Shown: positions 1 to 64,000 of the stretch, in pieces
Numbering within the stretch: position 1 is the stretch's first letter
Layout of the letters: every line of letters begins with the position of its first letter
Source of the DNA: a virus
IMG/VR virus record: IMGVR_UViG_3300027749_000107
Coordinates: 1 to 64,000 of that record
DNA: 64,000 nucleotides
Direction: 5' to 3' (one strand)
The notes under the pieces: generated by a model
What the model was told of the DNA's origin: nothing
Databases searched by the model: none
The model's input: the letters and a program-made list of their open reading frames with translations, nothing else
Position numbers and translations under genes: made by a program

Positions 1-2320
1 AAATTCGTTGACAAGAATTATCTCCAGCACTTACCATAATCTTTGAAACTGCCGGTGTTGATGCACCAAGCCCGGTGTACAACACCGATCCGGATCCAAA
101 TGTTATATACGAGTTTGTACCAACATATACTGTATTATATGTTCCGCCAAGGAAATTTACAGTAAATGGAATAGGAACCGTCCAGTATCCGTCGTCTGCA
201 GTTCCAGTAAATGCTAATGCTCCAGGCACACTAGGTGTTGATGCAGTTAACGATCCTGCACCTAAAATAGCATTTGTTATATTTGTAAATGTTCCAGCTG
301 TTGGATTAAATGTTGTTATTTGAGTACTAACATGCGGTTGAGTACTAATCACAGCTACTGCTGCATTCGTATATGCAACTGCACTATACCCAGTTTCTGA
401 AGCAGTTGTTCCGGATGAGTTTCCGGTAATAATGTATTGAACATCTGTTCCGTCTGGAACATTAGTTGTAGTAAGAGTAAACGTTACAATTCCACCGTTA
501 CTTACAGTTGCTACGTTTGACGAAAGTGCAAATGTAGCAGCTGGATTAGCAGTTTGTGTCATTTTACGTCTTGGATATACTTGACCAGTCGCAGGTCGAT
601 ACCAATTTACTACTTCCGGAAACGGAGTGCTATAATATCCGCCTACTTCTGCAGACGGCATACGGGTGCCTTGCAAAAATAACATTGGTTTAACGCTTGT
701 TGCATTAAATGTAAATCCTGCATCTTTACCGTCATTTGCGCCACCGTTTGTGCTAAAGATAGTAGCTTGTGATACATTATTAATGTAAGCTCTTGCATCA
801 GCTTGTGTCATTCTTGGATATTTTTCCGCAATACATGCTAGTACTCCGGCAGTTTGTGGACCGCTCATGCTAGTACCTGGACATTTTTTAAAATTGTTGT
901 TAACTGTGTCGGTTAGACCTAACGCAGCTACGCGCGGATCTGTAGCAATAGTAGAATCATATAACGTTGCTGTAGAGTTCCAAACACTTTGAATCCCTGA
1001 ACCCGGAGCATAACAATCAATGCGCGGTCCGTAATTGCTGTACTCGGCTTTGTAATCAACTGTTTCTATCCCAGTTGCTGTATACAGACTTTGCCCTGCA
1101 GTTTCGTTATGTTGCCCAACTGCACCAGAACAGATTGCTCGTGAATTCTCAGTAAGCCCCCAAGACGAACCAGGACTTGCTCCTCGATGAATATAATAAG
1201 TTGTTCCGCTAGATACTATTGTATTATTATAATCTATTCCAGATGGAACATCTTCATAAAAATAACTGTTACCTGCGCTTGCAACTATAATAACTCCTTC
1301 ATTCATTGCATCAATCATGTCTGCATCGGTTGCAGCATTTACCGACGGCGGTGCTACACTAACTCGTAGTCTAGCAATATTTTGAATAACATTTGCATCC
1401 CATACATATGCACCGGCTGTACCGCTTGTTGGAGTGTATGTTACTCCACGAATTGTCATCTGCGAAACATTAGCAGCTGAAAGTGCAGTTCTTGACCATC
1501 CCCAACTATTATTCATTACTGTTGGATTTTTAACGCCAGTTAGTGGATTAACTGGCTTGTATCGATGAAACATTCTTACATATTGAATTCCGTTTGTATC
1601 TGCAAACTTAATATTGTAAATATTTGCATCACGCGCCCACCCTTGTGTATTACCTGCAACAGTGCCCGACGTGTGGCCGCCATGTTCTTGTTTTCGATTA
1701 GCAATATACTGATAATTTCCAGCTGCACCTCCCGATACTTCAGGAGTGTGTTGAAACCAATTATATTCAACCATTCGTGCATAGCCAGTGCCGTCAGTGT
1801 TTTGTCGATATTCAAGTACTGACGGATATGGTGTTCCGTCGTCCATTATTACCACATCAACATTTTTACCTGACGAGTCTGAAATAATTTCTGCAGCCTG
1901 TTGAGCAGTACCGTTAATTCCCCAGTCTATTATGTCTGTTTTTCTAAGGCATCGTAATAATCCCCAATTAATATCGGTTGCATCACTAGCAACAGTCTTA
2001 TCAAACTTACTAGAATACTGACTAAACCCACATGTGCCTTTTACTAATCCTAAATCTTCAGGATTCAATTCAACAGCTAATACCCGCGGATCATTCATTA
2101 TTTCTGCAGCTTCGTCGTATGTTAACATATAATTAGTATTACGACTTATTGGTAATCTATCAATACAGTCAACTGCTCGTTTAGGAATGTACAGATTGCC
2201 GCTCGGCGTTTCCATATCTTCATAAAACCCGTCAGCATCATCAAACTTGTGCAAAGTAACAACATACATCCTAAGTGACTGATCAATTGGGTTACCTAAA
2301 TGCGGGATCGGAGCTTCCAT
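1..2320 (-). CDS. Virion-associated subtilisin-family (S8) serine protease, C-terminus cut by window edge
   Basis: Reading the minus strand from the ATG at 2320 gives an open frame of at least 773 codons that leaves the window at base 1. It carries a complete subtilase catalytic set: Asp at residue 160/161 in VVIMDDG, His213 in EHGGHTSGTVAG, oxyanion Asn351 in VASAGNS, and nucleophile Ser484 in PGTSMSGP. After about residue 560 the sequence becomes Thr/Ser/Ala-rich and beta-sandwich-like, as in phage fibre or Ig-like domains. It starts one base after the stop of the upstream fibre-like gene, with GGAG upstream, so it is the last visible gene of the leftward tail operon. No signal peptide is seen, which fits a virion part rather than a secreted host enzyme. 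Family assignment is firm. A role in host-surface digestion or tail maturation is inference from position. Confidence 0.88.
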   Translation of the reverse strand, partial: MEAPIPHLGNPIDQSLRMYVVTLHKFDDADGFYEDMETPSGNLYIPKRAVDCIDRLPISRNTNYMLTYDEAAEIMNDPRVLAVELNPEDLGLVKGTCGFSQYSSKFDKTVASDATDINWGLLRCLRKTDIIDWGINGTAQQAAEIISDSSGKNVDVVIMDDGTPYPSVLEYRQNTDGTGYARMVEYNWFQHTPEVSGGAAGNYQYIANRKQEHGGHTSGTVAGNTQGWARDANIYNIKFADTNGIQYVRMFHRYKPVNPLTGVKNPTVMNNSWGWSRTALSAANVSQMTIRGVTYTPTSGTAGAYVWDANVIQNIARLRVSVAPPSVNAATDADMIDAMNEGVIIVASAGNSYFYEDVPSGIDYNNTIVSSGTTYYIHRGASPGSSWGLTENSRAICSGAVGQHNETAGQSLYTATGIETVDYKAEYSNYGPRIDCYAPGSGIQSVWNSTATLYDSTIATDPRVAALGLTDTVNNNFKKCPGTSMSGPQTAGVLACIAEKYPRMTQADARAYINNVSQATIFSTNGGANDGKDAGFTFNATSVKPMLFLQGTRMPSAEVGGYYSTPFPEVVNWYRPATGQVYPRRKMTQTANPAATFALSSNVATVSNGGIVTFTLTTTNVPDGTDVQYIITGNSSGTTASETGYSAVAYTNAAVAVISTQPHVSTQITTFNPTAGTFTNITNAILGAGSLTASTPSVPGALAFTGTADDGYWTVPIPFTVNFLGGTYNTVYVGTNSYITFGSGSVLYTGLGASTPAVSKIMVSAGDNSCQRI

Positions 2321-2321
2321 G

Positions 2322-3779
2322 TTATGCCTCCAATTTAATTAACGTTAATGTAACGGTAATTATAGCTGCACTACTTCCGTTATTATAAATCTTAATAGGT
2401 ATGTTAGTAGTTGGTGTAGATTCGCTGCTATACCCAACTACTGCTGGTGAAAAATATTGTGTAACACTAGAGGTTGTAATTACTTCTGCAATAACACCCG
2501 ACCCAGGAACTGGATCAGTTGTTTTAATTCTAGATGCATCAGCTGATTGTGCTGAAACACTAGAATAAATAGTTACCCATGCTGCTGCAGATGTTTGTAC
2601 ACTTAATATTGCATATCCTTTAAATCCAGTAATAGTATACGTTCCGCTGTTAGCTGCTGTTAAACTTGCACTTGTTGCCGATGCAACAGTTCTTGATGTT
2701 AATCCACTACCGCCACCAGTTGACGAAATAACACCAGTTACTTGATCAATTGTGATAGTATTACCATCAACTTTTACACCGCCTAATTGTGTATTGCTTG
2801 CAATAGCTAATCCAATTGTACCAGATGAATTAGTAATACCACTTGTCGCTACTGCAGGAATAATAACTCCACCTAATGTAGTTGTATTAGCAGCTGATAA
2901 CCCTGCACTAGGAAGAGCTGATAAAGTACCGTCCATCATTAAAAATCCTGAACCAATCTTAATCCCGCCTAACTGAGAAGATGATGCAGTTGCTAATCCG
3001 ATTGTTCCGCTATTATTAGTAATGCCACTTGTTGCCACTGCAGGAACAATTACACCGCCTAATGCACTAGCAGTAGTAGCAGTTAACGTGTACGCATTTG
3101 GAATTGTTGGTTTATTTAAAACAACCCCTAATCCACTTACTGCGTCCCAATCACTTTGTACCTGTGCTGCAGGTATAGTTGGTTTATTTAAAACAACACC
3201 TAATCCACTTACTGCGTTCCAATCACTTTGTACCTGTGCTGCAGGTATAGTTGGTTTATTTAAAACAACACCTAATCCACTTACTGCGTTCCAATCACTG
3301 TGTACCTGTGCTGCAGGTATAGTTGGTTTATTTAAAACAACACCTAATCCACTTACTGCGTTCCAATCACTTTGTACTTGTGCAACATAGTTGGCATTAA
3401 TTACTCCACTACCATTAATCGTAATAGTAGAATTGTCAACTTTAACACCACCTAATTGTGTGTTGCTTGCAGTAGCTAAACCAATTATGCCGGCGGTGTT
3501 TGTTATACCGCTAACGTCTACTGCTGGAATTCTAACACCGCCTAGATTACCAGTATTTGCAGCTACTAGTGTATAAGGTACTATTTCTGCATTAATTGTA
3601 CACACTCCTGCTGTTTTAGTTAGCGTAATATGTGAACCTGGTTGAAATTTGTCAATCACTCCATTTAGACCATTATATACTTCTGAAAAATTATTATTAA
3701 TTTTTATTGCACCACTTCGTAATGTGTCACCGGATTTGTCGTTGCTAGTTGACCCAACGTTTATTGTTTGCTTAGCCAT
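2322..3779 (-). CDS. Repeat-rich fibre-like structural protein
   Basis: A 485-residue protein with no enzymatic motif. After a short N-terminal segment (GSTSNDKSGDTLRSGAIKIN) come alternating modules of two kinds: VPAVxxSGITNxxGxIGLAxAS-x-QLGGxK units, and four tandem 24-residue units around SDWNAVSGLGVVLNKPTIP (about residues 130-225). The last 130 residues form a separate beta-rich domain. Such short Gly/Asn/Pro repeats are typical of trimeric phage fibres and connectors. The start at 3779 has a good AAGGA ribosome site and lies 13 bases after the stop of the giant wedge gene; the protease gene follows directly. A short tail fibre or fibre-attachment protein is likely, but the exact T4 counterpart is not recognisable. 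Confidence 0.75.
   Translation of the reverse strand: MAKQTINVGSTSNDKSGDTLRSGAIKINNNFSEVYNGLNGVIDKFQPGSHITLTKTAGVCTINAEIVPYTLVAANTGNLGGVRIPAVDVSGITNTAGIIGLATASNTQLGGVKVDNSTITINGSGVINANYVAQVQSDWNAVSGLGVVLNKPTIPAAQVHSDWNAVSGLGVVLNKPTIPAAQVQSDWNAVSGLGVVLNKPTIPAAQVQSDWDAVSGLGVVLNKPTIPNAYTLTATTASALGGVIVPAVATSGITNNSGTIGLATASSSQLGGIKIGSGFLMMDGTLSALPSAGLSAANTTTLGGVIIPAVATSGITNSSGTIGLAIASNTQLGGVKVDGNTITIDQVTGVISSTGGGSGLTSRTVASATSASLTAANSGTYTITGFKGYAILSVQTSAAAWVTIYSSVSAQSADASRIKTTDPVPGSGVIAEVITTSSVTQYFSPAVVGYSSESTPTTNIPIKIYNNGSSAAIITVTLTLIKLEA
3100..3385 (-). repeat. Four tandem 72-bp repeats inside the fibre-like gene
   Basis: The 72-base unit encodes a 24-residue repeat (SDWNAVSGLGVVLNKPTIP plus AAQVQ) and occurs four times in a row. 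The copies are almost identical at DNA level, differing by single bases such as GAT/AAC for Asp/Asn and CAC/CAA for His/Gln. Identity at silent positions points to recent expansion or gene conversion, so copy number is likely to vary between related phages. Confidence 0.9.
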
Positions 3780-3792
3780 TTATTATCCTTAA

Positions 3793-6700
3793 TTAAAATC
3801 TTATATTATTGTTGTCAAACGTGTTATTATCGCTGTCAAATGTTTCTTGATAATATCCGTACTCTACTCCCAATGACGATTGTATAAAGTCCATTGCAGT
3901 CTGTGTAGCTACCCATGTAGAACCTGTTCGTTTAATAACAGTTATTATTGTTTTTTCTGCTAAATTAAATGTATGTGTTAATCTAACTGATTTATAAATT
4001 CCGTTAACTGAAAAATCCGCAGGTAACGTTTCTTCAATTCCTAACCGTTCATTATATACTGTATAAGGCGCTTTTTGTAAACGAATGTTACCAACAAAAA
4101 ACTCCCAGTATGCGTAATCTTCCGTAAATGTTAAGCTAGAATGCGCTTCTTTACATTTATACGTATAACTACCATACGTAACTATATCATTAACATTGTA
4201 ACCTGTTCCTGTTGTCCATGATGAACTGTCATCATACCCTCCAACAAACACTTCAATGTCATTACATTGCCCAAACCCTTTACTAACAATATCTGCAGAT
4301 TCTACTCCTTTCCATCGTGTTGTAGATTTTTTAGGTATAAACGATAGTAATACTACAATTGAGGTTCCGTATGATCTATATAATGGCGAATTGCTATTAA
4401 CTTCTACTACCGTGTTACGTTGCTTTGTACACTGTTCAGTAATAGTAGTATCAGTATAAGGAATTGTTTCACCTGCACCTAGTTCTTGAACAACTGAATG
4501 TGGCATAACATAATCTGATATGCCAGTACCTAATGTGCCGCGGCGAAGTTGACTTAATTCATTTCCGTTTTTTATAAAAAACTCAATTCGTTCGCCGTTA
4601 ATTTCAACAATGCCAGGTTTATTAGCCGTTGGATCCGGCACTGTAAACATACTCGCATCGTTTACAAAAATACTAGTATCTGTGTTTAATAACGCTTTTA
4701 CTAATGTTGTTTGTTTTACTTCTGGCATCCGCTTGTAATGCGTACGATTTAGCATGTCCTTAAACTGCATATATGTATACGCAGTAGTTGTGTCACTTGC
4801 GTTAGTATACACCTTAATAGATAACGAATCTGATACTTTGCCCGGGACTACTTCTTCAAGACCGCTAAATTTATTTTCAAAATTGTCACCGTCTATTATT
4901 ATGTCATCAATTGCTATACCGGTAGCATCTATTGGTAACTTTATTCCAGAAAGTTCACTTGAATTAAATGTACCACCGGCTAACGAAACATCATAGTCAT
5001 TATCATTTGAGGTAGCACCGTCGCTTGTTACTTCACGAATAATAAAGGTACAACTTTCTGGTACAGGTAGCCCTAAATTTATAAAATGTTGGTTGAAAAA
5101 AGTTACTGGAATGATAACATTAGTTACTGATCCGGTTGCAATCGGCGATTCCATAATATCTCCGCCATCGATTCTTATTGGGTCAGAACTTCCGAAAGTT
5201 GGCTCATAATAAACAGTTAATACAGTGCCTTCACTAGGCACACTAAATCCATCTTCTGGAAATGGAATAGTTATACTTGCTGCACCGCCGATGTATTTAA
5301 ATACAAGGTCATTAAATTTAACATTTACATTATCCCATTTAATTGTATCAAAATTTGAACGATCCCATCCGTGTTTTACACCAAAATTTAACCCAGATAT
5401 TTCAACACCACCGTAATCTATACCAACTAACAACTGTGCTAAATCTTTACCAAGTTCACCAGGTGCCGGATTATAATAATGTTCAATTCTATCTACTGCA
5501 TTTAATGCAGAGTTAGCTCTTACATACGTAACTTCTATAATACTGCCTTTGGCAATAGTACGGTTAAACTCTATCATTCCAGATAGTTTTGTATAACCAT
5601 TAACTTTTATTGATACAGTTGACACTTTGTAATGGTCTCGTATTTCTATAGCACCGTTAACAACTACCGATGTATTACCAACAATTGTACTTGGTTCCCA
5701 CTTTAATGGAAATTGGGTTCTTTTTCCAGTTACTAGTAAAACTGGAATTGTTTCAGTTTCACGCAGATCAGTCTGTGTTACACTATACGTATTTCTATCA
5801 AATTTTAAATTAATAGTATTGGTACGAATTACACTCTTACCAATAACTGCAATTGCGTTAGCAACTGATCCGGCATGTGATAAACCGCCAATAATGTGAA
5901 CAGTTGGTATTGTTAAATATGATTTACCAGGTAATACTATGTTAATACGATTAACTTTACCATTTGCAATATATGCAACTGCAGTTGCACCGTATCCGGA
6001 CTCACTTGAAATAACAACCTTTGGTGATAACGTATATCCCGACCCACCGTCTATCACACTTATATTAACTACTGAAAAACCTACGTTATCTGCCCACGAT
6101 TTCCATGGATATTGTTGGATAGCATCATTAGTGGACTGTAATCCTCCGCTAGCGGTTGTAGTTACTACTACCGGAACAACTCTTTTAAGATTTAGATCAT
6201 ATGTTGCAGGTAAATCAAAATCAGACACCTCAGATGCACTAGTCTCTATATTAGAATATAAACTAACATATTCTCTAATTTGAGTTCTATATGGTTTTAC
6301 CTCTGATACATAATCTTCATAATTAGATAAATTATCATTTTGATACGTAACTGATTGATGTAAATTTCCAACATTATGAACAACATTAACAAAACTAGTT
6401 TTAAATATCCAATCAATGTATGTTTGTTCACTCATTGCATATCGAACACTAGTAAAGAATAATTTTAAATAAGCATCGTTACTTAATATATCTTTAATTG
6501 AATTTAATATAATACGGAGTTCTGTTGCTGCACAGTTATCGTATACAATCGAGTCATATAGTACACCATCATATCCAATAGCAGTATTTATAAAATTATA
6601 CAATGTTGACGTAAACTGAATAGTACCGTCTTGACTACCAACTATTTTATAAGACGCTGTCCAATCATATTCAAAAGATTCGTTATCAGGAATAAGTTCT

Positions 6701-9700
6701 TTTATTTCTGCATTGTATCTTTCTAATAATACCCATCTCCCTGCAGTAGTAGTACGAACAGTAACTAACTGTCCTACAGTTGCATTAACTGAATATAAGT
6801 CAGCGTATGTATCAACAGCATAATTAGAAAAACTAAATTTACTATACCCTGTTGCATACCAATCAACTGTTTCCCAGTAATTCGTAACATTATATGCCTG
6901 TGATACAGATTTAGACCATAACCCAGTAATTGAACTATATGAATAAATAGTCCAAGAGTTATTTGCTTGCGAATCGCTAGTTACTAATGCTGAAAAATCT
7001 CTAACTGTAAGAATAGTGTCGGTTAAATATCCATTGCCTGCATTAATAATATCAACTCCTACAATTTCACCTTTAAGATTAATTATTGCTTTAAGTTTTG
7101 CGTTAATACCAACACCGTACACGTTAATAAATGGTGCTAGTTTATATCCATACCCGGGACTAACAATTGTTATTCCCGTAATTCTACCATTAACTACAAT
7201 TGACGTTAGCTCTGGTGATTTAACATATTGTGTTACTACATATGGTAACTCTGCATCAGTATATATAACAGTATCATATAAACACCTTACTAATGCCGGA
7301 GGTGAATCAGACTGTTCTAAACTTGTAAGATCAATCGTATCAACAATTAAATTACTACTTAAATATCTATTAACTTCTTCAATTAATTGTTTAAGTGCTT
7401 CAAATCGATTAACAAACATTCCCTGACGTGGGCGATTTTCAATTCCATATTTTAATTTTATTGGTAATGCTTGATCCGGAACTAGTCTGTCATACTCATC
7501 TTTACCACACAAACTGTCAATCCATTTTCTTTCAATATGTGCTGGCAATACAGTTTGTGGCGCTGTACTAATTAATTTCCACTGTGTATGAATATTTTGA
7601 TCTGTCTTATCTGTAAGCCAATATTCAATTGATAATACTACATCAGTGTGAATCAAATGCGGTTTTATGTTTACTAAACTTAACGAATTTCTACCAGTTA
7701 CTGCAATAAATTCGTATCCTACTCCTTTTGGATTTGAAATTAACGTAGACACATCGTACGCCGATATAGATCTACCTAATAACGGCGACACGGTAGTTTT
7801 ATTTTTAACCCAAAAGTAATATGTAGGTATTTCAATCTGACTAAGTGTATCATATCGTGTTATTTTTGTGTATACAGTATCGCCATACAATGATTTCCCA
7901 CTAATTCCAGTTGCTAATCCTGCTTCAGTATCTGCTTCTTCATCCCAAACTGATGGTAAAATATCAGATTCAACCCATTCGTATATGTCAACCGACGCAC
8001 CTGGTACTAACATACTAAGTACACTATTACGATACATCACGTTATCAGTAAAGCTATCAACAAATTTTGTTGTTCGTTTATCCCACCATAGTACACCTAC
8101 TTGTTCACTATCCCATGCAATTCCTTCGTCAACATTAACTGCAGATGTTCCTACAGAATATACTGCAGGATCATAAGTTGTTTTAAATTTTACTTCTCTT
8201 TCTATAATATTTGGATATTTGTGTTGTATGGGATCAACGATATCTAAATATTTTATAAGTTTATTAGTACGACGATTATACAAAAATGCCTGTTTAATTT
8301 TTGTAATATCCGGTTTATCTATTGCAGCGTGTTTTACTGCCCAACTAAACTTTGTTCTATCTTTTACATATTCGTATAGTCGTGCTGTATTTTTAACATT
8401 TCTTGCACTTATAATAATACTAGTAGGAGTTACTGCAATCTGATCACCGTATCCGGTGTTATTTAATGTACTAGTTGGGGGAGACAATCGTTCACTAAAA
8501 TTCCATTTATCGTTGTACATGTTAAAAACATCAACGTCACTTGTATACGATGAAAAAGTAGTTTTACCATCATCAAATGTAGTGATCCCAACTACTAAAT
8601 GTGTTATAGAATTAACTTTAGTAAATGTAGTTTCTTTAACACTACTACTAACAACTATAGTTTTATGATCATCTGAAAACTGTATATTACTTTTATCGTA
8701 GTTGCCTTCAGATGCTGAAGGATTAGAAATATATAATTGCAATGTATTTGGCAAATAAGATCCATCATTTTGCAACGTATAAAGATACAGGTTATTAGCA
8801 CTTGACACTGCAATATAGTTGGCATTATTTGAAATTGCAAGACTTTGTCCAAATGTAACATTAGCTGCTGGTAAAATTACACATTTCTCATTTGAATAGT
8901 TGTTTGCACTAGTATACACATACACTTTGCCATTATCTGATCTATCTAACACAGCAACTACACCGTTACTTGATGATACAACTGATGTTCCAAATGTTCC
9001 CCCGTGTGTTAAATATCCCGATACCGGAAGCCAGCTATAGGTAGTAAACAGTAGTGTACCGGATGGTGTTTCAGTAGGTGCCGTTGCTAGCAATAGTGTT
9101 GTAGAATTTATTACTTCTTGCACTATAGTAGTTACTTGAGAAAACCCTGTACCACTTACTAGCATACCTGCACTAATACCAGCGGTATTAGACACTACTA
9201 ATGTTGTGTTGACACTTCCTTGCGGATTATATGATCTCAATATTGGAGTAGACGATGTATAACGGTATCTGTATAATCTACCATTGGCTGTTCCTATGAA
9301 AAATGTATCGTTAGCAAATGTTAACGTAGTACCAAACTTTACCGCACCAGTTGGCTGAATTACAGACAATGATGCGGTTTGGAAATATTGACCTACTAAT
9401 TCATACAGGTATACCACTGGTGTTGTATCTGCAGTATTAACAAATGATAACCATTCTCCTGATTTAGACATTGCAATAGTGTCTGCTATCGCACGTATCT
9501 TTTGATTTAGTCTCCAATAGTGATTATTCTTATCACGATTATAAACTGATATGTAATTTTTAGACAACACTGCAACTAACGTTCCGGCGCTATTTGAAAC
9601 TATTTTTCTTCCAAAGTCAGATTCAATATCATTAGTATATACTTCTGTTAATGTATATGCTGGATTAAATTCCCAAGTTTCCCACCGGCCGTCTGTATTG

Positions 9701-12700
9701 TCGATCCATAATTTACAACTATATGATAACTTACCAGTTTTTGAATTAACATGTGGTAATTCGTTAAACAAGTAATTATTATGATCTATTGACGGTAATT
9801 TTCTATTTTTCAAAATTCTAACTGTTGCATGATTTAACACAACCGTGTTAGTGTCTACAACAATTTCAAACGTAGTACTAGTAATATTAATTGGGATATA
9901 AAATCCGTCAATTACTAAAGTGTCAGTAATACTAATAATTGTACCTGCTACTAATGTTACTGCCTTTGCAAGATTAAACACATATCCGTTTTCTGATATG
10001 TCTATATTGCGAACAATAAATCCTGATTCAACATATTGGTATACTGCCCACTCAGTTTCATTTACGGTAGAACATAAGATATAATCATTTAGTGAATAAT
10101 CAGCAACGTTAAGTGCTAGTATATCTTTTATTGTTTTTACACTAGTTTTAACTTCGTCTGTTCTTGCATACACTGCATTAGATGCAACATATTTTGCTTT
10201 TGGCCAAAACTCTGATTTATATCCAATTGGTTTTACATACAAGTCAGACGGTAATTGGCGTATTACTAAACTACTTAGATTAAAACCAATAGAATCAACT
10301 AATTCAATTGGTTGCGGATTTGTTTTAAATAACGATTCATCTAGTACAAATTCAATGTTTTCAAATGCAGCACTTGCACCATACTGCCCCGAGCGCAATG
10401 CCCATTCTTCATAAAATTGTAAACTTTCTTGTCCATCGTGACTTAATACATCAAACAGTTTATTCAAAACATTTTGAGTACCTTTTTCAATAATCATCCC
10501 TTGATAAAACTTAAACTCACTAACATCATCTTGAATAATGTTTTCAAGATATTGCCGTTTTTGATAGCCAGTTAAATGCTGTGCCATCGTTTGCTGCGTC
10601 TTATCAAAGTTTTCACTTTCTAAACTATAAAAATCAGTAAACTGAGATGCTTTATAATTCCAATTTGGCATTAATCTTGATATAGGTTTTTTACTTAGTT
10701 TAATCCAAGTTTTATTATTAAAGTCAGCCTCGCCTTGCGTTGAAATTGTTGCACTATAATAATATGTTTTATAATGGACTACATCACCAACTGCATATGA
10801 TTGCCACGGCACCCATTCTGTAGTAGCTGCTTGATCAACAATAAACCCCGGAACATTAAGCGATCCATTCCAGTTAGTACTAACATACCCAGATACTTTA
10901 AGTTTGTCTTGTTTATAGCCGCTTGTTGGATTATAAATTGTATCATTAAACATTGTTGAATTATTAATAACTATTATATGTTCTTTTTGAACTAAGTAAA
11001 AACTTGCACAATACACACCAATGTTATTTCTTGGTGTATACGATATTGAGTTGTCTGTTCTATATAATTGTAAAAATGGTGTTTTAATCTCATTACCAGA
11101 TTCGTCTAAAATTTCAATAATATTATTTTTATTTGTAACATCATCAATTACAGTAAGTACTGATTTAAATGTTAACAAAGTAGCAGCAGGACTTAACGAT
11201 AAAACTGCAGAACCTGCATTATCAAGACCGTTTAACAAATAAAAATCTGCAAAATTAAAGACTTCCGAATCAACCGGCCGTAACGCTTTGTAGTAGCTGC
11301 CGTTATATCTTATAATATCACCGTACACAATTGGAGTAGACGGAATCCAATCTTTCCACACTTCTTGCATTGACGCCCAGTTATGTGTACTCCAGAATAA
11401 AAACTCTTTTGCACTAGTTTCCCAGTTTGACACTGCGCCTAACGCTTGATTATATTCGTTAAATTCAAACCCTTGTTCTGTTAACCATCTGCCATGTCCA
11501 ATTAAAAAATCCACAACTTCTTGAATTGATGAAAGTTTACTTGAATACGGCAATATCGCTACTGTAGTACCCCACTTCTGTTTAAACTCTGCAGAAATGC
11601 CACCGACAATAGGCAACGCTGGCAATAATGCAAATTGTGCCTGATCAAACGTAAGAGTTGAAGTATGTGAAGATACTGTTCTATAATATCTAGAATTATA
11701 CGATACTATTTTTCCTGCAACATAGTTCTGTTGCACTGACCACTCGGAGTAAGATTCTGATATTCCGCCAATTGTAAGTGATCGACCTGAACCGATTGGT
11801 TGGTAATATTTAAAATACGGCTGTACTTTACTATATCCTTTGATTTCAAATCCGCCTTGAATTTTAGTAATAATCACACCACTGTATGTCATTACTGTTA
11901 TCGGTGACGATGTGCTTAATACAAGTTTATAATCTTCTTGAGGTATAAAAATACTACCAGATTCTGTTGGAGATTTTGAATCTAACAATAAATTAAATTT
12001 CTCTTTGCTTGTAAACGCACCTACACGATGACAAATTTGGGCAGTTAATAACTGTAAATTTGTCGTATATTGATTATAAAATTTTAATGTTTCGCAATTT
12101 AGATAATCAACTAGATAGTTTACTAATCCTGCAGTTTGCACACGCGCAGCACTTAGATATATACTAGGGAGTTTCATATCAGATACTTTAATTCGTACTC
12201 CGGTGTCTGAATAAACAAGCTGTCCGGCAACATTTCGTATAATACGAGACCTGTCAAACAATACACCAATTGTTTTAGCAGGTGCTAACAAAATTGCTGC
12301 CTTAATAACACTAAACGGGTAATGTGAATGACGTTTCCATGCTGCTTCAATAGGCGATACATCACCAAAGGAAAAATCACCTTGTTCTGATTGAGATATA
12401 ACACCAGATGTAAAGTTAGTATAAATTGGACTAACTAAGTTTCCATTAGAATCAACCGGAATATGTTTTAATAAATTAGGTCTAGCATACTTTGATAATG
12501 TGATTGCAGCTTTACCTGGTTCTTTTACAAAACCGTTGCTTAAATCGTGCCATAATACTAAATTATCTTTTGTATACGGCGCTGGACCATATACGCTAAC
12601 CCACCATGTTGGCTCTACGCTAAACCCTAAAATTTCCCATGGACAAATGTGAGGACGGTCTGTACCTAACATCCATTGATATATACCTCTCCAATATCTT

Positions 12701-15700
12701 GGACTAATCTGCCCATCGGGTGTATAATGATTTTTATACGCAAATGTAAACGAATTAGTTGCATCGTATGTTAATGCAGTTGAAAAATCAATTCCAATAA
12801 CAGACGACCATTGATAAAAATCTGGCATTATTACTGAATTAAATTCAGCCAAACTATAATCTTGTTTTTGATAGTAACTAGGAATAAAATCATGAATATT
12901 AAAAATAGACGCATTGTACTCTATTTTTATATTATTATAAATCCGTTTTTCTACCTCTAATATTAGATCATCTCTATAATCACCATATGCTAATAGTAAA
13001 CTACCATCATGTCCTTGAATCATCATTCTTGGTATAACTAATGAGGTATCATTATATATCTTAGGTTCATATTTAGGCCACATACCTAGTTTAGTAGGTG
13101 TTGCCGGAACTAAACATCCATCAGTTGTATCATACTCTATTATTGTTATAGTATCACCAATAGTAAGAATAGCAGATATTTCTACAAATCCTTGACTACT
13201 AAATGTATAATCTTTACTATGTAGTAACTGAATATCGTTAACATATACACCAACTGCTTTATTAGATAAGTGGTCTAACGTAAATACTTTAGATAACGAA
13301 TACACATTAATTTCAGAATCATACACTGTAAAATTCGTAGTAATTGCTGCGCCATACGGAATCATATCACTAAAATAGTACGGAGCAGTTGATGGTGTAT
13401 CTTTATTAATTTCCAACAGTATTGCATCAACATGCGATCTAGTGTCAGTGTCAATGCCTAATCGTTCTGCAATAACCATAAATGATCTTTTAAATTTAGC
13501 ATAATCATTACGAGCTAATTCAATTGCACGAATCAAACTGTTGTCAGTTGATGTTATATGATACAACGACAAACTAACAGGTCCGCTATGTTGTACAAAC
13601 TTTGTGCCATATGCTGATACTGTACCTAAATCACGTAAATTGCTACGACCTGGATACGTGCCAATAAACGGCAATCTTGTACGAATATTATCTACAATAC
13701 TGTCAACATGATCAATAACCTCTCCTAATGTAAACTCTGTTAGTACATTATTCAATGGATTATTTTGTAAATTAATAGGTATAGCATAATACCCGTTTTT
13801 ATTAATAGTATAATCAGAATATACTTCAATTACAAGAGTATCAGTTAACTTAAGATTAGTTTTAAATATTATTTGATTATACGGGAGTTCGTCTTTGTTT
13901 TCGTCATACAAGTTTAAGATCCAGTTATTATCCAGATCATTTATCGTATTAGGGGTTTGTTTTGGAACATAATTACCGTTAACATATACTCTGATATCAG
14001 TTAATATCGGTAACGAGTACGACGGTATGTTTATGTCAACTAACGATTTAGTATTAAACACTTTATTAAACATGCTAATGTTAAAATTATTAACGTTATT
14101 AGAATTTCTATATACCTGCACTGCTGCTTGCAGATTATCAATACTAGATGTTATCCATCCATTTTCGTAAGATATGTTGCCATTAGGTTGCGATATAACT
14201 ACAAATCCAGTATCGATTGTTTTTGAAATAGTGTTCCCTGATAGATCATAGTAAAATAAATCAGACAGTAACGGAAAGTTAAAAACAATATCCCCAATAT
14301 TATTAATATTTTTATACGATATCGGAAAACCTAACTTAGCATCGTTAGTGCCACTACTGCTAATTTTATAAGAAAAAATTGGAGTACCGATAAATGTTGA
14401 ACCAGTATATACAGATTTGTCACCAAAACTTATATAGTTGTTATCAACAACATCAAACAATGGTGGCTGATTTATAGCTAGTTTTTGCTGACACGATTTC
14501 CATGTAGTACCATTATACCAATACAGCAATCCCTGGGATGTAATTCCATTCTGTACTAATACTACTTGATTAAGTTCTGGTGTAGATTCTAGCACTAATC
14601 GTAGTTGTCTGCTATTTAACAAGCTGGTAATATTTTTAATTAACCCATATTCAGGAGGAGTATCTTCTAAAACAACTGTATACTCTATAGATGTGTTATT
14701 AATAATCTTAGTTACTACTGCATTTCCAGTAGTGCTGCTACTTAATTTACCACCAGCTGGTGTTGCAGTAATTACTGATCCAACTATTAACCCACTAGTA
14801 GAATTCATATTAGTAATAGTTGCTCGCCACCCTGTACTGTCTTTTTCAACTACTGAAATCGTGCCAACGCTACTAACAGTTGTTGAACTAGTAGTGTGCC
14901 TAACATTAATAAACTCAGCACGATAGATGTTATTTGCAACAAATACATCAGTATCGGCAGTAAAAATAACACGCTGTCCGTGTGTTATTGGTACACTATC
15001 AATTCTATAACCTAACGATCCCTCAACAGTTGAAAATACATCAGTAGTAACATGATCAATCAACGAAATATCATCAATTGCAGTTATTCCACAATTAAAT
15101 AATTTTAAATTTTTCTTAAACTCAATAATCGGTCTAGCTGCTCGCATTGACTGATCATACGTAGGATAAATTTTATTAAATCCTGCACTTGTTTCAATAA
15201 TATCTTTATGAAACCATCTGTTATTTCTACTCCAACAATTTTTATCCTGACTGCCACGGTTTATTGTTATGTAGTCAGGCGTTCCAGAAAAAGATATCGC
15301 ATCACTAAATGGTGTTGAATCAAATAATGGAATATCAAATAACATCTCTTTTTGGGTAGTATATTGAGTAACAACTTCTAATTGTGCTTCGTTAATTAAT
15401 TGTATCGAGTTACCTACTCCTTCTACGTAATATCTTCCAGATTTATAAGACTCTGGAATAACATTACCAACAAAACGAACTTTCATGCCGTTACTTAGGG
15501 TAGTTCCGTTATCTAAAATAGATTTGTTAAAAGTAAAATCACGTTTTCCTAATATTGTTGACTCAACATCAATTGTGCCGCTAGTTAACGGATCTGCAAT
15601 ACGGAACACTCCGCCTGCATTAGCATTGTTTTCATTTACATAATACAATGTAGTAAGACCGTCTACCGGCACAGTAAATGTAATTACACCAGTTTCAATA

Positions 15701-16413
15701 GTATTATTTGTAAGACCAATGTTTGTGTATCGTTCTAACGGTCCTTCAACTCGCGATGTTTTAATACTGAATGGATTTCCTACACTGTTAATATTGAAAC
15801 GGTAAGTACACCCTTTGTACAATGTAATAACTGGATTATTTGTCATCCCATCTGGTGTAAAGATATAAGAATTATCGTTAAGATCTACAGTAAATGCACT
15901 ACTAATAGACTCTACTTGTATTTCTGAACTAATTGTAATAATATCCGGACCATTTGGTAACCAATAATAATTTTGAAAATTAACAAACTTGTCCCAATCA
16001 ATATGCGGATTCCAACTATAAAATTCCTGTTTGTTTAATCGCGGGTGATTAGTAACGTCTGCACCAAACACTTTTAGTTGATTTATATAATCTTGATAAT
16101 CTCTCAAAAAAGTAGTATTATCAAGATCGTCGGTAATTAAGAATCCAGGCTCTAATTGATAATCTTGACGTATTTTTGAAGGAGCTTTTACAAATACATC
16201 AGACGACGTTGCTTTTGAATTTACTCTACCTATATAACCACTAACCTTATTAACAACACCTGGTTGAGCAAGCTGAGTCATAGTTGCTTGCAAAAACTTT
16301 TTGTTAGAATCAGTTCTGTAAAAGGTAGGTAAAAACCCTGCAACATTTGCACTGTTGCTGTCGTCAACTGCAGTTGTTCTAGGTAATAAATTTTGTGTGT
16401 TGCTATCTGCCAT
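3793..16413 (-). CDS. Giant (4206-residue) baseplate wedge-associated structural protein
   Basis: This single 12.6-kb frame directly follows gp6, where T4 has wedge proteins gp7/gp8. The N-terminus (FLPTFYRTDSNKKFLQATM, then a YWLPNGPD stretch) resembles the large virion proteins encoded in this position by aquatic T4-like phages. The body is beta-rich. Residues about 2250-2690 contain repeated blades of the type GxxLVAVLSKNYISVYNRD, resembling a beta-propeller. Four chitin-binding-like Trp/Tyr modules (VGDxVxYxxxYYxA) lie near residues 1556, 1690, 1870 and 4070. GxGYxxxPxVxIxG modules occur near residues 3050-3130 and 3440-3510. Its start overlaps the gp6 stop as TAATG, and its ribosome site AGGAG lies inside gp6, implying coupled translation. 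Structural role and reading frame are secure; wedge function is inferred from position. Confidence 0.75.
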   Translation of the reverse strand: MADSNTQNLLPRTTAVDDSNSANVAGFLPTFYRTDSNKKFLQATMTQLAQPGVVNKVSGYIGRVNSKATSSDVFVKAPSKIRQDYQLEPGFLITDDLDNTTFLRDYQDYINQLKVFGADVTNHPRLNKQEFYSWNPHIDWDKFVNFQNYYWLPNGPDIITISSEIQVESISSAFTVDLNDNSYIFTPDGMTNNPVITLYKGCTYRFNINSVGNPFSIKTSRVEGPLERYTNIGLTNNTIETGVITFTVPVDGLTTLYYVNENNANAGGVFRIADPLTSGTIDVESTILGKRDFTFNKSILDNGTTLSNGMKVRFVGNVIPESYKSGRYYVEGVGNSIQLINEAQLEVVTQYTTQKEMLFDIPLFDSTPFSDAISFSGTPDYITINRGSQDKNCWSRNNRWFHKDIIETSAGFNKIYPTYDQSMRAARPIIEFKKNLKLFNCGITAIDDISLIDHVTTDVFSTVEGSLGYRIDSVPITHGQRVIFTADTDVFVANNIYRAEFINVRHTTSSTTVSSVGTISVVEKDSTGWRATITNMNSTSGLIVGSVITATPAGGKLSSSTTGNAVVTKIINNTSIEYTVVLEDTPPEYGLIKNITSLLNSRQLRLVLESTPELNQVVLVQNGITSQGLLYWYNGTTWKSCQQKLAINQPPLFDVVDNNYISFGDKSVYTGSTFIGTPIFSYKISSSGTNDAKLGFPISYKNINNIGDIVFNFPLLSDLFYYDLSGNTISKTIDTGFVVISQPNGNISYENGWITSSIDNLQAAVQVYRNSNNVNNFNISMFNKVFNTKSLVDINIPSYSLPILTDIRVYVNGNYVPKQTPNTINDLDNNWILNLYDENKDELPYNQIIFKTNLKLTDTLVIEVYSDYTINKNGYYAIPINLQNNPLNNVLTEFTLGEVIDHVDSIVDNIRTRLPFIGTYPGRSNLRDLGTVSAYGTKFVQHSGPVSLSLYHITSTDNSLIRAIELARNDYAKFKRSFMVIAERLGIDTDTRSHVDAILLEINKDTPSTAPYYFSDMIPYGAAITTNFTVYDSEINVYSLSKVFTLDHLSNKAVGVYVNDIQLLHSKDYTFSSQGFVEISAILTIGDTITIIEYDTTDGCLVPATPTKLGMWPKYEPKIYNDTSLVIPRMMIQGHDGSLLLAYGDYRDDLILEVEKRIYNNIKIEYNASIFNIHDFIPSYYQKQDYSLAEFNSVIMPDFYQWSSVIGIDFSTALTYDATNSFTFAYKNHYTPDGQISPRYWRGIYQWMLGTDRPHICPWEILGFSVEPTWWVSVYGPAPYTKDNLVLWHDLSNGFVKEPGKAAITLSKYARPNLLKHIPVDSNGNLVSPIYTNFTSGVISQSEQGDFSFGDVSPIEAAWKRHSHYPFSVIKAAILLAPAKTIGVLFDRSRIIRNVAGQLVYSDTGVRIKVSDMKLPSIYLSAARVQTAGLVNYLVDYLNCETLKFYNQYTTNLQLLTAQICHRVGAFTSKEKFNLLLDSKSPTESGSIFIPQEDYKLVLSTSSPITVMTYSGVIITKIQGGFEIKGYSKVQPYFKYYQPIGSGRSLTIGGISESYSEWSVQQNYVAGKIVSYNSRYYRTVSSHTSTLTFDQAQFALLPALPIVGGISAEFKQKWGTTVAILPYSSKLSSIQEVVDFLIGHGRWLTEQGFEFNEYNQALGAVSNWETSAKEFLFWSTHNWASMQEVWKDWIPSTPIVYGDIIRYNGSYYKALRPVDSEVFNFADFYLLNGLDNAGSAVLSLSPAATLLTFKSVLTVIDDVTNKNNIIEILDESGNEIKTPFLQLYRTDNSISYTPRNNIGVYCASFYLVQKEHIIVINNSTMFNDTIYNPTSGYKQDKLKVSGYVSTNWNGSLNVPGFIVDQAATTEWVPWQSYAVGDVVHYKTYYYSATISTQGEADFNNKTWIKLSKKPISRLMPNWNYKASQFTDFYSLESENFDKTQQTMAQHLTGYQKRQYLENIIQDDVSEFKFYQGMIIEKGTQNVLNKLFDVLSHDGQESLQFYEEWALRSGQYGASAAFENIEFVLDESLFKTNPQPIELVDSIGFNLSSLVIRQLPSDLYVKPIGYKSEFWPKAKYVASNAVYARTDEVKTSVKTIKDILALNVADYSLNDYILCSTVNETEWAVYQYVESGFIVRNIDISENGYVFNLAKAVTLVAGTIISITDTLVIDGFYIPINITSTTFEIVVDTNTVVLNHATVRILKNRKLPSIDHNNYLFNELPHVNSKTGKLSYSCKLWIDNTDGRWETWEFNPAYTLTEVYTNDIESDFGRKIVSNSAGTLVAVLSKNYISVYNRDKNNHYWRLNQKIRAIADTIAMSKSGEWLSFVNTADTTPVVYLYELVGQYFQTASLSVIQPTGAVKFGTTLTFANDTFFIGTANGRLYRYRYTSSTPILRSYNPQGSVNTTLVVSNTAGISAGMLVSGTGFSQVTTIVQEVINSTTLLLATAPTETPSGTLLFTTYSWLPVSGYLTHGGTFGTSVVSSSNGVVAVLDRSDNGKVYVYTSANNYSNEKCVILPAANVTFGQSLAISNNANYIAVSSANNLYLYTLQNDGSYLPNTLQLYISNPSASEGNYDKSNIQFSDDHKTIVVSSSVKETTFTKVNSITHLVVGITTFDDGKTTFSSYTSDVDVFNMYNDKWNFSERLSPPTSTLNNTGYGDQIAVTPTSIIISARNVKNTARLYEYVKDRTKFSWAVKHAAIDKPDITKIKQAFLYNRRTNKLIKYLDIVDPIQHKYPNIIEREVKFKTTYDPAVYSVGTSAVNVDEGIAWDSEQVGVLWWDKRTTKFVDSFTDNVMYRNSVLSMLVPGASVDIYEWVESDILPSVWDEEADTEAGLATGISGKSLYGDTVYTKITRYDTLSQIEIPTYYFWVKNKTTVSPLLGRSISAYDVSTLISNPKGVGYEFIAVTGRNSLSLVNIKPHLIHTDVVLSIEYWLTDKTDQNIHTQWKLISTAPQTVLPAHIERKWIDSLCGKDEYDRLVPDQALPIKLKYGIENRPRQGMFVNRFEALKQLIEEVNRYLSSNLIVDTIDLTSLEQSDSPPALVRCLYDTVIYTDAELPYVVTQYVKSPELTSIVVNGRITGITIVSPGYGYKLAPFINVYGVGINAKLKAIINLKGEIVGVDIINAGNGYLTDTILTVRDFSALVTSDSQANNSWTIYSYSSITGLWSKSVSQAYNVTNYWETVDWYATGYSKFSFSNYAVDTYADLYSVNATVGQLVTVRTTTAGRWVLLERYNAEIKELIPDNESFEYDWTASYKIVGSQDGTIQFTSTLYNFINTAIGYDGVLYDSIVYDNCAATELRIILNSIKDILSNDAYLKLFFTSVRYAMSEQTYIDWIFKTSFVNVVHNVGNLHQSVTYQNDNLSNYEDYVSEVKPYRTQIREYVSLYSNIETSASEVSDFDLPATYDLNLKRVVPVVVTTTASGGLQSTNDAIQQYPWKSWADNVGFSVVNISVIDGGSGYTLSPKVVISSESGYGATAVAYIANGKVNRINIVLPGKSYLTIPTVHIIGGLSHAGSVANAIAVIGKSVIRTNTINLKFDRNTYSVTQTDLRETETIPVLLVTGKRTQFPLKWEPSTIVGNTSVVVNGAIEIRDHYKVSTVSIKVNGYTKLSGMIEFNRTIAKGSIIEVTYVRANSALNAVDRIEHYYNPAPGELGKDLAQLLVGIDYGGVEISGLNFGVKHGWDRSNFDTIKWDNVNVKFNDLVFKYIGGAASITIPFPEDGFSVPSEGTVLTVYYEPTFGSSDPIRIDGGDIMESPIATGSVTNVIIPVTFFNQHFINLGLPVPESCTFIIREVTSDGATSNDNDYDVSLAGGTFNSSELSGIKLPIDATGIAIDDIIIDGDNFENKFSGLEEVVPGKVSDSLSIKVYTNASDTTTAYTYMQFKDMLNRTHYKRMPEVKQTTLVKALLNTDTSIFVNDASMFTVPDPTANKPGIVEINGERIEFFIKNGNELSQLRRGTLGTGISDYVMPHSVVQELGAGETIPYTDTTITEQCTKQRNTVVEVNSNSPLYRSYGTSIVVLLSFIPKKSTTRWKGVESADIVSKGFGQCNDIEVFVGGYDDSSSWTTGTGYNVNDIVTYGSYTYKCKEAHSSLTFTEDYAYWEFFVGNIRLQKAPYTVYNERLGIEETLPADFSVNGIYKSVRLTHTFNLAEKTIITVIKRTGSTWVATQTAMDFIQSSLGVEYGYYQETFDSDNNTFDNNNIRF

Positions 16414-19400
16414 TAGATACTCCTATATGATGAGCTAGAAACTTGTTGTTGATTAAATGTAGTATTGTTTAAAGTTAAATTTGACGATTTAATATTATTT
16501 GAAGTCATTCCTGTTATAATTTCAATTTCGTTAACTGTAGCACAACTAATTAAAATTTGGTTACTTAACGATTTAATTTCAAATAATCCGCCAAAATTAA
16601 GATCAGCATGCTTTGGAACAATTACAAAATTTGAAATAAACGGTGTTGATTGATTTAATACGTAAGTCGATAACTCTGAAAAGAAAAATGTATCTCCAAA
16701 ATCCCAATTTTCTAAAGCAAAAAATGTGTTAATTGAAGTAATCACCTTTGACTTAATGTCATTATTTGAAATAACTTGTCCAGGAGATTTTGTAACTTTA
16801 AATATAGCCTGGACTTCATCAGCTGCTGCCTCTCCAAATAATAATTTGTAACTAACCGGGTGGTATACTACTTCATCTGATATCGATTTAATTAAATTTA
16901 AAGACGGTGATACGGTAGTATATAATTCATCTGAACTTGGAGGTAACGGTCTTGTTGTTATTGCACCATTTACCCACTGTCTAAATTCTATATCATAACC
17001 TTTTGTTAAAATATACACATCTATAATGTTACTCACACTTGGATCTATTCTTGAATTAGCACCTGCATTATGAGTATATTGAAATTTTATGTTGTCTCGA
17101 CCGTTATATACTTTATAATCTAACGTAGGTATACCAGTGTTAGATGTTGTGCCTTTCATTACAACCATGTCAGATGTGACATAGTAATATTTGCCAACTT
17201 GAAACGACGACGGCATGAACTGAACAATTTCAACTTTATTGTCAGCATTACTTACATACCGATAATCTTCTTGGCCATCGGCTATTAAATAGCGTTCTTG
17301 AACAATGTATTGCGTATCTGCTACAAAATTGTCAAATAATGTTGGATTATCTACTACACCGTTATCGTCAGTATCTGCAAACGTAATAACGATTTTCTTA
17401 TTATCAATATAACCATCTAAACCGTGAAATTCATTAATAATATCCCATTTAGAATCGTTAATCATTGGCGATGCATAATTAGGTAGTGTGTTAATACCTA
17501 AAATATTAATTTTGTCTCTTACTAACGAACTAGACACACTATTAAATATTTTTTCACTACTGTCAAAATAAAACCGTAGTTGCTGATTACTTTCAAAAAT
17601 GTATCGTAATTCTCTAGTTGTAATTGTATAAAATTCATTATCACTAACAAATGACATCATCCAACTAGCATCTTCATGCTTATTAGATACATCACCTTGC
17701 GAATTTAAATTAAACTGAGATGATGTGTTTAAATTTGCCTCAAAAACAACTTGCCATGTTTGTGTTATGGCATTATACGACAATCCAAACGATTTATTTT
17801 CAAAAATTAAATCAGTCATTGTTGTTACAACAGTTGACTCAAGCGAAGTTCTCCATCTAGGTATAACTTGAACAATTAATGCTGCCGGAATACTAACATT
17901 TATTTGTATTTCAGTTGCAGCAACTCCTACAATAGAAGCCCATATGTATTCATGAAAATAGTCATATGTTTTAAATAATAACAATGTACCAACTGTCATA
18001 AATGATAATTCTGTGTTAGTAACGTTAATTGTATTTTTAGTTGTAGATACAGGTGTAAGCCACTGAATTGACCACGATAATGTTGTAGCATCTGCATAAT
18101 TAGCATAATAGAAATTTTGCAATCCGTCTGTTTTAAGAAGAGGTTTTACTGTATTAATAATAATGCCTTGAATATCAGATTTAGTTAAGTACGAAACCTT
18201 TTTAGTTGATTCGATTAACTCTTTGTATATAACGCCGTCATCAGCAAATAAATTTGTAGAACTAAACTTGCCAGTTGGGTCAACTAAATCAAAATATCGA
18301 CTAATACCGCTAGATGCTCTGTTAACAGCTTTAACTTTTAATACTTGTTGACTTGCACTCAATGGGCAAATATTATAATCTTCACCAGTTATCATTCTGT
18401 TTTGTGTATAAAACGTTGCAGGTGCATTAGACTTAATACTTAGATTAGTTTCCGATGCTTCTGCTGTGTTAACAGAAGTAGATAACGATAATGTAAGTGT
18501 TAATGTTTCCGGATTGCCTGTATTAGAAGTATACGGGATTGCTAACGTAACATTTCTAATATCACGAGGATGTACTGTATACGAAATACCATTTGATGTT
18601 CTATAATATACACGAAAATCGCCTAATGGCTTATTTCCAAATGTACCGTCACTAAATGTTAAACTAACTGCATCATTAGCGCGAGTTGTAACACCAAATA
18701 TGTTTTTAATGTCTTTGTTAACGCTATTGTAAATTATGTTGTTACCTTCTAAACTAGATACCTTAGTCCATAATTCTGATTCAGTACCAGTTTGATTTAA
18801 TTTATACAACCAGATGTCTGAATCGTTAATCCCGGTTGTACCAACATCAACAATCTCATTGCTTCTAGGTTGAGTGATAGAAAATTTACTCCACGCAAGT
18901 GTGCCTTGGGTAAAATTAAAAAAGAATCCCGAACCTGAACTTCCGTATCCTCGACCGTCATTTCTAAAAATATAAGATAATTTATTTCCAATTTTTGGAA
19001 CTTCTTCGTATATGTAATCTTGACCAGAGAATGCTGTACTAGTTACTTCAAAGGTCATTGATCGCCCGGCAACTGTTTTACTAAACGAATACACTGGTAA
19101 TCCAGCTGATGATGTTTGTAATACATATTGCTCAGTTGGAATACTATAAATTGACGCTTTATCTTTTGGATTACCAAATTGTTGCGAGGTATTCATTGCA
19201 GAATTCATAATCCTAATAAACTGATCATACCAACTAGCATTTGACGAATCATTCCAGGTAACTGGTTGGCCTGACAAATTTCTGTTGTTACTGTCAAGTA
19301 TGTTTTGTGTTGTTTGGACTGATGTAACTTTTAACAATCCTTTTGCAGGTATGTTACGTTTTGCATTATAACTTACTAATCTCGATAATCTTAATACACT

Positions 19401-19685
19401 CTCACGACGTTCTGCTAATTCTAAAAAGTTTTCACGCGCATTTAAATCAACACGAAACGCTACACTTTGTCCTAAGAATGCAATCACATCAAGCAATGCT
19501 AAGTATTCCGAACTCTCAATATAATCATTGAAATCTTCTGGATAATTTTGGCGAATATAATCAACCATTGTACGCCGTAAATTTTCAAAATCATAACTTT
19601 GAAAGTCTGCGTTTCTAAAAGATTGGTATATTTTTTTCCAATCTTCAGCTACTAATAATCTGTTTTGTCTGTCAGTTGCACTCAT
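16413..19685 (-). CDS. 6: Baseplate wedge protein gp6-like (baseplate J family)
   Basis: A 1090-residue protein beginning MSATDRQNRLLVAEDWKKIY. The region RENFLELAERRESVLRLSRL near residue 85-105, then a long beta-rich middle and a C-terminal KSPGQVISNNDIKSKVITSI segment, fit gp6/J proteins, which form the dimeric inner ring of the baseplate wedge. T4 gp6 is about 660 residues, so this one carries roughly 400 extra, mostly in the middle. It follows gp25 as in T4 and is translationally coupled to the giant gene downstream. A late-type promoter at 19704-19712 lies in the 50-base gap in front of it. Assignment rests on the gp25-gp6 order plus sequence character; confidence is good, though domain limits are approximate. 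Confidence 0.8.
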   Translation of the reverse strand: MSATDRQNRLLVAEDWKKIYQSFRNADFQSYDFENLRRTMVDYIRQNYPEDFNDYIESSEYLALLDVIAFLGQSVAFRVDLNARENFLELAERRESVLRLSRLVSYNAKRNIPAKGLLKVTSVQTTQNILDSNNRNLSGQPVTWNDSSNASWYDQFIRIMNSAMNTSQQFGNPKDKASIYSIPTEQYVLQTSSAGLPVYSFSKTVAGRSMTFEVTSTAFSGQDYIYEEVPKIGNKLSYIFRNDGRGYGSSGSGFFFNFTQGTLAWSKFSITQPRSNEIVDVGTTGINDSDIWLYKLNQTGTESELWTKVSSLEGNNIIYNSVNKDIKNIFGVTTRANDAVSLTFSDGTFGNKPLGDFRVYYRTSNGISYTVHPRDIRNVTLAIPYTSNTGNPETLTLTLSLSTSVNTAEASETNLSIKSNAPATFYTQNRMITGEDYNICPLSASQQVLKVKAVNRASSGISRYFDLVDPTGKFSSTNLFADDGVIYKELIESTKKVSYLTKSDIQGIIINTVKPLLKTDGLQNFYYANYADATTLSWSIQWLTPVSTTKNTINVTNTELSFMTVGTLLLFKTYDYFHEYIWASIVGVAATEIQINVSIPAALIVQVIPRWRTSLESTVVTTMTDLIFENKSFGLSYNAITQTWQVVFEANLNTSSQFNLNSQGDVSNKHEDASWMMSFVSDNEFYTITTRELRYIFESNQQLRFYFDSSEKIFNSVSSSLVRDKINILGINTLPNYASPMINDSKWDIINEFHGLDGYIDNKKIVITFADTDDNGVVDNPTLFDNFVADTQYIVQERYLIADGQEDYRYVSNADNKVEIVQFMPSSFQVGKYYYVTSDMVVMKGTTSNTGIPTLDYKVYNGRDNIKFQYTHNAGANSRIDPSVSNIIDVYILTKGYDIEFRQWVNGAITTRPLPPSSDELYTTVSPSLNLIKSISDEVVYHPVSYKLLFGEAAADEVQAIFKVTKSPGQVISNNDIKSKVITSINTFFALENWDFGDTFFFSELSTYVLNQSTPFISNFVIVPKHADLNFGGLFEIKSLSNQILISCATVNEIEIITGMTSNNIKSSNLTLNNTTFNQQQVSSSSYRSI

Positions 19686-19703
19686 GATGTTGTCCTAATA
19701 AAG

Positions 19704-19712
19704 GTATTTATT
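19704..19712 (-). promoter_or_regulatory. Late promoter candidate for gp6
   Basis: On the minus strand the gap between gp25 and gp6 reads CAATAAATACC, one base off the T4 late consensus TATAAATA. Transcription would start about six bases downstream, leaving a leader of roughly 12 bases before the gp6 ATG at 19685. The window encodes gp55, the sigma factor that reads such promoters. Confidence 0.5.
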
Positions 19713-19735
19713 GAAAAAATTAACCACACAGTTTA

Positions 19736-20170
19736 TTAAGTTACTAGCCCGTTAGCTTGATCAAACCGTAGTTGAATTTGTTCTGTAATCTTGTACGGAG
19801 TGTATGTTAACGCAAATATAATTTCAATTCCGCTGTCATATGCACTTATACTCACATCAGCAACTGCAACACGCGGGTCATAGTTAACAATGCTGTTTAC
19901 ATCTTGGATAATTAATGCCTTAATTGGTTCAGTCATCGGTTCAAATAATAGATCCCAAATGATTGTTCCAAATCTTGGCTGCATTAATCGTTCTCCTTGC
20001 CTAATATGGAAGTGATTTATAATGTCTTGCTTAATTAAATCAAAATCATACAAGCTAAAATGTTCAGTGTTACTGCTTACTGTACTAAATCCTTTATAAG
20101 TTTTAGGTGAAATTAACTCAGGTTTCTTTGCAACTGCAGGTAACTTAATCCGTGTATATAGATCTGTCAT
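19736..20170 (-). CDS. 25: Baseplate wedge protein gp25
   Basis: A 144-residue protein of the gp25 (GPW/gp25) family, conserved in all contractile injection systems and part of the inner wedge ring with gp6 and gp53. The diagnostic segment is HIRQGERLMQPRFGTIIWDL at about residues 55-75, followed by EPMTEPI and the typical end ITEQIQLRFD. Length is normal (T4 gp25 is 132). Its start overlaps the stop of the gp5-like gene as ATGA, so the two are translationally coupled, and gp6 follows 50 bases later. Confidence 0.92.
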   Translation of the reverse strand: MTDLYTRIKLPAVAKKPELISPKTYKGFSTVSSNTEHFSLYDFDLIKQDIINHFHIRQGERLMQPRFGTIIWDLLFEPMTEPIKALIIQDVNSIVNYDPRVAVADVSISAYDSGIEIIFALTYTPYKITEQIQLRFDQANGLVT

Positions 20171-21510
20171 TTTTTATCCGGTCCTTTAACTTTATCAAAT
20201 GTATCTGTTACTGTTGTATATTTCTTAAACATAGGAGGCTCTTTTGCTGCCTCTGCTTTATTAACTGCTTTTGTTTTGTCTGGTTTACTTGAAACAGGAT
20301 CTAAGTTTTCGTGTCCTGCCCATGGTTCTTTAGTTGGAATTCTAACAGGTATTTTTGCTGCTCCAGCTTTTCCTGAGTTTAAATGGACTTGTCCGCCGTC
20401 TATACTAGTGTTTGCTGCTTTGACTTCAAAGTTTGCTGCAGGTGTTATTCGTGTTGCACCTTTTGATACCATGTTAATTTCGTTACCTGCTTGAAAATTA
20501 ATATCTCGATCAGCTACAAAATTAAAATCGTTCTTAGTATGAATACTAATACTGTCTTCGGCATAAATGTCAATCTTTCCGTTGCTTGTTAATTCTATCC
20601 AAGTTTTTCCGTTACCATGAGAAATATAAACTAAATCCTCGCTGTTGTGTAACAAAATTTGATGCCCTGTTCTAGTTCTAATACGTGTTAACTCATTATG
20701 AGGTATGTTAACATCTCCGCCCTTTTGACCTTGTTCAGGAGATACGTATTCTGGTCCTGCTTCTGCTGCTGGTTTCTTACGAAGAAATTTATCATCGCCG
20801 TCGTCCATTACGAACGTAGAACCACCTCGTCTGCTTACATACCCTTTATGTGCGTGTTCTTTTTTACCAATATCACCCTTAGGACCGTTCTTGTCTAACG
20901 GCCCCGGTGTTGAAATTCCAAATACCGAGCTTGGTGCTTCACGACGTGCGCTACTTGAAGTAATACCTCGAGTGTCGTCCATATCTAAGCCACTAGCCTG
21001 TAATACTGCAGCAAACGGATGTAATGGTTTTTTAATTTTTGACGGATCACTAGTAGTCTGATTAGCTGCTTTGTTATATTCAGCAACTGGCAATCTTTTG
21101 CCGCCTTCTGAATTCTTAGTAGCTGCTAATCCCGGAACCATAAAATTCATAGCTTCGTCGGGAACACAACCAATCCAGTATCCACGTTTTGGATCACCAT
21201 CAATAAAAATAATAATAACAGTAGTTCCGGCATCGGGTGGAACCATCCACATACCATAACTTTTTTGAGTGTTACTAAAGTTATTAGGATCTGCTTTTGT
21301 ATGTTCAACACCAGTTACTCCGTAAAACGGACTCATGTATTTCACTTGATGTAACTGACCTTCGGATGATGTGTTACCTACTGGTCTTAGAATCTCAACT
21401 TCTAACCCGCCCATGTAACCCGGATCTAAGTGTCCTACTACTTTAGCTAAGAACGGACCGGGGGTAGGTGTTGGGTTAGATTTTTGTGACTGATCTATAT
21501 TTTTGTTCAT
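20167..21510 (-). CDS. 5: Baseplate spike: gp5-like OB-fold and needle protein, no lysozyme domain
   Basis: A 447-residue protein. Residues about 20-130 form an OB-fold of the gp5/VgrG type (AKVVGHLDPGYMGGLEVEIL, VPPDAGTTVIIIFIDGDPKR). Residues about 290-400 are a repetitive beta-prism needle (IELTSNGKIDIYAEDSISI, DFNFVADRDINFQAGNEI). T4 gp5 has a lysozyme domain between these parts. Here the linker is about 150 residues of low complexity (KKEHAHKGYVSRRGGSTFVM) with no lysozyme motif. The protein should trimerise at the centre of the hub and puncture the outer membrane. It lies between the hub-like gene and gp25. Confidence 0.85.
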   Translation of the reverse strand: MNKNIDQSQKSNPTPTPGPFLAKVVGHLDPGYMGGLEVEILRPVGNTSSEGQLHQVKYMSPFYGVTGVEHTKADPNNFSNTQKSYGMWMVPPDAGTTVIIIFIDGDPKRGYWIGCVPDEAMNFMVPGLAATKNSEGGKRLPVAEYNKAANQTTSDPSKIKKPLHPFAAVLQASGLDMDDTRGITSSSARREAPSSVFGISTPGPLDKNGPKGDIGKKEHAHKGYVSRRGGSTFVMDDGDDKFLRKKPAAEAGPEYVSPEQGQKGGDVNIPHNELTRIRTRTGHQILLHNSEDLVYISHGNGKTWIELTSNGKIDIYAEDSISIHTKNDFNFVADRDINFQAGNEINMVSKGATRITPAANFEVKAANTSIDGGQVHLNSGKAGAAKIPVRIPTKEPWAGHENLDPVSSKPDKTKAVNKAEAAKEPPMFKKYTTVTDTFDKVKGPDKK

Positions 21511-21521
21511 GTTATTCCGTG

Positions 21522-23735
21522 TTAAAAAATGCTTTTAATTGCTTTGCCAATACTTTCTAAACCGTCTTTTGTAAGATTATCCATATTAAATGACCCACCT
21601 TTTGATTCGTCTTTTGCTGACTCTTGACCCGGTGCACGTTGACATTTTAACCGTTGTTCAAATTTTCCACCTTTAAATGTACTAGTTACTTGCCGAGCTA
21701 TAAACAACCCGCTATATTGCATCAACGGTGAAGATGGCATATCTCCAGTAAACTGATACATTCCGGTTTCTTGACTAAAGTCTATAGGAGTTCTAAAATT
21801 AACAACAATATGCACTTCGCCCATTTGATAGTTAATAGTACCGTCGGCGTTTAAATTTGAATACTGTGTAGGTTTTGATGTATAATTGCCAAAACCACTG
21901 TGATGTAAAAACGCAGGATCACCAACAATTACTAAATCTAAATTAATCATGTCATTACCACGAGTTAATGCATCATGATACAACCTAGCTGCTCGTGTTC
22001 CTGCAGTTTCTGTACCACCGCCACCTAATCTGTCTGTACTTAAAAATGTTGCAGTGTACGAATTCTGTCCAACGTTTGTACCTTTTTCTGGTTCACTACC
22101 GGTTACTGCAACTGTATTCACAGCTTTATCATTTACTTCTGATCCTTGTGCTGCTGATGTTTTAACATCCATTGATTGCTTACACCAATCAGCCGCCATT
22201 AACCCTGAAAAACTATTCTCAATTTTTATATCAAAACTTATCACATCGGTGTTTAATCCAGTATACAAATAGTTGTATTCTTTTATTGCATTCTTAAACA
22301 TATTTTCAAAACCTGGAGACTTTTCATTAAGCGCAACAATTCCCGAACTTGCATGAGTATTATAAGGTATTACACGGTACACAATTATTTTTGGTTTTGT
22401 ACCTGTTGACTTGTAATTTGCATCAGTTGAAACATTGTATACTTGAATATCAATTGACCACCATTTTTTATATCCTGATGCTGAAATAGCATCAGGGTCT
22501 AGTGTCTCTGTTGGGAAGTTACTTTGTAAAATTACTTGATTAATTGCATTAGGTATGTCAGTATCTTGCCTAAATTTAAACTCACATTCAGCAGGATTTG
22601 GTGTATTGTTTGCTCTTACTTGTACAACGTGTCCGTCAACTTCTGTATGATTATCAGTTTCTTTACCATACGGTGCATCTGCAGTTTTGGCTGCACCAAA
22701 CCCTAATGATGATTTTCCAATAACATTACAATCTTCAGCTTTTTGTACATGGTATTTGAGATTGTTTACTGTTACTTCGTCTACACCTATTTTTTTATAT
22801 ACAGTGCTTTCGCTATCACTACCACTAGTTGCACTGTCTGAACTTTCAGCTCCGCTGTCGCCTTTATCTGAATGTATGGTTTTAGGAAATAAAATTATAA
22901 TTTCATCAGGAACATCAACAATTTTATCTTCTTTAAGTTGCCGTAACTTTGCATTCCACACAGCTTGTAAACTCTTTTCACCTGTTTGTAATACTTCCTG
23001 AACAGTAGTACCTTTAACAGATACGTCTGTTGTTAATTTTGCATTTTTGTCACTTAACCCTTGTGCATTCCATACAATTGCTTTAACAAAGTATAAAGCA
23101 CCATCTTGATTTACTGTCATACTTACGTTTGAAAACTTAAACGGAATGTATCTAGTACTCTCTGGTATTGGTAACATCATGCCCATTTCGTCATTACCGC
23201 GAAACTCAATCGTTAATAAAAATGGTGCAGCGTTCCAGTTTTGATGATCTGATTCCCATGCTGCTTGTTGACAAGACATTGTAAACAATCCCATGCTATA
23301 CGGTTCTTTTACTGAGAACGTTAAGTTTGTAGATGACACATTGTTGCCAGTTTGAAACCCTATCATACCTTCAATAGTAACCTCGTCTACAAAGAAATCA
23401 AATTTACCATAATCAGTTCTAACACGGTTATTTGGTTCTGCGTTTGCTGACTTACATATAATTTGCGGAGCTTTTCCATATCGATCACCTGGTTGTAACG
23501 TCTTCCATTTAAAATATGAGTTATCCGGGTCTTCAACATCTTTATCATGTAATGCACTAATTGTAAAAACACAATCATATGTTGCATAGTCATGCAACAC
23601 GTTTTGCAATGGTAGTTTAATTGGCGCAATTGCATCAAAATCTAAACCAATGTCTGCTGCAAACTCTGATACACTCGTAGTAACAGTTTTAGCTGCATCG
23701 GATAACATTGTTGTTGCTGAATCTATAAATGACAT
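21522..23735 (-). CDS. Baseplate hub protein, gp27-like by position
   Basis: A 737-residue protein directly upstream of the gp5-like spike and downstream of gp53. The N-terminal 250 residues (YATYDCVFTISALHDKDVED; GKFDFFVDEVTIEGMIGFQ) are beta-rich and look like tube/hub proteins. A low-complexity Ser/Asp stretch at about 290-310 (GDSGAESSDSATSGSDSE) separates a second half that ends in KGGKFEQRLKCQRAPGQES. T4 gp27 is 391 residues and forms the trimeric adaptor that carries gp5, and the gene order fits that role. No decisive motif identifies it, and a gp54-like initiator is an alternative. Confidence 0.55.
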   Translation of the reverse strand: MSFIDSATTMLSDAAKTVTTSVSEFAADIGLDFDAIAPIKLPLQNVLHDYATYDCVFTISALHDKDVEDPDNSYFKWKTLQPGDRYGKAPQIICKSANAEPNNRVRTDYGKFDFFVDEVTIEGMIGFQTGNNVSSTNLTFSVKEPYSMGLFTMSCQQAAWESDHQNWNAAPFLLTIEFRGNDEMGMMLPIPESTRYIPFKFSNVSMTVNQDGALYFVKAIVWNAQGLSDKNAKLTTDVSVKGTTVQEVLQTGEKSLQAVWNAKLRQLKEDKIVDVPDEIIILFPKTIHSDKGDSGAESSDSATSGSDSESTVYKKIGVDEVTVNNLKYHVQKAEDCNVIGKSSLGFGAAKTADAPYGKETDNHTEVDGHVVQVRANNTPNPAECEFKFRQDTDIPNAINQVILQSNFPTETLDPDAISASGYKKWWSIDIQVYNVSTDANYKSTGTKPKIIVYRVIPYNTHASSGIVALNEKSPGFENMFKNAIKEYNYLYTGLNTDVISFDIKIENSFSGLMAADWCKQSMDVKTSAAQGSEVNDKAVNTVAVTGSEPEKGTNVGQNSYTATFLSTDRLGGGGTETAGTRAARLYHDALTRGNDMINLDLVIVGDPAFLHHSGFGNYTSKPTQYSNLNADGTINYQMGEVHIVVNFRTPIDFSQETGMYQFTGDMPSSPLMQYSGLFIARQVTSTFKGGKFEQRLKCQRAPGQESAKDESKGGSFNMDNLTKDGLESIGKAIKSIF

Positions 23736-23736
23736 T

Positions 23737-24039
23737 TTATGTACCTAATGATGTTCTTAATTTACTATATTGTGGGATATAAATCTGTACTCCTGGTACA
23801 AAATCATATATTGGATCTTGTATTACATTGAGATTACGTTGGGTAAATACCCACCATAATGCTGCATCGCCATACAAATCAAATGCTAATAAGTCCGGAC
23901 GATTTGTATATTGCGGTTCAATAGTATACAAATAATCGGATATTTCTGCTGCTACTGGTCGTATTTTTAATATACCTAAGTATCCGTTTGATATTGTAGT
24001 GTTAGCCCATGGGCTATGTTTACCATATGTTGCTGTCAT
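23737..24039 (-). CDS. 53: Baseplate wedge protein gp53-like
   Basis: A 100-residue protein with the gp53/LysM-like pattern: YTIEPQYTNRPDLLAFDLYG, then ALWWVFTQRNLNVIQDPIYD, then a C-terminal VPGVQIYIPQ. gp53 bridges neighbouring baseplate wedges around the hub. T4 gp53 is about twice as long, whereas aquatic T4-like phages carry this short form. Its start overlaps the stop of the gp48-like gene as TAATG, and the next gene begins two bases after it ends. Confidence 0.8.
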   Translation of the reverse strand: MTATYGKHSPWANTTISNGYLGILKIRPVAAEISDYLYTIEPQYTNRPDLLAFDLYGDAALWWVFTQRNLNVIQDPIYDFVPGVQIYIPQYSKLRTSLGT

Positions 24040-24965
24040 TAAATATACCCAAAGCTATTGTTAAGGTAGCCGCCGGCTACAAAATTATCTAAACTAAACT
24101 TACGCGCACTTGTTCTGCTGTAAGTTGGTATTAATTGTATTGTAAATGAACTTCTTGTTGGAACATGTGCAATGTCGCCGTCCATAGAAAAACCAACACC
24201 TAGTGAGTTCATCATTTGTGCTGCTTGTCCAATGCCGTCTGTAATATCAGTAATTTGATCAGTAATCTTAGTTGCGCCAAATGCACTGCCTAACGCACCT
24301 GCTACTCCGCCTGCCATTCCGGCAACTGAACTTACTGCACCTGCTACACTAGTTTTTGTTTGAACCGGAATGTAATCACATTCTGCAGTCAACGACGTAC
24401 TAAATGATGTTACTACTACTGGCACATTGTTAAAGACATAACTGCCGTATCCGCTTAATTGTACAATAGGCGGTGGATTACCTGCTTTTGGATCGTTTCC
24501 TGAAAACATTTTTGTCATTGCTCTAAAATAATGTACTGCTGCAATCCAATATAATCCTTGTGCCGAATCTTCAACATTCATAGGTGCAGTAATTGTAATT
24601 GTACCCGGGTCACTATGTTGATATGTGTTAAATTTAAAATTTGAATGTATTGGTTGCATTGCCGAATACGAAGCAGATGATCCAATATTAATAGTAGGAG
24701 TATATGGAAAAATCATACCTCCTGCATCATGTAACGGTTTTAAAACTGGACTTCCTCTAAAACTTGGCCATGTTGGTAGCGTTAGTCTTACCCGCCAATC
24801 GTCAACTGTGCTATCTTGATATACGGCATACGCACTCATTAAATCGCCAGCAATTTCTCCTGCTCTTGGTAATGTAATTGATCGCTTACCACTTAAAAAA
24901 TTACCTGCGTTGCCTAATGCGCCTCCGGCTGCGCCAACTGCTGCGCCTATTCCTGCTAATGACAT
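24039..24965 (-). CDS. 48: Baseplate tail-tube cap protein, gp48/gp54-like
   Basis: A 308-residue protein with a Gly/Ala-rich N-terminus, then a conserved core IFPYTPTINIGSSASYSAMQ near residue 85-105 and GLYWIAAVHYFRAMTKMFSG near 140-160, ending in a tube-like beta fold. This core is what T4-like aquatic phages show in gp48, the cap on which the tail tube starts. It is the first gene of the leftward baseplate operon, with an AAGGA ribosome site and a late promoter at 24990-24997. gp48 and gp54 are paralogues of similar size, so which of the two it represents is less certain than the role. Confidence 0.65.
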   Translation of the reverse strand: MSLAGIGAAVGAAGGALGNAGNFLSGKRSITLPRAGEIAGDLMSAYAVYQDSTVDDWRVRLTLPTWPSFRGSPVLKPLHDAGGMIFPYTPTINIGSSASYSAMQPIHSNFKFNTYQHSDPGTITITAPMNVEDSAQGLYWIAAVHYFRAMTKMFSGNDPKAGNPPPIVQLSGYGSYVFNNVPVVVTSFSTSLTAECDYIPVQTKTSVAGAVSSVAGMAGGVAGALGSAFGATKITDQITDITDGIGQAAQMMNSLGVGFSMDGDIAHVPTRSSFTIQLIPTYSRTSARKFSLDNFVAGGYLNNSFGYI

Positions 24966-24989
24966 AATTTTATTCCTTAGTTAATGTAT

Positions 24990-24997
24990 TATTTATT
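24990..24997 (-). promoter_or_regulatory. Leftward late promoter for the baseplate operon
   Basis: The minus strand reads AATAAATA here (flanks AAATAAATAATAC), one base from the T4 late consensus. Predicted start is near 24984, giving a leader of about 20 bases before the gp48-like ATG. Its upstream end touches the -35 box of the rightward sigma70 promoter, so gp55-bound and sigma70-bound polymerase cannot occupy both sites at once. Confidence 0.6.
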
Positions 24998-25025
24998 TGA
25001 CTTTATTAAGTGTAGAGTTTATAAT
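24997..25025 (+). promoter_or_regulatory. Strong sigma70-type early promoter for gp55 operon
   Basis: TTGACT at 24997-25002 and TATAAT at 25020-25025 are separated by exactly 17 bases. The -10 box is perfect and the -35 box has five of six consensus bases. It points toward gp55, gp47 and gp46, genes needed early, before gp55 itself has remodelled transcription. A ribosome site AAGGAG follows at about 25038. Confidence 0.85.
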
Positions 25026-25051
25026 ATATATATGTAAAAGGAGATACACAC

Positions 25052-25876
25052 ATGCTTACACCAAAGGTAAATTATTTAAACAACAAGGACATGCTATTAG
25101 AAATTCATAGATCAAAAAGCTCATTTTGTGTCTTTACAGATCCGGCATTTCATCAATATGATATTATCTTACCTAACATAGACAAAGTTAATATCCGTAC
25201 AATTGCCGAAGCTAAACGGAATCAAGCAAAGCGATTAGGTGATTTAAATTATGCTAAACGAAAAAGCGAAGGCGAAAAAATTAAACAAACTGAATGCGAA
25301 ATTAATTATAAATCTATTTCAAAAAATGATGTAGTTTTTAGAATTATGTCGTATGATCATATACCACTAAATGCAACAAGAAAAAAGAATCCTAAAACAG
25401 AAGCCGATAAACGAGATAAGGTAAATTTTCCGCCGTTTCAACACTGGAAATTTGTTAATAATGAACTAGTATGTGTAGGTAAAAGCCACTGGAGTGGAGA
25501 CTTAGAAACTGGGCATTTTGATAAAACTGCAGGGCAAATTACTGATACATTAGCTCGTATGATGATTAAATTATGCGAACGATATGCAACACGCGGCAAC
25601 GTAAGAAGTTATACATACAATGACGAGATGCGTGGGCAGGCAATATTACAACTAACACAAATTGGATTACAATTTGACGAATCTAAATCAGATAATCCAT
25701 TTGCATACTTTACTGCTGCAGTTACCAATTCGTTCGTAAGAGTTATAAATATAGAGAAGCGCAATCAGAATATTAGAGACGATATTTTAGAAATGAATGG
25801 AATGAATCCGTCGTATACTAGAACAGGTTCAGAAGAATATGAGGTAGCAATGCGAAGATCAGAGGATTACGAGTGA
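25052..25876 (+). CDS. 55: Late-transcription sigma factor gp55
   Basis: A 274-residue protein whose C-terminal half carries the gp55 signature: DNPFAYFTAAVTNSFVRVIN at about residue 215-235, then EKRNQNIRDDILEMNGMNPS. gp55 is a minimal sigma factor that binds host core polymerase and recognises the TATAAATA box of late promoters; in T4 it acts with coactivator gp33 and clamp gp45. T4 gp55 is 185 residues, so this protein has an extra basic N-terminal part (KKNPKTEADKRDKVNF). It is the first gene after a sigma70 promoter. Its TGA stop overlaps the GTG start of the nuclease gene. Confidence 0.92.
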   Translation: MLTPKVNYLNNKDMLLEIHRSKSSFCVFTDPAFHQYDIILPNIDKVNIRTIAEAKRNQAKRLGDLNYAKRKSEGEKIKQTECEINYKSISKNDVVFRIMSYDHIPLNATRKKNPKTEADKRDKVNFPPFQHWKFVNNELVCVGKSHWSGDLETGHFDKTAGQITDTLARMMIKLCERYATRGNVRSYTYNDEMRGQAILQLTQIGLQFDESKSDNPFAYFTAAVTNSFVRVINIEKRNQNIRDDILEMNGMNPSYTRTGSEEYEVAMRRSEDYE

Positions 25877-27621
25877 TTGAATATCAAAAAATTTTAACTA
25901 CATTAACAGATTTAGACAGGCGACCTCGCCTGTCTTACACAGCATTATTAAAAACACCGTATGCTGAACAAATATCACAAATTTCTACATTATTGTCTAG
26001 TACAAATGCTAGACAAATAATTTATCATATTAAACAACAATCACTTGTAATTCCGTGTTGTGAATGCAGTAACCAGTTAAGTTGGCATTTAGATTTACAA
26101 CAATATCGAGCATATTGCAGTCCAAAATGCACTGCAACTTATTCTACTGTTATAAAAAAGAAAAAGAATTTAGAACTTCTTGGTGTCGAATGGCACACTC
26201 AAACCAACGATTGGAAAACTAAAGTAAAATCTACTAGTTTAGAAAAATACGGTGTTGAACATTATTCTCAAACTGACGAATACAAACAACGTGTTATTAC
26301 TTCTAATTTAGAAAAATATAATGTATCACATGTTATGCATTTATCAGAGACTAAGCAAAAAATTAAAAATACTAATTTAATTAAATACGGCTTTGATAAT
26401 CCTGCAAAAAATTATAATGTTCAATCTAAAATTAAAGAAACGAATCTTATTAGATACGGCTGCACTAATCCGTTACTAAATTTAGATATTCAACAACAAA
26501 TTAAAGATACTAACATTATTAAATACGGTTATATTAATCCTCTAAGTAATGCAAGTATACGAGAAAAAAGCGTTGCTACTAAACGAGAACACTATTTTTC
26601 TGCAGATACATTAGAAAAACTTACAAACGCATCTTGGCTAGAAAATGAACAGCATTCAGGTAAAACTGTACACGAGATTGCTAATGATATAGGTATTAGT
26701 TCTAGTCAACTATGCAAAATTTTTCATTCATTAAATATTAATATCGTCCGGCATTCTGCAAGTGAATTAGAACGAAGATTATACTTGCATTATGATCAAA
26801 AAGGTGTTAAAATAATTACGAATAATAGAACTATAATTTCACCTAAAGAATTAGATTTATATTTTCCAGACTATAATTTAGCAATAGAAATTAACGGATG
26901 TTATTTTCATTCAGAACAGTATAACAAAACACAGATGTATCATTTACAAAAAACTAATGCATGTATATCACAAAAGATTGCATTATTACAATTTTGGGAT
27001 ACAGAAATTAATGAAAAATGGGAACAAACTATTAATTTAATTGATAGTAGATTAGGGCTACATTCTAAATTATACGCAAGGCACACTAACCTGCAAGTAG
27101 TTAATTCAGCTGAGAAGGCACAGTTTATATCAACTCATCACCTGCAGGGAGACGTTAACAGTTTAATTAACCTAGGTCTGTACGATACTACTAATAGATT
27201 AATTATGGTTGCAACGTTTGGTAAGCCAAGATTTACTAAGGCTTCTACATTTGAACTATTACGGTTATGTTCGTTATCAGGGTTACAAGTAGTAGGCGGA
27301 GCAAGTAAACTTATTAACCATTTTGTTAAATGTTATATGGAACCCGATGATGTATTACTGTCGTATTGCAATCGTCGTTATAGCACTGGTAATGTTTATT
27401 ACAAATTAGGATTTACGTTAGAATCTACATCACCACCGGGATTTTTTTATATTGATAAAGCCGGAAAGTATGCAGGTTCACGGTATCAATGGCAAAAACA
27501 CTTAATGAAACACAAACTATTAACATTTGATAACACATTAACTGCATCACAAAATATGGAAAACAACGGATTTTTTAAAGTTTGGGATTGCGGACAACTA
27601 GTATTTAAATTAAAAAAATAA
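25873..27621 (+). CDS. Free-standing mobile (homing-type) nuclease with repeat DNA-binding region
   Basis: A 582-residue protein starting at GTG, which overlaps the gp55 stop (GTGA). Its parts in order are: a Cys4 zinc site at about residues 62-86 (CCEC ... CSPKC); five tandem units of about 22-26 residues of the form LxKYGxxNPxxxxxIxxKIKxTN at about 115-235; a helix-turn-helix (HEIANDIGISSSQLCKIFHS); a PD-(D/E)XK/Vsr-like nuclease core (ELDLYFPDYNLAIEINGCYF) near 335; and a GNAT-like tail (LLRLCSLSGLQVVGGASKLI). This layout matches phage mobile endonucleases that sit between conserved genes. Homing is inferred: no intron is present, and no activity can be read beyond the nuclease residues. 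Confidence 0.75.
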   Translation: MIEYQKILTTLTDLDRRPRLSYTALLKTPYAEQISQISTLLSSTNARQIIYHIKQQSLVIPCCECSNQLSWHLDLQQYRAYCSPKCTATYSTVIKKKKNLELLGVEWHTQTNDWKTKVKSTSLEKYGVEHYSQTDEYKQRVITSNLEKYNVSHVMHLSETKQKIKNTNLIKYGFDNPAKNYNVQSKIKETNLIRYGCTNPLLNLDIQQQIKDTNIIKYGYINPLSNASIREKSVATKREHYFSADTLEKLTNASWLENEQHSGKTVHEIANDIGISSSQLCKIFHSLNINIVRHSASELERRLYLHYDQKGVKIITNNRTIISPKELDLYFPDYNLAIEINGCYFHSEQYNKTQMYHLQKTNACISQKIALLQFWDTEINEKWEQTINLIDSRLGLHSKLYARHTNLQVVNSAEKAQFISTHHLQGDVNSLINLGLYDTTNRLIMVATFGKPRFTKASTFELLRLCSLSGLQVVGGASKLINHFVKCYMEPDDVLLSYCNRRYSTGNVYYKLGFTLESTSPPGFFYIDKAGKYAGSRYQWQKHLMKHKLLTFDNTLTASQNMENNGFFKVWDCGQLVFKLKK

Positions 27622-27854
27622 TGACTATGAATAATACACTGGATATAGCACATCCTGCACTTGATGATGCTTATCAAATTCTTAAAGAAGAACACTTGGA
27701 TGCTAAAGCTAGTTATATTGAAAAACTGTTTGAAGAAACTTATAAATGCAAAGTAAATTTTGACAGTAGCTTTGGCGGTTCAGTTACATTTAACACAAAC
27801 AAAGATTTAGTTTGGTTTTTATTAAAACACGACTCAACAGGAAATAATGGATAA
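27621..27854 (+). CDS. Small protein of unknown function between nuclease and gp47
   Basis: A 77-residue protein whose ATG overlaps the nuclease stop as TAATG and whose end overlaps the gp47 start by eight bases, so it sits inside a tight operon. It has an N-terminal helix (DDAYQILKEEHLDAKASYIE) and a beta segment (KVNFDSSFGGSVTFNTNKDL). No family recognised. Coupling on both sides is the main evidence that it is real. Confidence 0.65.
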   Translation: MTMNNTLDIAHPALDDAYQILKEEHLDAKASYIEKLFEETYKCKVNFDSSFGGSVTFNTNKDLVWFLLKHDSTGNNG

Positions 27855-28860
27855 TTTATTTAAAAAAGTAGCAGTATTTACAGATCTGCATTTTGGACTA
27901 AAGTCAAACAGCAGTGTACACAATCAAGATTGTGAAGATTTTATAGATTGGTACATTAATAAAGCTAAAGAACAAGGGTGTGATGTTGGTATCTTTATGG
28001 GAGATTGGCATCACAATCGCAACAGTTTAAACATTACAACAATGGATTACAGTCTAAGAGCATTAGAGAAATTAGGCCAAGCGTTTGATAAATTTTACTT
28101 TTTTCCAGGTAATCACGACCTATATTACAAAGATAAACGTGACATACACAGCGTTGAATTTGGCAAATATATCCCCGGAATTACTGTAGTTCATCATCCA
28201 ACTACCATTGGAAATGTTACATTATGCCCTTGGTTAGTACATGATGAATGGAAAGAAATTGGTAAGAAAGGTGCGAAATATATCTTTGGACACTTTGAAT
28301 TACCGCATTTTTTTATGAACGCAATGGTACAAATGCCCGATCACGGTGAGATTAGTTTAGAAGCTTTTAGCAGTTATGAACTTGGTTTTAGTGGTCATTT
28401 TCACAAAAGACAGCAACGTGAAAACATGCATTACATTGGTAATGCATTCCCTCATAACTATGCAGATGCATGGGATGATGCAAGAGGTATGATGACATTA
28501 GAGTGGGGCGGACAACCAGAATTCTTTACATGGCCTAATCAACCTACATTTAGAACTGTTAAATTAAGTCAACTTTTAGACGACGCTGATAATATTCTTA
28601 AACCAAATCAACACTTAAGAGTAGCATTAGATATTGATATTAGCTTTGAAGAAGCTAGCTTTATTAAAGAAAAGTTTATTGGAGATTACAAATTAAGAGA
28701 ACTTAAAGTAATTGAAGAACGCAAATCGATAGACGTAACAAGCAATGTAGATATTGAAGCATTTGAAAGTATAGACGAAATTGTAGCTACTCAAATTGTA
28801 AACATTGACTCAGAAACATATAACAAAAATACATTATTATCAATCTATAGCAACCTATGA
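27847..28860 (+). CDS. 47: Recombination nuclease subunit gp47 (SbcD/Mre11-like)
   Basis: A 337-residue metallophosphoesterase with the family's metal-binding motifs in order: FTDLHFG at residues 11-17, FMGDWHHNR near 50, FFPGNHDLY near 90, GHF near 147 and FSGHFHKRQ near 180. With gp46 it forms the Mre11-Rad50-type complex that resects DNA ends in recombination-dependent replication and host DNA degradation. Size matches T4 gp47 (339). The ATG follows AGGAA, and its stop overlaps the gp46 start as ATGA, the usual stoichiometric coupling of this pair. Confidence 0.95.
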   Translation: MDNLFKKVAVFTDLHFGLKSNSSVHNQDCEDFIDWYINKAKEQGCDVGIFMGDWHHNRNSLNITTMDYSLRALEKLGQAFDKFYFFPGNHDLYYKDKRDIHSVEFGKYIPGITVVHHPTTIGNVTLCPWLVHDEWKEIGKKGAKYIFGHFELPHFFMNAMVQMPDHGEISLEAFSSYELGFSGHFHKRQQRENMHYIGNAFPHNYADAWDDARGMMTLEWGGQPEFFTWPNQPTFRTVKLSQLLDDADNILKPNQHLRVALDIDISFEEASFIKEKFIGDYKLRELKVIEERKSIDVTSNVDIEAFESIDEIVATQIVNIDSETYNKNTLLSIYSNL

Positions 28861-30623
28861 AGATACAACAATTAACTGTAAAGAATTTTATGAGCGTTGG
28901 CAATTCTACACAAGCTGTAGACTTTGAGAAAGAAAACCTAACACTTGTACTAGGAGAAAACTTAGATCAAGGCGGCGACGATGCAGGATCTAGAAACGGT
29001 ACAGGTAAAACAACTATCGTAAATGCGCTCAGTTATGCGCTTTACGGTACTGCCCTTACTAACATTAAAAAAGACAATCTAATCAATAAAATTAACAATA
29101 AAAACATGCTAGTTACCTTAACTTTTGAAAAGGATGGTAACACATATCGCATCGAACGTGGTCGTAAACCAACTGTTCTTAAGTTTTTTGTTAATGAAGA
29201 ATCACAAGTTTTAGCAGACGATGCACAAGGCGATATGCGTGAAACACAGAAAGACTTACATCATTTGTTTGGTATGAGTCATGATATGTTCAAACATATT
29301 GTTGCATTAAACACTTATACAGAACCGTTCTTATCAATGAGAGCAAATGATCAACGAGAGATCATCGAACAATTGCTAGGTATTACATTACTCAGTGAAA
29401 AAGCCGAAGCACTTAAAGAGCAAGTTAGGCAAACCAAAGATACGATTTATCAAGAAACTGCTAATATTGAAGCTGCTAAAAAGTCAAATGAGAAGATTCA
29501 ACAGAGCATCGATACATTACTTTTAAGACAAAAAGCATGGTATAATCAACAAGAAACTGACTTAGAAAAACTTGCTCGTGCTATTGTAGAAATGGAAGGT
29601 GTAGATATTGAAGCTGAAATTGCCAATCATGCATTGTTAAAAGAGTACTTAGAACAACGTGCAACAATGGCAAGTCTTAACAAAGAAAAAGCAACTTTAG
29701 AGTCTGCATCATCACAAGCTCTTAAAACAAGAGACAAGTATGTTAAAGAAATTGATTCATTAGATAACAAGAAATGTCATGCTTGTGACCAAGAATTACA
29801 TGATCATAAACACGAAGAATTATTAGAAACTGCTACACAACATTTGCTTGAAGCACAGAAATATTATGATAAAGTACTAACAGATCACACTAAAATCTGT
29901 GAAGAACTTAGCAAGTTTACAGTAATTAATACACGCCCAAATACATATTATGAAACACTAGAAGATGCGTTAAAACATCAAACTAACTTTAGATCATTAG
30001 AACAACAGTTAGAAATTAAAGCAGTAGATACTGATCCGTATCAAGAACAGATTGACGAAATGCGCAATGCTGCACTACAAGATATTAGTTGGGATATTAT
30101 CAATGAAGCAAATACACTTAAAGATCATCAAGAGTTTTTGCTTAAACTATTAACAAACAAAGACAGTTTTATCCGTAAAAAGATTATAGATCAAAACTTA
30201 GCGTACTTAAACAACCGGTTAACATACTACTTAGATAAGATGGGATTACCGCATAATGTTGTATTCCAAAACGATTTAAGTGTTGAAATTACACAACTTG
30301 GACAGGATTTAGATTTTGATAACTTGTCACGTGGAGAACGTAATAGACTTATTTTAGGCATGTCTTGGGCATTCCGTGATGTATGGGAAAGTTTGTATCA
30401 AGGTATTAACTTGTTGTTTGTAGACGAACTTATTGATAACGGTTTAGATGCGAATGGTATTGAAAGTGCGCTAACTGTACTAAAAGGCATGGCACGAGAA
30501 CGTCATAAAAATGTATTCTTAATTAGTCACAAAGAAGAACTAGTAGGACGTGTTAACAATGTACTTAGAGTTGTAAAGGAAAACGGTTTTACTTCCTACG
30601 ATACTGATTTAGAAATACGATAA
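28857..30623 (+). CDS. 46: Recombination nuclease ATPase subunit gp46 (SbcC/Rad50-like)
   Basis: A 588-residue SMC-type ATPase. Walker A is GSRNGTGKT at residues 44-52. The coiled coil is interrupted by a zinc hook CHAC at about 307-310. The ABC signature is LSRGERNRLILGMSW near 490, with Walker B LLFVDELIDNGLD near 525. Length is close to T4 gp46 (560). It partners gp47 to drive DNA-end resection. A hairpin with a weak T tract follows the stop at 30628-30659, so this is probably the end of the early operon. Confidence 0.95.
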   Translation: MKIQQLTVKNFMSVGNSTQAVDFEKENLTLVLGENLDQGGDDAGSRNGTGKTTIVNALSYALYGTALTNIKKDNLINKINNKNMLVTLTFEKDGNTYRIERGRKPTVLKFFVNEESQVLADDAQGDMRETQKDLHHLFGMSHDMFKHIVALNTYTEPFLSMRANDQREIIEQLLGITLLSEKAEALKEQVRQTKDTIYQETANIEAAKKSNEKIQQSIDTLLLRQKAWYNQQETDLEKLARAIVEMEGVDIEAEIANHALLKEYLEQRATMASLNKEKATLESASSQALKTRDKYVKEIDSLDNKKCHACDQELHDHKHEELLETATQHLLEAQKYYDKVLTDHTKICEELSKFTVINTRPNTYYETLEDALKHQTNFRSLEQQLEIKAVDTDPYQEQIDEMRNAALQDISWDIINEANTLKDHQEFLLKLLTNKDSFIRKKIIDQNLAYLNNRLTYYLDKMGLPHNVVFQNDLSVEITQLGQDLDFDNLSRGERNRLILGMSWAFRDVWESLYQGINLLFVDELIDNGLDANGIESALTVLKGMARERHKNVFLISHKEELVGRVNNVLRVVKENGFTSYDTDLEIR

Positions 30624-30627
30624 TTAT

Positions 30628-30659
30628 ATGCCACTTCTTAATTGGAGTGGCATTCTCTT
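30628..30659 (+). terminator. Hairpin terminator after gp46
   Basis: ATGCCACT at 30628-30635 pairs with AGTGGCAT at 30646-30653, extended by two more pairs into a six-base loop, then TCTCTT. The stem is strong but the T tract is interrupted, so termination is probably partial. Confidence 0.6.
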
Positions 30660-30663
30660 GAGT

Positions 30664-30672
30664 ACTAAATAC
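30664..30672 (+). promoter_or_regulatory. Possible variant late promoter
   Basis: ACTAAATAC lies 20 bases before the next ATG and differs from the better late sites (GATAAATAC, TATAAATAC) mainly in the first three bases. It sits directly after the gp46 terminator, which makes a new promoter sensible, but the match alone is weak. Confidence 0.3.
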
Positions 30673-30692
30673 ATATTATTTAGGACACAACG

Positions 30693-32756
30693 ATGCGATT
30701 AAGAGAATTATACGAATCAATCAATTTATTTGAAAATTATAACGGCAAGGTTAACAAACTTAAAACAGAATTTCCAGAAGATGCTGCAGCAATTGATCAA
30801 CAAGTGCAATGGGCTGTAACCTATTTGAAAAAAAATCAAGCTATACTTTGGTACTTAAGTATATTAGAAGCTGGTTTATATAAAAATCAAGCAGTATTAG
30901 CAACACTAATACCATCTGGCTTTCTTACTGACCCCTCTATATTTGATTCATTAGGTTCGATTCAGTACATGCTTACACATTGGGTTGCTTCTGAACTAGC
31001 ATCAAATAGACGAATAACAGATGTAATAAATACTATTCGTCTAGGCACAAGTGTAACAAATCTAGTAACAGAACTTCGCAGAGCAGAAGAACAAATAATT
31101 AAAGATAACGAAGCTGCAAGAGCAGACGCACAACCAATAGAAATATTAGAAGGGGACCATCCTGTATTGCAAGTACCAGGCACTAACAACACATGGTGGC
31201 AGTTACCTCATTATTCTCACAGCCCAGAGTCACAGTTTATGGGACATTGCGGTACTTGTCAATTCCCTGAAAATAACTTGTTAAGTTTAAGAACTGCAAT
31301 TCCGCAACCTATGCTAACATTTGAATGGAATCCAGATACTCATGAGTTATATCAAACAAAAGGACCTAAAAACAGCAAACCTAATAGCAAATTTTATCCA
31401 GATATATTAGCATTATTATTAAGTCCAGTTGTAAACGGAATTGCAGAAGATTCATGGCTTCCAGCAACTGATTTTTCTGTATTTGATTTACCAAATAATA
31501 TGCTTAATCAAATCATAGCTACTAAACCTAAACTAATTGACGATCAAATTGAAAAATATCCAATCGATTTCTTAAGAGCACCAAAGAACGTGTTAGCTAA
31601 TGAAAGATTTAGATCAGTTGCATTTGATAAATCTTCCGGTTTAAATTCACTAATAACAGAAGAAGGAGATATTGATCTGTCTAATGACGCTTGGGAAAAC
31701 GCAATTGAACAAAATAAAGATCTGATAATTTATGCACCTGACACTGTTCAAAATTACAAACAACGTGTTGGACGTTGTATTGGAGAACGTCCAAATCTAC
31801 TTAATTATGTAAGTGCAAAAGTTAGAAATGATTTTGAAATACTAAAAGAAGCAGTTTATAGCAATCGACGTTACGATATATTTGAGCATATTCCGTCTCA
31901 TTATAAACACTACAAAGAGTTAGTTAAAGCTGCATTTGAATCTGGAAATAATTGGGATCTTGATTCATTTGATCATCAATTTATTGATTTAGATATCTGT
32001 ATAAAAGTAGTAGCAAATTCATCAGATCCTAGCTATGCATTTTCAGATATCGAACATATAGGTATACTAAATCATCAAGATATGGGGAAGTTACTAGGAT
32101 TAGCAGTTGAAGCTAACCCTTATATAGTACAATACTTGAGAGGTGATTTAGTAGACGACTATTTAACTTTTGAACATTTAAAAACTGCTGCGTCAGTTGA
32201 CGGTAACATAATTGATCCGAGTGGAACTAGTTGGTCACTCGATGATGTTGTTAACCCGGACGAATTATACGAATTAGCAGTTATTGCATTAAAAACAGCT
32301 CCATTTTTAATAGACGAATTTATCAATCGATATAGTTTTACAGATGAACAAGCATTTAATTTATGTATGTCTGCAGCTGGTGCTAGAGGAAATCTTAATA
32401 CTCTTGATGTATTGATTGATCATAACTTCTTTAAAGGTGGTAATCAAACATTTAAAATTGCATCAAAAGCAATCGCCAACGGAGCTTCATTACAATATAT
32501 TACTCCCGTTGCCGACGGTGAATCTTTGCCAATAGATGCCGGTTATGTTACAGCTGATCAGTATGAACAACTTGCGCACCAATCGATAGCAATAGACGGT
32601 TATAACTTAAAATGGGTAGACGATAATTTTAAAACTTTCCAATTATGTAAAGCTGCAATTAAATCTAACCCAACATCATTTAATTTTATAAATCTAAAAT
32701 TGCTAACAAGTGAAGAAGAAGAAAAATTAAGAGAATTAGCGTTCGGAGGTCGATAA
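30693..32756 (+). CDS. Large protein of unknown function with a capsid-targeting-like leader
   Basis: A 687-residue soluble protein without membrane segments. It starts MRLRELYESINLFE, which resembles the N-terminal leaders of T4 internal head proteins (for example Alt) that carry LxE sites cut by prohead protease gp21; L-Y-E8/S9 is a candidate cut. The interior has a WWQLPHYSHSPESQFMGHCG segment near residues 168-187 with His and Cys residues. The rest looks alpha-helical and ankyrin-like (LEKYPIDFLRAPKNVLA; ALKTAPFLIDEFINRYSFTD). Similar segments occur in phage proteins with a papain-like or ADP-ribosylation-like region, but I cannot name a family. Its stop overlaps the next start as TAATG. 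Packaging in the head is a hypothesis. Confidence 0.7.
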   Translation: MRLRELYESINLFENYNGKVNKLKTEFPEDAAAIDQQVQWAVTYLKKNQAILWYLSILEAGLYKNQAVLATLIPSGFLTDPSIFDSLGSIQYMLTHWVASELASNRRITDVINTIRLGTSVTNLVTELRRAEEQIIKDNEAARADAQPIEILEGDHPVLQVPGTNNTWWQLPHYSHSPESQFMGHCGTCQFPENNLLSLRTAIPQPMLTFEWNPDTHELYQTKGPKNSKPNSKFYPDILALLLSPVVNGIAEDSWLPATDFSVFDLPNNMLNQIIATKPKLIDDQIEKYPIDFLRAPKNVLANERFRSVAFDKSSGLNSLITEEGDIDLSNDAWENAIEQNKDLIIYAPDTVQNYKQRVGRCIGERPNLLNYVSAKVRNDFEILKEAVYSNRRYDIFEHIPSHYKHYKELVKAAFESGNNWDLDSFDHQFIDLDICIKVVANSSDPSYAFSDIEHIGILNHQDMGKLLGLAVEANPYIVQYLRGDLVDDYLTFEHLKTAASVDGNIIDPSGTSWSLDDVVNPDELYELAVIALKTAPFLIDEFINRYSFTDEQAFNLCMSAAGARGNLNTLDVLIDHNFFKGGNQTFKIASKAIANGASLQYITPVADGESLPIDAGYVTADQYEQLAHQSIAIDGYNLKWVDDNFKTFQLCKAAIKSNPTSFNFINLKLLTSEEEEKLRELAFGGR

Positions 32757-33055
32757 TGTTACCAAATGAAGAACTACATGACGAAATAATGAAAGCATTT
32801 GACGAATACTTTAGAGCAAATCAAAGATGGGCTACTAATCAAACTGATATTAGTTGTGTTCAAGTACGCAAATGTTTACAAGAACTTAAACGAGTTAGCC
32901 TTAAATTAAGACAACTATGTGATCAGCAACGTACTGTTGTACAAGATTGGAGATATGCAAATTTTTCACCTAAACAACCTAGCAGACGTGCAATTGCTAT
33001 GATAGCAGAACGTAATCAAAAAGCACTTGATGCTAAGAAAGATAAGGATAATTAA
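32756..33055 (+). CDS. Small basic helical protein, unknown function
   Basis: A 99-residue, Lys/Arg/Gln-rich, apparently all-helical protein (VRKCLQELKRVSLKLRQLCD) coupled by TAATG to the upstream gene. It resembles small histone-like proteins that T4-like aquatic phages carry near recombination genes. No domain can be named and no active residues are visible. Confidence 0.6.
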   Translation: MLPNEELHDEIMKAFDEYFRANQRWATNQTDISCVQVRKCLQELKRVSLKLRQLCDQQRTVVQDWRYANFSPKQPSRRAIAMIAERNQKALDAKKDKDN

Positions 33056-33070
33056 AGTAAAAAGGACTTT

Positions 33071-33592
33071 ATGCCAAGTAAAAGCAAATCAAAAGGTAAT
33101 AACTGGGAAAACACGGTATCAAAACATTTAAGCTCACTGTATAGTGCATCTTTCATTCGTGTTCCGGGAAGTGGTGCATACATTGGAGGTAAGAATGCAG
33201 TGCGCAAAGACTTCTTACACGAAGGACAAATTCGTTCTATGAAAGGTGATATTGTACCGCCATTAAATTGGAAACACTTTAATGCTGAATGTAAATCGTA
33301 TGCTGATTTTCCATTTCATCAATTGTTTACTGCAGGTGAAATTAAGATTTTAGATACTTGGATTGAGCAAACTTTAGAAGTTGCTGATACAGATGACTTT
33401 AATATTATCATGATGAAGTTTAATCGCAAAGGCTCCTATATTGCGTTTGAACATAAGCATATCAAAAAATTCAAACTACAAAAAAGTGTAGACTATTACT
33501 CTAAAAAGAACGGTAAATGGGTATTTACTGATTACGATTCTTTTTGGAATGCAAATCACGAAGTTGTTAAAACGTTGTGTTTGGCTAAATGA
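33071..33592 (+). CDS. PD-(D/E)XK nuclease resembling archaeal-type Holliday junction resolvase
   Basis: A 173-residue protein with a resolvase-like order of motifs: KGNNWENTVSKHL (Glu13), a basic strand and Ser/Gly loop FIRVPGSGAYIGG, GDIV (Asp60), and the catalytic AECKSY (Glu73-x-Lys75). This E...D...ExK arrangement is the Hjc/PD-(D/E)XK core. T4 uses gp49, an unrelated fold, to resolve branched DNA before packaging, so this protein may replace it. It has an AAGGA ribosome site and lies between the gp46/47 block and RNase H. The fold is moderately certain; the substrate is inferred. Confidence 0.7.
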   Translation: MPSKSKSKGNNWENTVSKHLSSLYSASFIRVPGSGAYIGGKNAVRKDFLHEGQIRSMKGDIVPPLNWKHFNAECKSYADFPFHQLFTAGEIKILDTWIEQTLEVADTDDFNIIMMKFNRKGSYIAFEHKHIKKFKLQKSVDYYSKKNGKWVFTDYDSFWNANHEVVKTLCLAK

Positions 33593-33596
33593 TTAG

Positions 33597-33625
33597 TTGA
33601 CTTCCTTCCACTATTACTGTATAAT
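33597..33625 (+). promoter_or_regulatory. Strong sigma70-type promoter upstream of RNase H
   Basis: TTGACT at 33597-33602 and TATAAT at 33620-33625 have a 17-base spacer, the same -35 and -10 boxes as in front of gp55. Predicted start near 33632 gives a leader of about 74 bases before the RNase H ATG. Confidence 0.8.
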
Positions 33626-33654
33626 CGTTTTCAAGAAGAAGTAAAAAGTGTTCA

Positions 33655-33662
33655 GATAAATA
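33655..33662 (+). promoter_or_regulatory. Possible second, late promoter for RNase H
   Basis: GATAAATA with T after it lies 30 bases downstream of the sigma70 -10 box and about 44 bases before the ATG. The first base differs from TATAAATA, but GATAAATA also occurs before several structural genes here. It would allow expression to continue late. Confidence 0.4.
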
Positions 33663-33705
33663 TTTGTTTAACAACTAAACACACTAAAATCTAACACAAA
33701 ACACT

Positions 33706-34122
33706 ATGGACGAACTCGTAATAATATACACAGACGGTGCATGTGTTCCTAATCCAGGTAAAGGCGGATGGGGAGCTACTATGCAATACAAAGGCGTTAT
33801 AAAAGAATTTTCTGGAACAGATACACAAACTACTAACAATCGCATGGAAATGCAAGCTGCTATTGAAGCACTGTCGCGTTTAAAAAGACCATGTAATGTT
33901 AAAATTTATTCTGATTCAAGATATCTTATAGACGGCTTTACTCAATGGTTACCTAATTGGAAAAAGAAAGGACGTACAGATTACTTAAATCGTGATTTGT
34001 GGTTACAATTAGAAAACGTTGCACTTACTCATAACATTCAATGGGAATGGGTTAAGGCACATGTTGGAATTCCAGGTAACGAACGCGCTAACGACTTAGC
34101 TGAAGCTGCTGCTCGTAAGTAG
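33706..34122 (+). CDS. rnhA: Ribonuclease HI (bacterial RnhA type)
   Basis: A 138-residue type I RNase H that cleaves RNA in RNA-DNA hybrids, for example lagging-strand primers. Catalytic residues line up with E. coli RnhA: Asp10 in YTDGAC, Glu48 in NNRMEMQAA, Asp70 in IYSDSRY and Asp130 in NERANDLAE; the KAHVG handle is also present. T4's own RNase H is a different, FEN-like 5' nuclease, so this is a bacterial-type enzyme. No clear Shine-Dalgarno precedes the ATG (AACACAAAACACTATG). The leader is A-rich, which may compensate. Confidence 0.95.
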   Translation: MDELVIIYTDGACVPNPGKGGWGATMQYKGVIKEFSGTDTQTTNNRMEMQAAIEALSRLKRPCNVKIYSDSRYLIDGFTQWLPNWKKKGRTDYLNRDLWLQLENVALTHNIQWEWVKAHVGIPGNERANDLAEAAARK

Positions 34123-34152
34123 CCATTTTTGCGCTTCTTGCAAATATACATT

Positions 34153-34160
34153 TATAAATA
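34153..34160 (+). promoter_or_regulatory. Perfect late promoter driving the non-coding region
   Basis: TATAAATA, an exact match to the T4 late box, lies 30 bases after the RNase H stop and more than 600 bases before the next gene. Predicted start is near 34166. With no ORF behind it, its likely product is a structured RNA. Confidence 0.75.
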
Positions 34161-34615
34161 TCAAGCAACAAATACACTAACATAAGGTTGGCAGGCCGGT
34201 TTGTAATACTGCTGAGACAAGTTCTGGAAACGAGAACCGCTGCTCAAATCGTTGATTGTGCAACGGCTTTTAAACACTACCCTCACGCGAGAGGATGCCA
34301 AAAGCAACGTCCATTGACGTCAATGCTTTGTTTAATCGGAATGGTGGACTAGCTGTATTTGAAAAAGAATACATAGGCCTTAAATCTGTAGAATACTAGT
34401 AATAGTAACAATTTCGTAATGATATACATAGCACCTGAAAGTTATATCTTAAAAATACCTGTAAGTAGTGGTCCGGAGGTAGCCAATACGAGAGTTTACA
34501 GTCACGTAAAATCTTACTGCGATTCCATGGCGATGGGGTGAAATCATGCATCCAAGTTTATTAGGGTGCATCTGACTTCAAAAGTGATATCTATTATCTT
34601 TCATAATTAAAATAT

Positions 34616-34650
34616 AAATTATATTATTTCATATATAATTTAATTTTTTT
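34616..34650 (+). terminator. AT-only hairpin plus T7 tract, possible end of the RNA
   Basis: AAATTATAT at 34616-34624 pairs perfectly with ATATAATTT at 34633-34641, and seven T follow at 34644-34650. The stem is weak, being all A-T, so this may be an internal or partial terminator, with the GC-containing hairpin at 34699 as the main one. Confidence 0.4.
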
Positions 34651-34698
34651 CTTTCTTAAGTTTCTTTAGATAAAAGTATTGAGCGATAGCGAAAATAC

Positions 34699-34721
34699 AG
34701 ATGAACGTTAGTTCATCTTTT
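34699..34721 (+). terminator. Rho-independent terminator of the non-coding transcript
   Basis: AGATGAAC at 34699-34706 pairs with GTTCATCT at 34711-34718 around a GTTA loop, followed by T residues to 34721. It lies between the non-coding region and the next late promoter, so it separates the two transcripts. Confidence 0.65.
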
Positions 34722-34740
34722 AATATGAGAATTAATTTTT

Positions 34741-34748
34741 TATAAATA
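34741..34748 (+). promoter_or_regulatory. Perfect late promoter with 5' leader hairpin
   Basis: TATAAATA exactly matches the T4 late box. Predicted start is near 34754, 44 bases before the ATG at 34798. The leader contains a small hairpin, GATATT 34765-34770 with AATATC 34779-34784, just ahead of the AAAGGA ribosome site. Confidence 0.8.
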
Positions 34749-34797
34749 TTCATATTATATAAGGGATATTACGAAAGCAATATCATAAAGGATCATT

Positions 34798-35607
34798 ATG
34801 AAAATACAAGAAATTATAGAAACTTCTGATGAAAGGTTTCTACGTGAAGCAGATGGTTTTATTAAACAAGGACTTAAAGCCTTAGGTAACAAGGTATTTC
34901 CTAGTGCAGGAAATAGAATGGCCGGCGCATCAGAAAAGATGAGTATGTTACGTGCTGACTTTAGTGTACTAGCAACAGCTGGTAAATTTGCAGCATTAGT
35001 AGCACCATTTTGGACATATTATAAAAATATGTCAAATGTAGAAGACAATTATAAAAGCGGTGCATACACTGTAGAGCAATATAAAGAGAATCATCAAATA
35101 CAATTAGGATTATTAATTGAAGAAGAGGCTGCTATATTAGGAACGCTTGGAGCCATGGCTTCGATAAATGTTTTATCAATGTTGTTTAATGTATTACCTA
35201 TTTTTGGTCCTATTTTAGGAGCAATATTTAGAGGGTTAGCACCCGCAGCAGGTGCTTATATGTTAGTTTGGCTTAACACAGATGAAGGGCGTAAAGCTCT
35301 AGCATCATTAGTGTCTGCAGAATTTATTAAAAACACTGGAGCAGTAGCTGAAACAGCAATAAATGCAATACGTGATAAAGCACACGAAGCATTAGGCATG
35401 AAACCAGAAACTGATCCAGCATACACAAATACACCATCTCCAAACGGTACTACGCCAAATGCAGATCCTGCTAAACCCGATGATAAAAAAGATGATAAAA
35501 AAGATGCAGCTCCTAAATCAAAATATAATCCAAAAACTGACTTTACACCAGAAAGATTTAAAAGAGATGCTAATGGCGAGTTAACATTAGCATACGATAA
35601 AGGCTAA
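34798..35607 (+). CDS. Late hydrophobic protein with capsid-leader-like N-terminus (possible internal/ejected membrane protein)
   Basis: A 269-residue protein of no known family. The N-terminus MKIQEIIETSDERF has I-x-E sites like those cleaved by prohead protease in T4 internal proteins. Residues about 60-80 (AGKFAALVAPFWTYY) and 110-160 (ILGTLGAMASINVLSMLFNV; PIFGPILGAIFRGLAPAAGA) are hydrophobic and Gly/Ala-rich, enough for two or three membrane spans. The C-terminal 70 residues are charged, Pro/Asp/Lys-rich and likely disordered (KPDDKKDDKKDAAPKSKYNP). It has its own perfect late promoter and ribosome site. A pore or pilot protein released with the DNA, or a holin, are both possible; the leader favours the first. 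It meets the convergent small ORF end to end. Confidence 0.7.
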   Translation: MKIQEIIETSDERFLREADGFIKQGLKALGNKVFPSAGNRMAGASEKMSMLRADFSVLATAGKFAALVAPFWTYYKNMSNVEDNYKSGAYTVEQYKENHQIQLGLLIEEEAAILGTLGAMASINVLSMLFNVLPIFGPILGAIFRGLAPAAGAYMLVWLNTDEGRKALASLVSAEFIKNTGAVAETAINAIRDKAHEALGMKPETDPAYTNTPSPNGTTPNADPAKPDDKKDDKKDAAPKSKYNPKTDFTPERFKRDANGELTLAYDKG

Positions 35608-35640
35608 CTAAAGCAGCGGCATTCTAGATAATTTAGTTAG
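35604..35640. repeat. Inverted repeat at convergent gene ends
   Basis: CTAACTAAA at 35604-35612 is perfectly repeated in inverse as TTTAGTTAG at 35632-35640, with a 19-base loop. It spans both stop codons, where two genes converge with no spacer. There is no T tract, so a simple intrinsic terminator is not supported, but a hairpin could form in either transcript. Confidence 0.45.
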
Positions 35641-35823
35641 TTCAATATTTTCTTCTATAACATTATACATTACCATACGATCTTCATAACTTAGGTTATA
35701 CAGAAGATCGTTTATGGAAACTCCTCCTCGCATATACCACGCAATTTTAAATAATTCATGTTTAAATCGTTTGGCCTCGTTATCAAGCCTAACTAGATAT
35801 TGGCTAATGTCATCACGCGACAA
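35608..35823 (-). CDS. Small tail-assembly-chaperone-like ORF, probably made as a -1 frameshift extension of gp26
   Basis: A 71-codon frame read leftward directly after gp26. It contains the segment LFKIAWYMRGGVSINDLLYN near residues 25-44 and ends ENIELTKLSRMPLL, a pattern seen in small helical hub or tail-assembly chaperones of T4-like phages. The only start codon at its head is TTG at 35823, with no Shine-Dalgarno. The frame is open upstream through the gp26 end, and a slippery T TTT TTC lies at 35841-35847. I therefore read it as the extension of a gp26 fusion of about 350 residues. Independent TTG initiation after gp26 termination is the alternative. Confidence 0.65.
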   Translation of the reverse strand: MSRDDISQYLVRLDNEAKRFKHELFKIAWYMRGGVSINDLLYNLSYEDRMVMYNVIEENIELTKLSRMPLL

Positions 35824-35828
35824 TCCAA

Positions 35829-36659
35829 TTAGGCGGGATCGAAAAAATTTGTTTGATCTAACTCAATCGATACTTCGGATTTATGACCACATTCTTTGTT
35901 ACTGCATACTACATTTACTTCAGGTATTTTCCAAATAGATTTATTCTTATTAAATTTTTCTTTAATTAAATCAAATACCGTTTTGTCACAATTTTGCAGC
36001 CATTCTGCAATAAAATCTCTTTCAGACACTAAAATTTTACCTGTATCAATTGATTCAATGCTAGTAGTATAAATTTCATTTTGAATATCACCTAATTCAA
36101 TAAACAAACTAGAAATAAGTTTCTTTTGGTCGTCTGCGTCTGCATCTTTAGTTGCAGCTAATCGTTGTTGCAATTGAAAATTCCTTAAAGAAAAATCAGT
36201 AGTTTGTCTATATGTTAACGGCTGTAATTTGATAGTTAATGTTCCATATTCAATAGTGTTTTCATATTTGCATGATGCAAAGTGATCAATTACCGTGCCT
36301 AAGTCTACATCATACTCATTTTCTGTCTTACATTTAGAACACGTATGTACAATTTCTAATACATTACCGTGAGTTGCAATTCGTATTGCAGTTAATAGTA
36401 AATCAGTATCTAATGTAGTTACTTCCCATCCGTCTTTAATACTTGGACAGCAGCTTTCAAACAATTTGGTTGTACTTTCACCTGTTAATAATGCATCAGG
36501 TGTTTTCATTATAATGTCATCCATGCCTGTCATGCCGTAAATTGGCATGTGCAATGGATCACCGCTAATTGATCCTAGTTTATTGTAAATTCCTTTTGAT
36601 GGTAAAGAAATAAAAATTCTAGGTTGTCTATAGTATTCTTGTAAAGGGTTTTGTGCCAT
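35829..36659 (-). CDS. 26: Baseplate hub protein gp26-like (T4 baseplate family) with zinc-site cysteines
   Basis: A 276-residue protein with the family's N-terminal pattern RIFISLPSKGIYN and MPIYGMTGMDDIIMKTPDAL, followed by LLTGESTTKLFESCCPSIKD. Two Cys pairs, CSKC near residue 110 and CSNKEC near 253, look like a zinc site. T4 gp26 (208 residues) takes part in hub assembly around the tape measure. It has a late promoter at 36687-36695 and is divergent from the tape-measure gene. Its last codons, AAT TTT TTC before GAT CCC GCC TAA, contain a -1 slippery site, so both a 276-residue form and a longer fusion are expected. Confidence 0.78.
   Translation of the reverse strand: MAQNPLQEYYRQPRIFISLPSKGIYNKLGSISGDPLHMPIYGMTGMDDIIMKTPDALLTGESTTKLFESCCPSIKDGWEVTTLDTDLLLTAIRIATHGNVLEIVHTCSKCKTENEYDVDLGTVIDHFASCKYENTIEYGTLTIKLQPLTYRQTTDFSLRNFQLQQRLAATKDADADDQKKLISSLFIELGDIQNEIYTTSIESIDTGKILVSERDFIAEWLQNCDKTVFDLIKEKFNKNKSIWKIPEVNVVCSNKECGHKSEVSIELDQTNFFDPA
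35841..35850 (-). promoter_or_regulatory. Predicted -1 programmed ribosomal frameshift site in gp26
   Basis: On the minus strand the bases read AAATTTTTTC, with gp26 codons AAT TTT TTC. T TTT TTC (35841-35847) fits the X XXY YYZ rule exactly, and A AAT TTT (35844-35850) overlaps it as a second fit. Slipping back one base gives Phe-Phe, then Arg-Ser-Arg-Leu-Ile-Gly and then the small ORF, with no stop between. The zero-frame stop TAA lies nine bases after the heptamer. Confidence 0.65.
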
Positions 36660-36670
36660 ATGTAACTCCG

Positions 36671-36679
36671 GATAAATAT
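36671..36679 (+). promoter_or_regulatory. Late promoter candidate for the tape measure
   Basis: GATAAATAT is one base off TATAAATA and sits 42 bases before the tape-measure ATG, with AGGAAAAA as ribosome site. It pairs back to back with the leftward promoter at 36687-36695; the two predicted transcripts overlap by a few bases. Confidence 0.5.
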
Positions 36680-36686
36680 ATTAACC

Positions 36687-36695
36687 GTATTTATA
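36687..36695 (-). promoter_or_regulatory. Late promoter for gp26 and its extension
   Basis: The minus strand reads TATAAATAC, a perfect T4 late box. Predicted start is near 36681, about 22 bases before the gp26 ATG at 36659. Confidence 0.75.
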
Positions 36696-36720
36696 TACAC
36701 AAAATAATAGGAAAAATAAA

Positions 36721-39700
36721 ATGAGCCAAGATTTTGAAAATGACATGCTTGAACTTCAAAAACAGAACAATGCGCTTCTTAAGTCTCTAGGTGGTAAATT
36801 ATCCCCAGGAAGTAGCGGAGGTGGTAGTAGCAGTGGAGGTGGTAGTAGCAGTGGAACAGGTGGGTTTGATGCACTAGGTGGTGTATTTACTAATGCCGCT
36901 AGCGGACTTAATTCGTTATGGCAAGGCACTCTCAATGTATCAAACGGCTTTGACGGTCTTACTACTGCAATACAACAAAATGGCGGAGCATTAGGTAAAG
37001 TTTTTGGTGGCATTTCAAAAGATATTGGCAATGCAATTTTAGAAACTAATAAACATATGAATACTGCTGGCCAAGTAGGCGCCAACATGAATAATGACAT
37101 GGCTGAATATGATCGCTTAATTAAAGGCGCTCGGATGACCCATGAACAATATAATGACATGGTTAAAAAAGGCGCAGTTGACTTAGACGGATTAGGGTCT
37201 ACTGTTAATCGATCACAGAAAAACTTTTTAGAAGTTACTAAAGTACTCCAAGAAGGAAATGTAGCTGCTAAAATGAAAGAAATGGGGCTTTCAGCTGAAG
37301 AAGTTACAGAAGTTGCAAAAGCATCCATGGCGCATCAACGCGGCATGGACATGTCCGACGAAACAAACAAACGCCGCGCTGCAGAAGCAGCAATGAATTT
37401 AGCTGCTTCTATGGAAGAAACTACTCGTATTACCGGATTAAGTAGAAAACAGCAACTAGATGCAATGGATAAAGCACAAGCAGATACTAGAACTAAGATT
37501 GCGTTATCTAGAATGGATAAAGGTGCGCAAGATCGATATCGCGGCGCAGTGTCTGACTCCGCAGGAATGGGTGATGCATTTAAAATTGTACTTAAAGAGA
37601 CATTAACCGGCGGCGTTAAAAGCGAAGAAGGTCGCAACGCCATGGCTGCATTAGGTACATCGGCTGCAGACGTGCAACGATACGCATTGTCACTAAAAGA
37701 TTCGTCGGTCGAAGGTCAACAACGCAGTCAAGAACTTGGTAACATTGCTCGCTCGCGTGCTGAAGAATGGAATATGTCAGAAGGCGCATCTAACTTAGGT
37801 CAGTTTGGCGAAGGCGGCGCAGCTGAAATGTTTAGAAAAAATTACGAAACTGACACGATGCGTGAAACTGTTCGTGCTAAAATAGACGAGAACAAAGGCG
37901 GTATTGACGTTGCAACTGCAATGAAAATGCAAAAAGATGAAGTTAGACATAATATTGTTGGAGAAAACGAAAAAGGTGAAGCAATTAAAACACCAGGTCA
38001 TGAACTTGCTACTACTATTAACAAAGCCGATCGTGCATTATCAGATTTAAGTGCAGGAACAACAGAAGTATTTGGGAAATTAGTTGAAAAGTCTAACAGC
38101 CTTGTACAATCTTTTGGTAATCTAAATGAAGTATTAAAACCTAAAACTCAAGAACAGTCGCATCCAAGTGAATTGCTAGGCGGAGCTGTAGAACAATTTA
38201 AAGCTAAGATTCCATTCTATGATGCATATAATAAAGGCGTACAAAATCGATCTAATGAAAAAACTACAACTGATCAACTAGTTGCACCTGTAGAAAAAAT
38301 AAGTCGTGCATCAGGATCTCCAACTCTTGATAGTTTTCTTAATGGTTCCGGTTCATTTAATGACATGTTTGAGCATTTTGATCCAAAAGGTACTCCTGCA
38401 GAGTTACATGGGACAGAATTAGTAGCAACACAAGCACAAATGAAGAAACTAGTTGAACAATTAGTTCCAAATATGCAAGCATCAGCTGCTCCTAAACCAG
38501 CAACGTCAACTTCTACTTCAGATCCAATTGGTCAATTAAAATTACCAGCAAATCCTGTACCAACTACTGCAACTGTACAACAAACTGTTGCACCTCCTAC
38601 AGCTAAATCTGAATTTGAAACTAATTTTATTAAAACAGTTGCAGACCGTGTTGAAAAAACACTCGCAACTGCATTTGAACCTGCAGTAAAAAATTTACAT
38701 GCACAAGCAGTAAAATCAGCACAGCCGCAGACTGCAGAAGTTAAACAACCTGAAACAAAAAAAGAAGTACCTAAAGTTGAACCCAAAGTTGAACCCAAAA
38801 AAGAAGAAGTTAAGAAAGAAGAAGTTAAACCAGTTGAACCAAAACCAATTGACGATAAATTTGCACAATTATCTAAAACTATTGACGCTGTTACTGGAGA
38901 AATTCAAACAGGCGGTATTAGAACTAAAGAAGGTGCTGAAAAAATGGCATCTCTTGGCCCAGCTGGTATGGATTTACAAAAAGCAATACTAGCACACAAG
39001 AATGCAACTACTGATCAACAAAAAGCTGATGCAATTAACGCAGAAACCACTGCAGTTGCTAAAATTAAAGATTATCAAAGCAGTAAAGCAGCAACTGATA
39101 TGCAAGTATATGCATCAAAAGAGAAACTTAAAACTGAAAATACTATAGCACCAATTAAAACAACTGCTGATCTTAATAAAATGTTGTTTGGGAATGAAGA
39201 AGGACTTAAAACATCTTTAACTCCTGCGCCTAAAGATGAAAAAGATAAAGAGAAAGCAAGATTAGAAGGACAGTCAATAATTGATCAAATGTCAAAACAG
39301 TCACCTATTAATGGTATGATGACTGATATGAAATCATTTGTTCAAAATACTGAAAAGAATGGTGACGTTATATCAAGTAAAATTGCCGAATCAGTAAAAC
39401 TTCCTGACTTTGAATCTACCTTTAAAGGGTTGTCTGAGCAAATAAGTGGTTCTATTACTACAGTGTTACCATCACTTGACAACACCGATCAATTAAAAGA
39501 TGCTATGGAGATATTTAAGTCTCCTGATTACACTGAATTCTTTACATCTATGACTGATAACTTATCATCTGTAGTAGATAATACCGGTGATGCATTAGAA
39601 ATAGACGAAGATACAGAAGATGATAGTAGTAGCATGTTTGATAGTTTACCTGATTTTGGTGAAATATTGTCCGATGCAGGTAACTCTATATCAACTGGGT

Positions 39701-40353
39701 TTGATGATATGTTTTCTGATGATGAAAAACCAGAAGAAGGCAAAGACGAATCATCGATTCTTGATGGATTTCCAAGTGTATCAGGAATGTTTAATAGTAT
39801 AGGCAACAGTTTATCTAGTGCATTTAAGTCTGATAAACCCTCTGCTACTAGTGGCAATGTAAAATATGAAGAAATTCCTCAAGCAGAAATAGAAGCTAGG
39901 AACAAAAAACTTCAAGCTACTATTGGACAAAAAGAAACTAATCCGTCTGTATTACAGGAATTAGCTGCAGAACGTGCTAGACAAGCAGATTCCACTAGAT
40001 ATAAACAAAAAGAAGTACCGAAGCCAGAGATTGCTAAGATTAATGACACACATCAAACGACTGCAACTATTAAATCGCATGATTTAAGCCATCCGTCGAT
40101 TTCTGCTCAATCATTAAAACATACTGAACAGCATACTGCACCTAAACCACCGGTTATTGAACCACCTAAACCGGTAGAGCAACCTAAACCATTAGTTGCT
40201 GCAATACACGAAACTACATTAAAAGATCTTCATGAAGCTCTGATGCAGTTAAATAAGACTATGGGCCAAATGGCACAACATACTGATAATATCAGCTCAA
40301 ATAGTAGAAAACAAATCGATGCAACATCAAGTTTATCTAATAGTAGATGGTAA
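36721..40353 (+). CDS. 29: Tail tape-measure protein
   Basis: A 1210-residue helical protein with the composition expected of a tape measure: a short N-terminus, a Gly/Ser linker at about residues 29-50, long amphipathic helices (AAEAAMNLAASMEETTRITG), a Pro/Lys/Glu-rich segment near 685-720 (KVEPKKEEVKKEEVKPVEPK), acidic segments near 960-1040, and a C-terminal helix ending NSRKQIDATSSLSNSRW. It would run inside the tail tube and set tail length. Length suggests a tail longer than that of T4 (gp29, 590 residues). It sits beside the gp26/chaperone-like pair but on the opposite strand. The gp29 symbol reflects role; sequence identity to T4 gp29 is not evident. Confidence 0.75.
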   Translation: MSQDFENDMLELQKQNNALLKSLGGKLSPGSSGGGSSSGGGSSSGTGGFDALGGVFTNAASGLNSLWQGTLNVSNGFDGLTTAIQQNGGALGKVFGGISKDIGNAILETNKHMNTAGQVGANMNNDMAEYDRLIKGARMTHEQYNDMVKKGAVDLDGLGSTVNRSQKNFLEVTKVLQEGNVAAKMKEMGLSAEEVTEVAKASMAHQRGMDMSDETNKRRAAEAAMNLAASMEETTRITGLSRKQQLDAMDKAQADTRTKIALSRMDKGAQDRYRGAVSDSAGMGDAFKIVLKETLTGGVKSEEGRNAMAALGTSAADVQRYALSLKDSSVEGQQRSQELGNIARSRAEEWNMSEGASNLGQFGEGGAAEMFRKNYETDTMRETVRAKIDENKGGIDVATAMKMQKDEVRHNIVGENEKGEAIKTPGHELATTINKADRALSDLSAGTTEVFGKLVEKSNSLVQSFGNLNEVLKPKTQEQSHPSELLGGAVEQFKAKIPFYDAYNKGVQNRSNEKTTTDQLVAPVEKISRASGSPTLDSFLNGSGSFNDMFEHFDPKGTPAELHGTELVATQAQMKKLVEQLVPNMQASAAPKPATSTSTSDPIGQLKLPANPVPTTATVQQTVAPPTAKSEFETNFIKTVADRVEKTLATAFEPAVKNLHAQAVKSAQPQTAEVKQPETKKEVPKVEPKVEPKKEEVKKEEVKPVEPKPIDDKFAQLSKTIDAVTGEIQTGGIRTKEGAEKMASLGPAGMDLQKAILAHKNATTDQQKADAINAETTAVAKIKDYQSSKAATDMQVYASKEKLKTENTIAPIKTTADLNKMLFGNEEGLKTSLTPAPKDEKDKEKARLEGQSIIDQMSKQSPINGMMTDMKSFVQNTEKNGDVISSKIAESVKLPDFESTFKGLSEQISGSITTVLPSLDNTDQLKDAMEIFKSPDYTEFFTSMTDNLSSVVDNTGDALEIDEDTEDDSSSMFDSLPDFGEILSDAGNSISTGFDDMFSDDEKPEEGKDESSILDGFPSVSGMFNSIGNSLSSAFKSDKPSATSGNVKYEEIPQAEIEARNKKLQATIGQKETNPSVLQELAAERARQADSTRYKQKEVPKPEIAKINDTHQTTATIKSHDLSHPSISAQSLKHTEQHTAPKPPVIEPPKPVEQPKPLVAAIHETTLKDLHEALMQLNKTMGQMAQHTDNISSNSRKQIDATSSLSNSRW

Positions 40354-40397
40354 TCAGAGCATATTATACAGTAAACTCCAAATAAGGAATAATTTTA

Positions 40398-42140
40398 ATG
40401 ACATGGCGAAAACACTTTACACCAGTTGATAATGATTACGAACATAACCGGTCATCAAACAACTCTCAGAATTCAAAAGCAGGACCTGCTAGGACTAACT
40501 ATTCAAGTTACCTACCTGATGTGTATACAGGTAGTCCTAATCGTGTTGAGCGATATCAACAATACGAAGTTATGGATAGTGATCCAGAAATTAATGCAGC
40601 ATTAGACATTTTAGCTGAATTTTGCACACAAAAGCTAAAAGATGGCAAAAGTCCGTTTACAGTTAGATGGAATAGTAAAGCAACTAACTCAGAAATACGT
40701 ATTTTAGGTGAATATTTACAACAATGGAATAAATTACAGCAGTTTGATACTAGAATATTCCGTATTGTTCGTAACGTATTCAAATACGGCGATGCTTTCT
40801 TTATTAGAGATCCGGAAACACAGAAGTGGCACTGGGTTGATAACAGTAAAATTGTAAAAATTATTGCAAATGAAAGCGATGGTAAGAAGCCAGAGCAGTA
40901 TATCATTAAAGAGTTAGCTCCTAATTTTGAAAATTTAGTAGTAACACAGATAACACCTAATATTAATCCTAGACAAGCAGGTGGCGGAATGACATCTGGC
41001 GCTGGATATATGGGTGCACCTGGAGCTCAAAAAGGTGCAAGTGGTCCGTATCCTAGCTCAAGTTCTGGTTCTAGATTTGGTTTAGCTGAAACAGAACATG
41101 CAATTAATGCAGAACATGTTGTACATTTGTCATTGTCAGAAGGGTTAGATAACAATTTTCCGTTTGGTAACAGCTTATTAGAAAATATTTTTAAAGTTTA
41201 TAAGCAAAAAGAGCTTTTAGAAGATGCTATTTTAATTTATCGTATACAACGAGCTCCAGAAAGACGTGTATTTCATATTGACGTAGGTAACATGCCAAGT
41301 CATTTAGCCATGTCATTTGTAGAAAGAGTTAAAAATGAGATACATCAACGTAGAATTCCAAGTCAAAGTGGCGGTGGGCAGAACGTAATTGACAGTGCAT
41401 ACAATCCTTTAAGCATAAATGAAGACTATTTCTTCCCGCAAACTGCAGAAGGACGTGGTTCTAAAGTTGAAACGTTACCAGGCGGTACTAATTTAGGTGA
41501 AATTGACGATTTAAAATTTTTTACAAACAAGTTATTTCGCGGTTTACGTATACCAAGTAGCTACTTACCAACCGGCGCAGACGATTCTCAAGCAAGTTTT
41601 AACGATGGTCGCGTAGGTACAGCATACATTCAAGAGCTACGTTTTAACAAATACTGTGAAAGATTGCAAAGTTTAATCACAGAAGCATTTACAAATGAAT
41701 TTAAAATGTATATGTATGGGCGAGGTGTTAACATTGATGCAAACTTATTTGAATTAGCGTTTAATCCTCCAATGAACTTTGCTAGTGCTCGTCAAGCAGG
41801 ACTAGATTCAGAAAGAATTAATACATTTAACACTATTCAAGCAGTACCGTTTATGAGTAAACGCTTTGCACTTAAAAGATTTTTAGGATTAAATGAAGAT
41901 GAAATTGCAGAAAACGAAAGATTATGGGGCGAGGAACAAGGTAAAGGGCAGCCTACGCATACAGATGCCGCAGGAGAACTACGTAGTGCAGGGTTATCCG
42001 CAGCAGGCATGGAAGGCGATTTGGGAATGGCAGGAAATTTATCTGCTCCTGCTGATATGGGAATGGGTATGGATCAAGGAATGGGAGCAGGCATGGCGCC
42101 AGCAGCCCCTATGCCAGGTGCAGCGCCTCCAATGGGATAA
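40398..42140 (+). CDS. 20: Portal vertex protein gp20
   Basis: A 580-residue portal, the dodecameric gate for DNA packaging and the seed of head assembly. Recognisable gp20 segments are the start MTWRKHFTPV, PDVYTGSPNRVERYQQYEVM near residues 38-57, WHWVDNSKIVKIIANESDGK near 141-160, RRVFHIDVGNMPSHLAMSF near 290-310, and FFTNKLFRGLRIPSSYLPTG near 373-392. The C-terminal 60 residues are Gly/Met/Ala/Pro-rich and likely disordered. Size is close to T4 gp20 (524). An AAGGA ribosome site precedes the ATG. It opens the capsid module in the same order as T4. Confidence 0.95.
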   Translation: MTWRKHFTPVDNDYEHNRSSNNSQNSKAGPARTNYSSYLPDVYTGSPNRVERYQQYEVMDSDPEINAALDILAEFCTQKLKDGKSPFTVRWNSKATNSEIRILGEYLQQWNKLQQFDTRIFRIVRNVFKYGDAFFIRDPETQKWHWVDNSKIVKIIANESDGKKPEQYIIKELAPNFENLVVTQITPNINPRQAGGGMTSGAGYMGAPGAQKGASGPYPSSSSGSRFGLAETEHAINAEHVVHLSLSEGLDNNFPFGNSLLENIFKVYKQKELLEDAILIYRIQRAPERRVFHIDVGNMPSHLAMSFVERVKNEIHQRRIPSQSGGGQNVIDSAYNPLSINEDYFFPQTAEGRGSKVETLPGGTNLGEIDDLKFFTNKLFRGLRIPSSYLPTGADDSQASFNDGRVGTAYIQELRFNKYCERLQSLITEAFTNEFKMYMYGRGVNIDANLFELAFNPPMNFASARQAGLDSERINTFNTIQAVPFMSKRFALKRFLGLNEDEIAENERLWGEEQGKGQPTHTDAAGELRSAGLSAAGMEGDLGMAGNLSAPADMGMGMDQGMGAGMAPAAPMPGAAPPMG

Positions 42141-42148
42141 ATAGATAT

Positions 42149-42385
42149 ATGATACTTAGAGAACTTTTTTATATTGATCCTAACACTCGGAATGTAGCAA
42201 ATGATTTGCGATATACTGAGGACAACGATAACTCTGCGATGCATCGGTCTGATACACGCAAAACGCGATTGTCACTTAGGCAAATTAACGAATTACGTAA
42301 GAGCAGTGAAGCTCATATTTTAGAACAAGAAGTTGAATTACAGTTTGTTAATGCAATGTATTCTACTCCAGCCCCGGCTGCTTAA
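42149..42385 (+). CDS. Small conserved protein between portal and core protein
   Basis: A 78-residue protein beginning MILRELFYIDPNTRNVANDL with a central SDTRKTRLSLRQINELRKSS helix. T4-like aquatic phages commonly have a protein of this type right after gp20, in the slot near T4 gp67. The start lacks a Shine-Dalgarno. A late-promoter-like GATAAATAG at 42136-42144, overlapping the gp20 stop, would start transcription at about the ATG itself. Function unknown; a prohead core role is possible because LRELF resembles prohead-targeting leaders. Confidence 0.7.
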   Translation: MILRELFYIDPNTRNVANDLRYTEDNDNSAMHRSDTRKTRLSLRQINELRKSSEAHILEQEVELQFVNAMYSTPAPAA

Positions 42386-42441
42386 AAAAATCTAAAACGA
42401 TTCAAAAACCACCGGTTTGACCCTATTTTTACCTTCTTTTT

Positions 42442-42449
42442 TATAAGTA
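42442..42449 (+). promoter_or_regulatory. Late promoter candidate for the core-protein operon
   Basis: TATAAGTA differs from TATAAATA at one base and lies in the 116-base gap before the acidic core gene, whose AGGAGAT ribosome site and ATG follow at 42490-42502. A T-rich stretch precedes it, as in many T4 late promoters. Nothing else is seen in this gap except a short AAACC/GGTTT hairpin at about 42405. Confidence 0.45.
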
Positions 42450-42501
42450 GTGTAAATATAAGACAGCCTTGTAGAAAAATAGAATATCACAGGAGATTAA
42501 C

Positions 42502-43356
42502 ATGACTGACCGTACAAAATTTGAAGCCATGCTTGAGGCCTTGATCAATGAAGATCATGAAGCAGCAAAAGATATATTTCACAACATTGTAGTAGGTAAA
42601 TCTCGCGAGATTTATGAAAAATTGTTAGCAGAAGAATTTGAAGAAGAAGAAGTTGACGAAGCATTTGGCGACGAAGAAGAAAGCGACGACGAATTTGGTA
42701 GTGATGACGAAGAAGAAGGCGACGAAGAAGAAAACGATGACGAATTTGGTAGTGATGACGAAGAAGAAAACGATGACGAATTTGGTAGTGATGACGAATT
42801 TGGTAGTGATGACGAATTTGGTGATGAAGAAAGTGACGGCGATTTAGAAGACCGCGTTATGGATCTTGAAGATGCATTAGACGAATTAAAATCAGAATTT
42901 GAACAATTGTTAGCCGGTGAAGAAGACGAACCAGAACACGATGACATGTTTGGCGGCGATGATGAATTAGCTGGCGACATGGGCATGGATGACATGGGCG
43001 GCGAAGAAGAAGATGAATTCCAAAGCATGTTTGAATATGTAAACAAAGTTGCATTACCTAAACACGGTGATAACGGCGTTAACACAAAAAGTATGTTTAA
43101 CAAACCTAAATACAATGACATGGGCGGTGTAGCTCCTAAATTTGGTAAAACTGCGTCAGGCGAAGGTACCAAAGGCGGATTATTAAATCCATCTACACAA
43201 GACTTAACTGCAGGTTTAGGAAAAATCCACAACCGTAAAGACAGTAAAGCTGGAAAAACAGCGTTCAAAACAAGAGAACCTGGTCACGGTGCAGAATCAA
43301 AAGGTAAACGCGAATCAGCTCCAAACACTAAAAGTTTGATTCCAGGAAGAAAGTAA
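42502..43356 (+). CDS. Acidic prohead core protein (gp67/gp68-like)
   Basis: A 284-residue protein. The N-terminus MTDRTKFEAMLEALINEDHE is a short helical prohead-core-type head. Residues about 46-110 are almost only Glu, Asp, Gly, Ser and Phe in DDEFGSDD repeats. A coiled segment DLEDALDELKSEFEQLLAGE and an acidic Gly/Met part follow, then a Lys/Gly-rich tail (KTAFKTREPGHGAESKGKRE). In T4, gp67 lies between gp20 and gp21, is acidic, and is cleaved into internal peptides that stay in the head with DNA. Position and charge pattern fit that role; the protein is much larger than T4 gp67 (80). Confidence 0.75.
   Translation: MTDRTKFEAMLEALINEDHEAAKDIFHNIVVGKSREIYEKLLAEEFEEEEVDEAFGDEEESDDEFGSDDEEEGDEEENDDEFGSDDEEENDDEFGSDDEFGSDDEFGDEESDGDLEDRVMDLEDALDELKSEFEQLLAGEEDEPEHDDMFGGDDELAGDMGMDDMGGEEEDEFQSMFEYVNKVALPKHGDNGVNTKSMFNKPKYNDMGGVAPKFGKTASGEGTKGGLLNPSTQDLTAGLGKIHNRKDSKAGKTAFKTREPGHGAESKGKRESAPNTKSLIPGRK
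42686..42830 (+). repeat. Tandem acidic repeats in the core-protein gene
   Basis: The unit GACGAATTTGGTAGTGAT (18 bases, DEFGSD) recurs, with inserted runs of GAA codons, giving DEFGSDDEEE and DEFGSDDEFGSD stretches. Copies are nearly identical at DNA level, so expansion and contraction by slippage or recombination are likely. Confidence 0.85.
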
Positions 43357-43359
43357 TCT

Positions 43360-43986
43360 ATGTTACATCTCCGAGAAAACCTTAGCTTCAACGAAGCACA
43401 AATGATCGTTGAATCTGACGACAAGGAAGGAAAGAACCTGTATATGAGCGGTATTTGTATACAAGGTGGCATCCGTAACGCAAATCAACGTGTGTATCCT
43501 GTGAGTGAGATTGGCAAGGCTGTTAAGACCCTCAACGATCAGATTCAAAATGGTTATTCTGTGCTCGGAGAAGTAGATCATCCAGATGATCTTAAAATTA
43601 ATTTAGATAGAGTTTCACATATGATAACTAACATGTGGATGGAAGGACCAAATGGTTACGGTAAACTTAAAATTTTACCAACACCAATGGGACAACTTAT
43701 TAAAACAATGTTAGAAAGCGGTGTAAAGCTTGGAGTCAGTTCACGTGGTTCTGGTAATGTTAGCGATAACGGATCAGGCGAAGTATCAGATTTTGAGATT
43801 ATTACCGTTGATATGGTAGCTCAACCAAGTGCGCCCGGCGCATATCCTACACCGATCTATGAACACCTTATGAATTCAAAAGGCGGTCTTAGTTCAATCC
43901 GTTTAGCGGAAGAGGTAAGAGGTGATGCAAAAGCGCAAAAATACCTCAAAGAAAGTTTATTAAATATAATAAACGGACTCCAATAG
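43360..43986 (+). CDS. 21: Prohead maturation protease gp21
   Basis: A 208-residue serine protease that processes scaffold, core and capsid proteins after (L/I)-x-Glu. Catalytic landmarks are His74 in GEVDHPDD and Ser127/128 in GVSSRGSG, with the ITVDMVAQPSAPGAYPTPIY segment at about 148-167. Length matches T4 gp21 (212). It starts three bases after the core gene, and its own leader (LHLRENLSF) contains an L-x-E site that could be used in self-processing. Confidence 0.95.
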   Translation: MLHLRENLSFNEAQMIVESDDKEGKNLYMSGICIQGGIRNANQRVYPVSEIGKAVKTLNDQIQNGYSVLGEVDHPDDLKINLDRVSHMITNMWMEGPNGYGKLKILPTPMGQLIKTMLESGVKLGVSSRGSGNVSDNGSGEVSDFEIITVDMVAQPSAPGAYPTPIYEHLMNSKGGLSSIRLAEEVRGDAKAQKYLKESLLNIINGLQ

Positions 43987-44000
43987 TAAAGGAGAATCAC

Positions 44001-45089
44001 ATGTTGGAAGCACTAAAAACTTTATTTGAAAACAATGTGGTTTCGGAAGAGATCAAAGAGTCGATCACACAAGCATGGGATCAACGTATTGTTGAAAACC
44101 GTGAAATTGTTGCTCAACAACTACGCGAAGAATTTGCTCAAAAATATGAACACGACAAAAACACTATGGTTGAAGCAGTAGATCGTATGATCTCTGAACA
44201 GCTATCAAGTGAACTTGGCGAGTTTGTAGCAGATCGTAAACAACTAGCAGAAATGAAAGTTAAATTTGCTAGAAAAATGACTGAAAGTGCAAAAACGGTT
44301 AACACATTTGTTACACGTCAATTAGCACAAGAAGTTAAAGAACTGCATGAAGATCAAATGACAATGGCTAATAAATTTGGCACATTGGAACATTTCGTAG
44401 TTGAAGCTCTTGCTCAAGAAATTACAGAATTTTATAAAGACAAACAGGATTTAGCCGAATCAAAAGTTCGTTTAATTCGTGAAGGTCGTCAAGAAATCAA
44501 ACAAGTAAAAAAACAATTTGTTCAACGCGCAGCTGCAATGGTTGAAAGTGTTGTAGGTCAGACGTTAAATGCTGAAATTACATCATTAAAAGAAGACATC
44601 GACTCTGCTCGCCGTGCTGATTTTGGCCGCAAATTATTTGAAGCGTTTGCTAGCGAGTATCAAACTAGCTACTTGAATGATAAATCAGAAACTGCAAAAT
44701 TGCTCAAAGTCATAGACATGAAAGATTTAGCCATCAATGAAGCTGCATCTGCAGTTATCAAAGCTGAAAGAATATTAGAAAGCAAACAAGCAGAAATATT
44801 TGCGTTGAAAGAATCGCAAGAAAGAAAATCGGTTATGAATGATCTGTTAGCTCCGCTTAATGCAGAGCACCGTGAGATTATGAGCGAATTGATGACGAGT
44901 GTAAAAACTTCAAAACTTAATGAAAGTTTTGAAAAATATTTACCCGCAGTTGTTGCAGGTAGAGCACCACAAAAAAGACAGGCTCTTGTAGAAGCTAAAG
45001 AAATAACAGGAAATAAAATTTCCACAACCACTCGTAGCAGCGAAGATGAATCGAACATTATCGATATCCGCCGCCTTGCTGGACTATAA
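44001..45089 (+). CDS. 22: Prohead scaffold protein gp22
   Basis: A 362-residue, almost wholly helical, charged coiled-coil protein (MLEALKTLFENNVVSEEIKE; KVRLIREGRQEIKQVKKQFV) located between gp21 and gp23 exactly as in T4. The scaffold fills the prohead and is degraded by gp21; several L-x-E and I-x-E sites are present. It is longer than T4 gp22 (269). An AAGGAG ribosome site precedes it and its stop lies 18 bases before gp23. Confidence 0.9.
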   Translation: MLEALKTLFENNVVSEEIKESITQAWDQRIVENREIVAQQLREEFAQKYEHDKNTMVEAVDRMISEQLSSELGEFVADRKQLAEMKVKFARKMTESAKTVNTFVTRQLAQEVKELHEDQMTMANKFGTLEHFVVEALAQEITEFYKDKQDLAESKVRLIREGRQEIKQVKKQFVQRAAAMVESVVGQTLNAEITSLKEDIDSARRADFGRKLFEAFASEYQTSYLNDKSETAKLLKVIDMKDLAINEAASAVIKAERILESKQAEIFALKESQERKSVMNDLLAPLNAEHREIMSELMTSVKTSKLNESFEKYLPAVVAGRAPQKRQALVEAKEITGNKISTTTRSSEDESNIIDIRRLAGL

Positions 45090-45107
45090 AGATTTAGGAG
45101 AATTTAA

Positions 45108-46274
45108 ATGTCAGAATTACTTAATGGCCGTTGGGCAGAAACAAAGCAAGCACTTTTAGAAGGCTTGTCAGGCACAAAAAAATCAGTAATGGGAGTTACA
45201 CTTGAAAATACACGTAAGTATTTGATGGAAAGTCCAACTGCTGGTGCTACATCTGCTGGCAATATATCAACTTTAAACCGCGTGATTTTACCAGTAATCC
45301 GTCGTGTAATGCCAACCGTTATTGCTAACGAATTGGTAGGTGTACAACCAATGACTGGTCCTGTTGGTCAAATCCACACATTGCGTGTTCGTTATGCTGA
45401 TAATGGTCAAGACGTATTAGCAGGCGAAGAAGCATTGAGCCCATTCAAAATTGCAGAAGCTTATTCAGGTAACAACAGTTCTACAGCAAAAGCTGCTTCA
45501 ACTGCAACACTTGAAGGACAAGCTGGCAAAAAAATGAGCATTCAAATCTTGAAACAAACTGTTGAAGCAAAAACTCGTAAATTATCAGCTCGTTGGACTT
45601 TTGAAGCTGCACAAGATGCGCAAGCACAACAAGGTATTGACGTTGAAGCAGAAATTATGGCTGCATTAGCTCAAGAAATTACTGCTGAGATTGATCAAGA
45701 AATCATCGCTTCATTATTAACATTAGCTGGTTCAGACGTTGAAACATACAACCAAGCTGCAGTATCAGGTACAGCTACTTTCGTAGGTGACGAACACGCT
45801 GCATTGGCTGTTCAAATCAACCGTGTAAGTAACTTAATTGCACAACGTACACGTCGTGGCGCTGGCAACTATGCTGTTGTATCTCCATTTGCTTTAACAA
45901 TTTTACAATCAGCTACTACTTCAGCTTTTGCTCGTACAACTGAAGGTACTTTCGAAGCTCCTACTAACACTAAATTTGTTGGTACTTTAAACAATTCATT
46001 GAAAGTTTATGTAAACAGCTATGCAACTGATGACAAATCAATCTTAATTGGTTACAAAGGTGGTTCAGAATCAGACGCACCTGCGTTTTATTGCCCTTAC
46101 ATTCCTTTGATGTCTTCAGGTGTTGTTTTAGATCCATCAACATTTGAACCAGTTGTATCGTTCATGACACGTTATGGTTATGTTGAACTTTCTAATACTG
46201 CGTCATCTTTGGGTAACGCTGCTGATTATTTAGGTCGTGTTGGTATTAACAACGGTAACGTTAGATTTAGCTAA
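45108..46274 (+). CDS. 23: Major capsid protein gp23
   Basis: A 388-residue capsid subunit with gp23 hallmarks: NRVILPVIRRVMPTVIANEL near residues 60-80, MTGPVGQIHTLRVRYADNG near 86-104, FEAAQDAQAQQGIDVEAEIM near 166-185, and the C-terminal FMTRYGYVELSNTASSLGNA. The first about 41 residues form the leader expected to be cut by gp21; L-M-E41/S42 is the best L-x-E site. It is shorter than T4 gp23 (521) because it lacks the insertion domain, as in other aquatic T4-like phages. Codon use is the most optimised in the window, fitting very high expression. A strong terminator follows. Confidence 0.95.
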   Translation: MSELLNGRWAETKQALLEGLSGTKKSVMGVTLENTRKYLMESPTAGATSAGNISTLNRVILPVIRRVMPTVIANELVGVQPMTGPVGQIHTLRVRYADNGQDVLAGEEALSPFKIAEAYSGNNSSTAKAASTATLEGQAGKKMSIQILKQTVEAKTRKLSARWTFEAAQDAQAQQGIDVEAEIMAALAQEITAEIDQEIIASLLTLAGSDVETYNQAAVSGTATFVGDEHAALAVQINRVSNLIAQRTRRGAGNYAVVSPFALTILQSATTSAFARTTEGTFEAPTNTKFVGTLNNSLKVYVNSYATDDKSILIGYKGGSESDAPAFYCPYIPLMSSGVVLDPSTFEPVVSFMTRYGYVELSNTASSLGNAADYLGRVGINNGNVRFS

Positions 46275-46299
46275 TATAAACTTAGGAATATATTATTTA

Positions 46300-46325
46300 A
46301 AAAGGCTCCTTTGGAGCCTTTTTTT
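46300..46325 (+). terminator. Rho-independent terminator after gp23
   Basis: AAGGCTCC at 46302-46309 pairs with GGAGCCTT at 46313-46320 around a TTT loop, followed by T residues to 46325. It is a textbook intrinsic terminator ending the capsid operon. Confidence 0.92.
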
Positions 46326-46327
46326 AT

Positions 46328-46336
46328 GATAAATAC
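46328..46336 (+). promoter_or_regulatory. Late-promoter-like box directly before a start codon
   Basis: GATAAATAC lies between the gp23 terminator and the ATG at 46340. If used like a T4 late box, transcription would begin at or within a base or two of the ATG. The gene has no Shine-Dalgarno, which agrees with a leaderless message. Confidence 0.4.
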
Positions 46337-46339
46337 ATC

Positions 46340-46918
46340 ATGACAACACAATTCTATACACCTACAACAATTCAAGAAGTTACACCTACAGACGATTATT
46401 TGATGCAACCTATTATAGGATGGAATCACAATGGCGCAATATCTGATAACAACTATGCTGTTAGCAAGCAACCGCTTTATACTATTAGTGGGTTGTGGAT
46501 GGAGAAATATCTCAGTCATACTAGCGAGCTATGGTGTACTGGACTTAATATTCCAGACAATGGCCAACAAGTAGTAGGAATAGAATTTTCATTATTAATG
46601 CATAGATTTTCTAGAATTGAAGATTTGCGCTTACAATTAATACTAAACGGTGAAGCAATAGGCGATAACATGGCAAGCCCAGTTGATCCTGTACAAAGTA
46701 ACATGTACACAGGTGATAATAGTCCATTACTTCCTATAATAGGCGACTCAAATGTTTATGGTGGGCTTAATAACTTGTGGGGAACTACTAATTTAACTAG
46801 TGCAGATGTTGCAGATCCGTCATTTGGAATTATAATTAGTTTTCGCAGTAATCAAGTATATCCACATCGCGATATAGCGCAGATAAATCAGATCGCGTTA
46901 GGTATCACCTACGGATAA
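46340..46918 (+). CDS. Unknown virion-like protein after the capsid gene
   Basis: A 192-residue beta-rich protein (GLNIPDNGQQVVGIEFSLLM; VADPSFGIIISFRSNQVYPH) without transmembrane segments or catalytic motifs. Its place between gp23 and another structural gene suggests a head or neck component, possibly a jelly-roll decoration or fibre base, but no family is recognised. The ATG at 46340 is chosen because the frame is open from there and starts MTTQFYTPTTIQEV; no ribosome site is visible upstream. Confidence 0.65.
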   Translation: MTTQFYTPTTIQEVTPTDDYLMQPIIGWNHNGAISDNNYAVSKQPLYTISGLWMEKYLSHTSELWCTGLNIPDNGQQVVGIEFSLLMHRFSRIEDLRLQLILNGEAIGDNMASPVDPVQSNMYTGDNSPLLPIIGDSNVYGGLNNLWGTTNLTSADVADPSFGIIISFRSNQVYPHRDIAQINQIALGITYG

Positions 46919-46922
46919 ATAC
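46914..46922 (+). promoter_or_regulatory. Late promoter candidate overlapping a stop codon
   Basis: GATAAATAC contains the TAA stop of the preceding gene (46916-46918). Predicted start near 46927 gives a leader of about 74 bases, which includes the 12-base palindrome CTGCAATTGCAG (46938-46949), before the ATG at 47001. Confidence 0.5.
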
Positions 46923-47000
46923 TTAGTCATTCAAGTGCTGCAATTGCAGACTTATGCAGTACCCACTGCGTATGGCTTAAAACGTCAAAGGAGAAAAACA

Positions 47001-47966
47001 ATGGGACGTCCATTAAATAAAAAATATTTTGGTAACCGCAACGTCGGTTCAGCATCAACTACTGCAGATGACGGCATCGGCGGTAAAAGCGTAGCAAGCA
47101 TTCCTGTTACTACTGCTAGTTCATACACTACTCGTCCGTTAGTAACATTAACCGGTGCACCTAATTTACTTAGCGGTGTAGCTGCAACTGCAACTATTAC
47201 TTCAGAAGCAGCTACTGGTGCAACTACTACTCCGGGTACAGGTTATACTGTTGGCGACACTCTTACATTATCAACTGCAGGCGGAACAGCTGTTGCAGTT
47301 GTAGCTAGCATCACTGGCGGTGGCGCAACTGGCCCAATTGGCGTAGTTAACTTTACAGGTACAGGCGCAAGTCGTGGTAGTTTTGAAGCATTACCTGGTG
47401 TTAAAGTTGCTGCAGTTGGCGGAACTGGCACAGGCGCTGAAATTACTATTACTTTCCAAGCTAAATCAGTAAAAGTATTACCTGGTTCAGGTTACACAAC
47501 TACAACTCCAACTGCAGCAGCAACACAATCTGTTGTATTAGGAACAGTGGTAATGACTACTCCAATTGCAAATACTGCTACAGTAGGTTCAGGATTTAAT
47601 CCAGAGTCTGCTATCATTGCATCTGCATATACTAGTTCAAGTAGTAAACAAGCTGATATTATTAAACAAGTTTCAACTTATCGTTATAAAGTAAAAACAT
47701 CTGATGGTACAGTTATTGCAAAATTAGTAACAGTTGCAGCAGCTGCTCCCGGGTCTGATGGTATTAATCAAATGACAATTACAGCAACCGATAGTGGTGG
47801 ATTTACATACTACGTTCAAAAACTAACTTCACGTAAAGCAGCTATTGTTCCTTACGGTATTGGTACTCATCAGTTTCCGCTTAATTCAGACAACACCGCA
47901 AAACGTGTACAATGGACATTAGGCACTGCAGTAGCAAACACATCAGTAAAATTAGAAAACGGTTAA
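47001..47966 (+). CDS. Beta-rich virion structural protein of the GRPLNKKYFGNRN type
   Basis: A protein of 321 residues starting MGRPLNKKYFGNRNVGSAST. The ATG at 47001 is preferred over an in-frame GTG at 46935 because AAAGGAG lies seven bases upstream and the GRPLNKKYFG start is common in structural proteins of aquatic T4-like phages. Residues about 30-170 hold GTGYTVGDTLTLSTAGGTAV-type modules that recur in the giant wedge protein and the 3172-residue fibre. The C-terminal 100 residues (KQADIIKQVSTYRYKVKTSD) form a separate domain. Likely a head or fibre component; exact role unknown. A GC-rich terminator follows. Confidence 0.75.
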   Translation: MGRPLNKKYFGNRNVGSASTTADDGIGGKSVASIPVTTASSYTTRPLVTLTGAPNLLSGVAATATITSEAATGATTTPGTGYTVGDTLTLSTAGGTAVAVVASITGGGATGPIGVVNFTGTGASRGSFEALPGVKVAAVGGTGTGAEITITFQAKSVKVLPGSGYTTTTPTAAATQSVVLGTVVMTTPIANTATVGSGFNPESAIIASAYTSSSSKQADIIKQVSTYRYKVKTSDGTVIAKLVTVAAAAPGSDGINQMTITATDSGGFTYYVQKLTSRKAAIVPYGIGTHQFPLNSDNTAKRVQWTLGTAVANTSVKLENG

Positions 47967-47979
47967 TTAAAACAATGCG

Positions 47980-48002
47980 AAGGGGTCGCAAGACCCCTTT
48001 TT
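47980..48002 (+). terminator. Rho-independent terminator
   Basis: AAGGGGTC at 47980-47987 pairs with GACCCCTT at 47992-47999 around a GCAA tetraloop, followed by T residues to 48002. Strong stem. The next ribosome site (TGAGGA) begins directly after it. Confidence 0.9.
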
Positions 48003-48013
48003 GAGGAATATAA

Positions 48014-49840
48014 ATGTCAAGAATATTAAAAGTTAGCCAGGGAGATTATATAGTTCAAACATCTGGTGAAATTAAATTATCACCAGGTTCTACAGTAACT
48101 ATTAACGGTAACCTTACAGTTACAGGTACGACTACTTCTGTTTCATCTGACAATACTACACTTAAAGATAACATAATTGTTTTAAATAGCGGTGAAACAG
48201 GAAGCAGCATATCTCTAGGTTCATCAGGTATTCAAATTGATCGCGGAAAATTGTTAACTAACCCTATTGCAGCTCGTATACTATTTGATGAAACAATAGA
48301 ACACACGCCGTATGGAGCAGCCAATGTTGGATCTTTTGTTTTAGATACTGCAATTGAAACAACTCCTGGTACGTGGGAACGGACATTAAGTAATTTACAA
48401 GTAAATGCAATTGAACTTAATACAGTTGCAACAAACGGCAGCGGGATAACATTTAATTTAAAAGATACTAGCACAGTATTATCAATTGAAGTTGATGCAG
48501 ATTCAACACCGTATCACGAAAGACTGTCATCACCTAATCAAATTCCTAATGTTAATTTTGTTACTGAATATGTATCAGCAAGTCTCTTATCAGCTAATCA
48601 AATTGCAACAACTGATACTAATAATGATATATTGTCACAAGTATTGTCAACTAGTGAGTCAATTGAATTTTACATAGCCGAAACAAAAGTTGGTCAATTT
48701 AAATCAACCGGATTACAGGTTGACGCAATTGTAAATTTAACTACAACAACTGCTGGTACAATTGATAACATGTCAATTGGTGCAACTACTCCAAGTACCG
48801 GTAAATTTACGTCTTTAGAATCAACAGATCATGTTACACTTACTGCATCTAATTCAAATATTATTGCTATCACATCCGGTTCTCTTGGTTCAATTAACAA
48901 CATGTCAATTGGTGCAACTACTCCAAGTACCGGTAAGTTTACTAATGTAGCAGTAACAACAGATATAAAAATTCCATCAGGAACTACAGCTACACGCCCG
49001 GTAGTTACGAGCGGCACTACACCGGCTGGTAATCTACGATACAACACAGATATCAGATCTTTTGAAGGATGGAATGGAGCAATATGGGGAGCAGTCGGCG
49101 GTGGGTTGCAATCAACACCTGGCATTATTATTGAAAACTTTACAGCATTATCAAACAACTTAGTTAGAGCAGATTCGTCAAATGGGTCGTTTACTATTAC
49201 ACTACCAGATGCACCAAATGACGGCGATGTTGTAGGTGTTATTGACGTTTCAAATTCGTTTGGAACAGCTGGTAAAGAAGTTTATGTTGTTCCTGGAGCA
49301 ATTGGCAGTATTGAAGGAACTAGCTCTGTAATATTAGATTTAGATAGCACGTTTGTAACATTTGTTTACATTAGTAGCGGAACAAACTGGAAACTTGAAC
49401 AAACTCCTGCAGGTCCAACCAGCGGCTCAGTAGGTTTAACAAATTTTAATAGCCGAGTAATATCTCGAGCTACAACTACTAGTGCAGCAGCAACTCCGTT
49501 AACATTTGACGGAGGATTACCGACTGCTAATAATCAACTAGTACTACCAAATAACAGCACTTTTACTTTTTCTATATTAGTCACTGCAAGACGAACAGAT
49601 CAAATCGGTGAGTCAGCAGGCTATAAACTTGAAGGAGTAATTTCGCGAAATAGTCTCGCCGGAACTACTGTATTAATCGGAACACCTATTAAAACAGTGT
49701 TAGGCGAAACTACTGCTGCATGGGATTGTAATGTCTCGGCAGATCTAAGTAATGGCGGGTTAGCAATAATTGCAATCGGCGAACTGAACAAAACAATTAA
49801 ATGGGTCTCAGTATGTAATACTGCAGAAGTCCTATTTTAA
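48014..49840 (+). CDS. Tail-fibre-like structural protein (608 residues)
   Basis: The N-terminus reads MSRILKVSQGDYIVQTSGEI, then NGNLTVTGTTTSVSSDNTTL and DNIIVLNSGETGS, the typical opening of fibres in aquatic T4-like phages. Residues about 245-315 contain two copies of NMSIGATTPSTGKF with nearly identical DNA at 48766 and 48898. A shaft-to-head transition follows (RYNTDIRSFEGWNGAIWGAV), then a TLPDAPNDGDVVGVIDV beta domain and a C-terminal knob. It opens a run of three long fibre genes, each with its own ribosome site (GAGGA here). Confidence 0.8.
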   Translation: MSRILKVSQGDYIVQTSGEIKLSPGSTVTINGNLTVTGTTTSVSSDNTTLKDNIIVLNSGETGSSISLGSSGIQIDRGKLLTNPIAARILFDETIEHTPYGAANVGSFVLDTAIETTPGTWERTLSNLQVNAIELNTVATNGSGITFNLKDTSTVLSIEVDADSTPYHERLSSPNQIPNVNFVTEYVSASLLSANQIATTDTNNDILSQVLSTSESIEFYIAETKVGQFKSTGLQVDAIVNLTTTTAGTIDNMSIGATTPSTGKFTSLESTDHVTLTASNSNIIAITSGSLGSINNMSIGATTPSTGKFTNVAVTTDIKIPSGTTATRPVVTSGTTPAGNLRYNTDIRSFEGWNGAIWGAVGGGLQSTPGIIIENFTALSNNLVRADSSNGSFTITLPDAPNDGDVVGVIDVSNSFGTAGKEVYVVPGAIGSIEGTSSVILDLDSTFVTFVYISSGTNWKLEQTPAGPTSGSVGLTNFNSRVISRATTTSAAATPLTFDGGLPTANNQLVLPNNSTFTFSILVTARRTDQIGESAGYKLEGVISRNSLAGTTVLIGTPIKTVLGETTAAWDCNVSADLSNGGLAIIAIGELNKTIKWVSVCNTAEVLF

Positions 49841-49877
49841 TTTTAAAATAAAACCGTATATCAACAAGGAATTTTAA

Positions 49878-52800
49878 ATGTCAATAAATCTTTCAAGCAT
49901 TCTAAAAGGAGGAACACTACCAGTTATCCACGGTGGTACTGGAGTAACTGTTTCAACAGGTTCTGGAAGTCTTGTGCTATCAACAAGTCCTTCATTAGTT
50001 ACTCCTGATTTAGGAATTGCGACTGCTACTTCTGTTAATAAAGTTGTATTCACAACTCCGTCCTCTGATGCAACTTTGACATTAGCCGGTGGAAAAACAT
50101 TAACAGTTAATAACACACTAACGTTTAACGGTACAGATAACTCAACAGTGTTGTTTAGCTCAGGCGGAACAATAATTTATGCTGCAGATAAACTTTCTGC
50201 ATTTACATCATCATCGTCATCTGCTGATTTAGCAGGTATTATTAATGATGAAACTGGTTACATAACAGGTGCAAAATTAATGTTTAGCACTAGCCCGCAA
50301 GTAACTACATCATTAACAACTAATTCGGTAAGTTTTGATTTGATTAATACTACTGCAAGTACTGTAAATTTTGCAAAAGCTGCAACTGCACTTAGCATAG
50401 GCGCATCGACTGGAACTACAACTGTTAATAATAATTTACAAGTTGCTGGAAACATTTACTTTAACGGAACTGCTAGTCAACTTAGCTCAACAACTATTGA
50501 AGTTGCCGATACGTTATTAATGTTAGCTAAAAGTAACCCAGCAGACTTAGTTGATATTGGTGTATACGGGTCATATGTTTCTTCAATTACTAACAATGTA
50601 ACATACACTGGCTTAATAAGAGATGCAAACGATAATGGCACATGGAAGTTGTTTAGTAGGCTTACTGAGAACCCAACTACTACTGCAGATTTTAATACTG
50701 CAGTTTATGATAACTTAAAAATAGCTGCATTAACTGCAACTACTGGTAACTTTTCAGGACAAATAACATCAACACTTGCAACAGGTACTGCACCATTTTC
50801 AGTTGTGTCAACTACTCCAGTTACAAATTTAAGTATTGGTGGTAACGCTGCTACTGTTACAACCAACGCAAATATGACAGGGCCAATTACAGGAACTGGT
50901 AATGTTACCTCTATTACAAGTCAAACTGGTACAGGTACTAAATTTGTTGTTGACACTAGTCCAACGTTAATTACTCCTGTATTAGGAGCAGCAACTGCAA
51001 CGTCTATAAACGGTTTAACAATATCAAATTCAACTGGTACATTAACTGTTGCAAATTCTAAAACATTAACTGCAAGTAACACACTGACATTTACAGGCAC
51101 TGATACATCAACTGTTGCATTTGGTGCAGGCGGTACTGTTGTATACACGAGCAATAACTTATCTGTATTTTCAACTACTACATCTGCTCAATTAGCAGGT
51201 ATTATTTCAGACGAAACTGGCACAGGGGGATTAGTATTTGCAAATACTCCAACATTAATTACACCAGAAATTGGTGCTGCAACTGGTACATCTGTTGTAT
51301 TAACTAGCGATTCAAAAATTAACGGATTAACAGTTGGTAAAGGTGCAAGCAATATTGTAACCAACACTGCAGTTGGTTATCAAACACTGTTAACTAACAC
51401 ATCAGGAGCACACAATTCTGCATTTGGCTACCGATCACTTACACTAGCAACTATTGCAGCAAACAATACTGCAATTGGCGATTCATCAATGGCATTAACA
51501 GTTGACGGTGGAGACAATGTTGCAATTGGTTTTAAATCATTATTAAGCAATACTTCAGGTGCTCAAAATGTTGCAATAGGGGCATTTGCAGGTTACAATC
51601 TTGGTACTAATGCAAATACTACAGGGACTAACAACACATATATTGGATATCGTACAATTGGATCAGCTGCTGCGAATACAAACGAATTAGTAATTGGTGC
51701 AAATGCAGTTGGCTTAGGTTCTAACAATACTGTACTTGGTAACACTAACACAACTAACACAACAATTTACGGTGCGCTTTCAATACCCAATACTACTGCA
51801 TCATCAAGTTCTATTACAGGTGCATTAACAGTTGCCGGCGGATTAGGAGTTTCTGGAGACATTTATGTTGGCGGAAATCTAACGGTAGACGGCTTAGTTA
51901 CTACTATTAATTCTAGTACAATCACAGTTGATGATAAAAATATTGAATTAGGATCAACAGCAACACCAACTGACGTAACAGCAGACGGCGGCGGTATTAC
52001 ATTAAAAGGGTTAACTGATAAAACATTTACGTGGTATGCGGCATCTAATAGTTGGGTAAGTAACGTTGGCATTAAAGCAGACAGTATTCAAAATACACCA
52101 ATTGGTTCAATTACTCCTAGTACAGGCGAGTTTACTAGTGTTACTGTTGAAGATGCAGGAAATTTAATATTTAAAGAATCTGCAATTAACGGCGTAAATT
52201 ATATTACTATTAAATCACCAAACAGCGTTGCAGTTGATTATGTGTTAACATTACCGGCATCTCAAGGCGCTCGCGGGCAAATATTAACCAATGTCGGCAC
52301 AGGACAATTAGAGTTTACTGATGCTGATGCGTTTGGCGGCAACAGAATCTACGCATCATCAATAAAAGGTGACGATAATAACGACGGTATTTCTGCTCCA
52401 GTTAGAACAATTAAACGTGCATTGCAGATTGCATCAGGATATGTATATAACTCGATAGGTGCAGTAACAGGAGACCGTGTTGTAGTATCAGTGTCAACAG
52501 GATCTTATGTAGAAAACAATCCAATGATTATTCCTGATAACGTTAGTGTAATAGGTGACGCATTAAGAGCATGTTTAATTAGACCTGCAAACGCAAATAA
52601 AGACATGTTTAGATTGCGTAATGGCGGTTACTTTGCAGAATTTACATTTAGAGACAATATAACAGCGTTAGGGGTTGCATCGTTTACATGGGCATACGCT
52701 TTTGCATTTGATGATGTATTTGATACTGGATGTAGTCGTGTAGGATATATTAACTTACCAAGTACTAAACCTATCATGACATTGTCACCATACATTCAAA

Positions 52801-55800
52801 ATTGTTCTATTATTAGTTTCTTAGGCGGTAATGGTGCATACGTAGACGGGAGTAAAGTTTCTGATCCTAACGTACCAACTAGCTTATTAGAAGTAGAAAT
52901 TAACCCAACAGGTGCAGTTCCAGTACAATGCAAATCAATGATCGCTAACGCGTTTACTATGGTTACATTTGGTGGTACTGGCTGGCGTGTAGTAAATGAA
53001 GCATATGTCCAGTTAGTATCATGTTTCCAATTATTTGCATTAAACGGTGTTTATACACAAAGCGGCGGCTATGCATCTATTACAAACTCTGCAACTAACT
53101 TTGGTAAGTACGCACTTCGCTCTTCTGGATTTTCGCCAACTGCGTATACCTATGATAGAGGTTTTGTTGCAGCAGTTGGTTCTTCAGGTAGTGATCAGAA
53201 TATTACAGCAATTGGGTTTACAAGACCAAACGGTCCTGTTGAACAGTATGTTATTAGAATTTATGATAACAATGCATTCACATATAACGTAGCAATATGC
53301 CAACGTGATGTTGGGTTTATTATTGATGCAATTAGTTATGATATGATGTTTGGATCTAACTTTAGATCGATTAGTGCTGCAAAAACTTACTATTCTGCAC
53401 AAGCATCAACTGTAATTGGATTACAAAAAACTGCAACAATAGCGGCATTTACGTACTTACGAGATTACGTTGCTAATGCAGTTAACGGTGACCCAACTGC
53501 AGGTACATCTGTTATTACTAATATGAATATTATTAATAATATTATCGATACTGGATTAAGCAGTATTCCTGCATACGTGTTACCTATTCCTCCTAATCGT
53601 GCTGCAGGATATTTAAATGCTGCAAGATTGTTTTATGCTAATAAATCATTTATCCAATACGAAGTTGTTGCATTTTTAAATACAAATTATAATACATTAT
53701 GGAATACAACTTTAAACTCAACACAACGCTCACAATGTACTCGTGACATAGGATATGTAGTTGATGCAATAAACTACGATTTAACGTATGGCGGTAACTT
53801 AGAAACTGCAGTATCTGCTCGTATGATGAAAAATCAACTAACTGGCGTACTAGTTGAACCACCAAGTGAAACTGCTGCTATTACTGCTGTATATTCTAGA
53901 CTATACAGCATTGCTGAATACATAGTAACAAATTCAACATCATGGATTAAATCAACCGGTAACGTAGCAACGCAGTACATTAGTGGTACTGCTGCAACAC
54001 TTGATGCAATTAATGCCACAAAAGCACGTTTAGAAGAAATGAGAGTAATGGTAAGTACTGGAGTTGAACCAACAGTATTGTATCCAGATACAACATGGGT
54101 TTCAAATGCAAATTTAGTTACTCAGTATTCTATTTTACAAACTAATAAAGATGCAATTAAAGGTTTTGTTACTGATTATATATCAACACAATATGGTGCA
54201 ACTGATAAAACATCAGAATATAAAATGCAATCGCCTGGTTATGTATCTGTAAACATTAATGCAATAACCGGCATAGACTTAACATCAAATGTATTTACTA
54301 CTAGTGTAAATCACGGATTTAGTAACGGTGACACCGTTGTTTATAATAGCACAGGTCATAGTCCAATTGGCGGAATGTTTACTGGTGGCACATACTATGT
54401 ATTGTACTTAAATGCACTGCAATTTAAATTAGCACACGATAATAGTTTAAGTATTTTACTTGATATTGTATCTACTAGCACAGGTATCCATACATTTGTT
54501 AAAAATCAATACGAATTGTGTGTTAATGCAGTGTCTGCCTCTCATAATACATTCCAAACGCTAGTGTTAATATCAAATTTGCATACGTTTGAACCTGGTG
54601 ATCAAATTGAAGCTACGGTTAGTGGATTCCCAGCAAATGCAAGTGTATACAGTTACGATGGTGCAACTACAATAGTAGTTGCTATTAATCAAGTTACTAT
54701 TAACTCAGCACTAGTTCGTAAATTATTCATCGGTGGCAGTTCTACAATTATAAAAGTTAATTCTGCAGACGGTACATCAACTGTGTTTAGTCCAGGAATT
54801 GCAGTAAATACTGCAACACTACGAGCTGATTTGTATGCTGCAACATTTAATGTTGTACCAACCCTAATTGGTGGATCATTTGATAATACCGGAACAATGG
54901 TAGGTAAACAGATTTACTTCCATAGAGCAAGTATTATTAACTCGTCAAGTCATACTTGGGAATATGCAGGATCAGGCATTGATTATAACGCATTACCGGT
55001 CAATGGCGGGAGATCTAATCCATTATTTGAACAACAACAAGAAAATGCAGGCCGTGTTTATACTTCAGGTACAAATGAACTAGGCGACTTTAAAGTTGGT
55101 GATTTTATTATTGCGTACAACAGAACAGGTAATATTGAATTTAAAAACACAGTTACTGTTAGTCAATTAAACGTATTAAAATTAGCATTAAGTGATATTT
55201 CAGTTAACGCAATTAGTAACGATATTGGATTAGGCGAAAACGAAGTAGGTGGCCCAACTGACAACAAATTAAGTACCCAATTATCAATATGGACTTATGC
55301 AAATACTCGATTAGGCGCATTTATTGATAAGTCAGTTAGTACTAATGCAATTCCTGGTGCGCTTGTACAATTAAATGCAACAGGTCAGATTAATTCTGAT
55401 TTAATTCCTGCACAACGTACTGCAGCATCAATTATTACATCAGGTTACCGTTCAAGATTACTTGCATACGAAGATGTGCCGCCTTTCAACTTCTTATCAG
55501 GCGATGGCAGTACAGAAGATTTCCAAATAGTTACATTAACATTAAGTTTACCAATAACTGCGTTAGACGGTGCAGTAGTTACACAATCAACTAGCGGAGC
55601 ATCTGGTTTATTAAAAGGAAATCATACTAACGCTACTTCAATATTAGTTGCTAGTGCTACTGCTACATTTATTACGTTATTTGATACTACTGCCGCTCAT
55701 GTTTTAATTATTAATTCTAATTCTGCACCAAGTACAACTGGAACTGCTGTGTATTGTACAACAGTTGGCACTGCAATTGATGCAACTGATAACAATGTAT

Positions 55801-58800
55801 TACGTAATTCAGCAACTAGTCAATATTTAGTAGTACCAGCTGGCTCTTATACATATACGTATGTTAACATTAATAAAGTTCTTCGATACAATAATATTTC
55901 GTATCTAGAAACTAGTTCATCTCATTCTTTAGTAACAAATAATCGAGTTAAGATATCACCAGCTATATTAAATTCGTATGCTGCTACCCCGTTAGTTACA
56001 GTATTAAGTTCTACTAGAATTAGATATGCAAATACCGGAACACAAACAACCGCAGCTGCTACAACAACTGCAACTACGACTATTATTGCCGGAACTGGAA
56101 GTTGCACTGCATCTGTTGCAGCTGCAAGTGTAACAGGCACATTTGCAAATGGTGATTATGTATTCAGTACTGGATCACCTACATTGCCACTTGGATCTGT
56201 TATATCAGGAGTGTCCGGAACTACAACACTCACATTTACAATTACATTCCCATCTAGTGGTGATTCAGTTTCGTCCTCATCGACTGCAACGTTAGTATTC
56301 ATTAGACCAATTACTGAAACAGGAACAGTAAAAACAGTAATAACAGCAGTAAACAACCATGCACAAGGTGAAGTTACTGAACTGCGCACAGGTATGGCAA
56401 CAGCTGTTAATAACTTAGCAATCACTAGTGGTAACGGCTATGTATCAGGAACATATCTTAAAGTTCCATTAACATCAAGTACTGGATCAGGTGCGTTGGC
56501 TAATATTACAGTTACTCAAGGGTCTGTATCTACAGTTGATTTAACTTTTGCCGGTACTGGATATCCATCCAATACCATATTTAGTGCTTCACCTTCTAAT
56601 TTAGGTGGAACAGGTGCAGGATTTGAAATTCCTATATCAGCTATTGAAACTAGAATTTACATTAACAATATTGCTGGAAATATGTTCATTGGGTCACCAA
56701 CAGCACCTGACTTTACTAGTGATAACAATAGTGCATCAGTAACATTTACTGCAGCCGGTACTATTGTTAAGTCGTTTGATGCAGTTTCAAATGTAAACTA
56801 TGGTACAAACAGAATTACAATTGCAACACACGGGTTTGTTAATGGCGATTGTGTAATGTATAGTCCACTAGCTAATGCATCTATATCTGGGTTATCGTCA
56901 GTAATTCCATATTTTATTAAAAGAATTGATGCTAATACTGTTGAATTATATGCAGAATATTATCTAACTAATATTATAGCACTTGGTACTAGCTCAACTG
57001 GAACCCATACATTAACAATTAATTCAATCAATACAACAAACAATAGATTTTATGTTGTATCACACGGGTTATCAACTGGTGCTTCAGTTACAATGTTAGG
57101 TAGCAATCTACCATATGTCGGTACTGATCAGATTAGTAACTACGAAACATTCTTTATTGGATCTGTAACTACTAATACATTTACGCTGCATATGATTATA
57201 AGTGATGCGCAGGCTAGTACACTAGGTGCAATCATTGCTCCGGTTGATATTACCAGTATTGGCGGCAGTACAATATCGTTATTACATAACCAAGTTGAGA
57301 TTACTGGATATTCAAACACTAGTAGTAAAACATTAGCTAACTGGGGATTGTTAACATCGTCAAGTATTGATGCAAGCAATATTGTGTCAGGCGTGGTTGC
57401 AACAAGTAGATTAGCATCGGCAGGAACTGCATCTAGTACAACGTTCTTGAGAGGTGATTCAACATGGTCAACTGCAGTTACTAGTGTACAGCTTGGAACT
57501 GGCAGTGTACTAACCTTATCAGGCACTGGTGGTATTCCGCCACAAGTATTTGGTGCGGTAACAATTGATGTTTCAAAAACTACAGCTCCAGCAGATTCAA
57601 GTACATACTCATCGTTAGGTGTTGCTAGTTTTAATGTTAGTCAATTTGCTGTCGGTACTGGACTTACTGCAGGGCAAGTGTATATTAAATCAAATACAAT
57701 AGATGCAGGAACATTGAACGGTAATCTTCCATCATATTTTACAGATCCAAATAATTTATCTTCAGCAATACCGCTTAGTAAAGGCGGAACTGGAATAACA
57801 ACTTACGTTTCTGGTGATATGATTTACGCAAGTACAACATCAAGTTTAAATCAGCTTGCAATTGGACCAGCAGGCACTATTTTATCTAGTAATGGATCAA
57901 CACCGTACTGGTCTACATCGTTATCGGTAGCAACTAACCTTAACACTGGTGCAGGATCAGTAACTACTACTAATGCAGGTGCTGCAAATGTGTTTAATTC
58001 AAATGCATTAACTCTTAATATTGGCGGATCAGCAACTAGTGTTTACTTAGGTGCGTCGTCAACTAATATTACGTTAAATGTGAAAAATTATACAACTAAT
58101 GGATCAGCAAGTACAACAGTTTCAGCAGTATTTGGCTTGTCAGTAGGAATTAGTACAGTTGCTAGAAATATTAGCGATGTGTCAACTATTGTTACCAACA
58201 CAGCACACGGCTTATCAACCGGTGATTTAATTACAGTAATTTGCTCTTCTAATAATACATTTAATGTAAAAAATGTAGCAGTTTTAGCCATTGTAAACAC
58301 TACAACATTTACATACACTAATGTTGGCTCGTTAACTACAACAGTCTCAGGTACTGGCAGTGTATATATTGGTGGGTTAGGTGTTAGTTTAGCAGTAACT
58401 GCAGTAAATACCGATACAAAATTAGGGTTTGCTACTACTAGTGGAATTGTTATTGGTCAAGTAGTAGTTGGTGATAGTCACATTCCTGCTAATACTACAG
58501 TAATTGGAATTGACAGTTCGTATGTATACCTTAGTGCAGCACTTACAGATATAATTGTGTCGCCGGCAACTATTGTGTTTATGCATACTAATGCAAGTTT
58601 AGGCATTGTTGCTGGAAATCGAATAACAATTGCTGGTTCAGGTTTTGCTAATTTAAATGGAACATGGCCAGTTACTAGCGCAAGTACAAGTTCACCATCG
58701 TTTAGCATTGTTATTTCTAGTGCAATAACTGCAACCAATGCACCAAAAGTTGGTACAATTGTAAAAGCTAATTCATTAGTATTAAAAAATAGAAATGTAA

Positions 58801-59396
58801 CATTTGGAAGTAGTGAAGCAAGTTCATCGCCAGTTGGTGCTACATTAACAGGTGAAAATGCAGTTGGCACTAATGTTGCAGGCGTAGATTTTACTATTAT
58901 TCCAGGAACCGGAACAGGTAATGCTGCAGCAGGTAATTTTGTAGTAAAAACAGGTGACACTGGATCATCAGGAACTGCACCGCAGCCTGCAACTACTAAA
59001 CTGTCAATTGACAGTGCAGGGTTAGCAACATTTACACATTCAGTTGTTGTTAATGATGATATTGAAGTTCACGGTGTTGAAACTACTATTACTAATACAA
59101 CAGTAACTCCTGTTAAATCATTCTCAGCAGCAGCATATAGGAGTGCTAAAATGATATTTCAAATAACTTGTACTTCTGGAACAAATGTTAATACATATCA
59201 AATAGGTGAAGTATTAATTATTCACGACGGTACTACTGCATATATGGCAGAATACGGTGATATTAAAACTGGCGCAAATATGCTAGCAACATTCACTTGT
59301 GATATTGACGGGTTAAACAACGTTCGAATTTTAGCACAAGCATTAACTGGTGATACAATTAAAGTTAGAGTAGTAAGTAGTTTAAACATAATATAA
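49878..59396 (+). CDS. Giant (3172-residue) tail fibre
   Basis: The shaft begins ILKGGTLPVIHGGTGVTVST, with repeated GTGxKFVxDTSPTLITPxLGAAT and LSxFSxTTSAQLAGIIxDETG units to about residue 470. A YadA-like left-handed roll follows at about 490-630 (NTAIGDSSMA, NVAIGFKSLL, NVAIGAFAGY, NTYIGYRTIG). TVNSSTITVDDKNIELGSTA comes next, then a pectate-lyase-like beta-helix near 830-1100 (VVVSVSTGSYVENNPMIIPD). The remainder is beta-rich, with GxGYxxGTYLKVP modules near 2180-2250 and a globular C-terminus. Such proteins bind host surface polysaccharide or proteins as trimers. One uninterrupted frame of 9.5 kb; AAGGA ribosome site. The stop overlaps the next late promoter. Confidence 0.85.
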   Translation: MSINLSSILKGGTLPVIHGGTGVTVSTGSGSLVLSTSPSLVTPDLGIATATSVNKVVFTTPSSDATLTLAGGKTLTVNNTLTFNGTDNSTVLFSSGGTIIYAADKLSAFTSSSSSADLAGIINDETGYITGAKLMFSTSPQVTTSLTTNSVSFDLINTTASTVNFAKAATALSIGASTGTTTVNNNLQVAGNIYFNGTASQLSSTTIEVADTLLMLAKSNPADLVDIGVYGSYVSSITNNVTYTGLIRDANDNGTWKLFSRLTENPTTTADFNTAVYDNLKIAALTATTGNFSGQITSTLATGTAPFSVVSTTPVTNLSIGGNAATVTTNANMTGPITGTGNVTSITSQTGTGTKFVVDTSPTLITPVLGAATATSINGLTISNSTGTLTVANSKTLTASNTLTFTGTDTSTVAFGAGGTVVYTSNNLSVFSTTTSAQLAGIISDETGTGGLVFANTPTLITPEIGAATGTSVVLTSDSKINGLTVGKGASNIVTNTAVGYQTLLTNTSGAHNSAFGYRSLTLATIAANNTAIGDSSMALTVDGGDNVAIGFKSLLSNTSGAQNVAIGAFAGYNLGTNANTTGTNNTYIGYRTIGSAAANTNELVIGANAVGLGSNNTVLGNTNTTNTTIYGALSIPNTTASSSSITGALTVAGGLGVSGDIYVGGNLTVDGLVTTINSSTITVDDKNIELGSTATPTDVTADGGGITLKGLTDKTFTWYAASNSWVSNVGIKADSIQNTPIGSITPSTGEFTSVTVEDAGNLIFKESAINGVNYITIKSPNSVAVDYVLTLPASQGARGQILTNVGTGQLEFTDADAFGGNRIYASSIKGDDNNDGISAPVRTIKRALQIASGYVYNSIGAVTGDRVVVSVSTGSYVENNPMIIPDNVSVIGDALRACLIRPANANKDMFRLRNGGYFAEFTFRDNITALGVASFTWAYAFAFDDVFDTGCSRVGYINLPSTKPIMTLSPYIQNCSIISFLGGNGAYVDGSKVSDPNVPTSLLEVEINPTGAVPVQCKSMIANAFTMVTFGGTGWRVVNEAYVQLVSCFQLFALNGVYTQSGGYASITNSATNFGKYALRSSGFSPTAYTYDRGFVAAVGSSGSDQNITAIGFTRPNGPVEQYVIRIYDNNAFTYNVAICQRDVGFIIDAISYDMMFGSNFRSISAAKTYYSAQASTVIGLQKTATIAAFTYLRDYVANAVNGDPTAGTSVITNMNIINNIIDTGLSSIPAYVLPIPPNRAAGYLNAARLFYANKSFIQYEVVAFLNTNYNTLWNTTLNSTQRSQCTRDIGYVVDAINYDLTYGGNLETAVSARMMKNQLTGVLVEPPSETAAITAVYSRLYSIAEYIVTNSTSWIKSTGNVATQYISGTAATLDAINATKARLEEMRVMVSTGVEPTVLYPDTTWVSNANLVTQYSILQTNKDAIKGFVTDYISTQYGATDKTSEYKMQSPGYVSVNINAITGIDLTSNVFTTSVNHGFSNGDTVVYNSTGHSPIGGMFTGGTYYVLYLNALQFKLAHDNSLSILLDIVSTSTGIHTFVKNQYELCVNAVSASHNTFQTLVLISNLHTFEPGDQIEATVSGFPANASVYSYDGATTIVVAINQVTINSALVRKLFIGGSSTIIKVNSADGTSTVFSPGIAVNTATLRADLYAATFNVVPTLIGGSFDNTGTMVGKQIYFHRASIINSSSHTWEYAGSGIDYNALPVNGGRSNPLFEQQQENAGRVYTSGTNELGDFKVGDFIIAYNRTGNIEFKNTVTVSQLNVLKLALSDISVNAISNDIGLGENEVGGPTDNKLSTQLSIWTYANTRLGAFIDKSVSTNAIPGALVQLNATGQINSDLIPAQRTAASIITSGYRSRLLAYEDVPPFNFLSGDGSTEDFQIVTLTLSLPITALDGAVVTQSTSGASGLLKGNHTNATSILVASATATFITLFDTTAAHVLIINSNSAPSTTGTAVYCTTVGTAIDATDNNVLRNSATSQYLVVPAGSYTYTYVNINKVLRYNNISYLETSSSHSLVTNNRVKISPAILNSYAATPLVTVLSSTRIRYANTGTQTTAAATTTATTTIIAGTGSCTASVAAASVTGTFANGDYVFSTGSPTLPLGSVISGVSGTTTLTFTITFPSSGDSVSSSSTATLVFIRPITETGTVKTVITAVNNHAQGEVTELRTGMATAVNNLAITSGNGYVSGTYLKVPLTSSTGSGALANITVTQGSVSTVDLTFAGTGYPSNTIFSASPSNLGGTGAGFEIPISAIETRIYINNIAGNMFIGSPTAPDFTSDNNSASVTFTAAGTIVKSFDAVSNVNYGTNRITIATHGFVNGDCVMYSPLANASISGLSSVIPYFIKRIDANTVELYAEYYLTNIIALGTSSTGTHTLTINSINTTNNRFYVVSHGLSTGASVTMLGSNLPYVGTDQISNYETFFIGSVTTNTFTLHMIISDAQASTLGAIIAPVDITSIGGSTISLLHNQVEITGYSNTSSKTLANWGLLTSSSIDASNIVSGVVATSRLASAGTASSTTFLRGDSTWSTAVTSVQLGTGSVLTLSGTGGIPPQVFGAVTIDVSKTTAPADSSTYSSLGVASFNVSQFAVGTGLTAGQVYIKSNTIDAGTLNGNLPSYFTDPNNLSSAIPLSKGGTGITTYVSGDMIYASTTSSLNQLAIGPAGTILSSNGSTPYWSTSLSVATNLNTGAGSVTTTNAGAANVFNSNALTLNIGGSATSVYLGASSTNITLNVKNYTTNGSASTTVSAVFGLSVGISTVARNISDVSTIVTNTAHGLSTGDLITVICSSNNTFNVKNVAVLAIVNTTTFTYTNVGSLTTTVSGTGSVYIGGLGVSLAVTAVNTDTKLGFATTSGIVIGQVVVGDSHIPANTTVIGIDSSYVYLSAALTDIIVSPATIVFMHTNASLGIVAGNRITIAGSGFANLNGTWPVTSASTSSPSFSIVISSAITATNAPKVGTIVKANSLVLKNRNVTFGSSEASSSPVGATLTGENAVGTNVAGVDFTIIPGTGTGNAAAGNFVVKTGDTGSSGTAPQPATTKLSIDSAGLATFTHSVVVNDDIEVHGVETTITNTTVTPVKSFSAAAYRSAKMIFQITCTSGTNVNTYQIGEVLIIHDGTTAYMAEYGDIKTGANMLATFTCDIDGLNNVRILAQALTGDTIKVRVVSSLNII

Positions 59397-59400
59397 ATAC
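59392..59400 (+). promoter_or_regulatory. Late promoter overlapping the giant fibre stop codon
   Basis: TATAAATAC is a perfect T4 late box; the TAA stop of the upstream fibre is embedded at 59394-59396. Predicted start near 59405 leaves a 23-base leader containing the AAAAGGAG ribosome site for the next fibre gene. Confidence 0.75.
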
Positions 59401-59427
59401 TGCATATTAGCAGGAAAAGGAGATCGA

Positions 59428-62400
59428 ATGGCTATAGCAGATTTTGTCGTTAAGCACGGTACAACCGTTAACGAACTAGCAACTTTTAATTCAACTACCG
59501 ATGCAACATCAACATCGTCGGCTGCATTAACTGTAGCAGGCGGTGCTGGCATCGCAAAAAGCCTCATTGTTGGAGGAAGTATTAACACCACAAATACTGC
59601 AGCTAGTACTGCGGCATGGACAACAAGTGGTGTTAACTTAAAATTATCAGCACGTACTTATACAGATACAACTAGTATATCGGCAGTTCCAGCTAGTTAC
59701 GTTAACGCAGTTTTAGCACCAACATTTGCAAGTACTAATGTAATTACAATTGCAAATGCTGCAAATTTATTTGTCGATGCACCAGTTGCTGGTACAAACA
59801 GTACATTAACAAATGCGTGGGCTATTTTAGCAAATGGAAAAATTAAAGCATCTGATTTTACTGGAACAATTGGTGCTACTACTGCATCATCTGGTGCATT
59901 TACAACAATATCTGCAACTGGACAAATAACATCAACTATTGCAATTGGGACTGCACCATTTATAGTTGCATCAACTACTAATGTTGCTAACTTAAATGCT
60001 AGTTCATTAAATGGTTCTACATTTGCTGCACCCGGTGCACTTGGTTCTACAACTGCAAGTACCGGTAGATTTACAACAGTTGAATCAACTATTGCAGCTG
60101 GGACTGCTCCATTTATAGTTGCATCAAATACTGTTGTTGCTAACTTAAATGCTAGTTCATTAAATGGTTCTACATTTGCTGCACCTGGTCCTATTGGTGC
60201 AACTACTGCAAGTACTGGTGCATTTACTACATTAACTACTACAGGTGATACTACAATTGGTGGTAATTTAACAGTTAATGGTACTACTGTAACAGTAAAC
60301 TCGTCAACAATAACAGTTGATGATAAAAATATTGAATTAGGTTCTGTTGCCGCAGTTACAGGTATTACCGGAACTATTACTAGCAGTGCATTGTCAACGA
60401 CTATTACTAATCTAAGCACAGTTACTGGTTTAATACCAGGAATGTTGTTAACTAAAACTGCCGGAACTGGTGTGTTTGGTACAACCCCTTTAATAATTAG
60501 CATCGATAGTGCTACACAGATAACAATAACTGCTATTAGTTCTAACACGCTAGGAAGCATTACATTTAATGCAAGTGGTGCAACAAATGATACAGCTAAC
60601 GGCGGCGGTATTACATTGCGAGGAGCAACTGATAAAACTATTATATGGGATTCTGCTGCTAACTGGACATCTAGTGAAAATTGGAACATTGCTACAAGTA
60701 AAACTTATAAAATTAATAATGTTAACGTATTAACAGCATCTGCAGTGCTTAATGATTCAACTCAAACTACGGTATCGGTTGGTAGTTATGCAACTACACT
60801 TAATTTAGGTGCATCAAATAGCGGAAACGCATTTGTTAATAATAACGTGTTATATGTTGGCGGTGCAACGTCATTATCGACTGCATCGGCCGGTATTGAA
60901 GTTGGCGGCGGCAGAACAGGTAGCGGCGATTCTTATGTTGATTTAACAGCAGATACTACGTATGTAGACTTTGGTGCAAGATTTATTCGATCATCCGGTG
61001 CAACCGGTGTTACAAAAATAGTTACGCGTGGTACCGGTAATCTTACTCTTGAAACTAATGAAGCTGCTCCAATAACGTTTAATACAACTGCAACTGAAAG
61101 AATGCGTATTGATTCTAGTGGTCGCGTATTAATTGGCAATTCCACCACCACCGGCGCTGCAGGATTACAATTATGGGGTATTGATGCAGCGGCACAACAG
61201 CATATTCGACGCTACTCAAATGACGCTGCCGGAGCATCAATTAATCTCTTTAAAGGTCGGGGTGATGCAACAACATCTGCGATTGTCCAAAATGGAGATT
61301 CTTTAGGTTACATTGGATTTTCCGGCCATGATGGCTCGTCTACCTTACCTACCGCAACTATTTTCACCGCACGTATTGAAGCAGTAGTGGACGGTGTACC
61401 TGGTACTAGTGATATGCCTAGTAGATTGGTGTTCAGCACTACGCCCGATGGCTCGGCTACATTAACTGAAAGTATGCGTATTGATTCTAGCGGTAATGTT
61501 GGAATTGGGGTTACTCCGAGTGCTAGATTGCAAGTTGTTGGTTCTACAGCAATTAGTTCTCAAGCAAATGTTGCTGCCGTTATTGGTGCAAACATGACAT
61601 CTGACTTGTTATTAGGGTCAATAAATGGTAATGCACCATTTATTGCATCACAAGGTGCATATCCGTTATTAATGTATACAAATGCAACTGAAAAAATGCG
61701 AATTAATAGCGACGGTAACGTTGGTATTGGTACACCTGCAGGAAGTGATTCTGCGCTGCAAGTTAATAAACCAATTACTACTGGTACTAACGAGTATGCA
61801 ATACGCACGTATGTAACAGTACCGTCAAATATTACCGGTACTCATTTTAGTTTTAACTCATCTGCATTTACTGCAGCTACACCATTTACGTTATCTAACT
61901 ATGTACATTATATTGCAGGGCAAGCTCCACCAGGGCAAGGGTCTATAATCACTGCCCAGTATGGGTTTTCTGCAGACTCTTCGTTAACAAGTGCTACTAA
62001 TAACTATGGTTTTTTTAGTAATTTAACTGCTCCAACATCAGGCGGAACAACTGCTGCTACTATTTCAACTATTTCTAGTAGTACAACAACTGTTACAATT
62101 AATACTAGTGCAGCACATGGTTACTCAAGTAACCAAATAGTTACTATTGCTGCAACTGCATCTGCATCTGCGTTAACCAGTGGCGCATCTGTTACTATTT
62201 TAACTCCGGGAAATACTACCTGGGCAAATATTGGTGCTCCGGCAAGTACTGCCGGAACTACATTTACAACAACTGCAGCAGGATCAGTAGCTGGTGTAAC
62301 TGGTACAACCGGAACGGTTATTATTAATGCACAAGGTAGCGGTAAAACAATTACAGTAACATCAACTACTGCGTTTACATACACTTCTACATCTGCAACA

Positions 62401-63831
62401 TTTACTGCAATCTCAGTAACTGGCACAGTAACTGTTGCTAAAAACTGGAACTTATATGTAGCTGGAACGGCTGATAACTATATCAATGGTACTTTAGGTA
62501 TTGGAACAACATCTCCACTTGCAAAATTGCATGTTAAGACTGCAAGTGCAGTAGCTGGCGAGCAAGTTATATTTGAAAACGGAACTAATGTTGCATATTC
62601 AACATTATATATGGTGTTAAAAGCAAATGGGTTAGCTAGAGCAACACTTGCTGGACAGCAAGATAATACAACCAATGGTGGGATATTTGTACTACAAGTT
62701 GCAGATTCCGCTGGAACTATTACAGAACGATTACGAGTTGATGCATCAGGCAACTGTTCTATTAAAGGTACTTACTTAGAAGTACGTGCTGCTGACACGG
62801 GTGTTAGATCAAGAATAGTTAATTCAAGTTCAGAAGCAACTAGATATCCAGGATTTGAAGCATTTCATTATTCCGGAAACTTAGCAGGCACTTTAGATAA
62901 CGGTGGTTTTCCAGTATTAGAGTTCTTTAGAAGTAGAGGCACTGAAGCAGCTAAAATTGCAGTTAGTAGTGGTGACTATATTGCTAGTGTTACTGGTTGG
63001 GGTTGGGACGGTACTGGGCAAAATGATGTTTGCCGTATAAACTTCTTAGCAGACAATACACTAGCTGCTGCAGATGCACGCGGTAGAATAGAATTCCAAA
63101 CTCAAACTGGCACTACATTATCAACTGCAATGACAATTAAGTCAGATGGATCAGTTGGTATTGGTACAACTACACCAGGTTATAAACTTGATGTTGTTAC
63201 AACTGGGGTTAGATTTCAAAGCGGTACATCTGAGACTGATATATTTTTAGGACCTCAGACTAATCAAGGATTTGTGTATGGTAATAGTACTGCAATGGGA
63301 TTTTATAGTGCAACTACTGGTGCAACCATTGCACTAAACAAAGATACTGCTAATGCAGGGGTATTCATATCTAGCGGAACCGGTTCATACCAAATTGGAT
63401 TTGATACTGCATCAACACGTAGAATGACAATTTTCGGCAATGGTAACGTTGCAATTGGTACTGCGACAGACAGCGGTTACAAACTTCAAGTAAACGGTTC
63501 ATTTGCTGCTACTACTAAATCATTCGTAATTGACCATCCAACTAAACCAGATATGAAACTACGTTATGGTAGTTTAGAGGGACCAGAAAATGGTGTATAT
63601 GTTCGTGGTAGATTGAAAGATTCTAATGTTATAGAATTACCAGATTACTGGATTGGATTAGTTAATGAAGATACTATTACAGTAAACTTAACTGCTATTG
63701 GTAAAATACAAAAATTATTTGTTAAGGATATTAAAAATAATACTGTAATAATTGGTGGTAAAAATATCAACTGTTTCTACACTGTATTTGCAGAACGTAA
63801 AGATGTTGAAAAATTAATTGTGGAATTTTAA
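59428..63831 (+). CDS. Long tail fibre (1467 residues) with conserved C-terminal domain
   Basis: The N-terminus MAIADFVVKHGTTVNELATF is a short attachment domain. The shaft has VANLNASSLNGSTFAAPG units (two copies with a 50-base identical DNA stretch at 59983 and 60136) and the TVNSSTITVDDKNIELGS element shared with the 3172-residue fibre. From about residue 555 there are six units of the form MRIDSSGNVGIGTxxPxxxLxV, common in fibre and collar proteins. The C-terminal 100 residues (DHPTKPDMKLRYGSLEGPEN; VYVRGRLKDSNVIELPDYWI; CYYTVFAERK-like end) are a conserved fibre-end domain of aquatic T4-like phages. Start chosen by AAAAGGAG. Confidence 0.85.
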   Translation: MAIADFVVKHGTTVNELATFNSTTDATSTSSAALTVAGGAGIAKSLIVGGSINTTNTAASTAAWTTSGVNLKLSARTYTDTTSISAVPASYVNAVLAPTFASTNVITIANAANLFVDAPVAGTNSTLTNAWAILANGKIKASDFTGTIGATTASSGAFTTISATGQITSTIAIGTAPFIVASTTNVANLNASSLNGSTFAAPGALGSTTASTGRFTTVESTIAAGTAPFIVASNTVVANLNASSLNGSTFAAPGPIGATTASTGAFTTLTTTGDTTIGGNLTVNGTTVTVNSSTITVDDKNIELGSVAAVTGITGTITSSALSTTITNLSTVTGLIPGMLLTKTAGTGVFGTTPLIISIDSATQITITAISSNTLGSITFNASGATNDTANGGGITLRGATDKTIIWDSAANWTSSENWNIATSKTYKINNVNVLTASAVLNDSTQTTVSVGSYATTLNLGASNSGNAFVNNNVLYVGGATSLSTASAGIEVGGGRTGSGDSYVDLTADTTYVDFGARFIRSSGATGVTKIVTRGTGNLTLETNEAAPITFNTTATERMRIDSSGRVLIGNSTTTGAAGLQLWGIDAAAQQHIRRYSNDAAGASINLFKGRGDATTSAIVQNGDSLGYIGFSGHDGSSTLPTATIFTARIEAVVDGVPGTSDMPSRLVFSTTPDGSATLTESMRIDSSGNVGIGVTPSARLQVVGSTAISSQANVAAVIGANMTSDLLLGSINGNAPFIASQGAYPLLMYTNATEKMRINSDGNVGIGTPAGSDSALQVNKPITTGTNEYAIRTYVTVPSNITGTHFSFNSSAFTAATPFTLSNYVHYIAGQAPPGQGSIITAQYGFSADSSLTSATNNYGFFSNLTAPTSGGTTAATISTISSSTTTVTINTSAAHGYSSNQIVTIAATASASALTSGASVTILTPGNTTWANIGAPASTAGTTFTTTAAGSVAGVTGTTGTVIINAQGSGKTITVTSTTAFTYTSTSATFTAISVTGTVTVAKNWNLYVAGTADNYINGTLGIGTTSPLAKLHVKTASAVAGEQVIFENGTNVAYSTLYMVLKANGLARATLAGQQDNTTNGGIFVLQVADSAGTITERLRVDASGNCSIKGTYLEVRAADTGVRSRIVNSSSEATRYPGFEAFHYSGNLAGTLDNGGFPVLEFFRSRGTEAAKIAVSSGDYIASVTGWGWDGTGQNDVCRINFLADNTLAAADARGRIEFQTQTGTTLSTAMTIKSDGSVGIGTTTPGYKLDVVTTGVRFQSGTSETDIFLGPQTNQGFVYGNSTAMGFYSATTGATIALNKDTANAGVFISSGTGSYQIGFDTASTRRMTIFGNGNVAIGTATDSGYKLQVNGSFAATTKSFVIDHPTKPDMKLRYGSLEGPENGVYVRGRLKDSNVIELPDYWIGLVNEDTITVNLTAIGKIQKLFVKDIKNNTVIIGGKNINCFYTVFAERKDVEKLIVEF
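59983..60185 (+). repeat. Direct 50-base repeat pair within the long fibre gene
   Basis: The stretch encoding VANLNASSLNGSTFAAP at 59983-60032 is repeated exactly at 60136-60185, 153 bases apart and in frame. Recombination between the copies would delete 51 codons cleanly. Confidence 0.8.
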
Positions 63832-63833
63832 TT

Positions 63834-64000
63834 ATGGGAGTTAGTTATAATCCACAAATTGTTACTAACGGGTTGGTTTGTAATTTTGATATTGCAAACC
63901 AAAAAAGCTATAGTCCAAATGTACATCCAAAACCACTAGATTTATATTCTTGGATTAATACTCCTACTGGTTACAACTGTACTCTATCAGTTGATACTAC
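63834..64000 (+). CDS. LamG/concanavalin-like fibre protein, 3' part outside window
   Basis: The ATG at 63834 lies two bases after the preceding stop. The 55 visible codons read MGVSYNPQIVTNGLVCNFDI then ANQKSYSPNV, the usual start of phage proteins with a LamG/concanavalin-like sugar-binding domain ('TNGLVxxLDAxNxxSY'). No strong ribosome site is seen apart from the end of the previous gene, so translation is probably coupled. Confidence 0.7.
   Translation, partial: MGVSYNPQIVTNGLVCNFDIANQKSYSPNVHPKPLDLYSWINTPTGYNCTLSVDT

Follow-up and report, generated by a model that had tools for sequence, protein, structure and literature searches.

The window, a 64-kb part of a 68,483-base IMG/VR virus record, holds a gap of 675 nt (exactly 34123-34797) between the end of rnhA (33706-34122, an RNase H by profile match to PF00075) and the start of a 269-aa gene. 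Upstream, in a T4-like region, lie gp46/47-type recombination genes, and downstream a gp26-type baseplate protein (PF12322) and portal/capsid genes. By capsid protein, the closest named phages are the jumbo phages Phosso, Vibrio 2.275.O, PA5oct and CBB, and the window phage is itself a T4-like jumbo phage. The initial annotation had stated that no ORF fits the gap, and indeed none longer than 54 aa is present on either strand. The contrast it drew between a GC-richer half and AT-rich flanks was also found, with a GC content of 0.35-0.44 across the RNA core vs 0.19-0.28 in the 3' flank.

An exact late promoter had been reported at the 5' end of the gap and a second one beyond a hairpin terminator at 34699-34721. 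We found all three, with exact TATAAATA elements at 34153 and 34741 and a T-tailed hairpin at 34699-34718 (see table); only six exact copies of TATAAATA occur in the 64 kb, both strands included. Judged by its sequence, the gap is an RNA gene, a separate transcription unit with its own predicted promoter and terminator. By analogy with T4 late promoters, transcription is expected to start at about 34166, and the promoter and neighboring genes suggest late expression. The unit resembles T4 late transcription units in its TATAAATA promoter, which is conserved in relatives, and in its intrinsic terminator, but differs from them in encoding an RNA and no protein.

Table. Features of the RNA gene and its surroundings (window coordinates)
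Feature	Coordinates	Strand	Evidence
Late promoter of the RNA, T4-type, TATAAATA	34153-34160	+	Exact match
Putative transcript, ~557 nt	34166-34722	+	Promoter-to-terminator span
Conserved structured RNA core	34174-34595	+	Profile HMM matches all window-type loci
5' domain, homologous to the RF01718 region (model R1)	34174-34350	+	
Hairpin H2, GCAG 34191-34194 / CTGC 34209-34212	34191-34212	+	100% paired; 2/4 pairs double-changed
Hairpin H3, GTTCT/AGAAC	34221-34237	+	Alignments
Hairpin H4, TCGTTG/CAACGG	34249-34266	+	Compensatory CGCTA/TAGCG in L023; T-A/C-G/T-G alternation
Helix H5, AAAC 34272-34275 / GTTT 34330-34333	34272-34333	+	100% paired
Hairpin H6, CACTACCC...GGATG motif	34276-34295	+	Polynucleobacter-1 counterpart CACUAuCC...GGAcG
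Hairpin H7, AAAGCA-ACGTC / GACGT-TGCTTT	34301-34329	+	96-98% paired; 7/11 pairs double-changed
3'-domain hairpin TACTA/TAGTA	34394-34407	+	TACCA/TGGTA in L028, L030
Hairpin ATGCATCC / GGGTGCAT, then CTGACT	34546-34571	+	Sequence, alignment
Tandem-GA hairpin UAUU-GA-GC-GAUA-GC-GA-AAAUA	34676-34698	+	In all subfamilies
Intrinsic terminator, hairpin 34699-34718 with T-tail	34699-34722	+	Counterpart hairpin covaries in 105 relatives
Late promoter of the 269-aa gene (34798-35607)	34741-34748	+	Exact TATAAATA

Scanning the gap with Rfam returned no family at the gathering score; at E ≤ 5 the only matches were two snoRNAs at the start of the next gene, which we regard as chance. The group I intron, RNase P and tmRNA models did not match the RNA, and no tRNA or tmRNA was detected in the 64 kb by ARAGORN or covariance models, in line with the absence of these signatures noted earlier. 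GOLLD and ROOL are likewise large, highly structured phage RNAs; both assemble with themselves into cages, and GOLLD expression goes up during lysis (PMC12286853). As the initial annotation had anticipated, neither Rfam covariance model matches the window RNA, which also differs in locus and architecture. GOLLD is often found near tRNA genes, whereas the window RNA has no tRNA island nearby.

A protein search with rnhA retrieved 19 partly redundant IMG/VR contigs, including two of 372 kb, and the RNA lies behind rnhA in all of them. One (L013) is nearly identical to the window, and a DNA pattern search added a partial copy (L043). Over ~420 nt, nine distinct sequences could be aligned, and long stretches of this alignment are invariant; the window RNA shares 77-97% nucleotide identity with its relatives over about 600 nt. 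Between the window and contig L023, the rnhA protein is 84% identical and the product of the next gene only 27%. The promoter element (at most one mismatch in 9/9 distinct sequences, 23-46 nt 5' of the conserved RNA start), the hairpins and the terminator recur across the nine sequences beyond chance. The helices carry compensatory changes and no reading frame is conserved, and these homologues, together with the promoter and terminator, uphold the earlier description of a large structured phage RNA. Against named phages, blastn of the gap gave chance matches only, and the downstream 269-aa gene found nothing when used as search bait.

Three contigs found through gp26 (L005, L006 and L008) carry a ~500-nt gap at the same genome position, whose first 141-151 nt match Polynucleobacter-1 (RF01718; Rfam model of 141 nt, gathering threshold of 37 bits) at 73-84 bits; the best score in phage contigs was 120 bits. 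This motif was merely tabulated by Weinberg et al. 2010 ('y y ?', Burkholderiales, fresh water/estuary; PMC2864571). An extended RNA is present at the same locus in most of 89 loci, and RF01718 covers just the 5' third of this pseudoknotted phage RNA of ~450 nt. A motif from the part beyond RF01718 occurs in at least 120 IMG/VR stretches. Polynucleobacter-1-type RNAs are found at 105 or more distinct viral loci vs one of 84,980 bacterial/archaeal genomes, and in this sole GTDB genome with the extended-RNA motif the copy sits on a 4.5-kb MAG contig. RF01718 is absent from nine named relatives, and blastn of one Polynucleobacter-1-type copy against named phages gave no match. An exact late promoter was not found just upstream of Polynucleobacter-1-type loci, and these RNAs may be processed from an upstream mRNA. 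Other copies of the RNA have sigma70-like promoters, read by eye, in unrelated contexts.

The window's own record gives no RF01718 match at E ≤ 10, and none reaches the 37-bit threshold, so its homology to RF01718 is transitive. The two share their locus, the phage gp46/47-SegE to gp26 region. By manual mapping, the 5' helices of the window RNA follow the Polynucleobacter-1 order, with the CACUAyCC...GGAxG hairpin inside the closing helix. The 3' hairpin-terminator module (34668-34726) matches the Polynucleobacter-1-type profile at E 3e-6; in Polynucleobacter-1, the tandem-GA hairpin and terminator lie downstream of the region modeled in Rfam. The window RNA differs in sequence, loop sizes and 3' domain, and is located behind rnhA with its own late promoter, whereas Polynucleobacter-1 copies lie behind SegE. 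Its 3' domain was mapped onto the other subfamilies by eye, a weaker mapping than that of the 5' domain, and the homology appears strongest in the 5' domain and at the 3' end.

Both 372-kb phages carry three copies of the RNA: one linked to rnhA, one of Polynucleobacter-1 type (L060 and L062) and one intermediate (L061 and L212). The window-type HMM (E 9e-7), RF01718 (28.7 bits, E 4e-5) and R2, a model built from 71 Polynucleobacter-1-type sequences (E 7e-4), all detect L061. A weak R2 match (E 0.03 within 2 kb) also covers window positions 34205-34338, with H5/H6 in register. Model R1, trained with L061, finds the untrained L212 at 99 bits, as well as L238, L239 and L233 (60-68 bits, E 1e-13 to 1e-15, the E-values of R1 and R2 being rough), in matches that extend past the 20-nt pattern used to fetch these three. 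R1 finds no Polynucleobacter-1-type locus, and the link between the window RNA and Polynucleobacter-1 therefore rests on the intermediates. Weak R1 matches in Melnitz were rejected as lying in repetitive coding-like sequence, and weak R2 matches in phage CBB (E 0.05-0.5) were treated as chance. Given the bridging paralogues, sequence comparison places the window RNA, as a new and divergent subfamily, in a superfamily of phage RNAs that comprises four or more architectures. The initial annotation, which had suggested a possible new member or class, had foreseen neither the kinship with RF01718 nor the superfamily. Around the Polynucleobacter-1-type copies of these phages, tandem small genes encode paralogous proteins (..YDEAxMYCLxLExxGKxGWRxPT..; L060 3031-9000, L062 1292-6911). 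The intermediate copy of L061 adjoins nicotinamide phosphoribosyltransferase-like and NadR-type nucleotidyltransferase-like genes (1568-3830), possibly for NAD salvage.

Another architecture, class C, comprises ~50 distinct sequences retrieved with the 5' hairpin pattern, and no Rfam family recognizes it. Where flanks are readable, it often has small genes, SegE-like or other, on its 5' side and gp26 or a head-type gene on its 3' side. In most cases the gene upstream, though it varies, has its stop codon (..NT*) inside the conserved, invariant AACACTTAAGG of the RNA; this was noted at class C loci such as L264 6306-6760 and L285 11684-11945.

Comparative data support the base pairing. When the window-type sequences are aligned with L061 and L212, 93.5% of pair cells are standard and 16/34 pairs are changed on both sides, which 0/500 shuffles reach. 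Because the structure guided this alignment, slid controls (31-55% paired) make a fairer yardstick, although they too are tilted toward the fitted structure. H2 reads ACGG/CCGT in L061 and L212, the H3 loop CTGATGTGTG is common to L023, L061 and L008, and H5, which closes the H6-H7 junction, has one pair changed from A-U to C-G in L212. The hairpin at 34546-34571 is placed like H13 of the other subfamilies and is presumably its equivalent. One earlier proposal failed: a longer closing helix (34188-34193 with 34296-34301) is complementary in the window, but it is broken in L016, L023, L061 and L212 and is thus unsupported; the conserved 5' hairpin instead pairs 34191-34194 with 34209-34212. Single-sequence folding energy is not unusual (z = -1.0, 16/100 shuffles fold equally well) and is uninformative, so that the case for a structured RNA rests on the comparative data.

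Against a purpose-made, tree-based null modeled on R-scape, 29 column pairs of an alignment of 105 distinct Polynucleobacter-1-type sequences covary at E ≤ 0.05; most are Watson-Crick and a few are identity pairs. Three pseudoknots were found, joining the 5' end to the H4 loop, the H9 loop to a downstream strand, and H11 crossing H12. In the 5'-domain alignment of 71 sequences, 25/30 pairs are double-changed (0/500 shuffles), and at pairs of the Polynucleobacter-1-type alignment G-U cells outnumber A-C cells (157 vs 93), consistent with an RNA of this strand. Two AAAG strands (columns 239-242 and 341-344) covary in such a way that they stay identical, and each is the complement of CTTT 324-327, which may point to a strand-exchange switch or a domain swap.

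Two segments flanking a hairpin in the Polynucleobacter-1-type RNAs share their variable positions, which are identical in 103/104, 104/104 and 102/104 sequences; in class C the heptamers are identical in 24/27. Each of these RNAs has two private heptamers that evolve in step, yet they are not complementary to each other, which raises a puzzle. Paralogues within one phage differ (AACAAAT in L060 vs ACATAAA in L061; in the other phage, GACAAAT in L062 vs ACATGAA in L212), so each RNA has its own partner, and it is unlikely that a single protein or target reads the heptamers throughout the phage. Simple gene conversion is also unlikely, because the adjoining segments differ in a fixed way (CTC/TCT, G/A). 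A complementary third strand was sought in cis and not found; the best candidate, the H5 3' strand, is largely explained by G-U tolerance. In the window subfamily the heptamer pair is not clearly present. Heptamers that are private and change in concert hint at self-specific assembly. More speculatively, and with rather low confidence, the superfamily (four or more architectures, in most cases at a single locus, with up to three diverged paralogues per jumbo phage) would recognize itself through its private heptamers in a homotypic assembly code.

Taken together, we consider it likely that the window holds a late-promoter RNA gene whose product, a divergent member of the RF01718 superfamily, acts in trans, perhaps as a scaffold, the mechanism that we favor. 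A folded, pseudoknotted RNA of ~557 nt would be made late in infection, would act in trans, and would join with copies of itself, a phage protein or both to form a particle, like GOLLD and ROOL, with the conserved 3' hairpin module serving as an assembly or recognition end. That the scaffold is self-assembling or protein-bound is proposed by analogy with the GOLLD and ROOL cages, and we hold this part only tentatively.

Action in trans is more probable than control in cis, because the genes downstream of the RNA differ between loci, are convergent or are served by a promoter of their own. A leader or 3'-UTR element controlling a neighboring gene would agree with the 'y' in the second column of the Weinberg et al. 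2010 table (PMC2864571) and with the many loci that have a same-strand gene just downstream. However, the window has a terminator and a further promoter between the RNA and that gene, across 89 loci the downstream gene varies, is replaced or is convergent, and paralogues adjoin unrelated genes, all of which makes cis control quite improbable. Inverted repeats of a DNA element, such as an origin or packaging site, could mimic RNA helices next to rnhA and the recombination genes; compensatory changes, the excess of G-U over A-C on this strand (157 > 93) and the sense-strand promoter and terminator render this very improbable.

A trans-acting RNA could have other roles than that of a scaffold. 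A regulatory or decoy RNA binding host RNA polymerase, ribosomes or a defense protein (6S-like or anti-defense) is conceivable though doubtful: phages carry the RNA in several copies, under sigma70-like as well as late promoters, but 6S and other known families do not match and no candidate partner emerged. Conserved unpaired stretches and pseudoknots would suit a ribozyme or intron-like element, which is nevertheless improbable, as group I/II intron, RNase P, HDV and other ribozyme models find no match and no gene is interrupted. As to kinship, the lack of a direct RF01718 match and the failure of R1 to find Polynucleobacter-1-type loci would be expected if the window RNA merely occupied the same locus as an unrelated RNA; the bridges L061, L212, L233, L238 and L239 and the common 3' module leave little chance for this.

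The contigs indicate that many giant phages carry the RNA, and at one position of the genome. What was merely a table entry in 2010, a short 'Burkholderiales' motif, becomes a widespread family of large RNAs in phages, and Polynucleobacter-1 now has a defined locus and full length, with its pseudoknots, subfamilies, promoters and paralogues described. Its function thereby becomes testable, and GOLLD and ROOL are joined by a further group of large phage RNAs.

Several neighboring proteins also drew attention. Adjoining the gp47/46 genes, a 582-aa homing-endonuclease-like protein (25873-27621) contains repeated LEKYG.. units. The gene 3' of the RNA (MKIQEIIE..) begins like the capsid-targeting peptide of T4 internal head proteins and its product has hydrophobic segments; its positional counterparts (MK[VI]xxIIxE..; L005 7038-8294) share this type of start, as does a 687-aa DUF4116 protein (30693-32756, MRLRELYE..). 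From these starts, the 269-aa protein, its counterparts and the DUF4116 protein may be head-packaged, fast-evolving proteins.

Follow-up and report, generated by a model that had tools for sequence, protein, structure and literature searches.

A probable −1 programmed ribosomal frameshift, with a covarying RNA stem, at the end of a gp26-type tail assembly chaperone gene in a T4-like phage

The gp26 homologue encoded in a 64,000-nt stretch of viral DNA (IMG/VR record IMGVR_UViG_3300027749_000107, positions 1 to 64,000; hereafter the window) ends on the minus strand in AAT TTT TTC GAT CCC GCC TAA, and a second open frame continues behind it in the −1 register. This arrangement raises the question of whether some ribosomes pass from one frame into the other, and whether the two products form a pair of tail assembly chaperones. 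From sequence comparison, we consider it very likely that a −1 programmed ribosomal frameshift at T TTT TTC, paused by an RNA stem, yields gp26 as the short chaperone (TAC-N) and a 350-aa long form (TAC-NC).

The gp26 gene, its slippery end and the −1 frame

We characterized the zero-frame product of the gene (35829-36659, minus strand; 276 aa). Family searches matched it to the T4_baseplate family PF12322 (E = 4.8e-13) and to phrog_150, baseplate hub (E = 2.8e-15), placing the putative short form in the family of the T4-like gp26/gp51 chaperones. The protein was modelled by AlphaFold2 with a pLDDT of 84.6, using an input alignment of the window and viral-contig rows only, as for the extension below, and it matched T4-like baseplate hub assembly proteins (best E = 3.5e-20). 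A fold search against the PDB returned generic helical matches only (best Z 7.0), and no convincing sequence relative was found in the PDB.

As originally predicted, T TTT TTC lies in frame near the end of gp26, at 35841-35847 (minus strand, read from 35847 to 35841). The genes listed for the window contain 84 in-frame heptamers, and several of them end in long −1 frames because the genes overlap. Within the window alone, a heptamer followed by an open −1 frame is not above chance, and the case therefore depends on relatives. Environmental viral contigs were scanned with gp26 (11 loci, then 80, partly overlapping), and 83 rows comprising the window and related viral loci were analyzed, 68 of them distinct including the window.

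The sequence TTTTTTCG was found at the end of gp26, at the same place and in the same frame, in 83 of 83 rows, and every complete row keeps the −1 ORF; the alignment check suggested with the original prediction thus came out in its favor. An X XXY YYZ motif kept in frame across relatives is expected of −1 programmed frameshifting. An overlapping heptamer, A AAT TTT, had also been pointed out and is present in the window, but the conserved one is T TTT TTC: in L007 and other relatives AG precedes the Ts, replacing the A AAT TTT context. The zero-frame stop is mobile, lying 3 nt past the heptamer in 10 rows and 9 nt past it in 73. Judged from these alignments, it is conservation that gives the heptamer its significance.

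The −1 frame runs stop-free from the heptamer, in agreement with the prediction, and reaches a stop at 35608-35610 (35608-35847, minus strand). It comprises 79 codons, including those for the two Phe residues shared with gp26, and would encode the TAC-C domain; joining residues 1-273 of gp26 to the 77 further residues gives a conceptual TAC-NC of 350 aa. This ORF is open in every complete relative and nearly always 79 codons long. Stops were absent from 69 of 69 distinct copies, compared with averages of 4 and 7 in the other frames, and divergence by codon position in the region past the stem was 0.347/0.194/0.537. This third-position bias and the lack of stops indicate that the extension is very probably translated and selected at the protein level. 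A frameshift site is expected to lead into such a coding and conserved frame.

The extension was modelled by AlphaFold2 as a helical structure (pLDDT 89.7). Searched alone it had no matches in Pfam or phrog, and a fold search against the PDB gave nothing above Z 3.2. The two fold searches, for gp26 and for the extension, thus speak neither for nor against a TAC fold. Its similarity to the C-terminus of T4 gp51 is weak by profile (hhalign E = 4e-4, probability 34%).

We also surveyed the surrounding genes. The gp26 gene and its extension had been predicted to lie beside the tape measure gene, on the opposite strand. The opposite-strand neighbor is indeed there, a 1210-aa ORF at 36721-40353 (plus strand), but its identity as the tape measure is that of a candidate, suggested by its position and by weak similarity of an equivalent. 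The product itself has no family match in Pfam or phrog and gave no BLASTP hit to its RaK2 counterpart; in phage BF, the protein at the corresponding position matches tape measure families (2.7e-6). Among relatives, such counterparts vary between about 600 and 1210 aa in length, and their C-terminal ends are conserved (SLSNNRF-like). Variable length with a conserved C-terminal end is expected of a tape measure, because the length of such a protein sets tail length. One relative (L006) has an additional open frame (2926-4035, minus strand; up to 370 codons) that separates gp26 from the candidate tape measure gene.

On the other side, a plus-strand gene (34798-35607) converges with the extension and ends one base short of its stop codon. 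Its 269-aa product has strongly hydrophobic segments and no family match, and an ORF is found at the same place and strand in several relatives. Farther away, we dismissed a second frameshift candidate in the window, A AAA AAA in the ORF at 25873-27621: it stands four codons ahead of the stop, and that stop is overlapped by an ATG belonging to the following ORF. The plus-strand ORF with the dismissed site (582 aa, GTG start) lies between a late sigma factor gene (25052-25876; phrog_12791, E = 1.6e-73) and 27847-28860, by appearance a putative gp47-type nuclease gene, and its repeated K.G..N motifs suggest a putative homing endonuclease.

A covarying RNA stem downstream of the heptamer

A potential 10-bp RNA stem follows the heptamer on the minus strand. 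The 5′ arm, GCCUAAUUGG (35825-35834), includes the zero-frame stop UAA, and the 3′ arm is CUAGUUAGGC (35787-35796); both arms were assigned from pairing and covariation. A spacer of 6 nt (35835-35840) separates heptamer and stem, and its length does not vary among the 67 distinct sequences aligned. In this gap-free alignment, the stem begins exactly 6 nt past the heptamer in 67 of 67 sequences, even where the gp26 stop has moved. This spacing falls within the 5-9 nt at which a downstream structure is expected, and the stem would stimulate frameshifting.

Standard pairs occupy 98.5% of the cells in the 67 distinct sequences. Both sides have changed in five pairs, with 25 doubly changed cells in all; the rows are related to one another, and such counts refer to sequences, not to independent events. 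None of 500 shuffles matched the stem on any measure, and RNAalifold, unaided, returned the identical ten pairs. Because the stem sits in coding sequence, codon-aware null models were also applied. When codons for the same residue were permuted among rows, none of 2,000 permutations reached the observed pairing of 0.985 (maximum 0.966), and synonymous redraws also fell short of it (mean 0.73, maximum 0.784). These controls cannot account for the compensatory changes in the stem. Codon use in the 3′ arm is uniform, with AGG for Arg in 60 of 60 sequences and GGG for Gly in 7 of 7.

To place this signal in a wider context, we compared ten jumbo phages of other genera. T TTT TTC followed by a −1 ORF was found in Sinorhizobium phage Phosso, Agrobacterium phage Atu_ph07, Xanthomonas phage XaC1, Escherichia phage 121Q, Klebsiella phage RaK2, Serratia phage BF, Pseudomonas phage PA5oct and Salicola phage SCTP-2, and T TTT TTT with a −1 ORF in Xanthomonas phage XacN1 and Stenotrophomonas phage RAS14. 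Stems of 10-11 bp at a spacer of 6 nt, unrelated in sequence to the stem of the window lineage, occur in Phosso, Atu_ph07, PA5oct and XacN1; the remaining six of the ten have no significant simple stem at that place. A similar signal is present in Prochlorococcus phage P-SSM2, in which phrog_150 matches gp26 in one frame (profile positions 4-234) and its C-terminal part (227-278) matches the −1 frame (1.4e-10). There, TTTTTTC is followed after 6 nt by the stem GTATGGCTCA/TGAGTCATAC. We see about an even chance that this geometry (T TTT TTC, 6 nt, 10-11 bp) is older than the split of cyanophages, several jumbo phages and the present lineage, that several replacements of its sequence have left the geometry intact, and that T4 lost the stem later through gene duplication.

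Alternative origins of the long product and the proposed mechanism

The small ORF could instead be an independent gene, with its translation coupled to the gp26 stop and beginning at its own TTG or at another start. Public annotations call a separate hypothetical protein in 121Q (gene 595), BF and Phosso, and in Phosso and 121Q an ATG overlaps or lies near the gp26 stop. The window itself offers, as predicted, only one start in the first part of the frame, a TTG at 35823 with no Shine-Dalgarno sequence ahead. Across the alignment, however, the first 25 codons of the −1 ORF contain no ATG, GTG or TTG in 60 of 83 rows, and independent initiation is therefore no general explanation. Protein conservation starts at the heptamer codons themselves (FFR.L..), and although the stop is mobile, neither the T6C run nor the 6-nt spacer ever changes. 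We regard a separate gene as very unlikely.

The long product might also come from transcriptional slippage on the T6 run, without ribosomal frameshifting: a run of six Us is present, and one U added or two lost would lead into the same frame. The run is of six Ts only, however, and bacterial polymerase slippage usually requires longer runs. The phase of the frame fits X XXY YYZ, and the covarying stem stands 6 nt away, as is typical in ribosomal frameshifting. Polymerase slippage as the source of TAC-NC appears very improbable, and the agent that slips is presumably the ribosome, not RNA polymerase.

The original proposal of a −1 frameshift that extends gp26 with a chaperone-like C-terminal domain is thus well supported by an invariant heptamer, a selected −1 ORF and a covarying stem. 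The heptamer, the −1 frame, the RNA stem and the protein-level selection on the extension are apparent from the sequences themselves. Under ribosomal frameshifting, the majority of ribosomes would read gp26, as the short tail assembly chaperone of a T4-like phage, through to the TAA at 35829. A minority would pause at the 10-bp stem while two Phe tRNAs occupy UUU UUC, slip back by a single base and then read 77 further residues in the −1 frame. The product would be the 350-residue TAC-NC, with a C-terminal domain predicted to be helical. In analogy to lambda gpG/gpGT, the tape measure protein would be coated by many copies of the short form and few of the long one, and the domain that only TAC-NC has may recruit the tail tube; neither form need be retained in the virion. 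We infer both this ratio of TAC-N to TAC-NC and the role of the two forms in tail assembly.

In the public records of Phosso, 121Q and BF, the extension is wholly or partly annotated as a separate hypothetical protein (L012, 3334-3564; L015, 3337-3546; L017, 3364-3543). These entries look like annotation errors, and our results correct how a hypothetical ORF that recurs behind gp26 is annotated in T4-like phages, both jumbo and environmental.

Relation to known tail assembly chaperones

The TAC genes of T4-like phages have reportedly been identified by Vladimirov, Gautam and Davidson (Virology 2022, 566:9-15), whose abstract reportedly describes frameshifting as conserved in several groups of T4-like phages and names 26 and 51 as the genes used by T4. 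In T4, gp51 is paralogous to gp26 (PF12322 match to residues 1-201, E = 3.9e-52) and has a further C-terminal domain in frame, and gene 26 lacks the T6 run. In T4 and, as proposed, in the window phage, the gp26 family provides TAC-N and only the long form has the C-terminal domain; the two forms are separate genes in T4, whereas the window phage has one gene and a −1 frame. In the simplest reading, the putative zero-frame TAC-N and shifted-frame TAC-NC correspond to T4 genes 26 and 51, which supports the view of these genes as stand-ins for an ancestral frameshift.

The likeness to lambda gpG/gpGT, part of the original prediction, has already been published for T4-like phages. The slippery sequence in lambda is G GGA AAG, whereas the window phage has T TTT TTC with a stem and carries gp26 on the strand opposite its presumed tape measure gene. 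The proposed system resembles that of lambda in a −1 shift close to the end of the short form, a C-terminal domain in the long form and a probable role with the tape measure protein, features described for lambda in PMC5009743. The comparison with lambda G/T, as with P2 E/E′, is one by analogy.

No such frameshift had been known to the original prediction for gp26 of T4-like phages, a statement contradicted by Vladimirov et al. 2022 as cited in passages of PMC12846349 and PMC10885494. The relevant part of PMC10885494, summarizing that study, describes some T4-like phages with a short and a fused long copy in place of the frameshift, and that of PMC12846349 (2025) cites it for the slippery poly-T signals that T4-like phages have in their TAC-N genes. 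Because these genes and signals are already published, the frameshift itself is not new in kind; the covarying stem of fixed geometry is possibly the likeliest new contribution. The Vandenendeviridae and Andersonviridae, according to the same section of PMC12846349, also have a T-rich slippery motif at the end of TAC-N, a conserved GTTTTT, and none of their genomes has a stop interrupting the −1 frame. They differ from the window phage in belonging to other phage families and in having the gene upstream of the tape measure gene, and that section describes no stem.

With its many natural variants, this compact and well-defined RNA signal should be useful in work on how the ratio of short to long chaperone depends on spacer and stem. 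Compared with these systems, the locus adds a new lineage to a known device of tailed phages, and its RNA signal is unusually clear.
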